Source: Mastigias papua (taxonomy: Eukaryota; Cnidaria; Scyphozoa; Rhizostomeae; Mastigiidae). Taken from it: a stretch of DNA of 64,000 nt. Location: NCBI GenBank assembly GCA_964019165.1, contig OZ025276.1, positions 2,169,840 to 2,233,839 of the forward strand. The letters run 5' to 3'. The notes under the pieces are model-generated. The model was given only the letters and a program-made list of their open reading frames with translations, was not told the DNA's origin and did no database searches. Shown here piece after piece: positions 1-64,000 of this stretch. The first letter of the stretch is position 1; each line of letters opens with the position of its first letter. Both the position numbers and the translations under genes were made by a program.

Positions 1-480
1 ACTTTCACACCCCGGGGTCTTAATGTTAAGGAAGTAGACACATAGGATTATTATTTATTTGAGTTGGCTGGTTTATTCTATATGTATTCACTATTTATCC
101 TGCTCTTTTAATTTTATGTTATGGTTTCTACTTTTATTCAGTTATGCTTGTCTATTACATTTATGTCGCATCTTTTCTTACGATATTTCTCTCCTCTCAA
201 TATCGTCCTTGCTAGGTCATATTGGGTTTCCTTTTCATTTTATGTTACTTCACACCCACTTTGTTCTCGCATGGTTTTCTCTATACCCCACTGGGACGGT
301 AGGTATCAGCTTCTCCAACACCCTTTTCTCTTATGTTAAATATAATTTCCCTTCCATTCAATTTCAAATGCTATCCATTGTAAGTCCAGTTTCATTGTGT
401 AAAGTGTTCTATTGTCGTAAGTTAATTAGATATTGTTCCTTTGTTTTGATCGTTATATATGCGCTGTATGCACCTGGACT
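1..480. other. no recognisable gene
   Basis: T-rich sequence. A hydrophobic open frame runs through it, but its composition (Leu, Phe, Ser, Tyr) is what AT-rich noncoding DNA gives. It may be the inside of the Penelope-like element whose tail motif follows at about 488. Confidence 0.4.
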
Positions 481-487
481 GTTATAA

Positions 488-523
488 CTGATGAAGGCTT
501 GTGCCGAAACGTTTTAAAAGTTG
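488..523 (+). other. hammerhead-like / Penelope-type tail motif
   Basis: The block CTGATGA (488-494) is followed by a short GGC/GCC stem-loop (496-505) and GAAA (506-509), then a small potential stem. This is the core order of a minimal hammerhead ribozyme. Tail motifs of this form are known in Penelope-like elements, whose terminal repeats carry hammerheads. The outer stem I is poor here, so it may be inactive. The family assignment is inferred; no Penelope coding sequence is visible in the 480 bases upstream. Confidence 0.35.
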
Positions 524-584
524 GAATTTTTTCTTGAGGGTCTATTTATGTCTTTAACATTTCTTTATGATTGGAGCTATTTGA

Positions 585-587
<3 letters not shown>

Positions 588-661
<74 letters not shown>
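588..661. repeat. (TA)n microsatellite
   Basis: Uninterrupted TA dinucleotide run of about 37 units. It creates artefactual Tyr-Ile open frames on both strands. Confidence 0.98.
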
Positions 662-664
<3 letters not shown>

Positions 665-816
665 ACATAGATATAGATTTATGAATGTATGAGTGTTTAT
701 AGCATGCATGTATGTATGCGTGTATATGTGTGATGCAATCTTTTCAGAAATGTTTCTACTTATTTGCAATGTATAGTATCATGATTGATTCTGTTAACGA
801 TTTGTAAATTATTGGG

Positions 817-1781
817 CTAGTAATGGGGGTTCCAGTCCAAAATATTTGATGTGGTGTTGCCATATAGGCAATTTCTTGCATTTGTCAACAGTGTACAAAC
901 CAAGTAAATTTTTCCCACAGCACTTAGTTGGACTTTAAGATTTTTTTTGAAATCTACAAACTTGAAAAAGTTAACTATATCTCCAAATAGCCACTCCACG
1001 CTTACTCTAACTGAACTCATCCTTGACTTCCAGAGCTGCTGATCACCTGTTACATTTGCCCCTTTAAAAGGAGCCTGCAGTTGAGGTCTCAATGGATAAG
1101 CTGGATCTCCATAAATACACATTATTTCCCCCGCTGGAGAAACAGAATACTGCTCTAAAAGTGGCAGAAGTCCAGATTCTCTCAGCATTCCGCTGTCGTG
1201 GCGTTTTCCTTCATATGGGCCAGCTAGCAAGGACACTAATCCATCAGGGGTGGCAACCGACTGACATTGTATTGCATGGACATGTTTGTGCCCATTGTAA
1301 AGAGCCCTCTGGTTATTGCTAGGCTTTGATATAGGGTGAACGGTTCCATCAATGAAGCCCCAGCAATTTGTCAAGGGAGCTCCTTTTGCATAAATAGCTG
1401 CAGCATACTTTGTTAGATTTTGAGGGGATAAGCTGTTTCTTCCTTCAAAATCTGATAGCAGAAACGACCATTGGTTGTATATCAAATCCATTACGTGATT
1501 GGTGATAATACATAGTTCTGGAACTGGACGTGCAAAGCGGGGGACCATATCTGAGTATCTACATGGATATGCATGTCGTTTTTCTTGAACCTAAAGTCTA
1601 CCTTACATTCATCGTCGGTCATTGTGTCCAGATCAAAATGCTGGTATTGCCAGTATGGAATTTCCAGGCTTGGTCTATTCACCCTATTCACATTATACAG
1701 CAATTGATACTCCATATCGTCGATTACATCAATTCCACATGCCAAATCAAGTACATCTCTGATATTTCGTCGAACAGCCAT
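817..1781 (-). pseudogene. PIF/Harbinger transposase (DDE_Tnp_4 type), internally deleted
   Basis: The product would cut and join DNA for a PIF/Harbinger transposon. The 5' part (1781 down to about 1570) encodes an N-terminal region with MTDDECKVDFRFKKND, typical of this family. The 3' part (about 1580 down to 817) has the RNase H-fold catalytic blocks: GFIDGTVHPI (first Asp), IYGDPAYPL (second Asp) and VSVEWLFGD (Glu). Both frames share the bases near 1555-1575, where roughly 30-40 codons seen in intact relatives are missing and the frame changes, so the gene is dead. Neither terminal inverted repeat could be placed. The family call is firm. Confidence 0.85.
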
Positions 1782-2224
1782 ATTTGATTATAGGAATACG
1801 CTAGTAATAATCTGAAAAACGTGTGAGTAAATGCGTGCAGCACAATCGAGAACAAAGTAGTTCCCAGCCAAATGCAAGAACCTCATAGCCCTGTGGTGCT
1901 CTCATGATTCTTAACGGTATCGTTAGCGTTATCGTTAGGATGCGTAATCTCTCTATTATACTGGCAGCACAGATGTTAAGCATATGCAGACTAGAAGTCA
2001 ACTAGTTGTATCAGATTTTTTCCAGTACTCATTAGCAGCACAAATGTATCTTAAGTGCTTCTTTGTTGCAGTTAGTTGGCTCTGGCTGTTTTCTCTTTGA
2101 ATAGGTTCAGTATCATTGGCCTCTTTCTTTTTACCATTTACCTTGTATCTGTGTGTGTTTTCTGGTACTGACTTGGTTCCACAACTTCCAGCCTTGTATA
2201 AAAGATTTGATGACTTCAATGCTG

Positions 2225-2945
2225 TTCTATTTTTAATTTAATTTGCTTTAATCTTCTTTTATACTTATTGGTTGTCTCCTGTGGAGTAGTTCTTAATCTC
2301 CTATCATCTTCTCTCCTCAATGTCCTAAGCATATTTTGTCAAACAGCGAGGCCCACTTTTTCCATGAAAACTGTTTTGGCAGCAGCACCAGTATTGAAGA
2401 CACAAAGTGCTTCACATACACCAATTGTCACCTGTCTTTTCCCTAAAACTAATTTCTTAGGAATAAGAGTCCACAGAGTCCATTTAGGCCATCATTTGAT
2501 TTTGTGTGAGCCCAAGAAGGCATCTCTTCAGTAAATACGACAACAGTTGCCCACATACACCAATTGTCACCTGTGTTTTCCCTAAAACTAATGTCTTAAA
2601 AATAAGAGTCCACAAAGTTCCATTTAGGCTGTCAGTTTGATTTTGTGTGAGCCCAAGAAGGCATCTCTTCAGCAAATCCTCATTACTCAGCCTATCAAAA
2701 ATTGGAGACAACTCCTGCATGAATGCATGAGGTAATCTAACTGCTTTGTGATGTGAATGTGTCTCTGATGCTTCATCCCTTTGAAGATAACACCAAGAGT
2801 CTTTAGCTTTTGGACAAAACCTGTTCTGAAAGGCAAGTGACTTGGTAGGCTCTACACTTATATGGTGTTTTATTGCATTAATTGCCCTTTTCATTCCTGA
2901 TAAGTTCCCTTTAGGCCGTGGGCTGTGGTTACAGAAACCCATCAA
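2225..2945 (-). pseudogene. Mutator-like transposase, C-terminal part
   Basis: Reading from 2945 downward there is NLSGMKRAINAIKHH, then a Cys-containing FCPKAKDSWCYLQR block, an LSNEDLLKRCLLGLTQNQ block and SLNGTLW. These match in order the C-terminal half of the Mutator-like transposase common in invertebrate genomes (TQN..SFN carries the third acidic region). Here the usual Glu of that block is replaced (TQNQTDSLNG). A 139-141-bp tandem duplication repeats the RCLLGLTQNQ part and breaks the frame. Homologous residues continue to about 2330. The upstream half is at 7121-7385, on the far side of the inserted element 2912-7205. Confidence 0.75.
2401..2680. repeat. tandem duplication, about 140 bp x 2, inside the Mutator relic
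   Basis: The stretch starting CATACACCAATTGTCACCTG at about 2415 recurs at about 2554, and AATAAGAGTCCACA recurs at 2462 and 2601, giving a constant offset of 139 that becomes 141 at the end after small indels. It is a head-to-tail duplication within the transposase coding sequence, old enough to have diverged at several sites. Confidence 0.85.
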
Positions 2946-3235
2946 AACACAGTTTCGTTTTCCAAGTCAAGAAACCAACCACTTACTTAAATGTCCAGGC
3001 AGTGCACGCTAACTTGTTACAAATCTATGTGGCCCCAAGCTGGAAACCTGCTCAATATCAAGAAATTCACAGCTACAGTTTCTTCCTATACCGTTGTAAC
3101 TTAGATCAATGATGCCATTTTCAAAGGGCTTTTTATTACTTGTTACTGTAACGGGCCAGCTGAAATGAAATAGTTTACATGTATTCAGTTGTCTGGCAAT
3201 TATCACAACAGCCTAGCAACGGCCAAGTCTCACAG
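2912..3235 (+). repeat. left terminal inverted repeat of the 4.3-kb element
   Basis: Inverted counterpart of 6880-7205. On the minus strand this arm has an open stretch that includes NCSCEFLDIEQVSSLGP; the other arm encodes the same sequence with conservative changes on the plus strand. Confidence 0.75.
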
Positions 3236-3600
3236 CAATGCATTTTCCTTTTGAATAAGTTATACATGAAAAGTTCATAATAGATTCCACAGCATAAACT
3301 GGGCATAATGTGGAACAGAAAAATCAGTGATTATTTTGCCTGACTTTTAGTGTAACAATTGGAAGACTAGGTGATGAACAATAAAGTGATAGATATATAA
3401 CTTGTTGTAAACTTTTGCTATGAAGAGGGATTATAGAGTTTGTTCCTTTTCATTTTGTGATCCAAAAATCCTGTAAACAGATTTGATTGAGATGGGTAGT
3501 TTATGGCTATATCAACATGTTTTGGAAACAAAATCTTACATGTATATATAGTATTTTTGAAAGTCATACATATTTCCCTATAGTTTTTAAAGGTAACTAA

Positions 3601-3962
3601 GGCTATGTTCACATTGCTCCGTATTCGTTTTTATCCGTTTTCATTTCGATCTGTTTTGCCTGTTCACATTGCCCGGGTACATTTGAATACGCTATGAAAA
3701 CGATAAGTGTTCACTTTGCTCCCCTCCAGGTACAGCGGAAAACGGCATGATATTGAGTCTTATACTAGCGTTTTCAAAAGTATCCGTTTTCGATGTTCAC
3801 TGCATTTTTGCGTTTTCAAAAGTCTCCGTTTTCAAAAGTATCCGTTTTCAAAGTGCGTTTTCAAAAGTCTCCGTTTTCCTAGCGGAGCAATGTGAACGCA
3901 AGGCAAAAACGGATACTTTTGTATCCGTTTTCATATGAATACGGAGCAATGTGAACGGGGCC
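3601..3962. mobile_element. Harbinger-type MITE with internal minisatellite
   Basis: Starts GGCTATGTTCACATTGCTCC and ends with the inverted form GGAGCAATGTGAACGGGGCC. It is flanked on both sides by TAA (3598-3600 and 3963-3965), the 3-bp target used by PIF/Harbinger transposons. It has no coding capacity. Its middle is made of reiterated CGTTTTCAAAAGT(A/C)TCCGTTTTC units, so the whole piece can fold back on itself. It lies in the 3' part of the 4.3-kb transposon. Confidence 0.85.
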
Positions 3963-4077
3963 TAAGGTTTCTTGTAATACATTATTTTTCTGACACAGGT
4001 GCACTTACTTGTTTATGCAAGAGCAAATGACTTAGTACTATGTTCTAAGGACAAGGCATTTACATGAACAATCAATC

Positions 4078-6871
4078 TCACATGTTTGAGAAATTTCCTT
4101 TCCCTACACTTGAGGATGTACTCACCTTTAATCCAGCATCTTTGAATAACTGTGACAATGCTCCACAGAAGGACATTGCCATGTGAAAATCCCCAAGTCG
4201 TATAATCAAGCGATTCATGAAAGCCTCTTTTTTCCAGCGAATCTGTTGAACTTTTGCATAGATCACTTCATCAAAAACCAGACACAGATACTGCAAGTGG
4301 AGATGATCTGCAATCTGTAAGCTCCTTTTGAGGACTTCATGGACAGTGGAAAGCTCTATTGGAGAAGCATCAATAATGGGCAGATACCCTATATTTAAAA
4401 GAATAGGGATGTCATTTGACATCAACATTGTATTGAAACCTGTCCAGTGTGGCATAAGGAGGGTACTTCTTTCTTTGCAAAATGCACGACACAGCACAAA
4501 GGCTAAGTCCAACTGCCTTGATTCACACTGAACATCAAGATGATCCTTCTCGTCACTTTTCAAATTTAAAGCTGCAGTAGACAAATCTCTTGTTACTCTT
4601 TTACCAAGAACGACTGGTTGTATTTCCTGAGATGGCATAGAACACGATTTTGACCTGGGCAGACTGTCTTTTTTTTTCATCAACGAAGTCTTTAGGAGAC
4701 ATGCGTTGAATGATTATTCCTCCTGTGATGTGGGTTGTTCCCTTCCTGTTCTGGTTTCCTCTTGAAAATCATCATTATCCCATGCTAATGTGGTGCTTGT
4801 CTGTGTTGCAAAGCCTGGAGGTAATAATGGGGATAAGGAGGTATTCCTCTGTGCAAGACCTGTTTCATGTCTTAAAACAGTAGAATGGGATACACAGTGC
4901 CCAAGTCGATTAAGTAATGAAATGGCAGCAGCAGATCCAGTGAGCTGACGGATGGCCATGCCAAGAGATAATCCCTTTGGAGTGAGCGTCTTTCCATCAG
5001 AGGCAACATAGATTAAATCTTGTGCAATTGAAAGAAGCTTACAGACATTCCTGTCTTCAAGATGAACATAGTCATTTATTTGTGGTTCCTCAAGTGAAGT
5101 AAACAAGGATATAGGACAATCGTTTTAGAATTGTCACTTGTTAAGTCAGATGCTAATGGTGGCCATGGGACTCTCAAATCTGGTGCATTCTGTAATGTAT
5201 TTCTGATGATACAAGCAGCATTGTACAAAATTTGTAAGTCACTGATACTGCATCCTTCATTTGGCGCAACTCTTTCATGTTTATCATTGACTCCATCTTC
5301 TTCTGATTCAGAAAAACATTCACCATACTCTTCATCCTCACTTGTATTTGCACTTTTCATTGCCATATGCTCTTCAAGAATATCCTCTGGACATAGGTTT
5401 TCAACATAAACCATCTCACTTACATTTCTGATAGTTGGGGTATAAAAGACCAGTTGTGGGTGAGATCTTAATAGGCGCTGCTTCAGGTTGAATGTTTTGA
5501 AACATGAAACATCCAGATTGTCAGTCTTTTTGGCAATTTGGATAAATGCTTTCCATAAATCTTTGGTGTACCAAATCTGCTTTAATTGAATAATTTTGTC
5601 ATCAATGATTTCTTTGCAGAATACTTCATAAGATTTGTCATACTTTGACTATTTTTCCTTATTATTACTTTGTTTCTTTAAGAAGCTGGTGTACTTCTGA
5701 TAGCAGTTTTTGTGATACTTCACTTCACTTGCTACACAGTCTTGGCCACGGATTTCTCTCAAAATATTTTCATCTTTTTTGTTCTCTGCTGCTTCTCTCA
5801 GTCTGCCAGCATCTTCTGTTTCGCATGTGAGAAATGGTGTTTGTTCTCTTTTACCAGTGTTCTGTATGTAAAACAAGTGAGCAAAACTTTGTAAGCAATT
5901 GTTTTGTAAACAACTAGAGTTTCTAATCTTACATTAGAAAGTATCTAGTACTATTAAATTAAATAAAAAGAACTGATAAATTGCAATTTTATTTAATATA
6001 GACTTGTGAGGGCTTTTTGGATTTGAAATGTTGGGAAAATCTTCTCAAAATTTTTTTCATAAATTTGATATATATCATTGCTTTAAGGTTTGACTTGTTA
6101 TTGGCAATTTAAATCTTACTGGTTTATTATTGTTAGCTTGATTGCTCCCTTTGCCAAAGACTTATAAATCTTAAATAATTTAGTGAAAAATACATCTTTG
6201 AAAAAACTTTTCATGTCACAAACTTTTTTGTAGGAAACAGCTTATATTTAATTAGATTATAAGATAAAATCTCACAAGCTTAAGCTGTGTTCTAATCAGT
6301 TTACACTTACCTGAATTTTTTTCCCAAACCAAGTTGCATCCCTGTGACATATTATACAATGAGCTGGAAGGACATATCTATTTCTCCTTTCAAATCCTCT
6401 CCCATTTTCCTGCACCAGTGACAGTCTCGTCATTTTTTTATCAGGAACGTATTCCACATTTTGAACAGCACTTCCTTGTGGTGGAGCACTGTCAACAACA
6501 CTTGCAGCATCGTCAATAGTTTGAGAAGACACAGTCTTTGCTTTCTTCTCTTCAGCTCTCTTTATTTTTTCAACATCACAAAACTTTTTAAAGCAGGCCT
6601 TGTGATATGGCCAACAAAAGTCAAAGTCTGGGTGGTTGTCTATGTAGCCTTCCACCAAGTCGTTGTCAAATAAATCGTAAGATGTACGTGCAACATCTCC
6701 CTCCTTTCCTTGCAAACCAGCCCATCTTTTCCTACAACTCAAAAATTTTTCGACCCTTTGCTTTGTTATTTCACTACAACAATCCTTAGTACCTTCAAAA
6801 TGTACAAAGCATGAAGTACTCTTGATCGCAGAAAGATCATTTGATGATTCTCCTTCATTTTCGTCTGCCAT
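4078..6871 (-). pseudogene. unassigned transposon-borne protein, intron-containing and broken
   Basis: I know this family as uncharacterised proteins scattered in invertebrate genomes but cannot name it. Exon 1 starts at 6871 (MADENEGESS), has Cys/His-rich stretches (CWPYHKACFKKFC, HCIICHRD) and ends about 6314 at a donor CAG|GTAAGT. Exon 2 starts about 5860 after a TTTTACATACAG acceptor and carries REIRGQDCVASEVKYHKNCY, an acidic segment, LDVSCFKTFNLK, GKTLTPKGLSLGMAIRQLTG, LAWDNDDFQEE and, near 4340-4160, a block with LVFDEVIYAKVQQIRW and RLGDFHMAMSF. It meets another donor AAAG|GTGAGT at about 4127; the following exon is not found. Lesions are a TAG at 5649, frameshifts near 5100, 4745 and 4620. 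It lies between long TIRs, so a transposase role is plausible but unproven. Confidence 0.6.
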
Positions 6872-6879
6872 GTTTCAAA

Positions 6880-7205
6880 CAAATGCGTTGCTGTGACACT
6901 TGGCCGTTGCTAAGCTGTTGTGATAAGTGTCACACCACTGAATATTGTTCAAGCTACTAGTCGTTCGATGGTCCGTAGAATTAACAAATACAAAGAAGCT
7001 CTTGCAAAATGGCGTCATTGATCTACGTTACAGCGGTATAAGAAGACACTTTAGCTGTGACTTTCTTGATATTGAGCAGGTTTTCAGCTTGGGGCCACCC
7101 AGATTTATAACAAGTTAATGCTAATGGTTGGAAAACTCAAGAAGCTGGCTGGTTTCATGATTTGGACAACGGAAAGTAAAGGTAGAGGTTACAGCCCATG
7201 GCCTA
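6880..7205 (-). repeat. right terminal inverted repeat of the 4.3-kb element
   Basis: Inverted counterpart of 2912-3235. The first exon of the element's gene begins just inside it (6871), so this arm probably holds that gene's promoter. Confidence 0.75.
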
Positions 7206-7385
7206 CTTTGTTGTCTTATGGTAACACCATAATAAGTTTGATGTTTCTTGACCATCTGATTAGTAAGCCTCCCAGCACCAGATATTCCGTTGCCATCAGT
7301 CAACTTTGTTCCTTTCATTCTTTTTGTAACTCTGTAAGGGCAGCCCTCATTATTTTTGGACATGTTGTTGTTTCATGTCTGCCAT
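7121..7385 (-). pseudogene. Mutator-like transposase, central fragment
   Basis: Encodes GTKLTDGNGISGAGRLTNQM followed by VKKHQTYYGVTIRQQ, the well-conserved linker between the second catalytic Asp and the Glu region in Mutator-like transposases. The reading then runs into the inserted 4.3-kb element (SRPWAV... is element sequence). The rest of this gene's C-terminus is at 2225-2945, same strand. The N-terminal half is not found. Confidence 0.75.
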
Positions 7386-7788
7386 CATGAATATTGTAAG
7401 TGTTTTCATTATATTCATAGTGGCTGACAAGACATTTGTTTGTGATTCAACATTGGACTACTTAGACATAGATGAAAGAATGAAGTAGTCACTTTGATGC
7501 CCCACCCAGGCAGAGTTCAATGCAAGGATTTAGTAGAAGCATGTAGGTTTCTGAGGAATTCTGCTTGCAGTTAGACCTTTTTAGTTTCACTTTTTATGAG
7601 CTCATAACAAATCATTTTTATAATTTCAAAGAGGAAGATCACCTGTATACCATCAAACTCATTTTTTGTCTGCAATACTGCACATGCCAACACTGTTTTC
7701 ATAGAGTACAATGTCTAACAGACAACTTTTGTTGAGGAGCTGTAAATAGCATGAACTGTTTTTGTTGGTGAGACACTTGTCTTTCTAT
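7386..7788. other. no recognisable gene
   Basis: Probably the decayed 5' side of the Mutator relic; no motif could be read. Confidence 0.3.
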
Positions 7789-8326
7789 CTGGGTTGCCAG
7801 ATGGTCTGGAAACGAGCAGGCCAAACCAGCTTAAAAAAGTGGCCAAAGTGGTCAAAAATAGGCCAAACTAAAATGACGTCATGAAGCATCGCTATGCGCA
7901 TGCGTAGATATACAGTAGGAAAACACATCATGAACCTCGAGAGCTGAAAGCAACTGAACAAGTATAAAAGATAAACAAGAACACATTTAAAGTTAATAAC
8001 AAACAAAGCATGAAGCAAAAATAATAAAGTTGCACACAAGCTATTCATCTTGCATCATCACATCATCATCATCATCTTCATTTATTCCTTCTGTTGCATA
8101 CATGGACGACTTGAACAGCTCTAACATCCTTGGAATACACTGTTTGAATAAAACTGTTCAAAGGCCAAAAACAAAGTAAAAAAAGTATTTCGATATATTC
8201 GAGAAAACAGGCCAAAAAAGGCGACATTTTAGTCTCAGGCCAAATGTTATTTTGTCAGGCAAATCAACATGAAAAAAGGCCAAAATTGAGAAATTTGGCC
8301 TTATAAAGGCCAATATGGCAACTCTG
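7789..8326. mobile_element. non-autonomous hAT element (MITE), perfect 8-bp target duplication
   Basis: Starts CTGGGTTGCCAGATGG and ends CCAATATGGCAACTCTG, which are inverted matches. The 8 bases before it (CTTTCTAT, 7781-7788) are repeated exactly after it (8327-8334). An 8-bp duplication and TIRs of this kind mark the hAT superfamily. The interior repeats AGGCCAAA-type words many times and has no transposase. Confidence 0.9.
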
Positions 8327-8639
8327 CTTTCTATTTGTCTTTTTGGGTGTAGCACCTTACTTTTCTCATACCATTTCTAAAATGATATTGTCCTGCATGA
8401 TGTTTCACAATAAAATAGTGACCATCTTCCTTCAGCTGTAAAGTAGGTATAGTATGATAGACAAAAGTGACTTTATTGTGTACTAAAATAATGAACTTAT
8501 GGTATTAGTAATTAATTTCTCCTGTAGTAAAATCATTTGATAGTTAGGGTTGGCAGGTCCCTTGAGTTTCATAAGGAAAGGGAACAATAAGACAATACAT
8601 TTATGACAGTGTCCAGCTTCCATGCCCCTATCTGTTCTT

Positions 8640-9246
8640 CTTGTGGCAAATGTAACATTTTACATTAATGTTTGCATGAATGCTCAGCAAGAGAGGTACT
8701 TATTGCTCTCAAAGATAGATTTCCAGCACAGAAATTTAATTCTCCGTCCTCATAAAGGATAGCAATGGCAATCTCTGGGTCACTCAGGAAATAGCCCAAA
8801 CCCTGAACATTTCAAACCATCAATTGGTTCTTGGTATGCACATAAGAATAATGTACCAACCATTCAGCCTTTTCTATAAGGACTCTATCTTCAACTGAAT
8901 CTACTTTTCTGTTCTCATCAGTGTCGTTGATATACTTTTGGGAATCACCTGTTATAAATTCCTCAGCAGTGATTGGCTTGTCTTCAATATTGGAAAATTT
9001 TACCTTATTATACTTGAAAAATAAGACAAAACCAGCAAGTATCTTTTTATTAAACCGTGTGGTAATAATCCTTGCAACAGCATGCATCTGGACTTGCTTT
9101 TTAATGTGCCATGTGATTGTGATATTGAAAGTGTCTGCTACTTGTGCTAGATGCTCCTCTTTGGTAACTTTGATTACCCACTGTTTCTCTGGCTCCTGGA
9201 ATAACCAAAGTGGCAAGAAATGCATGCCTGAATCCCCTGTCAGCAA
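8640..9246 (-). pseudogene. alpha-kinase domain fragment (eEF2K/MHCK type)
   Basis: Alpha-kinases are atypical serine/threonine kinases. The first frame (9246 down to 8812) has the features of the domain's middle: EKQWVIKV, ITAEEFITGDSQKYIN and AEWLVHYSYVHTKNQLMV. In a shifted frame (about 8820 down to 8640) it continues with the usual next blocks: LSDPEIAIA, LNFCAGNLSLRAI and the zinc-binding EHSCKH..CKMLHL end. One frameshift or an unseen splice separates them, and the Cys after the His is displaced by a stop, so I treat it as a pseudogene or a mis-spliced fragment. The upstream ATP-binding part near 9250-9400 could be read only weakly. It may be host-derived rather than part of a transposon. 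Confidence 0.65.
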
Positions 9247-9530
9247 AACGTGAATCTTCCTTAATTCATTCAGATGACTTCCACGTCTTTAGCAACATTA
9301 TAACTCCTAAGGTCAACGTTCATACTTGTGATACTGGGTGGCTCAATCAATTTTCAAGTATCTAGAAGGTCTGCTATTGATACCTACCCTGCAAATGCCA
9401 AAGAAGGAACTGATGGTAGTATTGGAATTTGGCACTCTAGTCAGATATCTTCCAGAACAATCAAGAACATCTAATATATAAACTTACATGACACTTATAT
9501 TCTAGAACATTCTAGTCACAAACAACATAC

Positions 9531-12506
9531 ATCACTATATACTAAGATGCCTATATGATAATTTATGCCAAACCAATCAGATTGCTCGAATTTGTACCAC
9601 GTGACCCATTTTTTGCCTGATTTTAATGACACTTCTCCTCCTAGGCCTGTAGTGGGATCGCAACCAAATTCGGTTTAGGGGTTCTCCTTGGGGTCTATTT
9701 ACTCACAAAGGAGGGATTTTTCCATATCTGTTCTTTTTGCCGAGATATTCCACTTTCAACTTATGGCCACTGCTGTCCTATACCCTCCGACATGCTCACT
9801 TGACACCTCTGCGCAGGACTGTTGCTTTCACGTTTGCGAATGTTCATGGAGGACGATGGTGCTGTGTGTGATTGCGAGGAGATTTTTGTCACTGTCTTTC
9901 CAGGTAAACCGACTCTGTTGTCTGTAGATGGATTGATTTAAGATTCCATGTATGTCCTTTGTCCATTTCATCTGTATTCTGCTGTTGCGAGCCATTTATT
10001 TCTATATTTTTCAACCAGATTCAACCACCTTCCCTCGAAGTTATTGCCGCCATGACAGTTCTTCTCCAAGTTGTTTGATTCTATGTGCTAAATCACCGTG
10101 CTTTTACTACTACATTGTGAAAACATATTCAACATATGTTTGACTTTCTATTCTGTGCTAGACTATGGCAGTTTGTTTGCTCTTCATGCATATATTGATG
10201 ACATGGAATGGCGTGCGTGCTGCTTTCATTTGGGAATGTTTTGACATGCACTACCGTAATATTGCCGTGTGACTTGGAGGAGAATTTTGTCGTTCAGCTT
10301 TCAGTTTAGTGCTTTTTTCGCTTGATTTCATTCGCCAAGTTATCCTACTTTACCAAATTGTGATGAAATGATTACTGTATGTTTACTGTTGTATTCCTTG
10401 GTAGCTTGGAATTTATTCATTGCTTTTACCGCATGTACGAATGGCATAGGATATGGTTATGTTTGGCGATAAAGTAGTGGTATGTGGAATGGTTTCACTG
10501 AAGTATGTATAGGGCTATTGCTGAATTTGGTTACCCTAACTTTGCAGTTTTTACTTTCACCCTTTACTTTTGTCATAGTGTGTATGATGAAATGCAAGGG
10601 GATTCCCAAGTTCATCTCACGATCGCAGATACCTGTTGTCCTTTGTTTTGGAATTTAATTGCGGTCTTTTGAGGGTGATTCCATAACTTTGCTTCAAGGG
10701 CATTAAGATCATGGTAGTTCCCCTAAGTTTTTGCTTGATTTTCTGTTCTAAATTACCGTTTTGTTACTGCAGAAGTATCATTATGATATTCAGGAGGCAT
10801 TTAATGCAATATTTGCTTATGTACTAGGAGCCTTTAGCTTGCTCTTGATTCTTAGTATATGCACATGAGATGGATGTTAGGATGTCTCAAGAGTTAGGCC
10901 ACTTTGGTTACGTTTGAGATATTGCCCTTCAACTCGAATTTACTCCTTGATTTTATCATACATATTTTACAGGCAAACACTAGGATGTTACCAACTTTAT
11001 TCTCAGCTCAGTAACTCTCTTTTCAATATGTTTTCACTCTATTTACAGTAGGCCTCATGGTTATTTCCACTATAGATGGTAGAGGTATTTTGGTGAAGTC
11101 ATATTAAAGGGGTTCTACTAAACTAAATGTTCTTTTGTTGGGACACAGTTGCCCTTCTTTCTCAGATCATTTGATATAAATTCCATTACTGAATTCCATA
11201 GATCATTCTGCACGTGATGATATACTCTTAAGGGATGAATTTATCTTGCCCCCACTGAAGTAATACCTTCATTTGAAATCTTAGTTGGTAATGCAGTATA
11301 TATATTATGACTCAATTCAAAGAATTACTGACTTCCATGGATCATTCTGCATATGATAGTATAGATTTTTAGGGATGAATTAGTACTAGATAGCAACATT
11401 TTGATTTATGGAGCCACTTTCTTCTATCCAACTACCATTATTATTTGAAATCTGAATTTTACATGGTTGTAACATATAATTTAGTACTGGATAGCTGCTT
11501 TATTTGTTTTGTATAGCCATAACCTATGAACTCCCCCCAAGAACTTTGGTTGAAATCTAATATGATGATTCATGCTGCTCAGTCATGGGCTTTACACTCT
11601 GTTATATATATAAAGCTGTGATATAGGAATACTAAGCAATATTCTTTTGTTTTATCACCTGGAACTACACAGTCCTATCATAGATTCCAGTTGTATAACA
11701 CCTACATTTATGGGTCAGACTTGATCCTTTACCTCTGTAGACAAGATTAGTGGTCACCTACACGATAACAGAACCACTCATACCTGCCAATTCATGTGCT
11801 ATATTGTATCTGTTATGACATCCTAAAATTATATCACTAGATTTTACAAAACTCCTTAAGTTAGAATTGAGTGAACCAGGAGACAATATGTAATGTAGTT
11901 TCATTAGCGCCTCATTTTAGAGAGCATTTTAAACAATTCTGTGCATAATTCATATAATATAGACTAGCTTAGTACTGATAGCCCGCTAGAACGCGGGCTC
12001 CCCTAGCCCCAGTTGAAATGTTGCATATTAGCCTTGGAAAGACTAACGCTGTGCCCCCATGAAAGTTGCATGGTCTGGTCGCATAGGATTACGAGAAGGT
12101 GACGTTATGGGACTCTGCGATGGAGCACGTGACTTTCGGCCTTGCATTGTGCAAATCGAAGAAAATTGCGAGAAACAATTGTGCAAAAAGTGGTCGGATA
12201 CCTGCGCTAGGCTACGGGGCTTCTTGACTTTCTTCCTGTCCCTTTACTGCCCCGTAGCCTAGCGCAGGTATCCGACCACTTTTTGCACAATTGTTTCTCG
12301 CAATTTTCTTCGATTTGCACAATGCAAGGCCGAAAGTCACGTGCTCCATCGCAGAGTCCCATAACGTCACCTTCTCGTAATCCTATGCGACCAGACCATG
12401 CAACTTTCATGGGGGCACAGCGTTAGTCTTTCCAAGGCTAATATGCAACATTTCAACTGGGGCTAGGGGAGCCCGCGTTCTAGCGGGCTATCAGTACTAA
12501 GCTAGT
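9531..12506 (+). mobile_element. Helitron-like non-autonomous repeat, copy 1
   Basis: From CACTATATACTAAGATGCC (9531) this sequence is nearly identical to 46880 onward for about 1760 bp, up to 11292. It then has about 670 bp absent from copy 2, and both rejoin at ACTAGCTTAGTACTGATAG. The 5' end (TC-ACTATATACTAAG) and the 3' end (hairpin GCCCGC/GCGGGC, a short spacer, then CTAA) resemble Helitron termini. No Rep/helicase is encoded. Small open frames shared by the copies (for example 9688-9927) look like chance. Inside, a segment around 11185-11320 is partly repeated at 11321-11470. The Helitron label is inference; the repeat itself is certain. Confidence 0.6.
11963..12506. repeat. perfect palindrome, 258-bp arms, 28-nt loop
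   Basis: The left arm 11963-12220 is the exact reverse complement of the right arm 12249-12506, with 12221-12248 as loop. Each arm begins with a small GC hairpin (GCCCGCTAGAACGCGGGC). The same palindrome is present at 48650-49179 with the loop in the opposite orientation. Identical 67-residue open frames in the two arms are a by-product of the symmetry. Confidence 0.97.
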
Positions 12507-12713
12507 CCTAGAATACTATTTATACACTTAATAGTATAACAGAATGTTCCTTACTCTTCCAGATCATTCCATCTAAGAACTTTCTAGAATATTGTAAAAA
12601 GCTATATAATTCACATTGCAGAATAGTTGGTTAAATCAGTGCTTAGTAAAGTGAGTCTTATTGAAAGAATAGACTATATACATCAACGATTTCAACAGGT
12701 AGATGGTTTACTT

Positions 12714-13058
12714 TTAAACAGGCCTTGACATTGATCTGTGGAGATACTTTATAGAGTGGGGGAAAGTAGATGAGCAATTTCCAAAGCTCTCAGGCCTTGA
12801 CATTGATCTGCGGAGATACTTTATAGAGTGGGGGAAAGTAGATGAGCAATGTCCAAAGCTTGCTGGAGAGCTGATTTTGCAGTCTAATGCAACATCTTTG
12901 CCAAAGCTACGGAGTCTTGGTGCTCTGGTATCAACAGGTATAGCAAGAACTATTATAATATTCCACTTTTTCCCTGCTACTTGCCCTGTGAGATAACAAG
13001 ATGGAGCACCATCACTGAGAAGGACATCCCACGATCCTCTAGGCATCTCATAGAGCAT
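12714..13058 (-). pseudogene. unrecognised coding fragment
   Basis: Open on the minus strand for about 115 codons, beginning MLYEMPRGSWDVLLSDGAPS. The C-terminal part is built from the 72-bp tandem duplication (the words SFGHCSSTFPHSIKYLRRSM repeat). I do not recognise the family. It lies directly downstream, in reading direction, of the Mutator relic 13130-14860 and could be a separate older insertion. Confidence 0.25.
12721..12864. repeat. 72-bp tandem duplication
   Basis: GGCCTTGACATTGATCTG and the following sequence to CCAAAGCTCTCA occur at 12721 and 12793 with only a few differences. Confidence 0.95.
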
Positions 13059-13638
13059 TTCACAAGCCTCCTTAACATTCTCAAGTGATATCTTATCGTG
13101 GTGTGTAAAGTCAACAAAATCTCATGTGTCAAGCAGTTTGTATTTCTTTGATTTGTTTAGCTTGGAGCTCATCCTCCATACCACTATATTTTGTGTTGAT
13201 GTTGTTGATTATGTCAACTATTTTCTTCCTGTACCTTGCAGATATTTTCCTGGCAGCATGTTATATTTGCTCATTGTCTTCTTTATGCAACTCTCTTACC
13301 ATATTCTGGCCAGCAGCTATTCCCATCTCGTCAAGAAGAACTTCTTTCCTGGCTGCTTCAGTATTGGCAACACAGATAGGTTCACAAGCAGCAAGTATGA
13401 CCCTTCATTTCCCACAAAAGATTGTTTTTGGGACTCTTGACCAAAGTTGGCCATATTCTGCTTAGGCCTAGAAGTCATCTGTTGAGCAAGGTATTCTACT
13501 GAGCCTTTGGACACTTGGCTGCAATTCGTGCAAAAATACTGCTGGCAACCTCTTGGAGTCATCATACATCCTGCTCAAGTTTGTCTTAACTGTCCAGTAT
13601 TTGCGCCGTCTTCATTCCGTCCATGTTACCAGAGTTTT

Positions 13639-14030
13639 GTCAAATTGCAAAACAATAATAGGTCTGAACCTTTGTTTTTGATTCATCAATTTACCTTGGC
13701 CACCAACATTTTTGCCATCAGCTAGCTTCTTACCTTTTCTCGACTTCTTATATTCCATAAAAGCAGCCCCATTTGTTTCTCAACATGGCCAACACATTAT
13801 TCTTTAGTGACTTCATATGCACCCCCATACAAATGTCAAATTGCAAAACAATATTAGTTCTGAACCTTTGTTTTTGATTCATCAATTTACCTTGGCCACC
13901 ACCATTTATGCCATCAGCTAGCTTCTTACCTTTTCTCAACTTCTTATATTCCATAAAAGCAGCCCCCATTTGTTTCTCATTATGGCCAACACATTATTCT
14001 TTAGTGACTTCATATGCACCCCCATACTTT
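13639..14030. repeat. tandem duplication, about 196 bp x 2
   Basis: GTCAAATTGCAAAACAATA through TTCATATGCACCCCCATAC occurs twice in a row with a 196-bp offset, inside the Mutator relic. Confidence 0.85.
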
Positions 14031-14045
14031 CATATGCACCCCCAT

Positions 14046-14672
14046 CCCATCTTCATTGACATGCATACTTTCTGGATCATGTTTTTCTACCAAAGCATGT
14101 AAGCAAGCACCAGCTTCCTTCATTTTTTGCTCAGCATGAATGATGGCCTTCTCTACACTTTTCCCCATATGGATGTTATATGACCTTTTAGTCACTGTCA
14201 TGGTTTCAGCTACACTTCCAGAACAACTGGTGTCTCCAACACCAAGAAAGTCTAAATACCTTTGTTGGTGCTTTTGAATGCTTCTTGAGACTATTGCTAT
14301 AGCTCCTTTAGCCTCCATGTTACCAGAAGATCCCACATGATTAATTTGGCATTTATGGTCACGAGCCGTTCTCCATCCTCTATACTCTTTTGACTCCTTT
14401 TCTAAATTATTTTGGGCAATACAAGCATGACAGACATGAGAAAGGGCCTCATAATCGAGAAGTGTGTCCTTGCTTTTGCCATGTCCCATCACCAGAAGCT
14501 GCTACATCTGCAATTGACATCCCATCTTCATTGACATGCATACTTTCTGGATCATGTTTTTCTACCAAAGCATGTAAGCAAGCACCAGCTTCCTTCATTT
14601 TTTGCTCAGCATGAATGATGGCCTTCTCTACAATTTTCTCCATATGGATGTTATATGACCTTTTAGTCACTG
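14046..14672. repeat. 152-bp direct repeat (14046-14197 and 14521-14672)
   Basis: CCCATCTTCATTGACATGC through GACCTTTTAGTCACTG occurs at both places with a constant 475-bp offset and only a few differences. It places a second copy of the N-terminal VTKRSYNIHM block in the middle of the relic. Confidence 0.92.
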
Positions 14673-14875
14673 GAGGAGGAAAGTCAAGTTTCGCACAAAA
14701 CCTTGCCAAATCAGCTCTGCTGGTTGAAGCGAATGTTGGCGGTTGATAAACCTCAAAGGAACCTTTCTTTCCCTGGGAGCTTTTTACAAGCAAACATAAA
14801 ACAAATAAACTTTCAGCAAGCCCACTTCTTTCCAAATCACATTGATACACCTGAAGCTTTGATTTTGTATTTCAG

Positions 14876-15442
14876 CACTCCCTAGAAGTCAAAGATTTCG
14901 AAAGCATCTCATTTGTCCTATTTTGTGCTATAATGTCCCTTGCGTTTAACCTTGAAATGAAGCCATCATATGAGGCTGGCAAGCTACCTAGTATAACTGT
15001 TGCAAACTTACTTGGAGTAATATCTTCTTTACGTTCCTTCAATCGCTCAGTGAGAGAGGTCATATTGGTTAAGTGCTGCATTAAATCGTCCCCTTCCTCC
15101 ATAGTCGCAGTGTAAAATCGACGATTGAGATGTACGATTTGCGCTATTGATACAAATTCAAATTGTTTCTGCAGGGTTTCCCAGGCTAATTTTGGATCTG
15201 TTGTTGACAATATGTGTACTTGAAGACTTGTCATTCAACGCTATCTGCTATCCGTATGCTTTATCCAAACGAAGGCGAAACGCTTCTATTACCGCTGCTT
15301 GAGCTGTCGACTCGGGTTGCACTTCTGTTCCTTGGATGAACCCCCAAAGTCCCCGCTCCATGAGAACCAACTTTATGTTGTATTTCCATGACTGATAGTT
15401 GCTCCCATTTAAAGGCTCTATTCTCACAACTTCAGTCATCAT
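14876..15442 (-). pseudogene. Ty1/copia gag, N-terminal part
   Basis: Gag of a copia-type LTR retrotransposon. It starts at 15442 (MMTEVVRIEPLNGSNYQSWK), has the conserved W.F.L block (MERGLWGFIQGTE), then after a stop or frameshift near 15240 continues with TSLQVHILSTTDPKLAWETL, FVSIAQIVHLNRRFYTATM and ILGSLPASYDGFISRL, the UBN2-type gag core. It ends near 14876 next to the Mutator relic without zinc knuckle or pol. The initiator Met lies 14 bases inside the primer-binding site at 15456-15469, so this is the true 5' end of the element. Confidence 0.85.
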
Positions 15443-15455
15443 TAAATTAATGATC

Positions 15456-15469
15456 CTGGGCCCATAACC
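15456..15469 (-). promoter_or_regulatory. copia primer-binding site (initiator tRNA-Met half-molecule type)
   Basis: On the minus strand the sequence is GGTTATGGGCCCAG, the primer-binding site of Drosophila copia-type elements, which pairs with the anticodon-loop part of initiator tRNA-Met. It directly follows a CA dinucleotide, as expected at the end of a 5' LTR. Confidence 0.8.
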
Positions 15470-15680
15470 TGCTAGAGTTTACACAGGATCTAACCAAAAC
15501 ATACAAACAACTTCAGGATGCATACAACATCATCGTAACATAAAATATAAAACAACACAACAACATTGTAAGAACTCATACGTAAAAGCATGTGTAGTAA
15601 AGTAGAGTAACCAATCAAAAGTAAGCTAGCAAACAACAGCAACTACCAAATCTTTATCTTAGATTGTGACGTAGTCATAA
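15470..15680 (-). mobile_element. probable 5' LTR of the copia element (outer end not found)
   Basis: The LTR should end (minus strand) at CTCTAGCA, bases 15470-15477, abutting the primer-binding site. The sequence outward is A-rich and has no gene. The outer boundary is a guess because no second LTR is present for comparison. Confidence 0.4.
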
Positions 15681-15689
15681 CTCTCTCAA

Positions 15690-16045
15690 CATAACCTAGG
15701 TTGAATCAACCATTGAAGAAGGGTTGGCTCAGCCTGAGTTGAACCTAAGTTGGTTGTATGTACACTACAAAATTCCTAACCTAGGTTAATGCCAATCCAG
15801 GTTCACCCCAGGTAAATTAAATGTTGTAGTGTAAACAGGGCTTAAGTTCTTTCTCTGTTGATTCACTATGTCTGATTTCACATCTCTTCTTGTGGAGGGT
15901 ATCACAAGTGGTGCATTGTCAGAAGTACTGAGTAATATAACCTACTGAGTAACTCTGCATCATATAAACAGGTGATTACCAGGTCACCCAGCTGGCTGAG
16001 TTACTCAGTTAGATAAGGTACTTGGCCCCATATAAACAGGCCCTA
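15690..16045. mobile_element. two MITE-like remnants
   Basis: One, about 15690-15845, is rich in AACCTAGGTT/AACCTGG words and ends GTAGTGTAAACAGGGCTTAA. The other, about 15930-16045, is rich in GAGTTACTCAG words and ends CCCCATATAAACAGGCCCTAA. Similar ends occur at 36060-36080 and 33765-33780. Their left boundaries and duplications were not resolved. Confidence 0.4.
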
Positions 16046-16890
16046 AGACATGAAAGACTGATGACTTGCTAAGATCAAAATTGCCAGTTTTCGTCACTTC
16101 TATTGTATTCTCTGATTCTTGTAAGACACACAACTAGAGTGGGGGTGCATCACTCACTCATCAAATATAAAAACAATCCTGCAGGAAGGCAAGCTATTCC
16201 ATATTGGGAAAATTACCAAGTCATATTTGCAACATAATGGTGCCGTACATACCATCAGTCTAGAACCTGATTGCCAGAGCAATGCAGGAAGTAATGAAAG
16301 TGTAATCAACTGAACCTCCAATGGAGGGCTTCTCATTCAGAGGGAAGGACTACCACAACAGTATGAGTAGACAGAATAAACACTGACATCCTAGGAATGA
16401 CACTTGTAAGATGACCAAGGTAAGGAATGGAAAAAACATGTTATACAAGCTCACTACTTTGAGGAGGCAGTTACACAAATATCCAACATGAAAATTTTTG
16501 GATTTTGAAGTGTTTCTTTCTCGTCATACTGAAAGAGCAGACTTCGCTGGTTTCACAAAGTTATGCATTTATTGGTTTCCAACCTGTTTTTGCATATGAC
16601 TTGTGCACTTAAAGAGTAAACTCCAAAAAACGTACTTTGCAGTGCATATTTTGATTTTTAACTTTGCTTGCTAGGGTGCTGTGGGAAAGCCAATAGCTGC
16701 ACCCAACCCTTTTCTAGTGTTAATAAACAGTCAAAACAAGAACAAGTTGCAAAGTGGCCTAGTTCTGGTGAGTTGCTCAAGTCGACTATTTGATCATTTA
16801 GAGGACAAATAGGAAAGGATAAGACCGAGATATTCAACAAAGAAACGCTAGGGATTCTTGTGAAAAAGGCCACAGGATGTTCATGGTAAT
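16046..16890. other. no recognisable gene
   Basis: No motif supported on either strand; part may be decayed Penelope reverse transcriptase upstream of 16900. Confidence 0.3.
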
Positions 16891-16899
16891 CAAGCCAAT

Positions 16900-17457
16900 A
16901 AAGAGAGCATGAACAATGGTAAACTTTGGGAGGTCCGAATAGACACTTGTGAGTTTTCTCAATATGCAGTTCCTCTTAAAAAGTGACGAATATGTCTGGA
17001 AAGACACTATCAAACACAGACATGCTGCATAAATCCTATCTTTTTTAGCAGATGGTAGCAGATTTAACGTTCCTACCACTCAAAAAAGTTGTGTAGTTTA
17101 CAAATTTTCATGCTGATGTGAAGCACGGTATGTAGGGCGCAATACGCAGAGGCTAGCAGATAGAATAAAACAGCATGTACCCACAAGCATCAGGACGAAA
17201 AACACCACAGCAAGAGAACAGCCACCTTGTATGTGTAAAAACTCTAACTCTAAAATGAAAAGGTATTCAGCCATAGGACAACATCTTATTACAAATCCAG
17301 AATGCGCCAAAACATATACAGACGATAATTTTCGGATCATTGGGCAAGCAAGATCGTCCTTTCATTTAGGTGTTTTGGGATCAGTTTACATTAAGACTCA
17401 AAACCCAGTCTTGTGTAAACAAAAAGAATTCATTGCTTCACTTGGACTCTTCAAGTA
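16900..17457 (+). pseudogene. Penelope-like element, C-terminal GIY-YIG endonuclease end
   Basis: The last part of a Penelope-like retroelement protein. From about 17065: VPTTQKSCVVYKFSC then a stop, CEARYVGRNTQRLADRIKQH, an internal Cys pair (CMCKNSN), RYSAIGQHLITNPECAK, ARSSFHLGVLGSVYIKTQNP, and the terminal CKQKEFIASLGLFK with a stop at 17457. This is the GIY-YIG nuclease region and the characteristic C-terminus of the group. Upstream, 16900-17060 keeps only traces of the reverse-transcriptase end. At 17586-17605 a degraded hammerhead-like core (CTGACGA ... GAAA) lies where a Penelope terminal repeat would be. Confidence 0.8.
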
Positions 17458-17585
17458 AACAATGGTGAATAGGTGCTACTTGGCCAATCATAGGGCCAAA
17501 TAGACGCACTATTCATCATATCACGTGCACCCACATCTGGCTATATTTTGGTTCACCTTTCAGTTGTTATCTGATGTTTCATACT

Positions 17586-17610
17586 CTGACGAGTGTCAGA
17601 CGAAAAAGAG
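17586..17610 (+). other. degenerate hammerhead-like motif behind the Penelope end
   Basis: CTGACGA (17586-17592), nine bases, then GAAA (17602-17605). This is the hammerhead core order with one changed core base (T to C). It sits about 130 bp after the Penelope stop codon, as in related elements. Confidence 0.3.
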
Positions 17611-17679
17611 TTCAGTATGCTAAAATAATGTTTCCGCTATTTTGTGCTATAGTGACGTTCTGTAGTACCAACAGACTTT

Positions 17680-19203
17680 TCGCAAGGGACATTAGTAATG
17701 TAGATTGGGACAGCATCAAATTTTTATTGATAGAGGAGGATATGAAGAGCAAGGAGAAGATTGATAAGCAAGGGGTGAGCTCCAAAGATGTCTTGTTTAC
17801 TGAAAAGGAGTTTCTGGAGGTAAAGGGAGGAATTATAGGCAGACCAGCAAACCAAAGTCTTGACAAGGAAATCAAATGACAATACACAAGAAGACACTTT
17901 CAGAAATAATGGGCCAAAATGTTTGAAGTGTACCCAGTTTGGTTACATTGCACGATTTTGTCCAGTAAGCAAGAAAAACAGGCAATCACATGTTGCATTT
18001 GACCAATAACAAATAATGACAAAAGAGGAGCTATCTGACATACCAGATGTCGCACTAGCATCTCCAGTAAAACCTGGACCAAGCAAGGAATGGCTTATTG
18101 ACAGTGGAGCAACAAAGCACATGATGGTCCAGAAACAGGTATTTTCAGGATAGAATGAGCTAAAAGGACCATCCAAAATGTAACTCGGAGATAATAGTGT
18201 CATCTCTGCGATAGGGGAAAGAAAAGTCAAGCTAATGTGCAATGATGGCAAAACCCTATATACTTTGAGTCTACAAAAAGTATTGTTTGTGTCAGAACTT
18301 ACTAAGAATTTATTATCTGTGCCAGCTATGGTTGAAAACGGAGCTGATGTCTTTCGACGACGAGAAATGGTTGGTGTCAAACAACAAACAGACTTTTACA
18401 ATTGGTTGGATGTCAAATGACAAACTGTATAAAGTCAACACTGCAGAATCTGTCACTATTGCTTCATCAACAACGCCTGATATGAATGTATGGCACTGCA
18501 GATATTGGCATATGAATAGCACTTCTATTGAGCGTCTCGCTAAGAATGGAGTTGTTACCGGGATGGGATTGGATCTGGCAAATGCAGACTTTGACATGAA
18601 CTGTGAAGGTTGTGCATTAAGAAAGAAGAGCAGATATCCATTTCCAAAGAAAAGCCAAAGCAAACTGACAAGACCATTGGAATTAATACACAGCAATATT
18701 TGTGGACCAATGACTGTGGACTCCATTGGTGGAAGTAAATACATGCTAACATTTACAGATGATTTTACAGATTACGTGACAGTGTTCTTTATTAAAAGCA
18801 AGGCTCAAGTACTATCAAAGTGTAGCAAATACCTAAGTACGATGGAAAACAAGACTGGTTCCCTTGTTGAAAGTTCGAGGGTTGTTCAAGACGATCAAGT
18901 AGGCGCACAAAGGGTAGGAAGTGATAATGGGGTTGAATATATGTCACATGAATTTGCTAGATTTTGCTAAGAAAGAGGAATTTCTCAAGAGTTTTCAAAC
19001 CCATATACCCCTGAGCAAAATGGTGTATCCAAGAGACTAAATCGCACACTCATTAAGAAAGCAAGGTCAATGATATACCATGCAACAGTTCCATTAAAGT
19101 TTTGGGCAGAAGCTGTTAATACCACAGTTTATCTGCACAACCGGAGCCCTACAATGGCTTTAGAAAACAAGACGCTATATGAATGGTGGTCTGGCGAGAA
19201 ATA
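17680..19203 (+). pseudogene. Ty1/copia gag end, protease and integrase
   Basis: A copia polyprotein relic. It has a gag tail (DWDSIKFLLIEEDMKSKEK), a zinc knuckle CLKCTQFGYIARFC (the Gly-His is Gly-Tyr here), the protease motif WLIDSGATKHM, the pre-integrase segment VWHCRYWHMNSTSIERLAKN with CEGCALRKKSR, and integrase blocks FTDDFTDYVTVFF, GSDNGVEYMSHEF and YTPEQNGVSKRLNRTL. The catalytic Glu of the last block (usually ..VAER..) is Lys. Several stops and frame changes (about 18010, 18150, 18350, 18970). It is cut at 19203, before any reverse transcriptase. Opposite strand to the gag at 14876-15442, so a separate insertion. Confidence 0.85.
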
Positions 19204-19297
19204 ATATATGAAGTTTGTAGAGCAAGTGTCAGGCTTTAGGATCAACGTATTGTAGGCTCCCAAAAACTGAAAATGAGATGACTTTAAAATGCTGAGA

Positions 19298-19498
19298 TTT
19301 CAGGCCTTATATGGGATACCCCAAGCAGTTGGTTGTATTGATAGCACACATATACCAATAAAGCGACCAACAGAAAATTCACATGGCTTTTGTCTATAAG
19401 GCGTTTTATTCCTTGAATGTTCAAAGCATCTGTGATTTTTGTGCAATGTTCATGGATATATGTTGTCTCCAGTCCAGGCTTTTATGCCATGTTTAAAT
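19298..19498 (+). pseudogene. PIF/Harbinger transposase scrap
   Basis: [20 protein letters not shown] followed by IKRPTEN is the first-Asp block of a DDE_Tnp_4-type transposase. After a 1-base shift at about 19399 it continues [20 protein letters not shown] and DICCLQSRL, the next conserved strand. The rest is absent or unreadable. Confidence 0.65.
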
Positions 19499-21120
19499 GT
19501 GACAATGTTTTCAGTACTCTTTATTGTATTAGGCATGTTATTCCAGAGTTTATACCAAAAGATATTGTGGTGGTAGGCGGGATTTGTAGCGTATATTTGA
19601 CCCATACATCATACATCAATTTCCTTTGCACAAGAAGTTGTTCCATAAATGATGGACATTCACGGTTTACTGATTTAAATATTTTTGTGATTACTTGTAG
19701 TAAGGTTTTCATGTGGGTGGCTATTTCATTTTTCTTGGTGAGGTGAAATTCACAGATGGATTCATAATCAGTAAGCAGTGCACATAGTGTAGATTTATGT
19801 GCTCAATTTATTTCTATAGTACATTGTTTTCTAGAGAAACTCCAAAGTAGAGGTTGTGTACAGTGGAAATGAGATGTGAAACTCATTGATAGCTAGTGTG
19901 CTCAGTGACGTTTTCTATTACCCTCAGTTATTCAAATTCTGCACTTCTTTGGTTTGTAAGGAAATGCCCAGCCCCCCTCCCCCAACTATTGCAGTCTATC
20001 AGGATTTCAGATTATATTGTGTATTATGCAGAATGATGATGAAGAAAGAAATGCGGTTGGTATGTAGTAAGGGCAGATGTTAACAATTCATTGCTATGAA
20101 GTTCCCTATGATACATATATCAACTGAAAGTATTCATTGTGGACAGTAAGAACATGCAATAAAATTTGTGGCAGACCACACAACAGTGAAGTTATTGCCA
20201 GAAAACACTTCCCTGACCTTGCACTCTCTGGCCATGTTTATCCTGTCTGCTATCCACATGCAAACAAATAACAGTAACTTCTGTGTACAGCACAGTGCTC
20301 TACAACTATGTATTTCCTTCAAGACACTCATTACAGCTGCAGTTATTATGCAGTTGTCCGCAATCAAGTCCACAGTACATACTTCTATCCACCTTCTATG
20401 GCTTTCATGGCTTTTCATCCAGTTTGGCGCCAACACAGTTAAAATCAATGCTTGAACAAACTGCCATCCTATAAGGATGTCCACTCCTGTGAAATCCATT
20501 TTCCACAATAGTAGAGATATCAATTTGAAAATTTCTACACACATTAGGTATGATAACCCAAAACGTTTAAAAGTTTCAGTTTCTATTTTTAGCAACTAGT
20601 AACCATGGTAACAAACAAACAATGCTAGAAAGGTGGATTGCTAAGTACATGCATAACTTTTGCAGAACTACTCAGAACTCTTATTTTATTGTTTGATATT
20701 AATAATTGAATGTTGGAGAGTGTAACTCAACTCTTTAATTTTTATTTTCTCATTTATTTTACATGTTATACATAGTTTTGAAATAAATGGCATTTTCGGA
20801 CTTATCCAATGAACTTTGATGGCTAATAATACAAAATGAAAGAGCTCTATTAAAAAACTGACAGTCAGGTCACACTCTACAAGGAATTAGCTTTAAAATG
20901 ATATATAGAAGTCAACAATTGAGTGGAGAATGAAAAAGGTATGCATGCACTTGTCTTCGCACCATGACAGTATAAAGAAGAAGGAGAAAACACACTTTAA
21001 AAAACCATTGTCAAAAGTATTACTTTCTGGTCTCTAAAGGAAAGATATGAGACTAATAGCATAAAAAGAAGTTCTTCATGGTTCCTTCTGAAGTCAATGC
21101 AGCTAAAAAGTTCCCTAAAT
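19499..21120. other. no recognisable gene
   Basis: Open frames at 20134-20595 on both strands have no family signature. The right part is probably 3' flank of the Mutator-like gene that ends at 21126. Confidence 0.35.
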
Positions 21121-21125
21121 ATGCC

Positions 21126-21616
21126 TTAAGACTTTACTTTTCCTGCCGAATATAGTTCACCCTCTGCTCTAGCTGCACTTTTGCCTTTGTCAAGTGACTT
21201 ATAGTTCAACTGCTTTCTCCGCTTTTTGGCCTTAAAAGTTGCTGCAAGTTCAGCTCTTCTGAGTCTTTTAATGTCCCTTTCAAGATTGGAAGCCTTCAAA
21301 TTTGCCCCTGGTTCTATGTTCAGAATTTCATAAATAATATTTGAAAATGAGCAGCCCATTGTGAACTGGCATGCAGCTAATGCTACAGCTGTTTGTACTG
21401 TTCTTCGGCCAACATAGGTTGTTTTGGGGCATATCTTCCAGATAGCTTTATGAAATGACTCATTTGGGTTCTGAGTCTTGTTTCTTGAACATCTCTTCAG
21501 CAAGTCATTATCAGATAATCTCTGGAATAATGGGACTAATTGCTTTCCGATTTCAACTTGGAATGTTTCGTGCTCATTGTGTGGCCCAGGTATTTCTTGT
21601 TTTGCAATTGATCTCT
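21126..21616 (-). pseudogene. Mutator-like transposase, 3' part (continues from 25024-26469)
   Basis: Reading downward: RSIAKQEIPGPHNEH, GKQLVPLFQRLSDNDLLKRC, the third-acid block KTQNPNESFHKAIW, CPKTTYVGRRTVQTAVALA, then a basic tail and stop at 21126. It joins directly to SWCFFQRS at 25035 once the LINE and one copy of its target duplication are removed, so the two parts were one gene. In this part no lesion is visible. Confidence 0.85.
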
Positions 21617-24600
21617 TCGGGTAGTGGGGTAGAGATAACTCTGCCAGTAGGAGTGGTAAGACGACTCCTTCCCTCCACTAGTCTGCGGGAGGCTCTTGGG
21701 CAAGGCCGCGTACCCGCTCAGCCCCCCAATCAGGGTAACGTGAAATCGTGGCAGGCAGGCGATGGATGAAGTGTGAGAGCAGCTGGAGGAACTCCAGAAC
21801 TGGTCTTGCATTTCTACGTGCCAGGCAGATGATATTAACTTTGATACAATGGCTGGGACACATGTCCAGTAAGGACACTGCTCTTGTAGAAAGCAATGGC
21901 AAACTACTACAAGTATTTCTTGCTAAGGAAACTTGAACATGACTATTACAAACAGCTCAAAGAACGATATGGGACTCAACAGTGAGACCCCCAAGCTGGA
22001 TGAGCCCCTTATTAGTATTGGGGAAGAGCTTGAGGCCGGTGGGAGTATCACTCTTGCTGGGAATATCACTCCAGCTCATGATGGCAAAACGCCTGATTCT
22101 ACAGAGATGAGAAAGAACCGGAACAGATGGCTGAAGAGGAAACTCAAACTTGGAACGTGGAATATCAGAAGCATGGCAGCTGGTAAACTGAACACTATTA
22201 TTGAAGAAGCGAAAACAAATAATGTTGACATCTTGGGAGTTGCTGAACATCGTTGGGCAGGGAGTGGCCATTTCACAACAAATTGCGGTGGACAATTTAT
22301 GTACTCAGGTAGGGAGATAGCAGGTCAAAGTGGAGTGGGCGTATTTTTATCAAAAGCAATAGTGAGAAGCCTTATAGGATATAAACCAGTGAATGATAGA
22401 ATCATCACCATCAGACTATTGGGGCAAGTAAAAAACATCACACTGATACAAGTATACGCTCCAACGTCTGCATCAACAGAGGAAGAGCTAGAAGAATTTT
22501 ATGATGCATTACAAAAAGAGATAGATAGCAAAGAAAATCAAGACATCCTGGTCGTCTCGGGAGATCTCAATGCCAAAGTAGGATCGAAAAGACATACTGA
22601 AGAAGATGGAATAGTTGGAAATGTAGGGCTGGGAGAGAGAAATGATAGAGGAATCAGACTTGTTGACTTTGCAATCTCAAACCATCTAGCAATAAAAAAT
22701 ACAATGTTTGAGAAACACCCAAGAAGGCTGTATACCTGGACATCACCAGATGGAGTAACGAAGAACCAAATTGATTATATAATGATTGAAAAGAGATGGG
22801 CCTCTTCTATACAAGATGTCACCACCAAACCAAGTGCTGACTGCGACACGGACCATGAATTCCTTGTGGCAACATTTAAAGTGAAATTGAAATGCAAGAA
22901 AATAACTGCAAGGCCTGTCCGATATGACGTACAGGAAATGGATGAGAACTTCAACATTGAAGTAAGGAATCGTTTCAGAGTATTGCTTATGAATATTGAA
23001 GAAAAAGAACCTGATGAGATTGCAAATGAAACAAAAAGCATCTATGTGGAAGCAGCACAAAAACACTTGAGAAAGAGGCTTGTGAAAAGACAACCCTGGT
23101 TGACCGAAGAGACACTACAGAAGGTAAAACAAAGAAAAGAGGCAAAGAAAACAGCTGGAGCTCACAGTAATGACTATAAGGCAATTGCAAAAGAGGTGAG
23201 ACAGATGTGTCGTAAGGATAAGACAAAATATCTGATTAGAAAGTGCCAGAAAATAGATGAATTTATGAAAGAAAATAAAAGCAGAGACATGTACAATGAA
23301 ATAAAAAGCATCACGAGAACATTCAAACCACGACTTGGTGTTATAAAAGATGAGAGCGGAAAGATCTTGACAGAGGCTGGAAATATAGTAGATCGATGGA
23401 AAAGATATTGTGAAGGAATGTTCACAAGTAATGTACCAACAGCTGAAGTTCAACAAGTGAGGATTGAAGATATAGAAGACAAGGAAGATCCATGCCTACC
23501 ACCTTTGAAATCAGAGGTTGAATGGGCTATCAAATCATTAAAAGATGCGAAAAGTCCTGGATGCGACAAAATTCAGGCAGAAATGATAAAAGCAAGTGGA
23601 TTAGAAGGAATAGAAGTGTATCACAAGTTGTGTACTAAGATATGGCAAACAGGACAATGGCCTACTGACTGGAAAAGAGCAATCTTTATAGCACTACCAA
23701 AGAAAGGAGATTTACAACAATGCTCTACTTATAGAACAATATCATTGATCAGCCATGCAAGCAAAATATTGCTCAAAATCATAATGAGAAGAATTGAGAG
23801 CAAAATTGAGGAAGAAGTAAACAAAACACAGGCAGGGTTTAGAAAGAATAGAGGGACGCGAGACCACATCTTTAACTTACGCATGATTGTCCAGAAATAT
23901 CGGGAAATGAACACCAGTCTTCATACATGCTTTATCGATTACTCCAAGGCTTTTGACAGTATAAATCATGGAGAAATGTGGAATACTTTAAAGGAAATGA
24001 ACTTTGATCCTAAAAGTATATTGCTGATTAGGTCGCTCTACGAAGGACAACAATCGGCAGTGCAGTTGGAATGTGGAACAACAGATTGGTTTCCAATCAC
24101 AAGAGGGGTGAGGCAGGGGTGCATATTATCACCTCATCTCTTCAGTATTTACACGGAGGGAATTATGAGAGAAGTGGAGCATGACCATAGGAATGAGGAA
24201 TACGATGAACCTACATTGCAAGGAGTGCCCATAAGAGACTTGAGATATGCGGATGACATTGCACTACTAGCCACAACCCCAAGAGGGCTTGAAGCTCTTA
24301 TACAGTCTGTTAAATATCATAGTGAGCAAAGAGGTTTGCACCTGAATGTAAAGAAAACCAAAATCATGGATATAGACAAATGCAAAGAGGAGGCTGTAAT
24401 AACGATTAATGGGGAGGAAATAGAAAGAGTGAACAATTTTGTATATCTGGGAGCACGAATCGATGCAAATGGGAAGTCAACTCTGGAAATAAGAAGAAGC
24501 TGGCAATGGCAGGATCAAAATTGAAAAAGATGACAAACATCTGGAAGGGACAAAGTATATACACCAAACTGAGAATTTTAAGAAGTGTTGTATTTCCCAC

Positions 24601-25023
24601 TGCAACATACGGTTGTGAGACATGGACGATTAACAACACAGATAGCAGAAAGATAACAGCCTTTGAAATGAAATGCTACAGAAAACTGTTGAGGATATCA
24701 TGGACAGAAAAGATATCAAATGAAACGGTCCTGTCTAGACTTGGAATCAAAGCCCCAACACTCTTGCAAAAAATCAAAAAGCTAAAACTGGTATACTTTG
24801 GTCACATAAAGCGCCATGAATCATTGGAGAAGCATATTCTAGAGGCGAGAATAGAGGGCCGAAGAGGAAGAGGAAGACCTGCGAGGAGATGGGAACAGGA
24901 CATACAGGAATGGATGGGGATTACAACAACACAGGCTGGAAGATTGGCGGAGGACCGTTCGTTGTTTCGTAGGAAAGTTCAAGAAGCAACGTCCTGTAAG
25001 AGGATTAGCTGACAGAGAGAGAG
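21617..25023 (+). mobile_element. RTE/BovB-like LINE, 3.4 kb, 11-bp target duplication
   Basis: AATTGATCTCT (21606-21616) is repeated exactly at 25024-25034, bracketing the insertion. There is about 300 bp of 5' leader, one long ORF, and almost no 3' UTR, ending in a short GA repeat rather than poly-A; short simple-repeat tails are typical of the RTE clade. The perfect duplication and a single coding lesion show a young copy. It lies antisense to the Mutator-like gene it interrupts. Confidence 0.93.
21933..25012 (+). pseudogene. RTE-clade endonuclease/reverse transcriptase, one frameshift
   Basis: One polyprotein for target-primed reverse transcription. It begins at 21933. The apurinic-type endonuclease occupies residues about 70-310: LGTWNIRSM, EHRWAGSGHF, VVSGDLNAKVG and DTDHEFLVATF. 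The reverse transcriptase occupies about 530-850: AGFRKNRGTRDHIF, FIDYSKAFDSINH, GVRQGCILSPHLF and the catalytic RYADDIALLA at about residue 770. A single missing base near 24498 moves the remaining 170 codons to another frame: MAGSKLKKMTNIWK, ATYGCETWTI, VYFGHIKRHESLEKHIL and a basic GRRGRGRPARRWEQDI end, as in BovB-type elements. Joined, the length of about 1030 residues is normal for RTE. The start context is ordinary and other upstream Met codons are not excluded. Confidence 0.92.
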
Positions 25024-26469
25024 AATTGATCTCTGGAAGAAGCACCATGAAGGTGGTCCTGGTGGACAGTGAGAGTGCTTTGGGTTTTCATCAGTTGATG
25101 ACATATGTAGCAGGATAGCAATGATACGTCTTCTACATAGTTCAGCATCAGAACAATTGTCTTTTATTGCCCTACCATAATAGTTCTGAATTTTAGTTAT
25201 CTTCTGCTGTGTTACTTTACCTCTGCCTGCAACTGATTTTGTCATTACTTTTGATGACTCGACACAGTTTCGGAGTGCTGTTCCCATGCGTTTTGCCACA
25301 TGGTTTACGCAATCTTCTTTTACAATAACATTCTCTTTCCCATAGGGCTCTAGGGACTTGACTGCATCATAAGCTTTACTATCCCCATCACTAAGAAGTG
25401 TTGTGTATCTAAACTGGTGCTTCTCAACAGATCTGGTCCACAGACGTTTAGCACATTCCACTTCCATGGCAGCAGCAGACCCTGACAAATTTTTCTGGCA
25501 ATTTTCAACATGGCTTGCTTTCCAAACATCATCATACTGCCTTTCTTCAGCTATGTTGCATTTGCTGCAATAAGTGGACAGCACTTCAAAATCTATTGGA
25601 TAGCCAGTCAGTAAGTCAATGACTGACGCAGTTCCATTATGTGAAAAGAACCCTCTCTTTTGCCAAGACCCATCAAAGGAAACAGCTATATCTAGAAGTC
25701 CCTCTTTTTCTGGTATGACACCAACTTTCTCATGAGCCTCTCTAATTGCAGGATGAGTTCTCTCAGAAATATTTTCAAAACATTTCATAGCACCCAGCTC
25801 TATCTTTTTTACATTCTTATGGTAGATATTCAAACTTGGAGAATGAGGCATATTCATCAAAGCAAGCCACTGTTGCATCGATTCATACCCACATCCTATA
25901 CCTCTAAATGCCAGAATTGACCGCACGTTTATCTCAGAGCTGACATTTGACTTACGATCTGAGTCTTCAACTCGAGAAGACAACTAGTTCTCTGATACAA
26001 CATTGTGACAAGAGTTACAAAAAAGAATACCTTTTGCAGCAAGCCCAAGATTTACTTCTGCGAGGTTGAAAACAACAGCTGACATTGAGCACAAAGGGCA
26101 CAATAGGCTAGAAATCAACTTGGTCAGTAATGATTGCTTTACAATAATATATGAATCATTGCTTGACTTTTCACTGCCATCTTCAGGCTTCAATAAGTCT
26201 TTAAAAGCACTCATTTCTCTAGCAGAAGCAGATTTTGTGTCTCTAAATATATCTTCGAGGTCAAAATCAACATCTTTGCTCTCGTCCTCAAGTTGCTGTT
26301 GGTCCTCAAAATCAACCTCAGTACTAGGCCTGGTGTCTGTATCGACTTTCCTGCCGTGAACTTTACCTTTTTTCTTCTGACCTCCAATAAATGGTTTTCG
26401 TGTTCTTGATTTCACTTTTCCCATTCTTAACTTCATCTTCACTTCATCTCCTTCTAACGCATACAACAT
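25024..26469 (-). pseudogene. Mutator-like transposase, 5' part, one amber stop
   Basis: Starts at 26469 (MLYALEGDEVKMKLRMGK) with a basic N-terminus, an acidic middle, and a Cys4-type knuckle (LLCPLCSMSA ... LFCNSCHN). An in-frame TAG at 25984-25986 is the only visible lesion. It continues with RSILAFRGIGCGYESMQQW, the first-Asp block VSFDGSWQKRGFFSHNG, a Cys motif (YCSKCN), the second-Asp block LLSDGDSKAYDAV, DCVNHVAKRMGTALRN, GRGKVTQQKITKIQNYYG and SWCFFQRS, where the LINE begins. With 21126-21616 the whole gene is about 640 codons, close to full length for the family. Removing two changes would leave it open, so it died recently. Confidence 0.85.
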
Positions 26470-28140
26470 CTATTCCTAACACCTGAAAACTTGCAGCTTA
26501 ATCACAACTGATCACAACACGTTCTCTTGTTGTTCTGAGTCGCCATATTGAAAACCGTTTGATATAAATATCCAATCAATGTCCACAATGCGTTTGAATT
26601 GACCAATGAGCTGCAATTGTCGCTAAGGTTTCCATAGTGACAAGCTCTCTGTTGTTTTGTTGACCAAATATGACTAGAAACAAAGCATTCTACCAAGACA
26701 TAGGTAGATCAAAGCCTTTTGAAAACATGCCTATCATAATCTTGAAACATAGGGCTTTCAGATGATGTGTAGTTTCCTAATATCGCGGGAATGGCGACCT
26801 TGTATTCGACAACAGCACCAGGGACGTTTTTCGTCAACTTTTTTATGCATTGCTAGGGTGTGTCGTACTTAGGTGGCAATGGTACAAGGAAAACTACCAG
26901 AAATAGTGGTAAAACACACATTCTCCTGTTCTTTAGGGCTGAAGTAAGCTTTTAACACAAAAAACCAAATTTCCAAAATTTTGCAAAAATATACCACTTT
27001 CTAAGGAGAGGACATCCCTACCCCCCATAACATCAGTCCCTCTCGTAACTGTCATAGTTACAATGGGATGATGACAGAAAATGCGGATGCATGTTGGAAG
27101 GGCAATACCCAAGCTATTTGTATTCAGTGACGTGATAGAACTGGCTGATTACATGTGAACTGAAAAGGTAGTTTTGCCTTGCTCACTATTGAAAACAGTA
27201 TGATAGCTTTCCCCTGCCGTACTAAGACTTGTGTAAGACTTTCTCTATGAGAATAGTATGAGCCTGTGTAGCACACAGTAGGCAGGCTATTCCAAACGTC
27301 TTTTGTGGGGGGCATCAAAAGTGGGTATAAGTCCCCAGAGTAACAAACAATGATCATTTAGGGGCTGCAGCCCATAAGTATTCACGTTTAGAGGCATTCT
27401 TCATTTTGCAAAGTGACACAGGTTTTGCTTAGCCAGATGATTGCTGATGTGAATTAAAGGTAACTTTGTACTTTTCCTATTAACAGCAACCCATAGTAAT
27501 GTTGAATATTGATTGTGATAATCCCTGCTGTCTTATGGCAATTGAAACTGAATACATGTAAAAACATAACTTCAGGAACTACTCATTTCCCTTCACTGAT
27601 TTGGCAAGTTTGGAAAGGCAGATTTGGCACTGATTTGACTGCTAGGCCTTATGAGCATTACAAAGTACATTTCTTCCAATGTGATTTTATCTCTGCAACT
27701 TTTGTCATTGACTTAAGGCAATTGTTGAGAAACTTTTATAAATCAAATGTTACCAAAGACTAATAAACGTGTAATAAAACACAATAATGAAATCATGAAA
27801 CAACGTAACACACGATATCTATATCTATAAAGAAATGCATTATGTACAAGATATTACCATCTGAAATATGAAAAGTTGGAGATACATTCCAGGAATACGG
27901 TAAGGCTACAGTGTCATGACAATTTCCAGGTAATTGCTGTCTCAGTCTAGTTCTTATTTGCAAAATCAATTTTTGACGTTTATTTCTTTTGGCTGGGATT
28001 AATTGTACGCGAAATGTGAAAAATGGAGGGAGGAGACTTCTCTATTTACTATTTGGCGTGTCTTCAAGACAGTGTATAGCGATATTTACAAAAAGTTACT
28101 TTACTATCAACAACAAAGAGTAGATTATAAAGGGTGGCAC
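26470..28140. other. no recognisable gene
   Basis: Contains the 5' flank of the Mutator-like gene (promoter and probably its terminal repeat near 26500-26700, not delimited) and otherwise unassigned AT-rich DNA. Confidence 0.35.
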
Positions 28141-28143
28141 AGT

Positions 28144-28990
28144 TCAGTACTGTTCTGCGATGTGCTGCAGGATGTTTTCAACTGCTTCTCCTGTATTGTG
28201 GCCAAATCTTTCCCTCCACATAAATTCATCCAGGTACGAGGGTACAAGATGCAACCTGCTGCCATATACAGCTTTGATTTTCTGCTTCACCATAGACCAA
28301 TAGCTTTCCATGCCCTGGGTGTGTACTCCTGTGACAGGATCCACAAAGTTATCCTGGTGTATCACACACCTGTGAACATAGCCATGATTCGCAACGATGT
28401 TGTATGCAGCCCATCCATCTGAATACACCATTGATCCAGGGCGAATGAACTGCTGTATGATTGGCAGAAATGTTGCTTTGTCTTGTTGTGGCACAACGTA
28501 TATCCAACCCTTCTTTGTTTCTCGATCATACAGCCCAAACACCCATTGATCATGCTGTTGGGGAAGGTCACTAAGGTGGTATTTCCTATTTATCATGACG
28601 GATTCATCGATTTCCACGATCTGGCCAACGCCACCCAGCATCTTGTCAGCAAAAGGCATTCGAAGTACGTTTGCAGAACATTTCTCTCGCAAAGGCGTAC
28701 CAATCAATGATGGACAGATTGCAGAGTCCCAGATCTGTTGTGGAAGTGCTCATACACATGCCACCTTACCAGCAGTATATAATGGACATGACATCATGCA
28801 TGCCTAAGTTCGATTTGTCAAAAAACTCCCTGGTCAGACACTCTTGGTTTTACAGCATCAAGCCTGCGAACATGTCCAATGATAACCATCCTTGCTATCA
28901 CCTCTGGCCTGTAGGTGCATTGGTCCCCTATGTCTCCGCTCAGTACACCGCACTCTCTCCTTCTAAAGGCCCCTCCCCTGCAGCCATCAC
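28144..28990 (-). pseudogene. Merlin transposase (IS1595/ISXO2-like)
   Basis: Merlin elements are eukaryotic relatives of IS1016/IS1595. The intact catalytic part (28707 down to 28144) has GQIVEIDESVMINRKYH (first Asp), VYSDGWAAYN (second Asp), HTQGMESYWSMVKQKIK (Glu) and the terminal YLDEFMWRERFG. Upstream in a shifted frame are FFDKSNLGMHDVMSIIYCW and LSIIDWYAFAR, the N-terminal part of the family, with a frameshift near 28680 and stops near 28750 and 28880. The catalytic triad is complete but the N-terminus is broken. TIRs and the expected 8-9-bp duplication were not located. Confidence 0.88.
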
Positions 28991-28999
28991 ATAAAGGCC

Positions 29000-30105
29000 A
29001 AGGTACCCTGGTACAGAATTTGAAAGAGTTCAAACAACGTCATGATGTTATCAGAGTCACGTTGTCTATCAGATGTTAGAAATACCTGATTTCACTTATC
29101 CGCCAGTAGTAAGATGAACCTATAGACTCGACATATAGTTGAAATTAATTTGCTTTGGCTGTTCGCTGTTCTTCTTCGCATTCTGTAAGTCTGTTTAGTT
29201 TCTCTTTTCTGTTTCTTTTTTGAGCAGTGTCTTCTCTTCCCTGTAATCTTTACTTGTATAATAGAAGCAGACCTGGAGGGAATGAGAGTAAGGTATGGTA
29301 CAGATGGTATGTACCAAAGAGAGTATGTTTCAATGTGTAAAAAGTTGGTAATAATGTTAGTTTGTATCTTTGGTTTACTATATGCATGATGTACCAACAA
29401 ACGAAATGTAATGAAGAGGTAGAGGTGGTATGTATATGATGGGTATAAGGAGAAAGGACAATGTGTCATATCTGAAGGCTGTGGGAAGTAGTTGACATGA
29501 TGGTGTAAGGAAGTGGATATGGAGTGTTAGTACAGCAGTGTGAGCATAAGGCAATATGGTTGTACGGAGTACTACTGTAGAGAGGAATGAAACATATGGA
29601 TAATCATGAAGCGGGTAAATGTAAGTAACTGATGAGAGTAAGACGAGAGTTGTGTAAGGGTAAGGTGAACAAGTACTGTATGGGTATAGAATGTAAGCAC
29701 AACTGTGATACTCACTTCACTGTGGTCCTGTTGCATCTGCCATAAGAAACATGGTATTCTTTCTGATATTAAAGAAGGTTGCTCTTTGCCATTTCAATCT
29801 GCTAACCATGATGTCTTTGTTACAGTGTAACTCCTAAGACGGAGAAGAAATGACAATAATCTCGTGTTAGTATGAGTATGTAATACACAATTGGTTAATA
29901 AGACAAAAGGTTATGAGAAAATGAGGCTGAAAAATGGCCATAAGCCTAAGAAAATGATAAGAGAATCATGAGGCTCAAGTTGCAGAATTCACCATTTTTA
30001 CATGGCTCTCTGTGGCTTCACACGAGGCTCTCTGTGGTGGACATGATCACCTAACCCTTCAAGCCTATAGGGATATGGGTTTTGAAACATTGCAAATGAC
30101 TGTAC
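29000..30105. other. no recognisable gene
   Basis: Purine-rich stretch 29280-29700 with many GTAAG/GGTATG words but no clear periodic repeat. The right end holds the 3' flank of the Myb/SANT-like gene. Confidence 0.35.
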
Positions 30106-30111
30106 CATCAT

Positions 30112-30340
30112 CTACATACTTTGTGCAAAGGCATTGCTAACACACATAAGTGATTCACTAATACTGCCCATAGCTTGTGCCATAGATTCTGTTGACTCTC
30201 TCAGAGTGTCTGTTAAGTCTCTATGAAACATTTTCTCAGCCGTTATCTTCCATGAGTAGAGCATCCCATTGAGAAGCAGAAAGTCTTCTCTCAAGATGTT
30301 TTCTCTTATTGTCTGTTAGTTTATGAAAGACTGAGGTTGG
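30112..30340 (-). pseudogene. Myb/SANT-like protein, C-terminal part (continues from 32856-33480)
   Basis: On the minus strand after the hAT insertion the reading resumes PTSVFHKLTDNKRKHLERRL, LSASQWDALLMEDNG, a stop at about 30241, then DLTDTLRESTESMAQAMGSI and a final stop at 30112. The helical, charged Ser/Met-rich end is normal for this family of uncharacterised invertebrate proteins. The junction NNPT is split exactly by the hAT element. Confidence 0.6.
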
Positions 30341-32855
30341 CAGACCTGCCAAGTTTGGTGGGTGCAAAACCTTGAGATTTCTTAAAAATTTCTTTACAAA
30401 CCTTGAGTTTTGTAGAAAAACCTTGAGAAAAGTCAAACAACTTTGTAATGATTTTATAAACACAAAAAGGTCTTAATACGGGTTCAATCACATCATAAAA
30501 AGTTAAAAGAACTAAAAAGAAACATGAAGTCCAAATGAAAAGTAGGCTATCTATTTTTGTTCTTCATTGTATTTGTTGGTTGCTTGTTTGGAACTTTCCA
30601 AGACTTCCTCTGTGGGTTTCCAGCTATAACAGGGCGTGGTGGACTTGGGATACATTGTTTTCATCACTAGGATACTCGACAATGTCCCTCCCAGTTTCAT
30701 CGATGACCTTTCTAACGATTTGTTTTTCTTCACAATGCTGAAAAGTCTTTCCAAGTCAGCATTACTGTGAGGGATGATCAAAATGATTTCAGCCTTTAAT
30801 TCTCAGAGATGTGTGGTGTTTCAAGTAAGTTTGGCAACGATTGTAGCTTTGGCAGACACTTGAAGCGCTTGGCATTTGAGCCCGGAATTTTCATATCTGC
30901 AATATTGCTCCACAAAACATCAATTCTAAAATGAAATGAAATTTCACCATCCATGTCTTTCTTCACTCCTTCAGAAACACGTGCCTCTTCCCAGGCTCTC
31001 TCTTCAAAATCATTATCATTTAATGTCTGGTAGTCTGTAAACTCTTCATATAAGTCATCAGCTGAAATAGCTGACATTACGTTAGGATACAAATCAAAAA
31101 AGTATTGAACTTGGGCCCATTTTGAGTTAATGCAATCTGGAACATTTACCCATACAGCATTGCAAATCAACGGATTATTCAACGGAAATTTTTTTTCATA
31201 TACTGAAGAGACAACTTGAAATAGTAATGCACAGCATCATGAAAGTCTTTATATTGTTGTTCAGATATATCACCTTCATCTAATAATTTCTTCAATGTTC
31301 TTTTTGTCAGTACTCCAAGATAGATATCTTCAGTTTCCATGAAATTTTCAGAGTCATTTAAATCTATTTCAGAAACATTAGTGATACACTTGACTTTGCT
31401 TGGGTGCATAATACGTTTAGCCAGCTTTTTCCCAAGGCTTTCCATAGCAGGTTTCAGAATATGAAGTGTGGGTTCCTCTCTCTGCAGACGTTGATTGAAA
31501 TGTGTAAAGAGTGGTAATGCAGAACTGAGGAAGAGCATGGCTGGTTCCAATAGATGATTTCTACATTTTTTATTCAGGCGTTGAAATCTTTCATCAGGGA
31601 AGTTCTCACTTAGGAAGTAAGATTTGAGGCTAGTGTATTTCAAAGTTGCTCTTGATATACATATTTCTAAAGATAACCACCTAACAGATAAATGCTTTAA
31701 AACGCCTTGGTATTCTTGATCACAAAACTCATAATATTCTTTAAGTTTACCCTTCATAGACATGGACAGCCTGCAATAAAAACATTTTGACTCTTTTCCA
31801 GAAATCTTGAAGCAATGGAATTGTTTTTCCCAATCATAGTATTTGTGTTGTCCACACTCAAGCGTACATACTTTCCCAAGGACTTTGATTGTTCTCAAAA
31901 ACTTCCTCAATAGCAGTAAATATACCTTCTGCAGTGGCACTGCCCACACCTGATGTTAAACACATGTCCAGAAAATGCGTTGTCACTGTTTTGGACCTAT
32001 TAATATCAAAAATCGTGACACAAATGGGATTCATCTTCTCTATACCTGTGTCATTTGAGCCATCTGTGCCCACTGAGTATGGATGGACTTTGCAATGTTC
32101 TACTATATAAGTCAGACAGTGTGGTGCAAGTGAGTTATTCAGAATAGCTGTGGTTTTTCTTCTACGTGCAGCATATTTTTTAGCTATCTTGCTATCTGGA
32201 CAAACTTCCTTGAACAGTAAAGAAAGATTATCAGCAGTTAATAAAGAAATGTTGTGTTGAACCAAAAAGTTTGTCAGCATGACCTCTGCATTTAATACGT
32301 GCTCATCGAATTTCGAATCGTTACTTTTCAAGAAGCCCTTCATTGAAGATTGGCTTTTTGAAGATTCAACATTAGCTTTATGCGAGTCCTTTTTACAATG
32401 GTCTGAAACATCCTTTACTCCTTGATGATCGCAAGACAACTTCTTACCACAAGGAGTGCAGTAAAATTTATAAGGATCACCTGAAACTGCTCAAACAGGG
32501 TATTGCTTCGGTCCACCTTTGACTACATTTGCTCTTGTAGACCTGTTGCTTTGTTGCCATGTTTTCTTACACTTATAACATGAGTCCCCTTTGTTTCCCG
32601 CTGCCACCTTAACAGTCCCTTCAATGAAAACGCTTCACGAGAGCACAGGGGCACAAACCGCAGATAAGAAGAAAAACAGTATCGCAGAACAGTTCTGTGA
32701 GCTAAATATGCAGATACACTAGCATTTGTTCGTTAAAGATGGCAAATTGGGAGAAACTTTTTGATCTTTTTGATTTATGACTTTACCATGAGACTTTCCT
32801 GACCAACCGTGAGATTGTGGGATTTCTTTACAAACCGTGGTACTTAGCAGGTCTG
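30341..32855 (-). mobile_element. hAT transposon, 2.5 kb, 6-bp duplication
   Basis: Left end CAGACCTGCCAAG at 30341 and right end CTTAGCAGGTCTG at 32855 are inverted matches with one difference; TTTCTTTACAAACC also recurs inverted near both ends. GGTTGG is found immediately outside both ends (30335-30340, 32856-32861). Six-base duplications are known for one hAT subgroup. Inside is a broken hAT transposase on the minus strand. It interrupts a Myb/SANT-like gene. Confidence 0.87.
30551..32620 (-). pseudogene. hAT transposase, BED-type N-terminus, frameshifted
   Basis: N-terminus near 32500 has a zinc-finger-like FYCTPCGKKLSCDHQG. Then AKKYAARRRKTTAILNNSLA, the first-Asp block YSVGTDGSNDTGIEK, and FLDMCLTSG. 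In another frame SVDNTNTMIGKNNS holds the second Asp; about 30 residues with the usual CxxH are missing after it. KLKEYYEFCDQEYQGVLKHL and VRWLSLEICISR follow, then a long helical domain, and, near 30780-30551, the dimerisation motif IIPHSNADLERLFSIVKKNK. Frame changes at about 31860 and 31180, plus a shift or stop near 30795, inactivate it. The right order and ends show it was once a full element. Confidence 0.88.
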
Positions 32856-33480
32856 GGTTGGATTATTTATAAGGTCAGGGCACCTGTTTTGATCAGCATC
32901 ATGAGTGCTTTCTATGGACAAATTTAGATCATCCCCACAGATTTCCTCTTCTTGGACACTACTCTCATTTTCAGTATCACTAAGTCCTAAGCATCTACTT
33001 TGGTCATTGATTTCTGATGAATGAACACCAGTAGAAAGAGGCTTTGTAGTGGGTGATCCTCCCCATATATCTTTCAAAGCATCATAATAGTCACAGACCA
33101 ACTTACCACTTCTACTTCTATTCCCAGCCATGACAGCTGTTGAAAAGCTCTCACGCAACAGTGTAACCTTCTCCTGGATCCTGTTATAGCCTATGCTGAT
33201 CTGTTTCTGTTCTTTTCTACAGTTTCTTTTATATTCCTTCATATCTTTGTTGGTCAGCTCCCCAGGTTTCTTTTCTGTTAAATCAACTGGTCCAAAGGGA
33301 AGTTCTTTATTTGTTACTTGGTTAAAGTGCTTTGCCATCCCTGTTCTTAGTGTTCTGTACTGAGCTGATTTGTTAGCATCAAAGTCGACATTACTATACT
33401 CACCTTGTAGGCAGCAAGATACTCCATGAGTGAGGTATGCATATCATCGGTCTTCCTGACTACTGTCCTTTTCCCTTCTA
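32856..33480 (-). pseudogene. Myb/SANT-like protein, N-terminal and central part
   Basis: From about 33470: VTRRIEGKRTVVRKTDDMHT, SLMEYLAAYK, then with a 1-base shift GEYSNVDFDANKSAQYRTLR and MAKHFNQVTNKELPFGPVDL, a basic helix, QEKVTLLRESFSTAVMAGNR, SRSGKLVCDYYDALKDIWGG and an acidic Ser-rich tail to NNP, where the hAT element entered. I know it as a DNA-binding Myb/SANT-like family multiplied in invertebrates and often thought to be transposon-associated; no precise name is offered. The shift falls at CTACAAGGTGAGT, which also reads as a splice donor, so an exon boundary is an alternative to a frameshift. Confidence 0.6.
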
Positions 33481-33544
33481 TTCTTCTCGTAACTTTTGGA
33501 GGCTCTTCTTTGAGCTCAGTTGAAATTACATGAATGCTGACATG

Positions 33545-33785
33545 TTTCTTTCAAGTATTTTGGATGTTGAGCATGCGCAGTTAGTTTGAATTTGCCACAG
33601 CTGGATGAGTAACTCGGTAGCCAAGATCCCAGCTAATCTGCTGAGTTCCCAGCTAATCTGCCGAGTTCCCAGCTAACTGAATTACTCACCTGTATCATAT
33701 AAACACAATCCTTAGAATGTTTCGATTTTCTATACCCTCATCAAAGTAAATTACTCAGCTCCATATAAACAGGCCCTTAATCCCC
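33545..33785. mobile_element. MITE-like remnant
   Basis: Contains the unit CCCAGCTAATCTGC(T/C)GAGTT twice in tandem (about 33629-33668), GAGTAACTCGG words, and ends CTCCATATAAACAGGCCCTTAA, the same end as the remnant at 15930-16045. Boundaries unresolved. Confidence 0.45.
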
Positions 33786-34465
33786 TAAGTGTGTCCACAT
33801 GCGACATTGAACTTGTTGGGACCTGAGGCAATTTGGCTACCAACACAGCGGATTAATTGGCAGACACTGGAAAGAAAGACATTTCAAAATTGCTGCACAG
33901 AAGTATGAGATCCTGTTCATTATCTTTTCTCTGGTCAATATATAGCTTGACTTGCATTGTAGAAATTAACAAATTAACTACTGCAACTCTTCAACTGTAG
34001 CCTAGTGTTAAGAGGCATATAAACACTTTGATGAGCCCCCTACCCTTGGCTGCATACATGCAGCTTAGTTGTTAGTGACTTCACGTGTATCTTGCATTTG
34101 TATGATGGAATTATTGTTTGAAAATAGACAGTTTTACCATTGAGCTTGTACCAGTTGAAGTGAGCTGAGAAGGCAAAGCAAGGGTAAGAAACCGAAATAT
34201 GGAACAGGACACCAGGAAAACATTTTATGGAACCTGCTCACAGAAGTACACTTATAAGCAAGCTCATTGTCCAATTATGATAGCGCAATAGATGATAGCA
34301 CAATACAGGAACAGACGTCTAATCATCCAAAAGGAAACTGTGTGCTCTGTAAGGCAGTATTGTAAGTGCAGACTGTCAGTTACGTTGAGCCACTGTTCAA
34401 TACTCTCCTGTTCTATTATTTGTCTGTTCTTTTTCAGCTTCTGCTGAAGAAAGTGAGAAAGCAAA
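33786..34465. other. no recognisable gene
   Basis: AT-rich, no coding or repeat signal supported. Confidence 0.35.
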
Positions 34466-36706
34466 TGTATGGCGCGGCATAAGGGTAAAAAATGGGGCGT
34501 CATAATGGTAGGTCATCGTAGCTCTACAGCCCCGCTTTCCGGAAAGCATTGTCGAGCAGTATTACGACCATGCTTTCTGGAAAGCATCATCGTAAAGTAT
34601 GACTATGAAGTCCAGAAAGCATCGTCGCACAAACTCTCACGCTACAATGTGGGAAAGCGTCGTCGCATCCTCATTTTATTTTACGCTACACTTAGGGAAA
34701 GCGTCGTCGTAACCGTGTTTTCAGTTTTTGCTATGATTAGGGAAAGCGTGGTCATATCCTCATTTACATTCTGTGCTGCAATGTGGATTGTGCCAATTGT
34801 ACGGCCCCGCTTTCTGGAAAGCATCGTCGAGCAGTATTACGACCATGCTTTCCGGAAAGCATCATTGTAAAGTGCGATCATGAAGTCCAGAAAGCATCAT
34901 CGTAGAACCGTTCACGCTACGATTAGGGAAAGCGTCATCGTAACCTCGTTTTCATTTTACGCTACGATTAGGGAAAGCGTCGTCACAAACTTGTTTTCAT
35001 TTTACGCTACGATTTGGGAAATCGCCGTTGTAACCTTGGTTTCATTTTACGCTACGAAGTGGGAAAGCAGCGTCGTACTTGTTTTCATGTTAAAACGGGA
35101 GAAAGTCACATCGCATGGAACAGAGAGAGCAGCAGAGATAAAAGTCAGTATACAAGTGTTATTGCTCACATTGCTTTCTACAAGAGTGTTTGAAAAGTAA
35201 CTAGTGGTAGACTGTTTGTCTTTTTCATATGTCTCAAAACGGCAAAGCTCCCCAAAGCTTCGATTCAACAGCTTAAGCGGCTGCGAAATAAAAGTCGTAA
35301 GCAAATATCATTGGGAGTACTTTCAAATCAAGGGCTTACTTGGGAAAACCTTTTTTAAGCTCTCATCATCTGGAATAATCTATCTTATTCAACTATGGGG
35401 TGATTACAGGGTATAAACGAGAGAGCTATTATAGCAGCAGATGAGCTTTCCTATAAACTTTACTTTCAGCAGCTTTCAGTGACTTCCTTTTGTTTCATCA
35501 AAAGTGCTTTGTGTCATTATTTAACGTGCAGAGAACATGGAAGCAGAGAACGGAAATGAACAGCAGGAAATAAAGGTAATAGGAAAGTGTGACGTAGTGG
35601 TCCTTTGTTCGTGTTTGATTGGCGGTGTGAATGGACGGATGAGAAGGAAACCCTGTCGAGATAGAAAATGTCCTAACGCTATGATGTTTACAGTCACAAG
35701 CCGATGAAAAGCAGTTGATCCGCAGATGGAAAATGACCTAAGCTACAATGTGTATGTTCACAGAAACTATTTCAACAATTTTTCCATTTTGAAAACGACT
35801 TTTCCAACAACTTTTCCATTTTGATCGTTCAGCTACGACATCCTTCGTTCTAAAACCTTTTTCCAGTAATGAACAAAGTATGTACTGACATGTGTGGAAT
35901 AAATTCCAACAAAGAGCTTGCAATCATAAGTACCATAATATGTTTAGCTAGGCTATTACATTTCCAATACTCGAGCTGTCCAGCAGTCGAGTTATGTGAT
36001 ATCACTTATATACCGAAAATGTGTTGAACCCAGGTTGACTTCAACCCAGGTTGCAAGTTGTAATGTAAACAGGGCTTATCTCTGTTGCCTGCTCTGTTCC
36101 ATGTGATGCGACTTTCTCCCATGGTAACATGACAACGAGTACGACGCCGCTTTCCCAAATCGTAGCGTAAAATGAAAACGAGGTGACGGCGGCGATGTCC
36201 CAAAGTGTAGCGTAAAATGAAAACGAGGTTACGATGACGCTTTCCCTAATCGTAGCGTGAACGTTTCTATGACGATCCTTTCCAGGATTCATGGTCGCAC
36301 TTTATGACGATGCTTTCCGGAAAGCATGGTCGTAATACTGCTCGACGATGCTTTCCGGAAAGCGGGGCCGTACGATTGACACAATCCACATTGCAGCACA
36401 AAATGTAAACGGGGATATGACCATGCTTTCCCTAATCGTAGCAAAAACTGAAAATGAGGTTACGACGACGCTTTCCCTAAGTGTAGCGTAGAATAAAATG
36501 AGGATGCGACGACGCTTTCCCACATTGTAGCGTGAGAGTTTGTGCGACGATGCTTTCCGGACTTCATGGTCGTACTTTACGACCATGCTTTCCAGAAAGC
36601 ATGGTCGTAATAATGCTCAATGATGCTTTACGGAAAGCGGGGCCGTAGAGCTACGAAGACCTACCATGACGACGGCCCATTTTTGACCCTTATGCCGCAC
36701 CATACA
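34466..36706. mobile_element. 2.2-kb foldback element with modular inverted arms
   Basis: TGTATGGCGCGGCATAAGGGT at 34466 is matched inverted at 36706 (ACCCTTATGCCGCACCATACA read on the plus strand). Inverted similarity runs about 676 bp on the left (34466-35141) and 630 bp on the right (36077-36706). Each arm is built of repeated modules: TTTCATTTTACGCTACGATT and TAGGGAAAGCGTCGTCGTAAC, interleaved with GACCATGCTTTCCGGAAAGC palindromes. The 935-bp centre has no transposase. Flanking duplication is not clear. Long modular inverted arms fit a Foldback-type element, but the superfamily is unknown. Confidence 0.85.
35142..36076. other. unique centre of the foldback element
   Basis: No recognisable coding sequence. 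The right edge (about 36020-36078) has AACCCAGGTT words and GTAAACAGGGCTTA, like the MITE remnant at 15690-15845, suggesting a small MITE captured inside. Confidence 0.45.
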
Positions 36707-36829
36707 AATGCCCCATCCAGTCTTTTGCAAAGCTAGGGTATGCGTTCCTCATCACATGAGATTTGTACACAAATGGTAGGATGAGTATGTAAAGTATGTG
36801 AAAGCACAGTGCAGGCTTAGGAAGGAGCA

Positions 36830-37600
36830 CACTAATGTGAAGCATAGGAAACCTGAGTGTAAGCCAGATTACCACAAAACAAAGGCTTTTCTATTGATGG
36901 GTGCAAAGCTGTGACAAGGGTGATGTCTAGACATTTAAAGAGGAGTCTCAAGATAGGTCCTAGTGACCCACAAAATAAAATCCTGCTCAAGCCCGCAAGT
37001 ACAATTGACCACCCAAGGAGGAAGCAGGTACTGCAGAGAAGTGTCATTAGCAAACGATCACTTGTTCCATTGCTTCTACAAAAGGATGATTTGAGTTGAG
37101 GCTCCACTGATTCAACCTTTCAAGAAGACACCAGTGATTGCAACAGTGGTAGCGAACGGTTAGAAAGGCATAAATAACGTATTGATGATGAGAGCTCACA
37201 ATTGTTATATTTGTCAGATGCATCAAGAGAGTGGGTTTCCACAAGTTCTGATGATAAATCAAAACAAAAATAAAGCTATAGCAAAGGACTTGCTGAAAGG
37301 TTTTTATCAGTTTCTTACATGTGCTAAGTCAAGACACAAGGATGAATGGTCAGCCAAGCAGTCTCAATCCAGAATTATGAAGATTCTGAGAGTTGTTGAT
37401 CAAGATATGGACGTTCAAATTCTTGTTAATCGACATCTACTTAGGGAAATCATTCTTTAGCGACATTGCAGAAATCAAAATTATGAACCAAAAATAATTC
37501 AAACATATTTGAAAACTTTGGGACACTTTTATGACTTCGTTATTTTGGAAGTTTGCTTATTTCCTGCACACTGGAATATGTCATGATCCTCTGAGCAGAC
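36830..37600 (+). pseudogene. Crypton-like tyrosine-recombinase relic, copy A (N-terminal half)
   Basis: Begins with a zinc-finger-like DGCKAVTRVMSRHLKRSLK (near 36900), an acidic Ser-rich stretch (about 37100-37260), then KDLLKGFYQFLTCAKSRHKD, RIMKILRVVDQDMDVQIL, a TAG at about 37458 and EPKIIQTYLKTLGHFYDFVI. The second part is clearly homologous to 57459-57830 (MKILEVIDDEFNPQTLMNRK and so on). In copy B that helical core precedes a recombinase-like Arg box. The catalytic half is missing here after about 37560. Confidence 0.5.
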
Positions 37601-38610
37601 CACAACTCCAGAAAACTCCCTATTCTTTATAATTAAAGGAAAATGGTATAAGACAAGACACCTTGAGGTTACTCTTTGACATTTTTAGGTCCACAGACAA
37701 CAATCAACATACTTCCATAATATAAATAAAGGCAATAAATTTGCTATGATGACGTTCTTGACTACTGCAAATGAGAGTCTCACATAGACACATCCAATGT
37801 TCAGTGAATTCGAAGGTGAGATTGGAGACAATAAATTGTTCTCTAAATGTCTTGACACAATTCGTTTACTAGCTACCATGATAATAGGTCTGTTAAGCAA
37901 AGTCTTCTTTGAGCGAGCGAGTGTGAGTAAAACCCAATATATATCTTTTCATTATCATTTCAAAAGCTAAGTGTCTGTTCCATGTGAAGCTCTGATATAC
38001 TTAGCAATTGTTCAAAATGGATGTGCAGCCTGACTATATGATATAATGCGTCAAGCTTGGGTCTAGGACCAGTTTGGACACTCAAGGGGCTACCCTGGTT
38101 TTTGAGGCTACTGGGAAGTGCATACAGAGAAAAAATCATTCTGTTCCTCTTCTGCCTTCTGAATATACTGGAAAAACTTCTCAAAGTAACAACCCACCTT
38201 TGAAATCTAAGAAAATACTGGTGAAACTACACCTAACACCAGGAAGCAACAAAAATTGAATGGTTGATAATTTTATAAAACAAACCAGAACAAGGATTTT
38301 CAAGAAGCAAGGTCTCACACATCAAGAAACTGTTCCACTGAGATTTGCTATTCAACCTTCACTGACTAATATAACAGTAAAAATTTTGAGACACACTGGA
38401 CCATTCACATGAACCAACGAAATTGGACATGTGTATAAATCAGCAAAGTCCACATCGATAGCAAAACGTAGTCTCTTCTTTGCACTATAAAGAAACCCAA
38501 TCATGAATATACCGTTCCAGGAAACTCTTCTGGTCATAAAATTCAGTGGAGGTGGTTTGAAGTAGTGTGGCTTTCATAGTCTGCCATGCTGGATGGAACA
38601 TTCAGTTGTA
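37601..38610. other. no recognisable gene
   Basis: Unassigned; the 3' end may hold the start of the hAT relic that follows. Confidence 0.3.
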
Positions 38611-38619
38611 GCTGTGTGT

Positions 38620-39760
38620 TTTGGTAGGGAAAGCATTTACAATGCCTCTAAAGTGTCTTATCTGGTCAAGGAGCCCTGGAAAGGCTGGTTCTGAAATCCC
38701 CCAATCATGCTGTGAAATCCGCCATTCACAGCACCGCCATATTGCGATATATACAGGTTTTGCTTGTATGGAAAATAGGGTACTTTCCTTGAAGACACAA
38801 TGTGACAGTCCTATATAAAAACAAGTGAAATGTAACAGAAAGACGCTTGACCCAATAGTGCAAGCAGGTATTCTTTGTGGCAGACAAAACATCCCTTTGG
38901 AAGGACATCACAATGATTCTTCTTTTTACAGTGATCCTAACAACAACTCGAGGAATCTTCAAGTGATTTTAACCTATCTGGCTATGTGTGGTAGATTAGA
39001 TTGTTTGAATATCACATCAGAAATGCTAACAAATCAGCAACTTGTCGGTCAAAAATGATACAGAATGAAATTATCAGGATTTGCAAAAGATTGGTAATCA
39101 AATCTATAGTTTGAAAAGTGAAGAATGCGAACTCTTTTCTGTTCTAGCTGATAAAGCTGCTGATGTCAGCAAAGTGCAGCAAACTGCAATGGTAAGTAGA
39201 TTTGTTGATCAGTTTAGTGAAATCCAAGAACCTATCCTAGTTTTTTCCCTGCAGTGAAGGGATAACTGGAAGAGCCATAGGAAAGCAGATTGTTGGTGCT
39301 GTTAGTAATGTAGGCCTTGATGTGAGGCTATGCTGTGGCCAGGCTTATGACAGTACTGGAAATATGGCGGGAACATTGAATGGTGCATCTGCCATAGTAA
39401 GAAATTAATGTCCTAAGGCTTTGTATGTACATTGCAAGTCACATCTATTAAATGTGTGTGTTGCATCCATGTGCAATTTGGAATTAGTTCGTAATATGAT
39501 GGATCAAGTGCAGTCTACATCCACTTTCTTTGTCTTGCTGCAGCAACAGATTGAGAAGAATCTTCCATCTGCACAGCATATTCATCTTCTTGATGTTTGC
39601 AGAACGTGATGGGTATGTAGACTTGATGTGTTAGATGTTTTTGTGGAGGTCTTTACTGCCAGTGCTGTTTCCATTCAAATTATGAAGTGCAATGCAGATA
39701 ATAAATGGAGTCAGGCTGCAGTAAAGGAAGCACACTCCCTCTATTTGGGTACCATGTAAT
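38620..39760 (+). pseudogene. hAT transposase, DUF4371/ZMYM6-like type
   Basis: Conserved blocks in order: RKTLDPIVQAGILCGRQNIP, LEGHHNDSSFY, ILTYLAMCG, then in shifted frames ECELFSVLADKAADVSKVQQ (first Asp), SRFVDQFSEIQEPIL, GLDVRLCCGQAYDSTGNMAG (second Asp), ALYVHCKSHLLNVCVA (His pair) and MDQVQSTSTFFVLLQQ. This is the DUF4371-containing hAT family, distinct from the hAT at 30.3-32.9 kb. At least five stops or shifts (about 38818, 39056, 39130, 39255, 39406). The C-terminal dimerisation domain is missing; a BEL/Pao scrap begins directly after it. Confidence 0.8.
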
Positions 39761-39781
39761 GTCCTTAGAGTTTATATCATC

Positions 39782-40003
39782 CACACATAGAATCTCACAG
39801 TGTCTTTACCATTCATTGGAATTTCCACATGTAGAAGAGCTCTCTTAATGTCTCCCACAACAGCTATTCTATTCTCTCTAAAACTTGATAATACATAATA
39901 GAAATGAGGAGTTAGAGCTGAACCTACATGGAGGCAGTCATATAATGATACACCTTCCCCTTCCTTCGCTGAAGCATCATAGATGACCTGTAATTTGGTA
40001 TTT
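39782..40003 (-). pseudogene. BEL/Pao reverse transcriptase scrap
   Basis: Open reading from about 40003 downward: KLQVIYDASAKEGEGVSLYD, CLHVGSALTPHFYYVLSSFR, NRIAVVGDIKRALLHVEIP and DTVRFYVW. The phrase YDASAKEG...SLNDCL and DI.KAFL are signatures of BEL/Pao-type reverse transcriptases. It covers only about 75 codons, between a hAT relic and a Crypton-like relic. The reading is open without a stop. Confidence 0.75.
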
Positions 40004-40182
40004 TTTGCATTCCTTCTTATAACGAGGATATACAGTAATTCAAAATTTATCCCTGATATTTTCTGATATCTAGCAGTATATGTTCAATTGTAGCTGCTAC
40101 ATTTTTAAATGATTTCAAGTGATCAAAATTCATCGCATATGCCTCATCAGATCTATAACAAGTAATTGCTAGGTTTTATCTA

Positions 40183-41843
40183 ATTTTTAGTGAAGGCGCA
40201 CAAGAATGGGAGAAAACGGCATTCTTGCAGATATTGCCAAAAGAAAGTACTTAAGATACCTCGTCACTTAGAAGATTGCCATTCGGAGATAAGTGACGTT
40301 GCACGTGCCCTCACTTATCCACAGATATCAAAAGAAAGAAGAACTGCATTCACCACGATTCACTGGGAGGGTGACTATAAGCCATGAGTTGAGAGCTTGA
40401 CGTGCAAGGACAGGGCTCTTGCAGTATGTAAAGGTAAAGCGGGAAGCGAATTATCACCTTGCCCGACTTGCTATGGATTTTTTAGCACAAAGGTTTTATA
40501 CAGGCACATGAAGTTCTGCACTGCCACTATTATAGGTGAAGGAAATAGTAAGGAAATAAACTATGACATTTTTAAAGTCAACTAGAAGCCTTCTAGCCAC
40601 CGCTATCATAGATGATAGGAAGCATCAGCTTATCATGAATGATGTTATTTCGAAGATGAATCAAGACATTTACACGCTAATGATTAAAACAGATAAGCTT
40701 TTACTAAAGTATGGCAATTTGAAGTATGAAAAAGATGGCCCTAACAGGAGGAGCGAAATATCGTACAAGCTCAAGTCCCTTGCAAAACTTCTAGAAGAGG
40801 AGAGCAAAAAACAGCAGTGCATTTGATCTTATCGACCCAAAAAACTGGGATACATTGGTCATAGCAGCAAAAACATTAACTAGGTACAACAGCCACAAAG
40901 TTGGTACCCCAAGCCTTTTCTTGACGTTAGGCTACTCTCTTCAACAAATGGCTAGGGCTGGCAGAGTGATCAGGCTGAAACAGAGGATGAAGGTCATCTG
41001 AAGAAGAGTAAAAATTTCCTCGATCTGTATGAGTCGGAATGGACAGTGTACTCTACACAAATATATACAAATTTTGAGGACAAAAGAAGTAAAGCACCGT
41101 AAGAAATGCCACTTGCCAATGATATAAAGTGTTTGAGAGTCAAGAAGAGATGGCACACGTTATTAGAAAGGGTGATTTGTCGAAGGCAGACTGGAGATGG
41201 CTGGCAGAGCTAACACTGCCACATAATCATGTTTAACGCAAAAAGAGGTGGTGAACCTCCAGCATTAACAGTGGAGGAATGGCAAGATGCTGAAAATGAT
41301 AAATGGAAGAAAGGCCATTTGCTGTCTTTGTTAGAGGATTCAGAGAAACACCTTGCCGATAGACTGAAAGTTTTATACATTTCAGGAAAACGGCATAGGA
41401 AAGTCCTCTTTACTGAGGAGACGATTGCCACTGTTTGTCTTCTGATTACAACATGTAATAAAGTTGGACTTGGAAAACAAAATAAGTTCATGTTTGTAAG
41501 GCAATATGATTCGACCAATCACATACATGGGTGGCAAGCTGTGAGGTCTGAGGTCTGTAGCAATGAAGTCTAGGATTAGAACACCAGAGCTCATCACCTC
41601 TCAACTAGAATAAGGAAAGAGCTTGCTACAACTCTGCAGTTGTTAGATATGACTGAGGTGGAGCTCACCTGGGTTACCAACCATCTTGGCCTCACCATTA
41701 ATGTCCATAGACAGTGGTATTGCCAAGAAGAATCTACACTTGAACGTATGAAAGTGGCAAAGGTGCTCACTGCAAAGGATGATAGGGTGGACTTTAAGAA
41801 CAAGAAAGTTGATGACCTTGATGAGCGTATTGAAGGTAAGTAA
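40183..41843 (+). pseudogene. zinc-finger tyrosine-recombinase-like protein, Crypton-like, copy C
   Basis: Preceded by an acceptor-like CTAATTTTTAG. It has Cys2His2-like fingers (CRYCQKKVLKIPRHLEDCH and CPTCYGFFSTKVLYRHMKFC), IMNDVISKMNQDIYTLMIKT, DKLLLKYGNLKYEK, a helical SAM-like domain, then RGGEPPALTVEEW (position of the first catalytic Arg), SGKRHRKVLFTEE (Lys hairpin), RIRKELATTLQLLD (second Arg box) and HLGLTINVHRQWY, which aligns with GH-x4-H-xx-Y of tyrosine recombinases, with Gly-Leu in place of Gly-His. At least six stops or shifts. The family is widely multiplied in invertebrates; the recombinase reading is my inference from the spacing of R, K, H/R and Y. Confidence 0.55.
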
Positions 41844-42150
41844 ACTAACTTATAATATAAAGCTCAAATAAATGGTAGTCAAAAGAACAAGTACTACACC
41901 ACAGTATACTGAGCAGATAAAAAGTGACTATCAAAAACGAAGTTAAATGATGCTCATTACGCTTTATAAGTGAATCACGTTTGTATTTGGACAACCTGAA
42001 GCCGTTACATTAATAGTAATGATAAAATCCTATGAAATAGGTAGAAGTTTTAAGTAGCAAATGATATTATGTCAAAAAAGCCACATATTTGCTCCGGTTC
42101 TATTGTGTTTTGAATAGCAAGCAACATAAAGTGTCAGTACAACAGAATTT
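41844..42150. other. no recognisable gene
   Basis: AT-rich spacer between the Crypton-like relic and the gypsy relic. Confidence 0.3.
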
Positions 42151-42164
42151 TATTGAATGGTGGA

Positions 42165-42586
42165 ATGTCTGTTAATTCACAGATGGTAGAGAAAGCTTTC
42201 AAATTGTAAGCACAACCATAACACGTAATGAAGCAAATTGGTCTATTATAGAGAAGGAAGTATTTGCAATAATTTGGTCCATCAAGTACTTTAGACATTC
42301 TTTGTATGGTCGCTCTTTTACAATCTATACAGACCATAAACCATAAATTCTATTTACCCGTAAGAGCCCAGAAGGTAGATTAGCAAGATGGACAGAGACT
42401 TTGAAAGCATATGATTTCAAGGTAGAATATAGGCCAGGTAAGAGCACCGCAAATGCAGATGCATTATTACATATGCCTATTATCAGTGTAGTGTCTGTGC
42501 CTAAGTTTGAATTAGCGAACATGCCAGAAGTGCAAAGTAAAGACCCTGATGTAGCGCAGCTTGTCAACTATTTACAAGCAGGTAAG
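42165..42586 (+). pseudogene. Ty3/gypsy RNase H region (continues at 44227)
   Basis: TDGRESFQIVSTTITRNEAN, IEKEVFAIIWSIKYFRHSLY, GRSFTIYTDHKP, a stop, GRLARWTETLKAYDFKVEYR and PGKSTANADAL are the RNase H and connection blocks of a gypsy Pol. The reading proceeds QLVNYLQAGK and is then interrupted by an inserted transposon (42587-44226). Without it and with a single GGTAAG the frame continues LPWNSSDTCKV. Confidence 0.85.
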
Positions 42587-44226
42587 CAGGGGCGGATCCA
42601 GCCTAAAATCTGACTGAGTTCCAAATACTTGGAGGGGTGGGGTCAAAGTGTGCTAGGAATATTTTAAGACCACGCCCTTTTATATAGCAAGCAACCGCCC
42701 ATTTAGTCAAAATTGCTGATAAACATTAAGGAGAAACCTGATGGGTTCCTGTCCCCATAATGCTAAGATGTGCACTATTTTCTCAAGGTAGAGGTATTAT
42801 GGGGTGCTACCCATTTATTGCTACAGGGTTTTGAACAAATACAAAATTGCATAAACAGTTAAAGTTAAGGCCTTAAAAGCACTTGGAAATCAATTGAAAT
42901 ACTGAATATATACATAGAATAGATGATGAATCAAAAATTATTATATCACAACTGTGGAAATCATACAGATTTCTGGAAAATTATTGTTTTCCATTCTGCA
43001 GGCAATCATTCATATGGTGGCAAAGTTTACTTTAGATACAGGTTTCCCTAGATGATCTGTAATGTTCTATAGGAGAATGAAAATTCTTTCCCAACTGGTG
43101 GTTATATAACCTCTCTCCTATGGAAATAATTTTTCTAAAATGGTTATCTATTCTGTAATACATCCTTTGATAAGTCTCTAAGTCTGGAGGATTATGTTGA
43201 TGGCATGAGTATATGTGGTCCCAGAAACGGGCGTGACAGGGTATTGCAAGGTGCCAGTGCTTGCAAAAATTCCTTAATTCGAAAATTTTCCAGTCACCAT
43301 AATGATAATAATGAAGTAAAAATTGTTCATAAGGGCATGCTGTTCGATGCAGAAGTTTTCAGTGTGAGCAAACAACAGATAAAAGCAAAAACACTGGCTT
43401 TAATTGATAGGCCTAAAAGTAATGTGCATCCAAATACACTCCAGAGACTAGGTGCACACTCAGACGTCTGGCCTTCTGCTCATACACACTCGAAATCTCA
43501 TCAATACAGGCCATGCTCAACTCTGCAGACTGGTCCTTAACAAAGCTCTCCGTGACATCTCGATCTCGATGGCTCAATGGCAAGCCCAAAAGCCCAGCCT
43601 GTCTTTGAAATAACCAAACTTTCCTAATGTTATTTCTTCGTTTTCATGAAACCCATCAGGTAACCCTGTCTATGATTCTTGATGGAAGCAGATACAGTTG
43701 GTAAACGTGCACTAAATGTCGCCATATTAAAATTCAATAGAGAATTGAAACAGGATGTGCCTAAACAAAGATGACTTCCAAACAATGGTAGACCAATCAA
43801 CGAATTCTTACCTACTGACTTATTGTTTCTGATAGATTTCATTTCCGAGTTCCACCATTGTGTCTGACTAGGTTCCATCCGAGTTCCAAATCGAAAATCT
43901 ATTGTCTATTTCTGATCATTTCCGATGCCCAAGGATTTTATTTCCGAGTTCTGTGAGTTCCCAAGGATTGCCCACCGCAGATACAAATCATGACAGTGCT
44001 CCGCATAGCAATTAATATTTTTCAAAGTGTAAGCGAGAGAACCGGGAGAGAGAAACAATAGTGTTTTTCACAGTCATTGAATTAAATCATGTAACTTTTT
44101 GGAAACTTCATTGTAACCCATAATATATCTAGCTAACTTTGACTTGAATGTAATGAAATATCATTTTATTTTGCAAAATCTGACTGAGTTCTGGGCAGCA
44201 GGGAACTCGGTCTGGATCCGCCACTG
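42587..44226. mobile_element. non-autonomous hAT-type element, 1.64 kb, in the gypsy pol
   Basis: Starts CAGGGGCGGATCCAG and ends CTGGATCCGCCACTG, an inverted pair. GGTAAG lies directly outside both ends (42581-42586, 44227-44232). TIRs of the form CAGTGGCGGATCC are common in hAT elements. The subterminal AAAATCTGACTGAGTTC also occurs at both ends, but in direct orientation. No transposase is encoded; 43205-43540 is open but unrecognised. Confidence 0.85.
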
Positions 44227-44640
44227 GGTAAGTTACCATGAAATTCTTCAGATACTTGCAAGGTTATTGTAAAGGCTAATCAATATGTTTTGCAAGATGG
44301 TATTTTGTATCATGATTTCAGCCCCAGCACACCATACCATAGACAAGAAACATGCTGTCGTTACTCGCAGTTTACTAGATGAAGTTCTCACAAGCATGCA
44401 CAATGATGTAAGCGCAGATCATTTAGGAATTGCTATGACTTACTATAAGATAAGGCAGCATTACTTTTGGCAAGGAATGTACAAAGATATAATGCATTGG
44501 GTCGAAACATGCACGGATTGCACTTCTAAGAAATCGCACAAGCGCACTGCTATAGCGCCCATGCAAATCATTACCATAGAAGGACCCTTTGATCGTGTTT
44601 GTGTAGATGTAGATATTATAGCTATGTAAATACTCCTGTC
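44227..44640 (+). pseudogene. Ty3/gypsy integrase, zinc-binding N-terminal part
   Basis: Continues from 42586. VLQDGILYHDF, then in a shifted frame [60 protein letters not shown] (the HHCC finger) and [11 protein letters not shown], just before the first catalytic Asp region. It decays into a (TA)n run at 44678. Confidence 0.85.
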
Positions 44641-44670
44641 GTCTGTTACGGTTATTCAAAACTAAAGAGT

Positions 44671-46329
<1,659 letters not shown>

Positions 46330-46879
46330 CAGGTGCAGATCCAGAGTAAAGTCTGACATTCGCAAAATCCTCACTGTTAGTAAAGACCACACCAATATGA
46401 CCACGCCCTACATTTCACCCCATTAAAAAGTCAACAACTAAAAATTTTTCCTATATATTTTACTTTTTTTCTCAAAATAAACTTGCACTGTAAAGATAAA
46501 CTGGCACTGCTATTATGATTTAGATAGGGTTTTAACTCATAATAAGTCAATACACAAAAAACCATAACTTCAAACAAACGGTGAAACCAAATTGATGATG
46601 GAATTTGTCAATTCACAATGTAGTGTAAACAATACATTGTTTTCCTGCCATACAAGTCCAGCCACACAAATCAAAAGTATCAATGTATCAAAAGTGTGTA
46701 CATAAATGGAAAAGGTAACTTACTGTAGGCCACTGAGGCCAATGAATAAAAACTACTAAGTGCCTGCCTACAACCCACTTGAGCTATCAAATCTCATGCT
46801 TTGGATATACTGACCATCATGGTTTGAACACACCAGATCTGGCAAGCAGATGTAAAAGAAATGTAAATTGCCAATGGAT

Positions 46880-49179
46880 TCACTATATACTAAGATGCCT
46901 ATATGATAATTTATGCCAAACCAATCAGATCGCTCAGATTTGTACCACGTGACCCATTTTTTGCCTGATTTTAATGACACTTCTCCTCCTAGGCCTGTAG
47001 GGGGATCGCAACCAAATTCGGTCTAGGGGTTCTCCTTGGGGTCTATTTACTCACAAAGGAGGGATTTTTCCATATCTGTTCTTTTTGCTGAGATATTCCA
47101 CTTTCAACTTATGGCCACTGCTTTCCTATACCCTCCGCCATGCTCACTTGACACCTCTGCGCAGGACTGTTGCTTTCACGTTTGTGAATGTTCATGGAGG
47201 ACGATGTTGCTGTGTGTGATTGCGAGGAGATTTTTGTCACTCTCTTTCCAGGTAAACCGACTCTGTTTTCTGTAGATGGATTGATTTAAGATTCCATGTA
47301 TGTCCGTTGTCCATTTCATCTGTATTCTACTGTTGCGAGCCATTTATTTCTATATTTTTCAACCAGATTCAACCACCTTCCCTCGAAGTTATTGCCGCCA
47401 TGACAGCTCTTCTCCAAGTTGTTTGATTTTATGTGCTAAATCACCGTGCTTTTACTGCTACATTGTGAAAACATATTCAACATATGTTTGACTTTCTATT
47501 CTGTGCTAGACTATGGCAGTTTGTTTGCTCTTCATGCATATATTGGTGACATGGAATGGCGTGCGTGCTGCTTTCATTTGGGAATGTTTTGATATGCACT
47601 ACCGTAATATTGCCGTGTGACTTGGAGGAGAATTTTGTCGTTCAGCTTTCAGTTTAGTGCTTTTTTCGCTTGATTTCATTCGCTAAGTTATCCTACTTTT
47701 CTTACTAAATTGTGATGAAATGATTACTGTATGTTTACTGTTGTATTCCTTGGTAGCTTGGAATTTATTCATTGCTTTTACCGCATGTACGAATGGCATA
47801 GGATATGGTTGTGTTTGGCGATAAAGTATCGATATGTGGAATGCTTTCACTGAAGTATGTATAAGGCTATTGCTAAATTTGGTTACCCTAATTTTGCAGT
47901 TTTTACTTTCACCCTTTACTTTTGTCATAGTGTGTATGATGAAATGCAAGGGGATTCCCAAGTTCATCTCACGATTGCAGATACCTGTTGTCCTTTGTTT
48001 TGGAATTTAATTGTGGTCTTTTGAGGGTGATTCCATAACTTTGCTTCCGGGGCATTAAGATCATGGTAGTTCCCCTAAGTTTTTGCTTGATTTTCTGTTC
48101 TAAATTACCGTTTTGTTACTGCAGAAGTATCATTATGATATTCAGGAGGCATTCAATGCAATATTTGCTTATGTACCAGGAGCCTTTAGCTTGCTCTTGA
48201 TTCTTAGTATATGCACATGAGATGGATGTTAGGATGTCTCAAGAGTTAGGCCACTTTGTGTACGTTTGAGATATTGCCCTTCAACTCGAATTTACCCCTT
48301 GATTTTATCATACATATTTTACAGGCAAACACTAGGATGTTACCAACTTTATTCTCAGCTCAGTAACTCTCTTTTCAATTTGTTTTCACTCTATTTACAG
48401 TAGGCCTCATGGTTATTTCCACTATAGATGGTAGAGGTATTTTGGTGAAGTCATATTAAAGGGGTTCTACTAAACTAAATGTTCTTTTGTTGGGACACAG
48501 TTGCCCTTCTTTCTCAGATCACTTGATATAAATTCCATTACTGAATTCCATAGATCATTCTGCACGTGATGATATACTCTTAAGGGATGAATTTATCTTG
48601 CCCCCACTGAATTAATACCTTCATTTGAAATCTTAGTTGGTAACTAGCTTAGTACTGATAGCCCGCTAGAACGCGGGCTCCCCTAGCCCCAGTTGAAATG
48701 TTGCATATTAGCCTTGGAAAGACTAACTCTGTGCCCCCATGAAAGTTGCATGGTCTGGTCGCATAGGATCACGAGAAGGTGACGTTATGGGAGTCTGCGA
48801 TGGAGCACGTGAATTTCAGCCTTGCATTGTGCAAATCGAAGAAAATTGCGAGAAAAAATTGTGCAAAAAGTGGTCGGATACCTGCGCTAGGCTACGGGGC
48901 AGTAAAGGGACAGGAAAAAAGTCAAGAAGCCCCGTAGCCTAGCGCAGGTATCCGACCACTTTTTGCACAATTTTTTCTCGCAATTTTCTTCGATTTGCAC
49001 AATGCAAGGCTGAAATTCACGTGCTCCATCGCAGACTCCCATAACGTCACCTTCTCCTGATCCTATGCGACCAGACCATGCAACTTTCATGGGGGCACAG
49101 AGTTAGTCTTTCCAAGGCTAATATGCAACATTTCAACTGGGGCTAGGGGAGCCCGCGTTCTAGCGGGCTATCAGTACTA
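46880..49179 (+). mobile_element. Helitron-like non-autonomous repeat, copy 2 (nested)
   Basis: Nearly identical to 9531-11292 across 1760 bp, then joins straight to ACTAGCTTAGTACTGATAG at 48642, lacking the 670 bp present in copy 1. It ends with the palindrome 48650-49179. Common sequence between the copies stops at TATCAGTACTA, just past the terminal GC hairpin. Substitutions are few and scattered, so the two copies are recent relatives. Confidence 0.65.
48650..49179. repeat. near-perfect palindrome, 251-bp arms, 28-nt loop
   Basis: Left arm 48650-48900, loop 48901-48928, right arm 48929-49179. I see one arm mismatch (GATCACGAG against the complement of CTCCTGATC). The arms differ from those of copy 1 at about seven sites, and every one of those differences is present in both arms. 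The loop is the reverse complement of the copy 1 loop with one change. Confidence 0.97.
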
Positions 49180-51400
49180 TACTTTATACTCATGTGCCTT
49201 TTCAAGATTTGGTACATGGATTGATATTTCTATATTACTGTTCTTCTCTATTATAGCAAAGCCTCTATAAGTATTTACACGTAATCATCCACTCTCAGCA
49301 ATATGTTATTCTATTCTTCAACGATTCAGAAGAAATCTCACCTTCACAGCTCAATAATTTCATGAAATCATGTAATGAATCTACATAACGCCTTACTGAT
49401 CACTTTGGCTATCTGCTCTACTGTTAATCAGAATATAGTGACATAGAGGACAAAAGACAAAAGGAAACTGTCCACAGTGTTCAGAATTTGATAATGAGAG
49501 ACTTTTCATACCCAATTGAACAAACACATGTGCAGGTCTCCACCCATTCAGCAAATTGGCAACTCACACTTGCAGCTGGGCATGATGTTTGGTTACCTAT
49601 GCTTCAGAGAAACTCAACATCTATCCCAATATTTCAACATATAATCCATCTTCAATGTAACGTTGTTCATTTGACTCAACATACCTATCAAAATTTAGGC
49701 AATAACTTTTAGTAAAGTCTTTAAGCAGTTTACGGGTTTTGGAAATTGCGCTTGGTTATGTGTTGTGATTTGAGGCATTGACAATAAAGTCTAGTCTAAG
49801 AAACATTCAATTCAGGTTTGTATTTGGGTATACCCAATTAAGGTATAACGTGATCTATATGATTTGGTTTTAGAGATGTCAGTTTTATGGAAGGCAGTCC
49901 TCAACCAGACAAAAGTAATTGAGTAGTTATTTTGCAGTATGTTGCTGCTTGGAGGAATAGGTACAATACATAAAAGCTAAAGGGATCACTGTAGTGTAAA
50001 AGGGAAAAAGAGATGTGATTGATAATCCTAAGATACAAATACAGAAAAAGGAGGCAACAATCTTCCAATATCAAAGTTCTGTATGTTTCATTGGTCAGGA
50101 CTTGTGCATAATTTTTTAGCTATTACTACCAATGCATCACCTGCACTACACTAAGGGTAAACCCTCTTAAAGATAATTTTTGGGAGGCTACTTGTTTCAT
50201 CACTGATGCTAGACAGGTGAAGTGGATATATGGTGCATATCACTCTAGATAGGGGTAACTAAGAACAAAGCTGCTAGTACTAGTGTTGGGACTTTTCGTT
50301 ATCTAATAATATTTTCCACTGAAACTTCCCATTACAAGTTCTTAATGAGCAAATCTGACATATCTAAGGTTCAATCTTACACATTTGAATGCTCTTTAAC
50401 AACTTGAACTAAAGCCAGACAAAGGAAACATACCAGACTGTACTGCAAAAGCGACTGTGCATACATGACACATACGATCGATAACTATGAAAAAGTAGTT
50501 AAATCCGTTAATTTAGCTGACTGAGTCACAGAAATGGCATACCACTTTCAGATACTAATATCACATATTTTATAAATAAAACATAAGTACTAGACATCTT
50601 GCAGAATCAAGAGGACTCTTCACCTTCTGCTCCCATGCACCTAGGCCCTCAGTAGATCATGCAACACCTGCCTCCTGGAAAACTTCAAGAAGTTGCGAAT
50701 CTTACCCCAGTTCTCCATACACAAAGATGGTAGTTAAGCATCTATCAAAATCTCTATGATAACCAGAATTCTTTATATAAAAATATCTCTCGTATAACTA
50801 TTAGCTACTTTACTTGTCAGGTAGGCTCGTTCTCACTCGCCTGCATTGTCATTGTATCACGTGTATATGGTGTTCCTATGGCCCATTCTTTGGAGTACAA
50901 GTGCCAGTGTACCAGCCCACGCCTCCTTCTTCTCAACATTCGCAACTCGCAACGTCCTTACTTGTAACTTATGGGCTATCTAACATCGTTTAAGGCAACT
51001 GCATATTGGAGTCATATTACGCTGTGAGGCCGCATACCCTCTATTAGAATCCCGGCGACCAAGATTCGCAAGAAGCTTCTTCCCCATACAAAACCAATAG
51101 GCTTTTTGATGTTGTCTTTGTGGAGTACATTCACAACATGTGAAGGAACTTCGCAAAATGCTTGGCAATCGACAAGTAAACTGTCGCAACTGCCTAGATA
51201 CCGATAAAGGCTTGTCTGACGGTAGAAAGTGAAATTGCTTCGCAGAGGCAAACACATAAGAAATTATTTACGTAAAGTAAAGAGCAAAATCACGGATTGA
51301 GGAGCCATAATAGGACTATCATTGCAATAAGTTTTACCTATTCTATTACTTTTCTTATCAATTGTCATTTTCTTGTATGAAAACAGTTTTCTGAAAATCT
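49180..51400. other. interior of the 5.1-kb hAT-type element, no gene
   Basis: No family motif on either strand. An open frame at 50980-51255 (minus) is unrecognised. Confidence 0.4.
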
Positions 51401-51453
51401 GACATTCGCATCTGCGAATGTTGCGAATGTATGGATCCGCCACTGAAAGGCAG

Positions 51454-52146
51454 GGTTAATTCCATTAACTGCAAGGAATTAAGTACATAGAAGTATCATG
51501 GTGTAATTATGAGATATCTCTCCTACTGGGTAGCTATGGTAGACAATCTATACATCAACAATATGATGAGAAAATGATAAGTAGTCTATTGCTTCTAACT
51601 GCATTTGCATATTGGCTTGGTGCAGTGTTAGGAATTTCGAATTGTAGTCTAGTTTAATCCTTGTTCTTGTAACATACCTATAGCATAACTCTATTTTAAA
51701 GGAACGCCTACTGTTTCTCTGTTCTCTAGAATGTAGAAGTGTTTCCAGAAAGAGGGAAACTGAATGCCCAATTAAATCATGCTGAGCAAGACGTTATGAT
51801 CCTCCACGTCACATGCCCAGAGTTCATAACTGGTGTGACTCTGAAGCGAGAAATGTAAAGGCACTGTATGGTCTGAGAAAGCCAGCAAGGAAGAAGGATC
51901 CAGCAAAAAACAGACTATCATATTCCAAAAGCATTTTCGGTAGATAGTTGCAGAGCCATTGTCATGAATCTGCCAAGGCATCTACTAGGTGTCCACACAG
52001 TTGACTGGAATAGTGAAGAATATGAAACCCTTAAGGCAAAGGCTGTTAAGATGGAATGAACAGGGTCACTTAAGTCAAAGGCTGGTGCTTCGTGTGAAAG
52101 GCCAAGTAAAGATTCCTTGACACTGATCCTCTACAACAAGAATCTA
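51454..52146. other. no recognisable gene
   Basis: Short open stretches on the plus strand (about 51750-52080, basic, for example RKPARKKDPAKNRLSYSKS) could be decayed coding sequence but could not be assigned. Confidence 0.3.
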
Positions 52147-52422
52147 CAATAGTCGCCAAAAGTCCTTGCGACACCTACGGAAAAAGTAAATACCACCATA
52201 TTCCTCTGAGCTTCCTTAATTTTACACCTTACAGGCAACCCCCTCCCCCCAGAAACAATGGTGCTTGACGGAGGAGACACTTGACGCTATTGCACACATG
52301 AAATTTTTCTGCTATTGTATATACTCCTTCCAAAAACCAACATTGTGTAAGGGGAGGAGGGGGATGAGAGATGAGTGCAGAGTAAAAAATTCAAAGTGTC
52401 CCAGGACTTTTGGTGGCTATTG
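52147..52422. mobile_element. 276-bp MITE, copy 1
   Basis: Starts CAATAGTCGCCAAAAGTCC and ends GGACTTTTGGTGGCTATTG, inverted with one mismatch; the symmetry reaches about 28 bp. A second copy is at 56880-57156. No target duplication is visible at this copy. Confidence 0.8.
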
Positions 52423-53198
52423 TCTGGTGGTGAAACGTGTCAAACCATGTTATACCTGCAATGTATTGGTCGGTCAAGGGGTAATCAATGGTGCTGAACA
52501 TGATGGTGATGATAAAAATGGTGTAAGTCACCTCTGTGACATCATATCGCGTGGGGGTCTATCAGTTTGCCTCTGTGGCAGTTTACCTGCCTAAAGTGAT
52601 ACTTCGACGAAAGGTTTAGTGCTGGACCACACTTTTATCGGTAGATCAAGCATCGTGGAACATGTCCTGAGAATATGTACACAATTGGGAGCTAAGTAGC
52701 TCTCTATATACGTGAGTAATGCCCTTGTGGTATGTGTGTGTAAAACATTGCAAACAAGGCTACCACACAATCCTCTGTTAATAATAATAATCATCATTAT
52801 CTAGATGCAGATTTTCACTGATACATTTATACACAAGTACTTTGGCTCTTTGGTAGTATGTACATTCTGAAAATAGCTGTAAATAGCTTCTAATCGTGTA
52901 GTTTTTCACCTGTATTTTTACAAGAGACATCAGATTTTTCACAACAAAAGTGCCATTTTAATGGTTGATATGTACTGCATATGTCCATTACCGTCAAAGT
53001 GTTTGGACAACGTCTGTTTTCAAACAATAAGCACATGGCAGGAATAGTCAAAGTATTCCTTGTGGCACAAACGTTGCAGTTGGCTACAGAGAATAACAAT
53101 AAACTCACAGGCATAATAGTCTACTTATTCCTCGTGTAGCAAAAGTAGCACTTGGTTACAGAGAATGACGAGAAATTCATAGAGATAGTAATATCATA
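52423..53198. other. upstream region of the Rep-like gene, no clear gene
   Basis: No recognised coding sequence. No GTTTACAC cluster like that downstream of the gene is present here. Confidence 0.35.
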
Positions 53199-54000
53199 AT
53201 GACTCAACTAAATACCAATGAAGGTAGAAAAGTGTATCTGCTAACAGAAGGTACAGAAAGGTTCACTTGTGAGTCCTTCGCAAAAAGTGTAACAACTGCT
53301 TTCCAAGCTGTAACAACAGCTCTCATTATTCAATGGGCATGTTGCATGGAACATCATATGGATGCGGGTGTCCATTTTCATATGTGTGTTCTTTTGAGCA
53401 AGCTTCAGAGATGGAAGAAAGTTAAGACATATCTCCAGGAGCATAGAAATATTGTTGTTAACTTCTCAGGTCACTCTGGGTATCATACAGGTTACCAGTA
53501 TGTTACAAAGCAGGATACCCAGGTTCTGAGAAGCGAGAATCACCCAACTGCAAGTGCTGTCCCTAAGACATCTTTGGCAATACGGAATCGTTCGTCACAT
53601 TAGAAAGGCAAATCTGCACAGAAGAAATGGCTTAGTAACGTGGAGGTCTCCAACATCATTGTCTCACACAGCATTGACTCCAAGGTGCATCTCCTTGCCC
53701 TGACAATAAAGAGAAGAGCGAATGGTGACAGCAGGCTGTATGAGTTTGTATTGAATAGAGGTGAAAAAAGAGTGAACGAACTCATACAGTCTGTATGGTC
53801 AATGGAAAGGGCACAGCAAACATTGGACTAGAGGTCAATTCCCGCACTGTTCTCCTCAAAAAGGCCTATAATAATACGTGTGTCTGTGAAGGTGAGTGGT
53901 TGCAGTGTGCCAAGCAGATTCTCTGTAACAACAGCATTCAGCGAAGCATATTTGCTGATGCCGTTATTACATTACTCGCCATGGGTCACAGGAAGGGCAG

Positions 54001-54072
<72 letters not shown>

Positions 54073-54485
54073 CAGGTCTAGCAAACTGTGGCAAAACATT
54101 CATTCTTGACCCCTTACAAGTTATTTATAACACTTTCCTTTCACCTGCGACTTGTTCGTATGCGTGGCTAGGGGTTTAAGACAAAGAAGGTATCGTTTTG
54201 AATGACTTTCAGTATACTCCAGCTATCTTACCTTCAAATGACATGCTATTGTTGTTAGAAGGTCACGTCATCCATTTTGCTGTGCCTAAAACCACCTATG
54301 CTAGGGATATTGAGTTTACCAGTGACACTCCAGTTTTTGCCACATCCAAGTCTCCCATAGTCTTCATCAAAGACTCCAGTATTGATGAGAGAGAGACAGA
54401 AATGATGGATGTCAGATGGAGAAAGTTTCACTTTTTCCATCAGATTCCCATTTCTTCTCAAAAGACCTTATACTCGACATGGTAG
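53199..54485 (+). pseudogene. Rep-like protein: HUH endonuclease plus superfamily 3 helicase
   Basis: The layout is that of replication initiators of CRESS-type ssDNA replicons: a nicking domain followed by an SF3 helicase. Visible motifs: GVHFHMCVLL near residue 65 (His-hydrophobic-His), YHTGYQYVTKQD near residue 100 (catalytic Tyr and Lys), Walker A GLANCGKTFIL (near 54080), Walker B-like IVLNDFQY (near 54200) and the motif C-like VFATSKSPIVF (near 54335). Length about 430 residues. Lesions are TAG at 53601, a frameshift near 53828, a (TA)n run at 54001-54071 just before Walker A, and TAA at 54177. I recall homologues as uncharacterised invertebrate proteins. An old integrated replicon and a Rep-coding transposon are both possible. 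Downstream lie iteron-like repeats and stem-loops. Confidence 0.8.
54001..54071. repeat. (TA)n microsatellite within the Rep-like gene
   Basis: About 35 TA units placed between the linker (MGHRKGSN) and Walker A. Homologues have a short hydrophobic strand there, so the run has grown inside coding sequence. Confidence 0.98.
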
Positions 54486-54551
54486 AATGATAGGTAGCAA
54501 TAGGTATAATAGCCCCCCACAGTCTTTATGGAATCTGTGCTATTGTATACA

Positions 54552-54611
54552 TACACCGTGACAATCAGACACTGCAGGCTATATCCCGCAGTGTCTTCTT
54601 GTCATGTATGC
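54552..54611 (+). promoter_or_regulatory. stem-loop 1 downstream of the Rep-like gene
   Basis: GACACTGC (54568-54575) pairs with GCAGTGTC (54588-54595) around a 12-nt loop. The stem extends with TGACAA/TTGTCA and CATACA/TGTATG separated by 3-nt internal bulges. A cruciform of this size next to a Rep gene is a candidate nicking or termination site. Confidence 0.6.
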
Positions 54612-54614
54612 TAC

Positions 54615-54982
54615 AGTTTACACGGTTTACACCCACAGTTTACACTTGTGAAATGCTCTATATTTCTTCTTCCAATATGTATTTAACGTTTGTAAACTAT
54701 GTAAAAGATGTACACGCTGTAGTACCAGAAAAATCGACATTTCTTGACGGTTTACACTTCTGAAGATGTAAGACTCAGATCATACGACTTTTGATAGAAA
54801 AATTTTGTAAACCATGCAGTTTTCCTTCATTACTGCAAAACATGTATATGAAAAAATAATAAAAACTCACTGCCAGATGTACAAAGATTGCGTACATCTG
54901 GTACAGTAGTCAGTTTCCCCCTTATTTCAAGTGAAATGGCCTTTTTCAGTAGATTTTCAAGTGTAAACTGTGAGTGTAAACT
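54615..54982. promoter_or_regulatory. iteron-like GTTTACAC cluster
   Basis: GTTTACAC (mostly (A/G)GTTTACAC) occurs at about 54615, 54624, 54638 and 54749 in one orientation and as GTGTAAAC(T) at about 54961 and 54974 in the other. Repeated short words beside a Rep gene are the usual Rep-binding sites (iterons). That role is inferred. Confidence 0.55.
54873..54901 (+). promoter_or_regulatory. stem-loop 2: 10-bp perfect stem, 9-nt loop
   Basis: CCAGATGTAC and GTACATCTGG pair perfectly around the loop AAAGATTGC. The size matches the origin stem-loops of CRESS replicons (about 10 bp, 9-11 nt loop), but the loop does not match their conserved nonanucleotide on either strand. It lies between the two oppositely oriented GTTTACAC groups. 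Confidence 0.6.
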
Positions 54983-54989
54983 GTTGCTA

Positions 54990-55540
54990 CTACCAGTTGT
55001 TGTTGTTGAGTATGAGTTCTATGGGAGCACATACAAGCGTGTGATTTAGTATGATCAGCAGACAGTTGCTTGTCGATGGTTTCCTTTCAAATAGTGAAGG
55101 GTTCAGCATCTTCTCCAAATGTACTATGACTGTTCATGTTGGAAAGGAACCTAGAAAAGACTTAAAACTCTGGAGTATTAGGTTTAGTATCGACAAGAAC
55201 TCTACGTATATACTACTTATGAGAACGACTAGCCACAGGGGTATCAAGCCCCCTGCCCCTCAGAGCCCCTTCTCCTATCATTAGAGTCCCTAAGTAGTAT
55301 GTAGGTGTTACAGCATTTACATTTGTACACATCTTCTCTGTCCTAAATAAGTTGTGTACAGTTTTACATAATAGTATCCAAATGCATGAACATAGTTAAT
55401 ATTTCGTTCGGGACCCTCTATTTTTAGTCATTTTAATTAATCGGTTATACATGCTACTTATTGTTTAATCTATGATACCTTTGTCATAAGTAGACATTGT
55501 GCGCACAATTCTATGCTTAAATGCAATTAAATCTTCATTT
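54990..55540. other. spacer with one short open frame
   Basis: A frame of 77 codons (55051-55284, plus) beginning MISRQLLVDGFLSNSEG follows the iteron-like cluster. It is unrecognised and may be chance or a second small gene of the Rep-like unit. Confidence 0.25.
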
Positions 55541-56470
55541 ACTATCCTATTATCTAAGGCATCTTGCCTGAGCTTCCATTTAACGGTATGAAAGACATTT
55601 CTATGGGTCTAAATCTGGGGACCTTGCCGGACTTTTAACGACCTCTGCCCCTATGTTGTTTGGTGCTTCTTTTGCTTTCGCACTGTTTTGGCTCAGGTCA
55701 TTATCTTGAAGAAAAAGCAATTTATCTTTTCCTTTTGCAGCAGCCCGATCAATAAGTATTTTATGCAAACTTTTTGTGATAAAGTCCGACAAGTATTTTC
55801 GGTTCATTGTCGTATACTCCTCAACCGGTACTGTTCTGCCCCCAAAAGAAATGCCTACTACATAGTGACAAATATGTCCACCCCTGGGATCTTTCCTCCC
55901 TTTTGCTGTTAGCTCAAGACCTTCACCAAGCGTTCTCCACACCCTGGTGGCTGGTGCCAAAGCATCCTCATAGGGATTTTGTTTGTGGACAAACGACACT
56001 GCATCTAAGTACAGCAGAACATCCTCTGTCCAGAAAGCGGGAGTCGTATTTTTACAGCCTTAACTGCATACGCAACCCATTTCCTTTTGTCACTGGCCGT
56101 CAGGATGCCTTTTCTCCTTGGCCGAACAAACTTATACCCAGACTGGTTGAGAAGTCTACACAACGTCCTAGTACTGACATGATGGAGTTCACAATCCATT
56201 GCAATAGCCCCTACCGTCAAGTTTGGATTTTGTTCTCTCATACATTTAACTTTATCAGAAAGCGATCCTTCTCTCCTCTGTTGAGTATTGGAGGTCTACC
56301 ATTCCATTTTTAGGCAGTTTACACTCCATACCCAATGTAGAGATGCACTTGATGCTAGACTTAGAGTTGTTACATAGAGTAGCAATCTGACGAAGCGACA
56401 ATGTACCCTCTTGTCGCAATAAGGTAACGTAAGCTTTTCTGTAATCTGGTATCTTACCGTATTTTGCCAT
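55540..56470 (-). pseudogene. Tc1/mariner-like (IS630-type) transposase
   Basis: Begins at 56470 with a helix-turn-helix (YRKAYVTLLRQEGTLSLRQI). After a frameshift near 56270 there are GRPPILNRGEKDR, REQNPNLTVGAIA and LLNQSGYKFVRPRRKGIL. After another near 56040 comes FWTEDVLLYLDAVSFVHKQN (first Asp), HYVVGISFGGRTVPVEEYTT, LFLQDNDLSQNSAKA (second Asp in the DND(P)SQN context) and SPARSPDLDPIEMSF (third acidic). It degrades after 55560. All three catalytic acids are present but two frameshifts split the gene. The TIRs and TA duplication could not be placed. Confidence 0.85.
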
Positions 56471-56879
56471 TACACCTCACTCATTGAGAACCGTTATAGT
56501 CGAATTTTGCTGCCAGGGGCAACCGATTATGAAAGCACTTTAGAAGCCACAGTGAACTGCATGATTACGAGGCTACCTCCTTGGTGCTTTGCTGTGTTCA
56601 CCACATTATTCAAACTCCCCTTGTTTTTGTGTCGTATAGAGTGTACACTCTTGTTGTTTTCTAAACACGACTTACATGTGAACTACTATATGCAAACATG
56701 CCTTTTATCTGCACTTTAAGGAGGCAAGGACCATAAATCCTACACCATGATGTTGGTATGACGTCACGGGGTAGACCTATGGGAAACTCTGCACACCATC
56801 ACACTCGGCGCCCCCGAAAACCCCATGTTCCGACCTGATCGCAGCTCAGTAGTGTCTATAGCGAAAATGTGATAGCAGA
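56470..56879. other. no recognisable gene
   Basis: 5' flank of the Tc1-like relic; no repeat or coding signal supported. Confidence 0.35.
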
Positions 56880-57156
56880 CAATAGTCACCAAAAGTCCTT
56901 AGGACACCTGCGGCAAAAGTAAACAAAAACCATATTCCTCTGAACTTCCTTACTTTTACACCTTACAGGCAACCCCCTCCCCCAGGAACAATGTTGCTTG
57001 ATGGAGGAGACACTTGACACTATTGCACAAGTGACATTTTTCCGCTATCATATATACTCCTTCCAAAAACCAACATTATTTAAGGGGAGTAGGGGGATGA
57101 GAATAGAGCGCAGAGTAAAACAGTGCAAAATGTCTCAGGACTTTTGGTGGCTATTG
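56880..57156. mobile_element. 277-bp MITE, copy 2
   Basis: Starts CAATAGTCACCAAAAGTCC and ends GGACTTTTGGTGGCTATTG. High similarity to 52147-52422, same orientation. No target duplication is visible. The Crypton-like reading begins within a few bases of its right end. Confidence 0.8.
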
Positions 57157-57158
57157 TA

Positions 57159-58640
57159 CTTGCTTCTGAGTCCGAAGATTCATCTTTTGACTATTACAGC
57201 TCTTCCTCTACTCTTTCCTCATCATCTTCTTCAGATTCTTTGTCTGAAGATAACATGGACACAGGCAATGCAGAGAGACAAAAAGTCAGTCCAGACATTA
57301 GGGTTAATGTCTCAAAAAGCCAAACAACCTATTTAGAAAAAGAGTGCAGCCAATCAGAGGAGCCTTCGGATATCGAGGATCAAGAGGGTTGCTTCTCCGA
57401 AGATGACCTAATCTCTGAACTAGTTTCTTGAACCCCAAGAGAAGAAGCCCAAGAAATTATGGATGCCTTCTACAATTGTCTAGTTTCCCCTGATTCAGCG
57501 AATAAAGATCCGAATGCTGCACAGCAGTGCAAAGAGAAGGTAATGAAGATTTTAGAAGTTATTGATGATGAATTTAACCCTCAGACCTTAATGAATAGGA
57601 AGGCTTTTAGAGACATTTTCCTTAAACAGTATTGTTGTGAAAAGAATCTTCACCCAAAGATGATTCAAGCTTATTTGACAAGCCTAAGCCACTTCTGTAA
57701 CTGTGTCATTACAGAAAACCTTTCAGCATTCGACAGTGCACATGTGATGAGCTTTCAAGCTAGACTGAAGAGCTGGAAGCTATCATATTGTTATTCCCCC
57801 ATCTTGAATAAATTAGCATTAATAATGTAGTTTTTATGAGTTGCTACATTTTGGCGGGAATTATGCTTATATACATATTCTCATGAATTGTATCTGAATT
57901 TCTCTGAATTTTTTCTAAGTAATATATAGTGGTTTGAGATCATAACAATATACAAAAGAAGTGAAGATCAAAGATATGGCCAAAATGGAGCTTGACAGAC
58001 ATACCAAAATTACACCGGAAGATATTGTACAATGTGAGAACTCAAAAAGTGTCAGGGATACAATAACGTTCCTTGGTGTGGTGCAGGAAAAACACCTGGA
58101 AATAACACAGCATTGCTTTTCAAGCATGAGGGATCTACTAATTACGGAACTTGTCATTGACAATGGGCATAGAGCTGGAGTTCTGGCAAACATGACTGTA
58201 GGTGAATACAGGGACGTTGAATTGAACAATGGAAGTCACACTATAACTGTATTTAAGCATAAAGAAGCAAGAGCAGAGCCTATCAGAGTCACTATGAATG
58301 ACAAGCTATTTGGATGGATGAAAGTCTACATGAAAAAGATCCGAGCAGCTGTATCAAAAGATATGTCATTGACAGCAAAAGTATATTTTTTCTATCAATA
58401 TCAAATGATAAAAACACAAAAATGGTTACATTCTACTGTGCCATCCAAAGCAGGGATAGACACAAGGTCATCTGGTCCCCACTTTGGACAGCACTTACAC
58501 TTCTATTACTTAATTAAGCAACAAAACAGTAGAATCCAAGGTAGCTTTGTACCAAAAATACAAAAAAGCCTAAAACCTTTATGTGAAATCCAATTTGGTT
58601 TGTATATTGCAAGGCTTAATAGATTTGGCACCAAGCTACC
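57159..58640 (+). pseudogene. Crypton-like tyrosine-recombinase relic, copy B
   Basis: First an acidic, Ser-rich segment (SESEDSSFDYYSSSSTLSSS) with a stop at 57431. Next a helical core: EIMDAFYNCLVSPDSANKDP, MKILEVIDDEFNPQTLMNRK and HPKMIQAYLTSLSHFCNCVI, homologous to copy A. After about 130 intron-like bases (57830-57960) comes KSVRDTITFLGVVQEKHLEI and LLITELVIDNGHRAGVLANM with TVGEYRDVEL. GHRAGVLANMT is where tyrosine recombinases have their first catalytic Arg, followed by a strand with FKHKEARAEPI where the Lys hairpin is expected. From about 58380 the frame is lost and the His/Arg and Tyr boxes cannot be read. Confidence 0.5.
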
Positions 58641-58875
58641 AGACACAACTAACAATGGTAGGGGGAGGGGTCGCTGCTGTTTACTTTCTTAGTCTCTACT
58701 TTCTTAATCTCTACTCTACTTTACTTCTTAGTTTCTAGTCTCTTCTTTCATAGACTTCAATCAAAGCGCTTTGTTGCATTGATGACCGAAATTGTTGCTT
58801 CTATGATGATTCTGTTTTCAACTAAATGTAGATGTTTACTCCCAAATAGAAGCAAACTGCACAGTGTATCTGACT
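58641..58875. other. no recognisable gene
   Basis: Short spacer rich in TACTTTCTTAGTCTCTACT words between the Crypton-like relic and the 3' end of the LINE. Confidence 0.35.
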
Positions 58876-58879
58876 TCAA

Positions 58880-61800
58880 GTTGCTTATGTCTAAACCAAT
58901 GATGATAAGCTGGCAAAGAGATCTCTACGCATCAAGTCAAACTGGTGGCGTATACACGTTCTACATATACAAGTTGGGCTACTACAATCACAGTTGTGTC
59001 GAAATCTGTGCTCATTCAGTGCACTGAAGTTCACACGCAACTTTGTCAGCTTTCTGATACCTTCTATATCAAAGACATCATAAACAGTGTTTTTAGGTGG
59101 TCTTATACTTGCAAGTAGTTTCTCTTTAAACTCGGATATGGATTGTGAATTTTTGATGTCATGATCTAGCAGATTCCATTCATAACGAACATTGTGGAAG
59201 TATGTATGCAAGAAACAAGTAGTTCTGGCGACATTCTGATCGTATGCGCGGGAATTTCTTACGTTGTACCATTGTTCGTGTTCAGGCGGTATTTCAGCGA
59301 AGAGGTACCCAGGTGAACCTGTTTCCGTAGGTTGTGAAATTGACATAAGCATCTGTACCACCTTCTGTGATATAGCTCTTCCCAACCTAGTTCATTGTAC
59401 AGTTTTTGCCTATTTGTACCTCTCCATGCTCTGGTTATGGCTAATGCAGCATGATACTGGGTTTGCTCCAGTCATTTTGTGACATTTAATATCATTTCAG
59501 GATCATACCTATGGTAGATAATATCATCATAGTCAATGGGGGTCTGACATAAAGCTTGTAAACTTGATCAAGCACACTTCTAGAGACAAGAGCAATTCCG
59601 ATGTGCTTGTGTTCCATTTGTCTATCAATATCATCAGTTCCTAGTGTAGGGATCATGCAAGGGTTTATCCCTTTTGGTCAAACAAATCACTTCCTATGTT
59701 TTGTCCGCATTGAAGTGCATTTTCCATTGCCACGACCACAAGCGCAATAGGTCAAGATCCCTATGTAGTTCCTCAGTACTTCTATCATTCCGAACAACGG
59801 AGCAGAGTGAAGTGTCATCAGCAAAAAGCTTAATATCACAGCGAACATTGTCAATAATGTCATTTATGTAAACCAGGAAAAACAGTGGCCCTAGAACAGA
59901 GCCTTGTGGGACCCCAGCAGATACAGTAGCCCACCTTGAGCATTTCCCAGTCAACAAGACATGTTTCTGACGATGAGTTACGAAGTTGCAGATTAAGATC
60001 AATAGATCCCCAGATACGCCATTACATTTGAGCTTATAAAGTAACCCCTCATGCCAAACTCTATCAAATGCCTTAGACAAGTCTAGAAAGACTGCTCGTG
60101 TTTCTTTGGAGGGAATTTCTTCAAAAGCACTGTACATTTTGTGAGTGATGGATAGACGTTGGTTGATCGCTGAATCACCAGGTCAAAACCCAGATTGATG
60201 TTTTGTTATTAAACCATGGTCACAAAGATGACAATAAAATATGTCAAAGATGATCTTGTTGAAGATCTTTCCAAAACTTGGCAGTAGAGATAAGTCTGCT
60301 TGCTCTGCCTACTGTCTTTTTTATGGACTGGGATGATGTTTGCTTTCTTCCACATGGTTCGGTAGATTCCTGTTTCAAGGCATTGTCCAAAAATCAAGCA
60401 TAGTGGTTCGACGATGGAAGTATCACAGATTTTGATCATTGAAATTGATATGTCATCACAACCATGAGCCTTTGTGGTGTCCAGTGCCGGAATTAATTTG
60501 GTTACTTTTTCCCTATCTATCTCAAGACTTTCAAGAAGAGCGCTGCACGTTGGTTGATAGTTTGGAAGAGTGCTGCTGTTCACGATAGTGGAACCCTGTT
60601 GAACAAAATGCTCATTTAGGATGTCTGCTTTCATTTGCACATTTGTCACAAAGAGTCCAATTTCAAGTAACAGAGGGATATTCAAGGTTGTTTTTATTTA
60701 TCAATCTGTCTAAAATCGCCCAGTGAGCCTTTATACCTTGGGCAGGATCAGACACCTTACGACTCATGGTTGAAAAGTAGTTTTCTTTGGCCTTGGTAAT
60801 CAATCTAGAAGTTTCATTTCGGACTTCTTTCACTAGATTCCAGTCCTCCAACCTTCGGCCACAATCTGTGTATTTTCTAAAAACTCTATGCTTGCGTTTT
60901 ATTGCAGTTTTTAATTCAGGAGTGATCCATAGTGGATCTTTGTTGTTGCACTTTATACCTTTGTAGGGAATATTTGCAGGTAGAAGTGAAAAATGGTGGC
61001 CGTGAACAATTCCGTCATTTCATTCAAACCAAGGCCCGCAAATCTTGATTGCCAATCTATGTCACTTATGAGCTCTCTAATCATAGGGGTATGTTGAACT
61101 ATCATACAGACATTGAAATATCGAACGATTCAAAATGAACCTTTCGATCATACAAGGTCATACTTTGAACTTTTGTACTATATGCTGATTGCAAAGGAAA
61201 TCCTGCGCTAGAACATTATAGACCTTTAATTCGCTTTTGATTGGACACCTTCTCGATCGTATGTTATGTTCTTGTTTTTATTGGCTTATAAATGATGCTC
61301 GGGGCATGCCCCATGATTGGTATAAAAATATGGTAAAGTTTAGAAGTAGGAGAGTTACGGAAATCAGCCAAACAAGTCACAAATAGTAGAAAGCTACAGT
61401 GTCATTCCAGTTTCTGCTGTCGTGTTGCTACTAGTCGTACTGAGGTCGTAAGTGTTTTCACATCTTATATTACGTAGACCTCTTAAAAGCATATTAGTAG
61501 GACCTTAAACTACTTTGTCATGTAACAGGTATTGGCCTTCGAATAATCCCATATCGTCCTTTTTTATGGAGAAGGATGGCGTATTGAAATGTTCAGCTTA
61601 CCGTAGACTATTTGGTGTTGACAGTGATCATCGAGGGAAGGATGGACTCCAGATTCTACAAATATGTTAGGTTGGTCAGTGATGATAAGATCTATACAGG
61701 ACATACATTCTCCCCTCAAGGTAGCTGGCTCATCAATAAGCTGATATTAGTTATTTGTTTCAAGTAGCTCATCTAAAGCAGTTCCCTCTGGATTCTCAAT

Positions 61801-62256
61801 ATCCCCCCACCATTGTGACGATCGACACTTGAAGTCACCAGTCACTATAATCGAATAAGGCCTGTCTCTCTGAACATTACCCCACATTATTTGCAGCTTA
61901 TCCATGAAAGGTTTGAAGTGTTGATTGTTTTGACTGGGACTGCGACAAATTGCTACAAACAGTATCTTTTTACGCAAGAGATTTATTTCAGTGACAACCG
62001 CTTCCTGTAAAATTTCAAGACCATTTCTTCTCTTAATTGGGAGTCCCTCACGAAAATATACACACACTCCGCCAGTTTTGGTATTGCTAGGATGATCACT
62101 ACAGAAAATTTCCCTATTAAAAGCGTGAATGAAAATGTCCTCATTTTTCACTGATTTATCCAACATAGTCTCAGATAGCACCATGATAAGCCCCATTGTA
62201 GCCGTACCACAAGGTGACGATTCTGTACGTATTTGTGTTGATATGCGTAAAGCCAA
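58880..62256 (-). pseudogene. CR1/Jockey-group LINE, ORF2 relic
   Basis: Reads downward from about 62256 and contains a solo LTR at 61092-61527. Endonuclease: LIMVLSETMLDKSVKNEDIF, TGGVCVYFREGLPIKRRNGL, SIIVTGDFKCRSSQWWGD. Linker: DPAQGIKAHWAILDRLINKN. Reverse transcriptase: LDTTKAHGCDDISISMIKIC, MWKKANIIPVHKKDSRQSK, AVFLDLSKAFDRVWHEGLLY, AGVPQGSVLGPLFFLVYIND and the catalytic KLFADDTSLCSVV. C-terminal: NVRYEWNLLDHDIKNSQSIS, LRVNFSALNEHRFRHNCDC. The first residues of the endonuclease are missing (5' truncation), and there are several stops and shifts (about 61747, 60960, 60660, 60200, 59690, 58890). No poly-A or simple repeat tail was found. Confidence 0.9.
61092..61527. mobile_element. solo LTR (436 bp) inside the LINE
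   Basis: Begins TGTTGAACTATC and ends GTCATGTAACA (TGTT...AACA), and GGTA is present on both sides (61088-61091, 61528-61531). Inside is a TATA-like box (TTGGTATAAAAATATGG, about 61318-61334). No internal retroviral genes remain, so recombination between two LTRs is the likely origin. The LINE coding sequence reads through once it is removed. Strand and family are unknown. Confidence 0.8.
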
Positions 62257-62430
62257 CCAAGCAAGTCAAAGAGTCAGACATCTCATTCCTACAGTTGATG
62301 ACGTCAACTTTAGCTAAAATATTTTCAAAGCTAGATCTATCTCAAGCCTATCACCAGCTTCAGCTTCATGAGGAAATTAGATACATTACAACATTCTACA
62401 CTCATGACTATAATCTACAACAATGGTGAT
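62190..62430 (+). pseudogene. Ty3/gypsy reverse transcriptase scrap
   Basis: MISPIVAVPQGDDSVRICVD, MRKANQASQRVRHLIPTVDD, a frameshift near 62314, then KIFSKLDLSQAYHQLQLHEE and YITTFYTHDY. These are the first RT blocks (V.R.CVD.R..N, KLDL..AYHQ) of a gypsy element. The piece ends before YADD. It overlaps the truncated 5' end of the LINE on the other strand, probably a junction. Confidence 0.85.
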
Positions 62431-63590
62431 CACTTTCACAACTGCCCCAATAGCTGGGACACTTTAATAGAGCCTATGCCTATGCAATGTCAAATTCGTA
62501 TTCGTAGCTTTTCATTCTTACTCATTCTCCTTCACAAGTACACCGTCCTTTCTTTCCTGGCTTTACATTCTCTCAGACTTATATATACATCTTCACTCTA
62601 TTTCAAGCGTATTTGACATGCCATTGACTATAATACTAGCTATTTCATCCTTCTCATTTCTATCAGACTTTATAATGTTTTATGAGGTGCATGGTAGATC
62701 TTCTTTGTTATATCAACAGATATCGTAAATGTTTTAGATCTTCTTTGTTATATCAACAGATATCGTAAATGTTCCAACTACTAATTGTGCACTTATCCTT
62801 TGTAGAAGATGGGGAAAGAAGGTTAAGAGGTCGCAATATATAACTGAAAGTTGCTGTGCAAAAGAGAGCAAAAGTAGTGGTAAGAATCGTAACTTACACC
62901 ATTTCTTCATTGTTCTGTCATTGCTATTTGTCTTCCATGTAACATTTTCCCTTTTCTATCTAACAATAACAATGTCTCAACTTCCTAATGTATTCTTGTA
63001 TGACACAAATCTCATATTTATTGGCTTCTTTGCACTATACTCTTACATATCTAAATCTCCATTTCTTTCTCAACTTTCCATACACTCAAAGTACAACATA
63101 CCCCTATTTGATACCTACCTTGGAGGATACGTTGCACACAGTTGCTCATACCTCAACGTCCATTGTCTCTCAGAGCTCTATTATTTTCAATTATAGTTCA
63201 AAGGGAGCTTTCTGATCTTCCTTCTCAACTCTAATGTAACTTGTGGCTACTTGAAACATTCTGATTTATCCCTTTGTATAGAAGATGAGACAGAGCCCAT
63301 AAGGAAGCCATCCATTGATGATGACAGTTGTCTAGTATTGGAGAGCAAATGTACTGATAAACTGAGTATGTTTACCAATTCTACATTGTACTGTTGCAAT
63401 ATGATTGGTTTCTCTGTTTTCATAGTCATAAGAATACAAGAGGTGTCCAAAACAGATTAACTATGAAGTACGTTCCACAACATAATGGACCTGGAACTTC
63501 TAAAGTCGCTAATGTTGAGGTGGAAAGGGACAGTACCACATCCAAAGACAGGAGTCCCGCATTTTTTCCTGTCAAATCCATCTCCTGATT
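62431..63590. other. no recognisable gene
   Basis: T-rich. Open frames at 62921-63215 are hydrophobic and look noncoding. Holds the tandem repeat at 62696-62773. A frame at 63251-63460 is unrecognised. Confidence 0.4.
62696..62773. repeat. 40-bp tandem duplication
   Basis: AGATCTTCTTTGTTATATC through ATCGTAAATGTT occurs at 62696 and again at 62736, identical over 38 bases, so it is a young event. Confidence 0.97.
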
Positions 63591-63785
63591 CAGACTCACG
63601 ATCTGAATATCATGAAAAAAACCATGAAAGTGATGACCTGGTGGATTAAGATACCAACAGTTCTTCCAATGATGAAGATGTAGAGTCAGGTAGCTCTAGA
63701 TCCCTTGTAGATGAAGTCAAGGATTTGCAGACTCCACAAATAATGAACAATTATACTGTAGATGCTATCCTGGATAGTTAATTGC
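63590..63785 (+). pseudogene. acidic Ser-rich fragment, possibly a third zinc-finger/recombinase-like N-terminus
   Basis: PDSDSRSEYHEKNHESDDLV, stop, DTNSSSNDEDVESGSSRSL and VDEVKDLQTPQIMNNYTVDA. Composition resembles the acidic segment of the Crypton-like copies at 37100-37260 and 57160-57430, but no diagnostic motif follows before the window ends. Confidence 0.25.
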
Positions 63786-64000
63786 TATCAGTACCTGATT
63801 TCAGCAGATTGTGCTGATTAAGGATCAGCGTTCATCACATTAACATCAATCCCAGGTATGTGATATACTCTGTGCCATCAATGAAACAATGGACATTGCC
63901 TCATTGACAACGTGGAAGCTAATAGGAGAATGGTTTCTGAATCTTCATTGCAGCAGAAAAAAGTGTGGACATCACACAATAAAATCATACCTGCAGAGCC

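What the first reader, a model, noticed from the sequence alone, without database searches (positions are those of the whole stretch)
53199..54985. Rep-like HUH plus SF3 helicase gene with a linked origin-like region
Sequence shows an H-x-H motif, a Tyr-x-x-x-Lys motif, Walker A/B-like and motif C-like blocks in the order of CRESS-type Rep proteins. Within 500 bp downstream are at least six GTTTACAC/GTGTAAAC words arranged in two opposite groups and two strong stem-loops, one with a perfect 10-bp stem and 9-nt loop. Rep gene, iterons and stem-loop together are the minimal parts of a rolling-circle replicon. Whether it is an integrated ssDNA replicon or a Rep-coding transposon is open; its termini were not found.
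Basis: partly seen in the sequence, partly recalled or inferred. Interest (0 to 1): 0.86.

Follow-up and report, generated by a model that had tools for sequence, protein, structure and literature searches.

The report
Jumping gene with its own replicator
The stretch is a decayed copy of a mobile DNA element of an animal-like genome that carries two different engines at once, a virus-like DNA-copying protein with its likely docking sites and a cut-and-paste transposase, and relatives of it in the same genome look intact or form long tandem arrays.

Summary
The Rep gene (geminivirus-like HUH nuclease plus parvovirus/papillomavirus-like SF3 helicase by fold) is real but broken in the window. It lies inside a 5.0-kb element, 52147-57156, that also carries a convergent Tc1/mariner (DD34E) transposase and ends in direct repeats of about 279 bp, each an imperfect palindrome, flanked by TA. 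Copies 99.6-99.8% identical sit on four large contigs with different flanks; 5 of 20 fetched copies have both genes open. The GTTTACAC words are not chance: in four subfamilies whose words differ they keep one layout between the genes (spacings about 156, 60 and 154-165 bp). A sister subfamily forms head-to-tail arrays of 5,047-bp units on 26 small contigs; on contig C1 a dimer has TA only at its outer ends. The two terminal repeats of a copy are 96-100% alike in 12 of 13 copies, but 53-58% between subfamilies. Best reading: a transposon that is also a replicon. Rep amplifies a circular or concatemeric form; the transposase inserts repeat-bounded monomers or multimers at TA. Anatomy is shown; rolling-circle amplification is inferred. 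A little-characterised fungal precedent (truffle) exists, so I call it a new variant.

The parts
52145..52146 (.). left TA (target site duplication)
   Evidence: TA before CAATAG in the window; TA/TA in 11 of 13 two-ended copies
52147..57156 (+). whole element (window copy, decayed)
   Evidence: boundaries shared with L013-L016 and other copies that have unrelated flanks
52146..52423 (+). left terminal repeat (imperfect palindrome with inverted ends; its first A is the A of TA)
53023..53166 (+). two copies of a 72-bp direct repeat upstream of the Rep start, also seen in relatives; function unknown, perhaps promoter
53199..53600 (+). Rep piece A: HUH nuclease domain
53604..53828 (+). Rep piece B: linker, after an in-frame TAG
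   Evidence: no Pfam family of note
54003..54070 (.). (AT)34 run inside the helicase region
54069..54176 (+). Rep piece with Walker A
54180..54482 (+). Rep piece with Walker B and motif C
54567..54596 (.). hairpin 1, seen in copies of the window's subfamily
54613..54645 (+). outer forward iterons (three)
54747..54757 (+). inner forward iteron; 60 bp start to start from the inner reverse iteron
54807..54815 (-). inner reverse iteron (one mismatch in the window)
54873..54901 (.). hairpin 2 (10-bp stem, 9-nt loop), window's subfamily only
   Evidence: both arms in 12 of 20 fetched copies and the window; none in L027-L032
54961..54984 (-). outer reverse iterons (two)
55399..56470 (-). Tc1/mariner-type DDE transposase, broken in the window
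   Evidence: tblastn of intact transposases; domains of intact copies
56879..57157 (+). right terminal repeat, same orientation as the left one
57157..57158 (.). right TA (target site duplication)

Best explanation
A replicon-transposon: a 5-kb DNA transposon of an animal-like genome with two mobility systems. Shown: a Rep (HUH+SF3) gene and a convergent Tc1/mariner DD34E transposase gene lie between two direct terminal repeats of about 279 bp; the outer ends are TA-flanked inverted repeats; an iteron array of fixed layout lies between the genes; some copies are head-to-tail multimers that share one repeat per junction. Inferred: Rep binds the inverted iterons, nicks near the centre and drives rolling-circle-type amplification of a circular form with one terminal repeat into head-to-tail concatemers. 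The transposase then cuts at the outermost inverted ends of two terminal repeats and inserts a repeat-bounded monomer or multimer at TA. Because both terminal repeats of a new insertion come from one repeat of the circle or concatemer, they start identical, as LTRs do by another route.
Against: No circle, nick or replication product was seen. No conserved nonanucleotide was found: GAT-containing words near the centre differ in position (offsets 31-39). Unequal crossing-over between terminal repeats could make the dimer and arrays, and gene conversion could keep the repeats alike. In one search a repeat of another copy is closer than the own partner in 6 of 13 copies (L018, L019, L022, L023, L025, window) and as close in L013-L015 and L024, so pairing by copy is not proved. 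Array contigs show no other flank in what I sampled, so their location is unknown. Genome-wide counts of solo repeats and lone transposases could not be made (genome search did not complete). L027 shows no transposase within its 9 kb. Linkage of Rep and transposase in other animals was not tested.
Confidence: 0.6

Rival explanations
1. An ordinary Tc1/mariner transposon that captured a Rep gene and iterons; Rep helps in some other way (repression, copy control, repair). Multimers arise by unequal crossing-over between the direct repeats, and the repeats stay alike by gene conversion.
For: The TA target, inverted ends and DD34E transposase alone explain insertion. Direct repeats permit recombination, and tandem arrays are a common outcome of it. 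Of 120 array units scored, 27 lack the 433-codon frame length (my count), as in a drifting satellite.
Against: It leaves unexplained why an HUH+SF3 Rep and a precisely spaced iteron array are kept under constraint across subfamilies.
Confidence: 0.27
2. The HUH Rep is the real transposase (Helitron- or Replitron-like) and the DDE gene is a passenger.
For: Complete HUH-SF3 protein with gemini-like nuclease fold.
Against: TA duplications and such inverted ends are hallmarks of DDE integration of the Tc1 kind (hallmark recalled). The DDE gene is present in 19 of 20 fetched copies and is constrained.
Confidence: 0.07
3. An endogenous ssDNA or parvo-like virus whose genome carries a transposase.
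For: Rep folds like viral initiators; palindromic ends. Many of the 120 listed relatives lie on contigs of a few kb, some from metagenomes, which could include free circles; these contigs were not examined.
Against: The array unit and L013 have only two unspliced ORFs of 150 aa or more, Rep and transposase; no capsid gene was seen. No relative in IMG/VR in three scans.
Confidence: 0.05
4. Unrelated neighbours: a decayed Rep gene, a MITE with GTTTACAC ends and a Tc1 element next to each other by chance. This was my own first reading.
For: The iteron region by itself has inverted ends, and the window is rich in transposon-like frames.
Against: The same order, orientation and spacing in copies on many contigs and in diverged subfamilies.
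Confidence: 0.01

Closest known systems
Geminivirus-like transposon of the truffle Tuber melanosporum (Liu et al. 2011, PMC3198968; passages, section 8 read)
   Same: A Rep-like gene with transposase ORFs between inverted terminal repeats, dispersed in a eukaryote genome.
   Different: Fungus; 37-bp TIRs, no obvious target duplication, Rep and transposases broken in the published copy; the type of transposase, direct terminal repeats, an iteron layout or arrays are not given in the section read.
Teratorn (piggyBac + herpesvirus; PMC10175614, abstract and passages seen)
   Same: A replicon joined to a cut-and-paste transposon; the authors propose that rolling-circle concatemers let a unit flanked by two transposon copies integrate, the logic I infer here.
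   Different: 180 kb with herpesvirus genes, teleosts; here 5 kb, two genes, no capsid gene seen.
Tc1/mariner transposons (DD34E; features recalled)
   Same: DDE_3 and Tc3-type HTH domains, DD34E spacing, TA target duplication, inverted ends.
   Different: A second gene (Rep), direct palindromic terminal repeats, an origin-like region, head-to-tail multimers.
CRESS-DNA virus and parvovirus replicons (features recalled)
   Same: HUH+SF3 Rep; iterons; palindromic ends recall parvovirus termini.
   Different: No capsid gene seen; ends and target of a DDE transposon; mixed likeness by fold (gemini-type nuclease, parvo/papilloma-type helicase).
Helitrons and other HUH transposons (features recalled)
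   Same: HUH nuclease joined to a helicase.
   Different: SF3 and not SF1 helicase, YxxK motif, TA target duplication, DDE transposase present.

Membership tests
Tc1/mariner superfamily | DDE_3-type transposase with Tc3-type HTH | tested here: met
   DDE_3 above cut-off in 4 of 4 intact transposases scanned (L009, L013, L029, L032); HTH_Tnp_Tc3_2 in 4 of 4, above cut-off in L009 only
Tc1/mariner superfamily | DD34E spacing | tested here: met
   counted by hand in L009, L013, L029, L032 (sequences; which D counts is recalled from Tc1 relatives); L019 has D in place of E
Tc1/mariner superfamily | TA target site duplication | tested here: met
   11 of 13 two-ended copies; L019 CA/CA, L024 TA/TC; also L030 by eye and the C1 dimer
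Tc1/mariner superfamily | single-gene element with inverted ends only | tested here: not met
   two genes and direct terminal repeats. For integration it works like a Tc1 element, but it is more than one.
CRESS-DNA viruses | Rep with HUH nuclease and SF3 helicase | tested here: met
CRESS-DNA viruses | capsid gene | tested here: not met
   only Rep and transposase among unspliced ORFs of 150 aa or more in the 5,047-bp unit and in L013; smaller or spliced genes not tested
CRESS-DNA viruses | stem-loop with conserved nonanucleotide | tested here: inconclusive
   central inverted iterons could form a stem in each subfamily, but no shared nonamer was found by eye
Parvoviruses | palindromic terminal repeats | tested here: met
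   DNA fold z -8.8 (L013), -11.1 (L009 unit) and -4.25 (window)
Parvoviruses | capsid gene | tested here: not met
   as for CRESS-DNA viruses
Parvoviruses | linear ssDNA genome | not testable with these tools
   no DNA forms can be seen from an assembly
Helitrons | insertion without target duplication, SF1 helicase | tested here: not met
   TA duplication; SF3 fold
Replitrons | Replitron HUH protein and ends | not tested
   no sequence was at hand and no paper devoted to them was listed
Truffle Rep + transposase transposon | Rep-like and transposase genes between inverted ends | tested here: met
   same gene kinds; common descent and type of transposase not compared

The most novel reading that the evidence does not exclude
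A class of animal DNA transposon that lives a two-phase life: as a plasmid-like rolling-circle replicon with a self-encoded initiator and subfamily-specific iterons, and as a TA-inserting Tc1-type transposon whose identical palindromic terminal repeats are regenerated from a single repeat at each cycle. The array contigs would then be products of that replication, possibly partly extrachromosomal. With 867 Rep relatives in the protein set, among them a coral and a brittle star, and many on contigs of a few kb, such elements may be widespread and overlooked.
Probability: 0.4. Interest if true: 0.88.

Novelty: new variant of a known kind. Interest (0 to 1): 0.8.

Why it matters
One current scheme splits eukaryotic DNA transposons by enzyme into DDE, Rep/HUH and self-synthesising kinds (PMC5718144, passages). 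This element has complete genes for two of these, with a precisely spaced origin-like region between them and multimers that fit both. It offers a small natural system to test how a replicon and a cut-and-paste transposon merge, the step proposed for Teratorn. It also gives a possible source of large tandem arrays that resist assembly, and a naturally varied set of Rep proteins and candidate binding words.

Tried and rejected
My first reading was that 54613-54985 was an unrelated MITE with TTTACAC ends (note). The copies refuted it: the region has the same place and layout in each subfamily. I also first took the 52146/56879 pair for two MITE copies; they are the element's terminal repeats.

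Searches that led nowhere: PDB by sequence for pieces A and E and for the profile of 51 relatives (best E 0.16); PHROGs (nothing of note); Rfam on L009 and the window (no match); IMG/VR three times and GTDB contigs once, no relative. Absence there says only that those collections gave none at that sensitivity; the tool warns that records of a near genome may be left out.

A conserved nick motif in the centre of the iterons was sought and not found: GAT-containing words sit at offsets 31, 36, 38 and 35/39 in the four subfamilies. In one search L028 lacks the forward inner iteron and L027 the whole region.

Papers of which only passages were seen and which bear no claim here: PMC6668415, PMC11071296.

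Not done: genome-wide counts of solo terminal repeats and of transposases without Rep (genome search did not complete); host identification; Rep-transposase linkage in other species, save one hint: P0018 joins a Rep N-terminus of another subfamily to the antisense of the transposase region.

Full report
What was checked. The window is G000:C13:2169840-2233839 of an unnamed 346.8-Mb genome in 172 contigs; its other frames look like eukaryotic transposons (my reading). The host is not identified; 'animal' rests on the two named relatives below. The Rep gene starts at 53199. Piece 53199-53600 holds the HUH motif and matches Pfam PF23343 at E 0.0013, below the curated cut-off. The tyrosine motif is YxxK, not YxxxK.

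A large protein family. A first search with the 134-aa piece gave 21 relatives among 24 candidates, a profile gave 109 of 2,338 candidates, and a full-length profile 867 of 6,702 candidates, of which 120 were listed. Two of the 120 listed rows carry an organism name: Amphiura filiformis (brittle star) and Acropora millepora (coral). Contigs range from about 1.5 kb to 64 Mb, and many are of a few kb. P0111 (424 aa) is identical to the Rep of copy L023, so the protein set holds an assembly of the same or a very near species. IMG/VR and GTDB contigs gave none.

The element. One search scored 150 of 353 candidate places in the genome. Twenty dispersed copies were fetched with 9 kb each. In the window's subfamily the copies share exact ends. 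L013 to L016, on contigs C12, C6, C17 and C21, are 99.6-99.8% identical over 4.9-5.06 kb, with unrelated flanks; L016 keeps only 130 bp of the right repeat. Each end is a repeat of about 279 bp in the same orientation: identical in L013 and L015, 88% alike in the window copy. Each repeat has 31-bp inverted ends and an inner inverted pair with C-rich and G-rich tracts, and would fold into a long hairpin (z -8.8 for L013, -11.1 for the array unit, -4.25 for the window). Counting from CAAT to ATTG, the element is flanked by TA on both sides in 11 of 13 two-ended copies. The two others are L019 (CA/CA) and L024 (TA/TC, where the right repeat continues into 11 bp of the start of a next unit). L030 also shows TA/TA by eye. 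L015 sits inside a CATA microsatellite that reads on in register across the site (by eye).

Two genes. Between the terminal repeats lie Rep on the plus strand and, convergent to it, a transposase of 359-406 aa with DDE_3 and Tc3-type helix-turn-helix domains (the second is above its cut-off in L009 only). The D-to-E spacing is 34 (my count). Five of the 20 fetched copies have Rep and transposase frames of full length: L013 and L016 (424 and 359 aa), L014 (424 and 392), L019 (423 and 359, but D at the place of the catalytic E) and L029 (427 and 406); so has the array unit (429 and 359). Nineteen of the 20 carry the transposase on the opposite strand to Rep, as does the window; L027 shows none within its 9 kb. 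Between subfamilies pS is 0.76-0.89 and pN 0.23-0.36 (Rep compared in three subfamilies, transposase in four): strong constraint, with synonymous sites saturated, so no ratio is given. Among near copies dN/dS is 0.32-0.73 in four comparisons on few changes, which says little.

The origin-like region. Between the two stop codons, four subfamilies have different words with a common core ACGGTYTAC: ACGGTTTACAC (window, L013), AACGGTCTACAC (L009), CACGGTCTACG (L029), ACGGTTTACCATTT (L030, L032). The layout is the same: outer forward site, 155-156 bp, inner forward site, 60-61 bp, inner reverse site, 154-165 bp, outer reverse site; in the window the first spacing is 112. The top 9-mer count was reached in 0 of 500 dinucleotide shuffles for L013, L029, L030 and L009, and in 3 of 500 for the window and for L032. 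The inner pair at 58-62 bp is found in 18 of 20 fetched copies and the window. Conserved spacing with changing words is what iterons read by a self-encoded initiator would show; this is inference.

Multimers. Another subfamily sits in head-to-tail arrays with a unit of 5,047 bp. By my hand count, 120 of the 150 scored places lie on 26 small contigs and 2 on C1; 93 of the 120 have the 433-codon frame. The stretches sampled in C124, C114, C103, C32 and C95 are array with no other flank; the other 21 contigs were not sampled. Compared stretches of C124 and C114 are 99.98-100% identical. On C1 the array is a dimer, repeat-body-repeat-body-repeat, C1:10877573-10887942, with TA only outside the outermost repeats; the internal repeat junctions read CAGA...TCTG, which extends the palindrome.

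Concerted terminal repeats. Within copies the two terminal repeats are 96-100% alike in 12 of 13 cases (88% in the window copy); three comparisons between subfamilies give 53-58%. L030 and L032 also have direct terminal repeats, 95.6% alike over 229 bp and 99.0% over 197 bp. Against a simple reading: in 6 of the 13 a repeat of another copy is closer than the own partner (L018, L019, L022, L023, L025, window), and the young ones are all alike, so pairing within a copy is not proved by that table. What it shows is that the left and right repeats of a lineage do not diverge from each other while lineages do. Regeneration from a one-repeat circle or concatemer explains this; gene conversion could too.

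Mechanism, with status. (1) TA insertion through the DDE transposase: strongly supported by ends, target and domains. (2) Multimeric forms exist: shown. (3) Rep with iterons as a replication origin: supported by conservation and fold, not shown. (4) Concatemers by rolling circle, followed by integration of repeat-bounded units: inferred. The same logic was proposed for Teratorn (passages).

Novelty. The nearest precedent is the truffle element of Liu et al. 2011 (section 8 read). Ten paper searches (the last five after the element's anatomy was known) listed no paper that I recognised, from titles and abstract beginnings, as describing an animal element with Rep, Tc1-type transposase, direct palindromic ends and iterons. 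Most subscription papers are not held, and neither is Repbase, so a repeat-library entry may exist.

Noticed in passing
window 9532-11291 and 46880-48643; 11962-12507; 48643-49179: Two 97.4% identical 1.76-kb stretches, near which lie about 540-bp near-perfect self-inverted (palindromic) stretches: another repeat family.
   Followed up: no
window 34466-36706: Cluster of direct and inverted satellite-like repeats, outer arms 90% alike in opposite orientation.
   Followed up: no
window 21933-24524 and 59694-60137: An 863-aa open frame that looks like a non-LTR retrotransposon endonuclease/reverse transcriptase, and an RT fragment (names by my reading, not searched).
   Followed up: no
window 28144-28707: Frame that looks like an IS1595-type transposase (by my reading, not searched).
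   Followed up: no
G000 C1:10877573-10887942 (L011, L033): Dimeric element bounded by TA, about 99.6% identical to the array units.
   Followed up: yes
L019 (C13:2271527-2280527): Both frames open, but the transposase has D for the catalytic E, and CA flanks both ends.
   Followed up: partly
L022 4935-7058 and L024 6195-8063 (copies oriented as Rep +): Frames of 707 and 622 aa inside stretches that split the copies: probably nested elements.
   Followed up: no
P0131, P0191, P0147, P0164 and other rows: Rep relatives with 147-312 member sequences each whose longest contig is 2.7-4.4 kb: large families elsewhere, possibly including free replicons.
   Followed up: no
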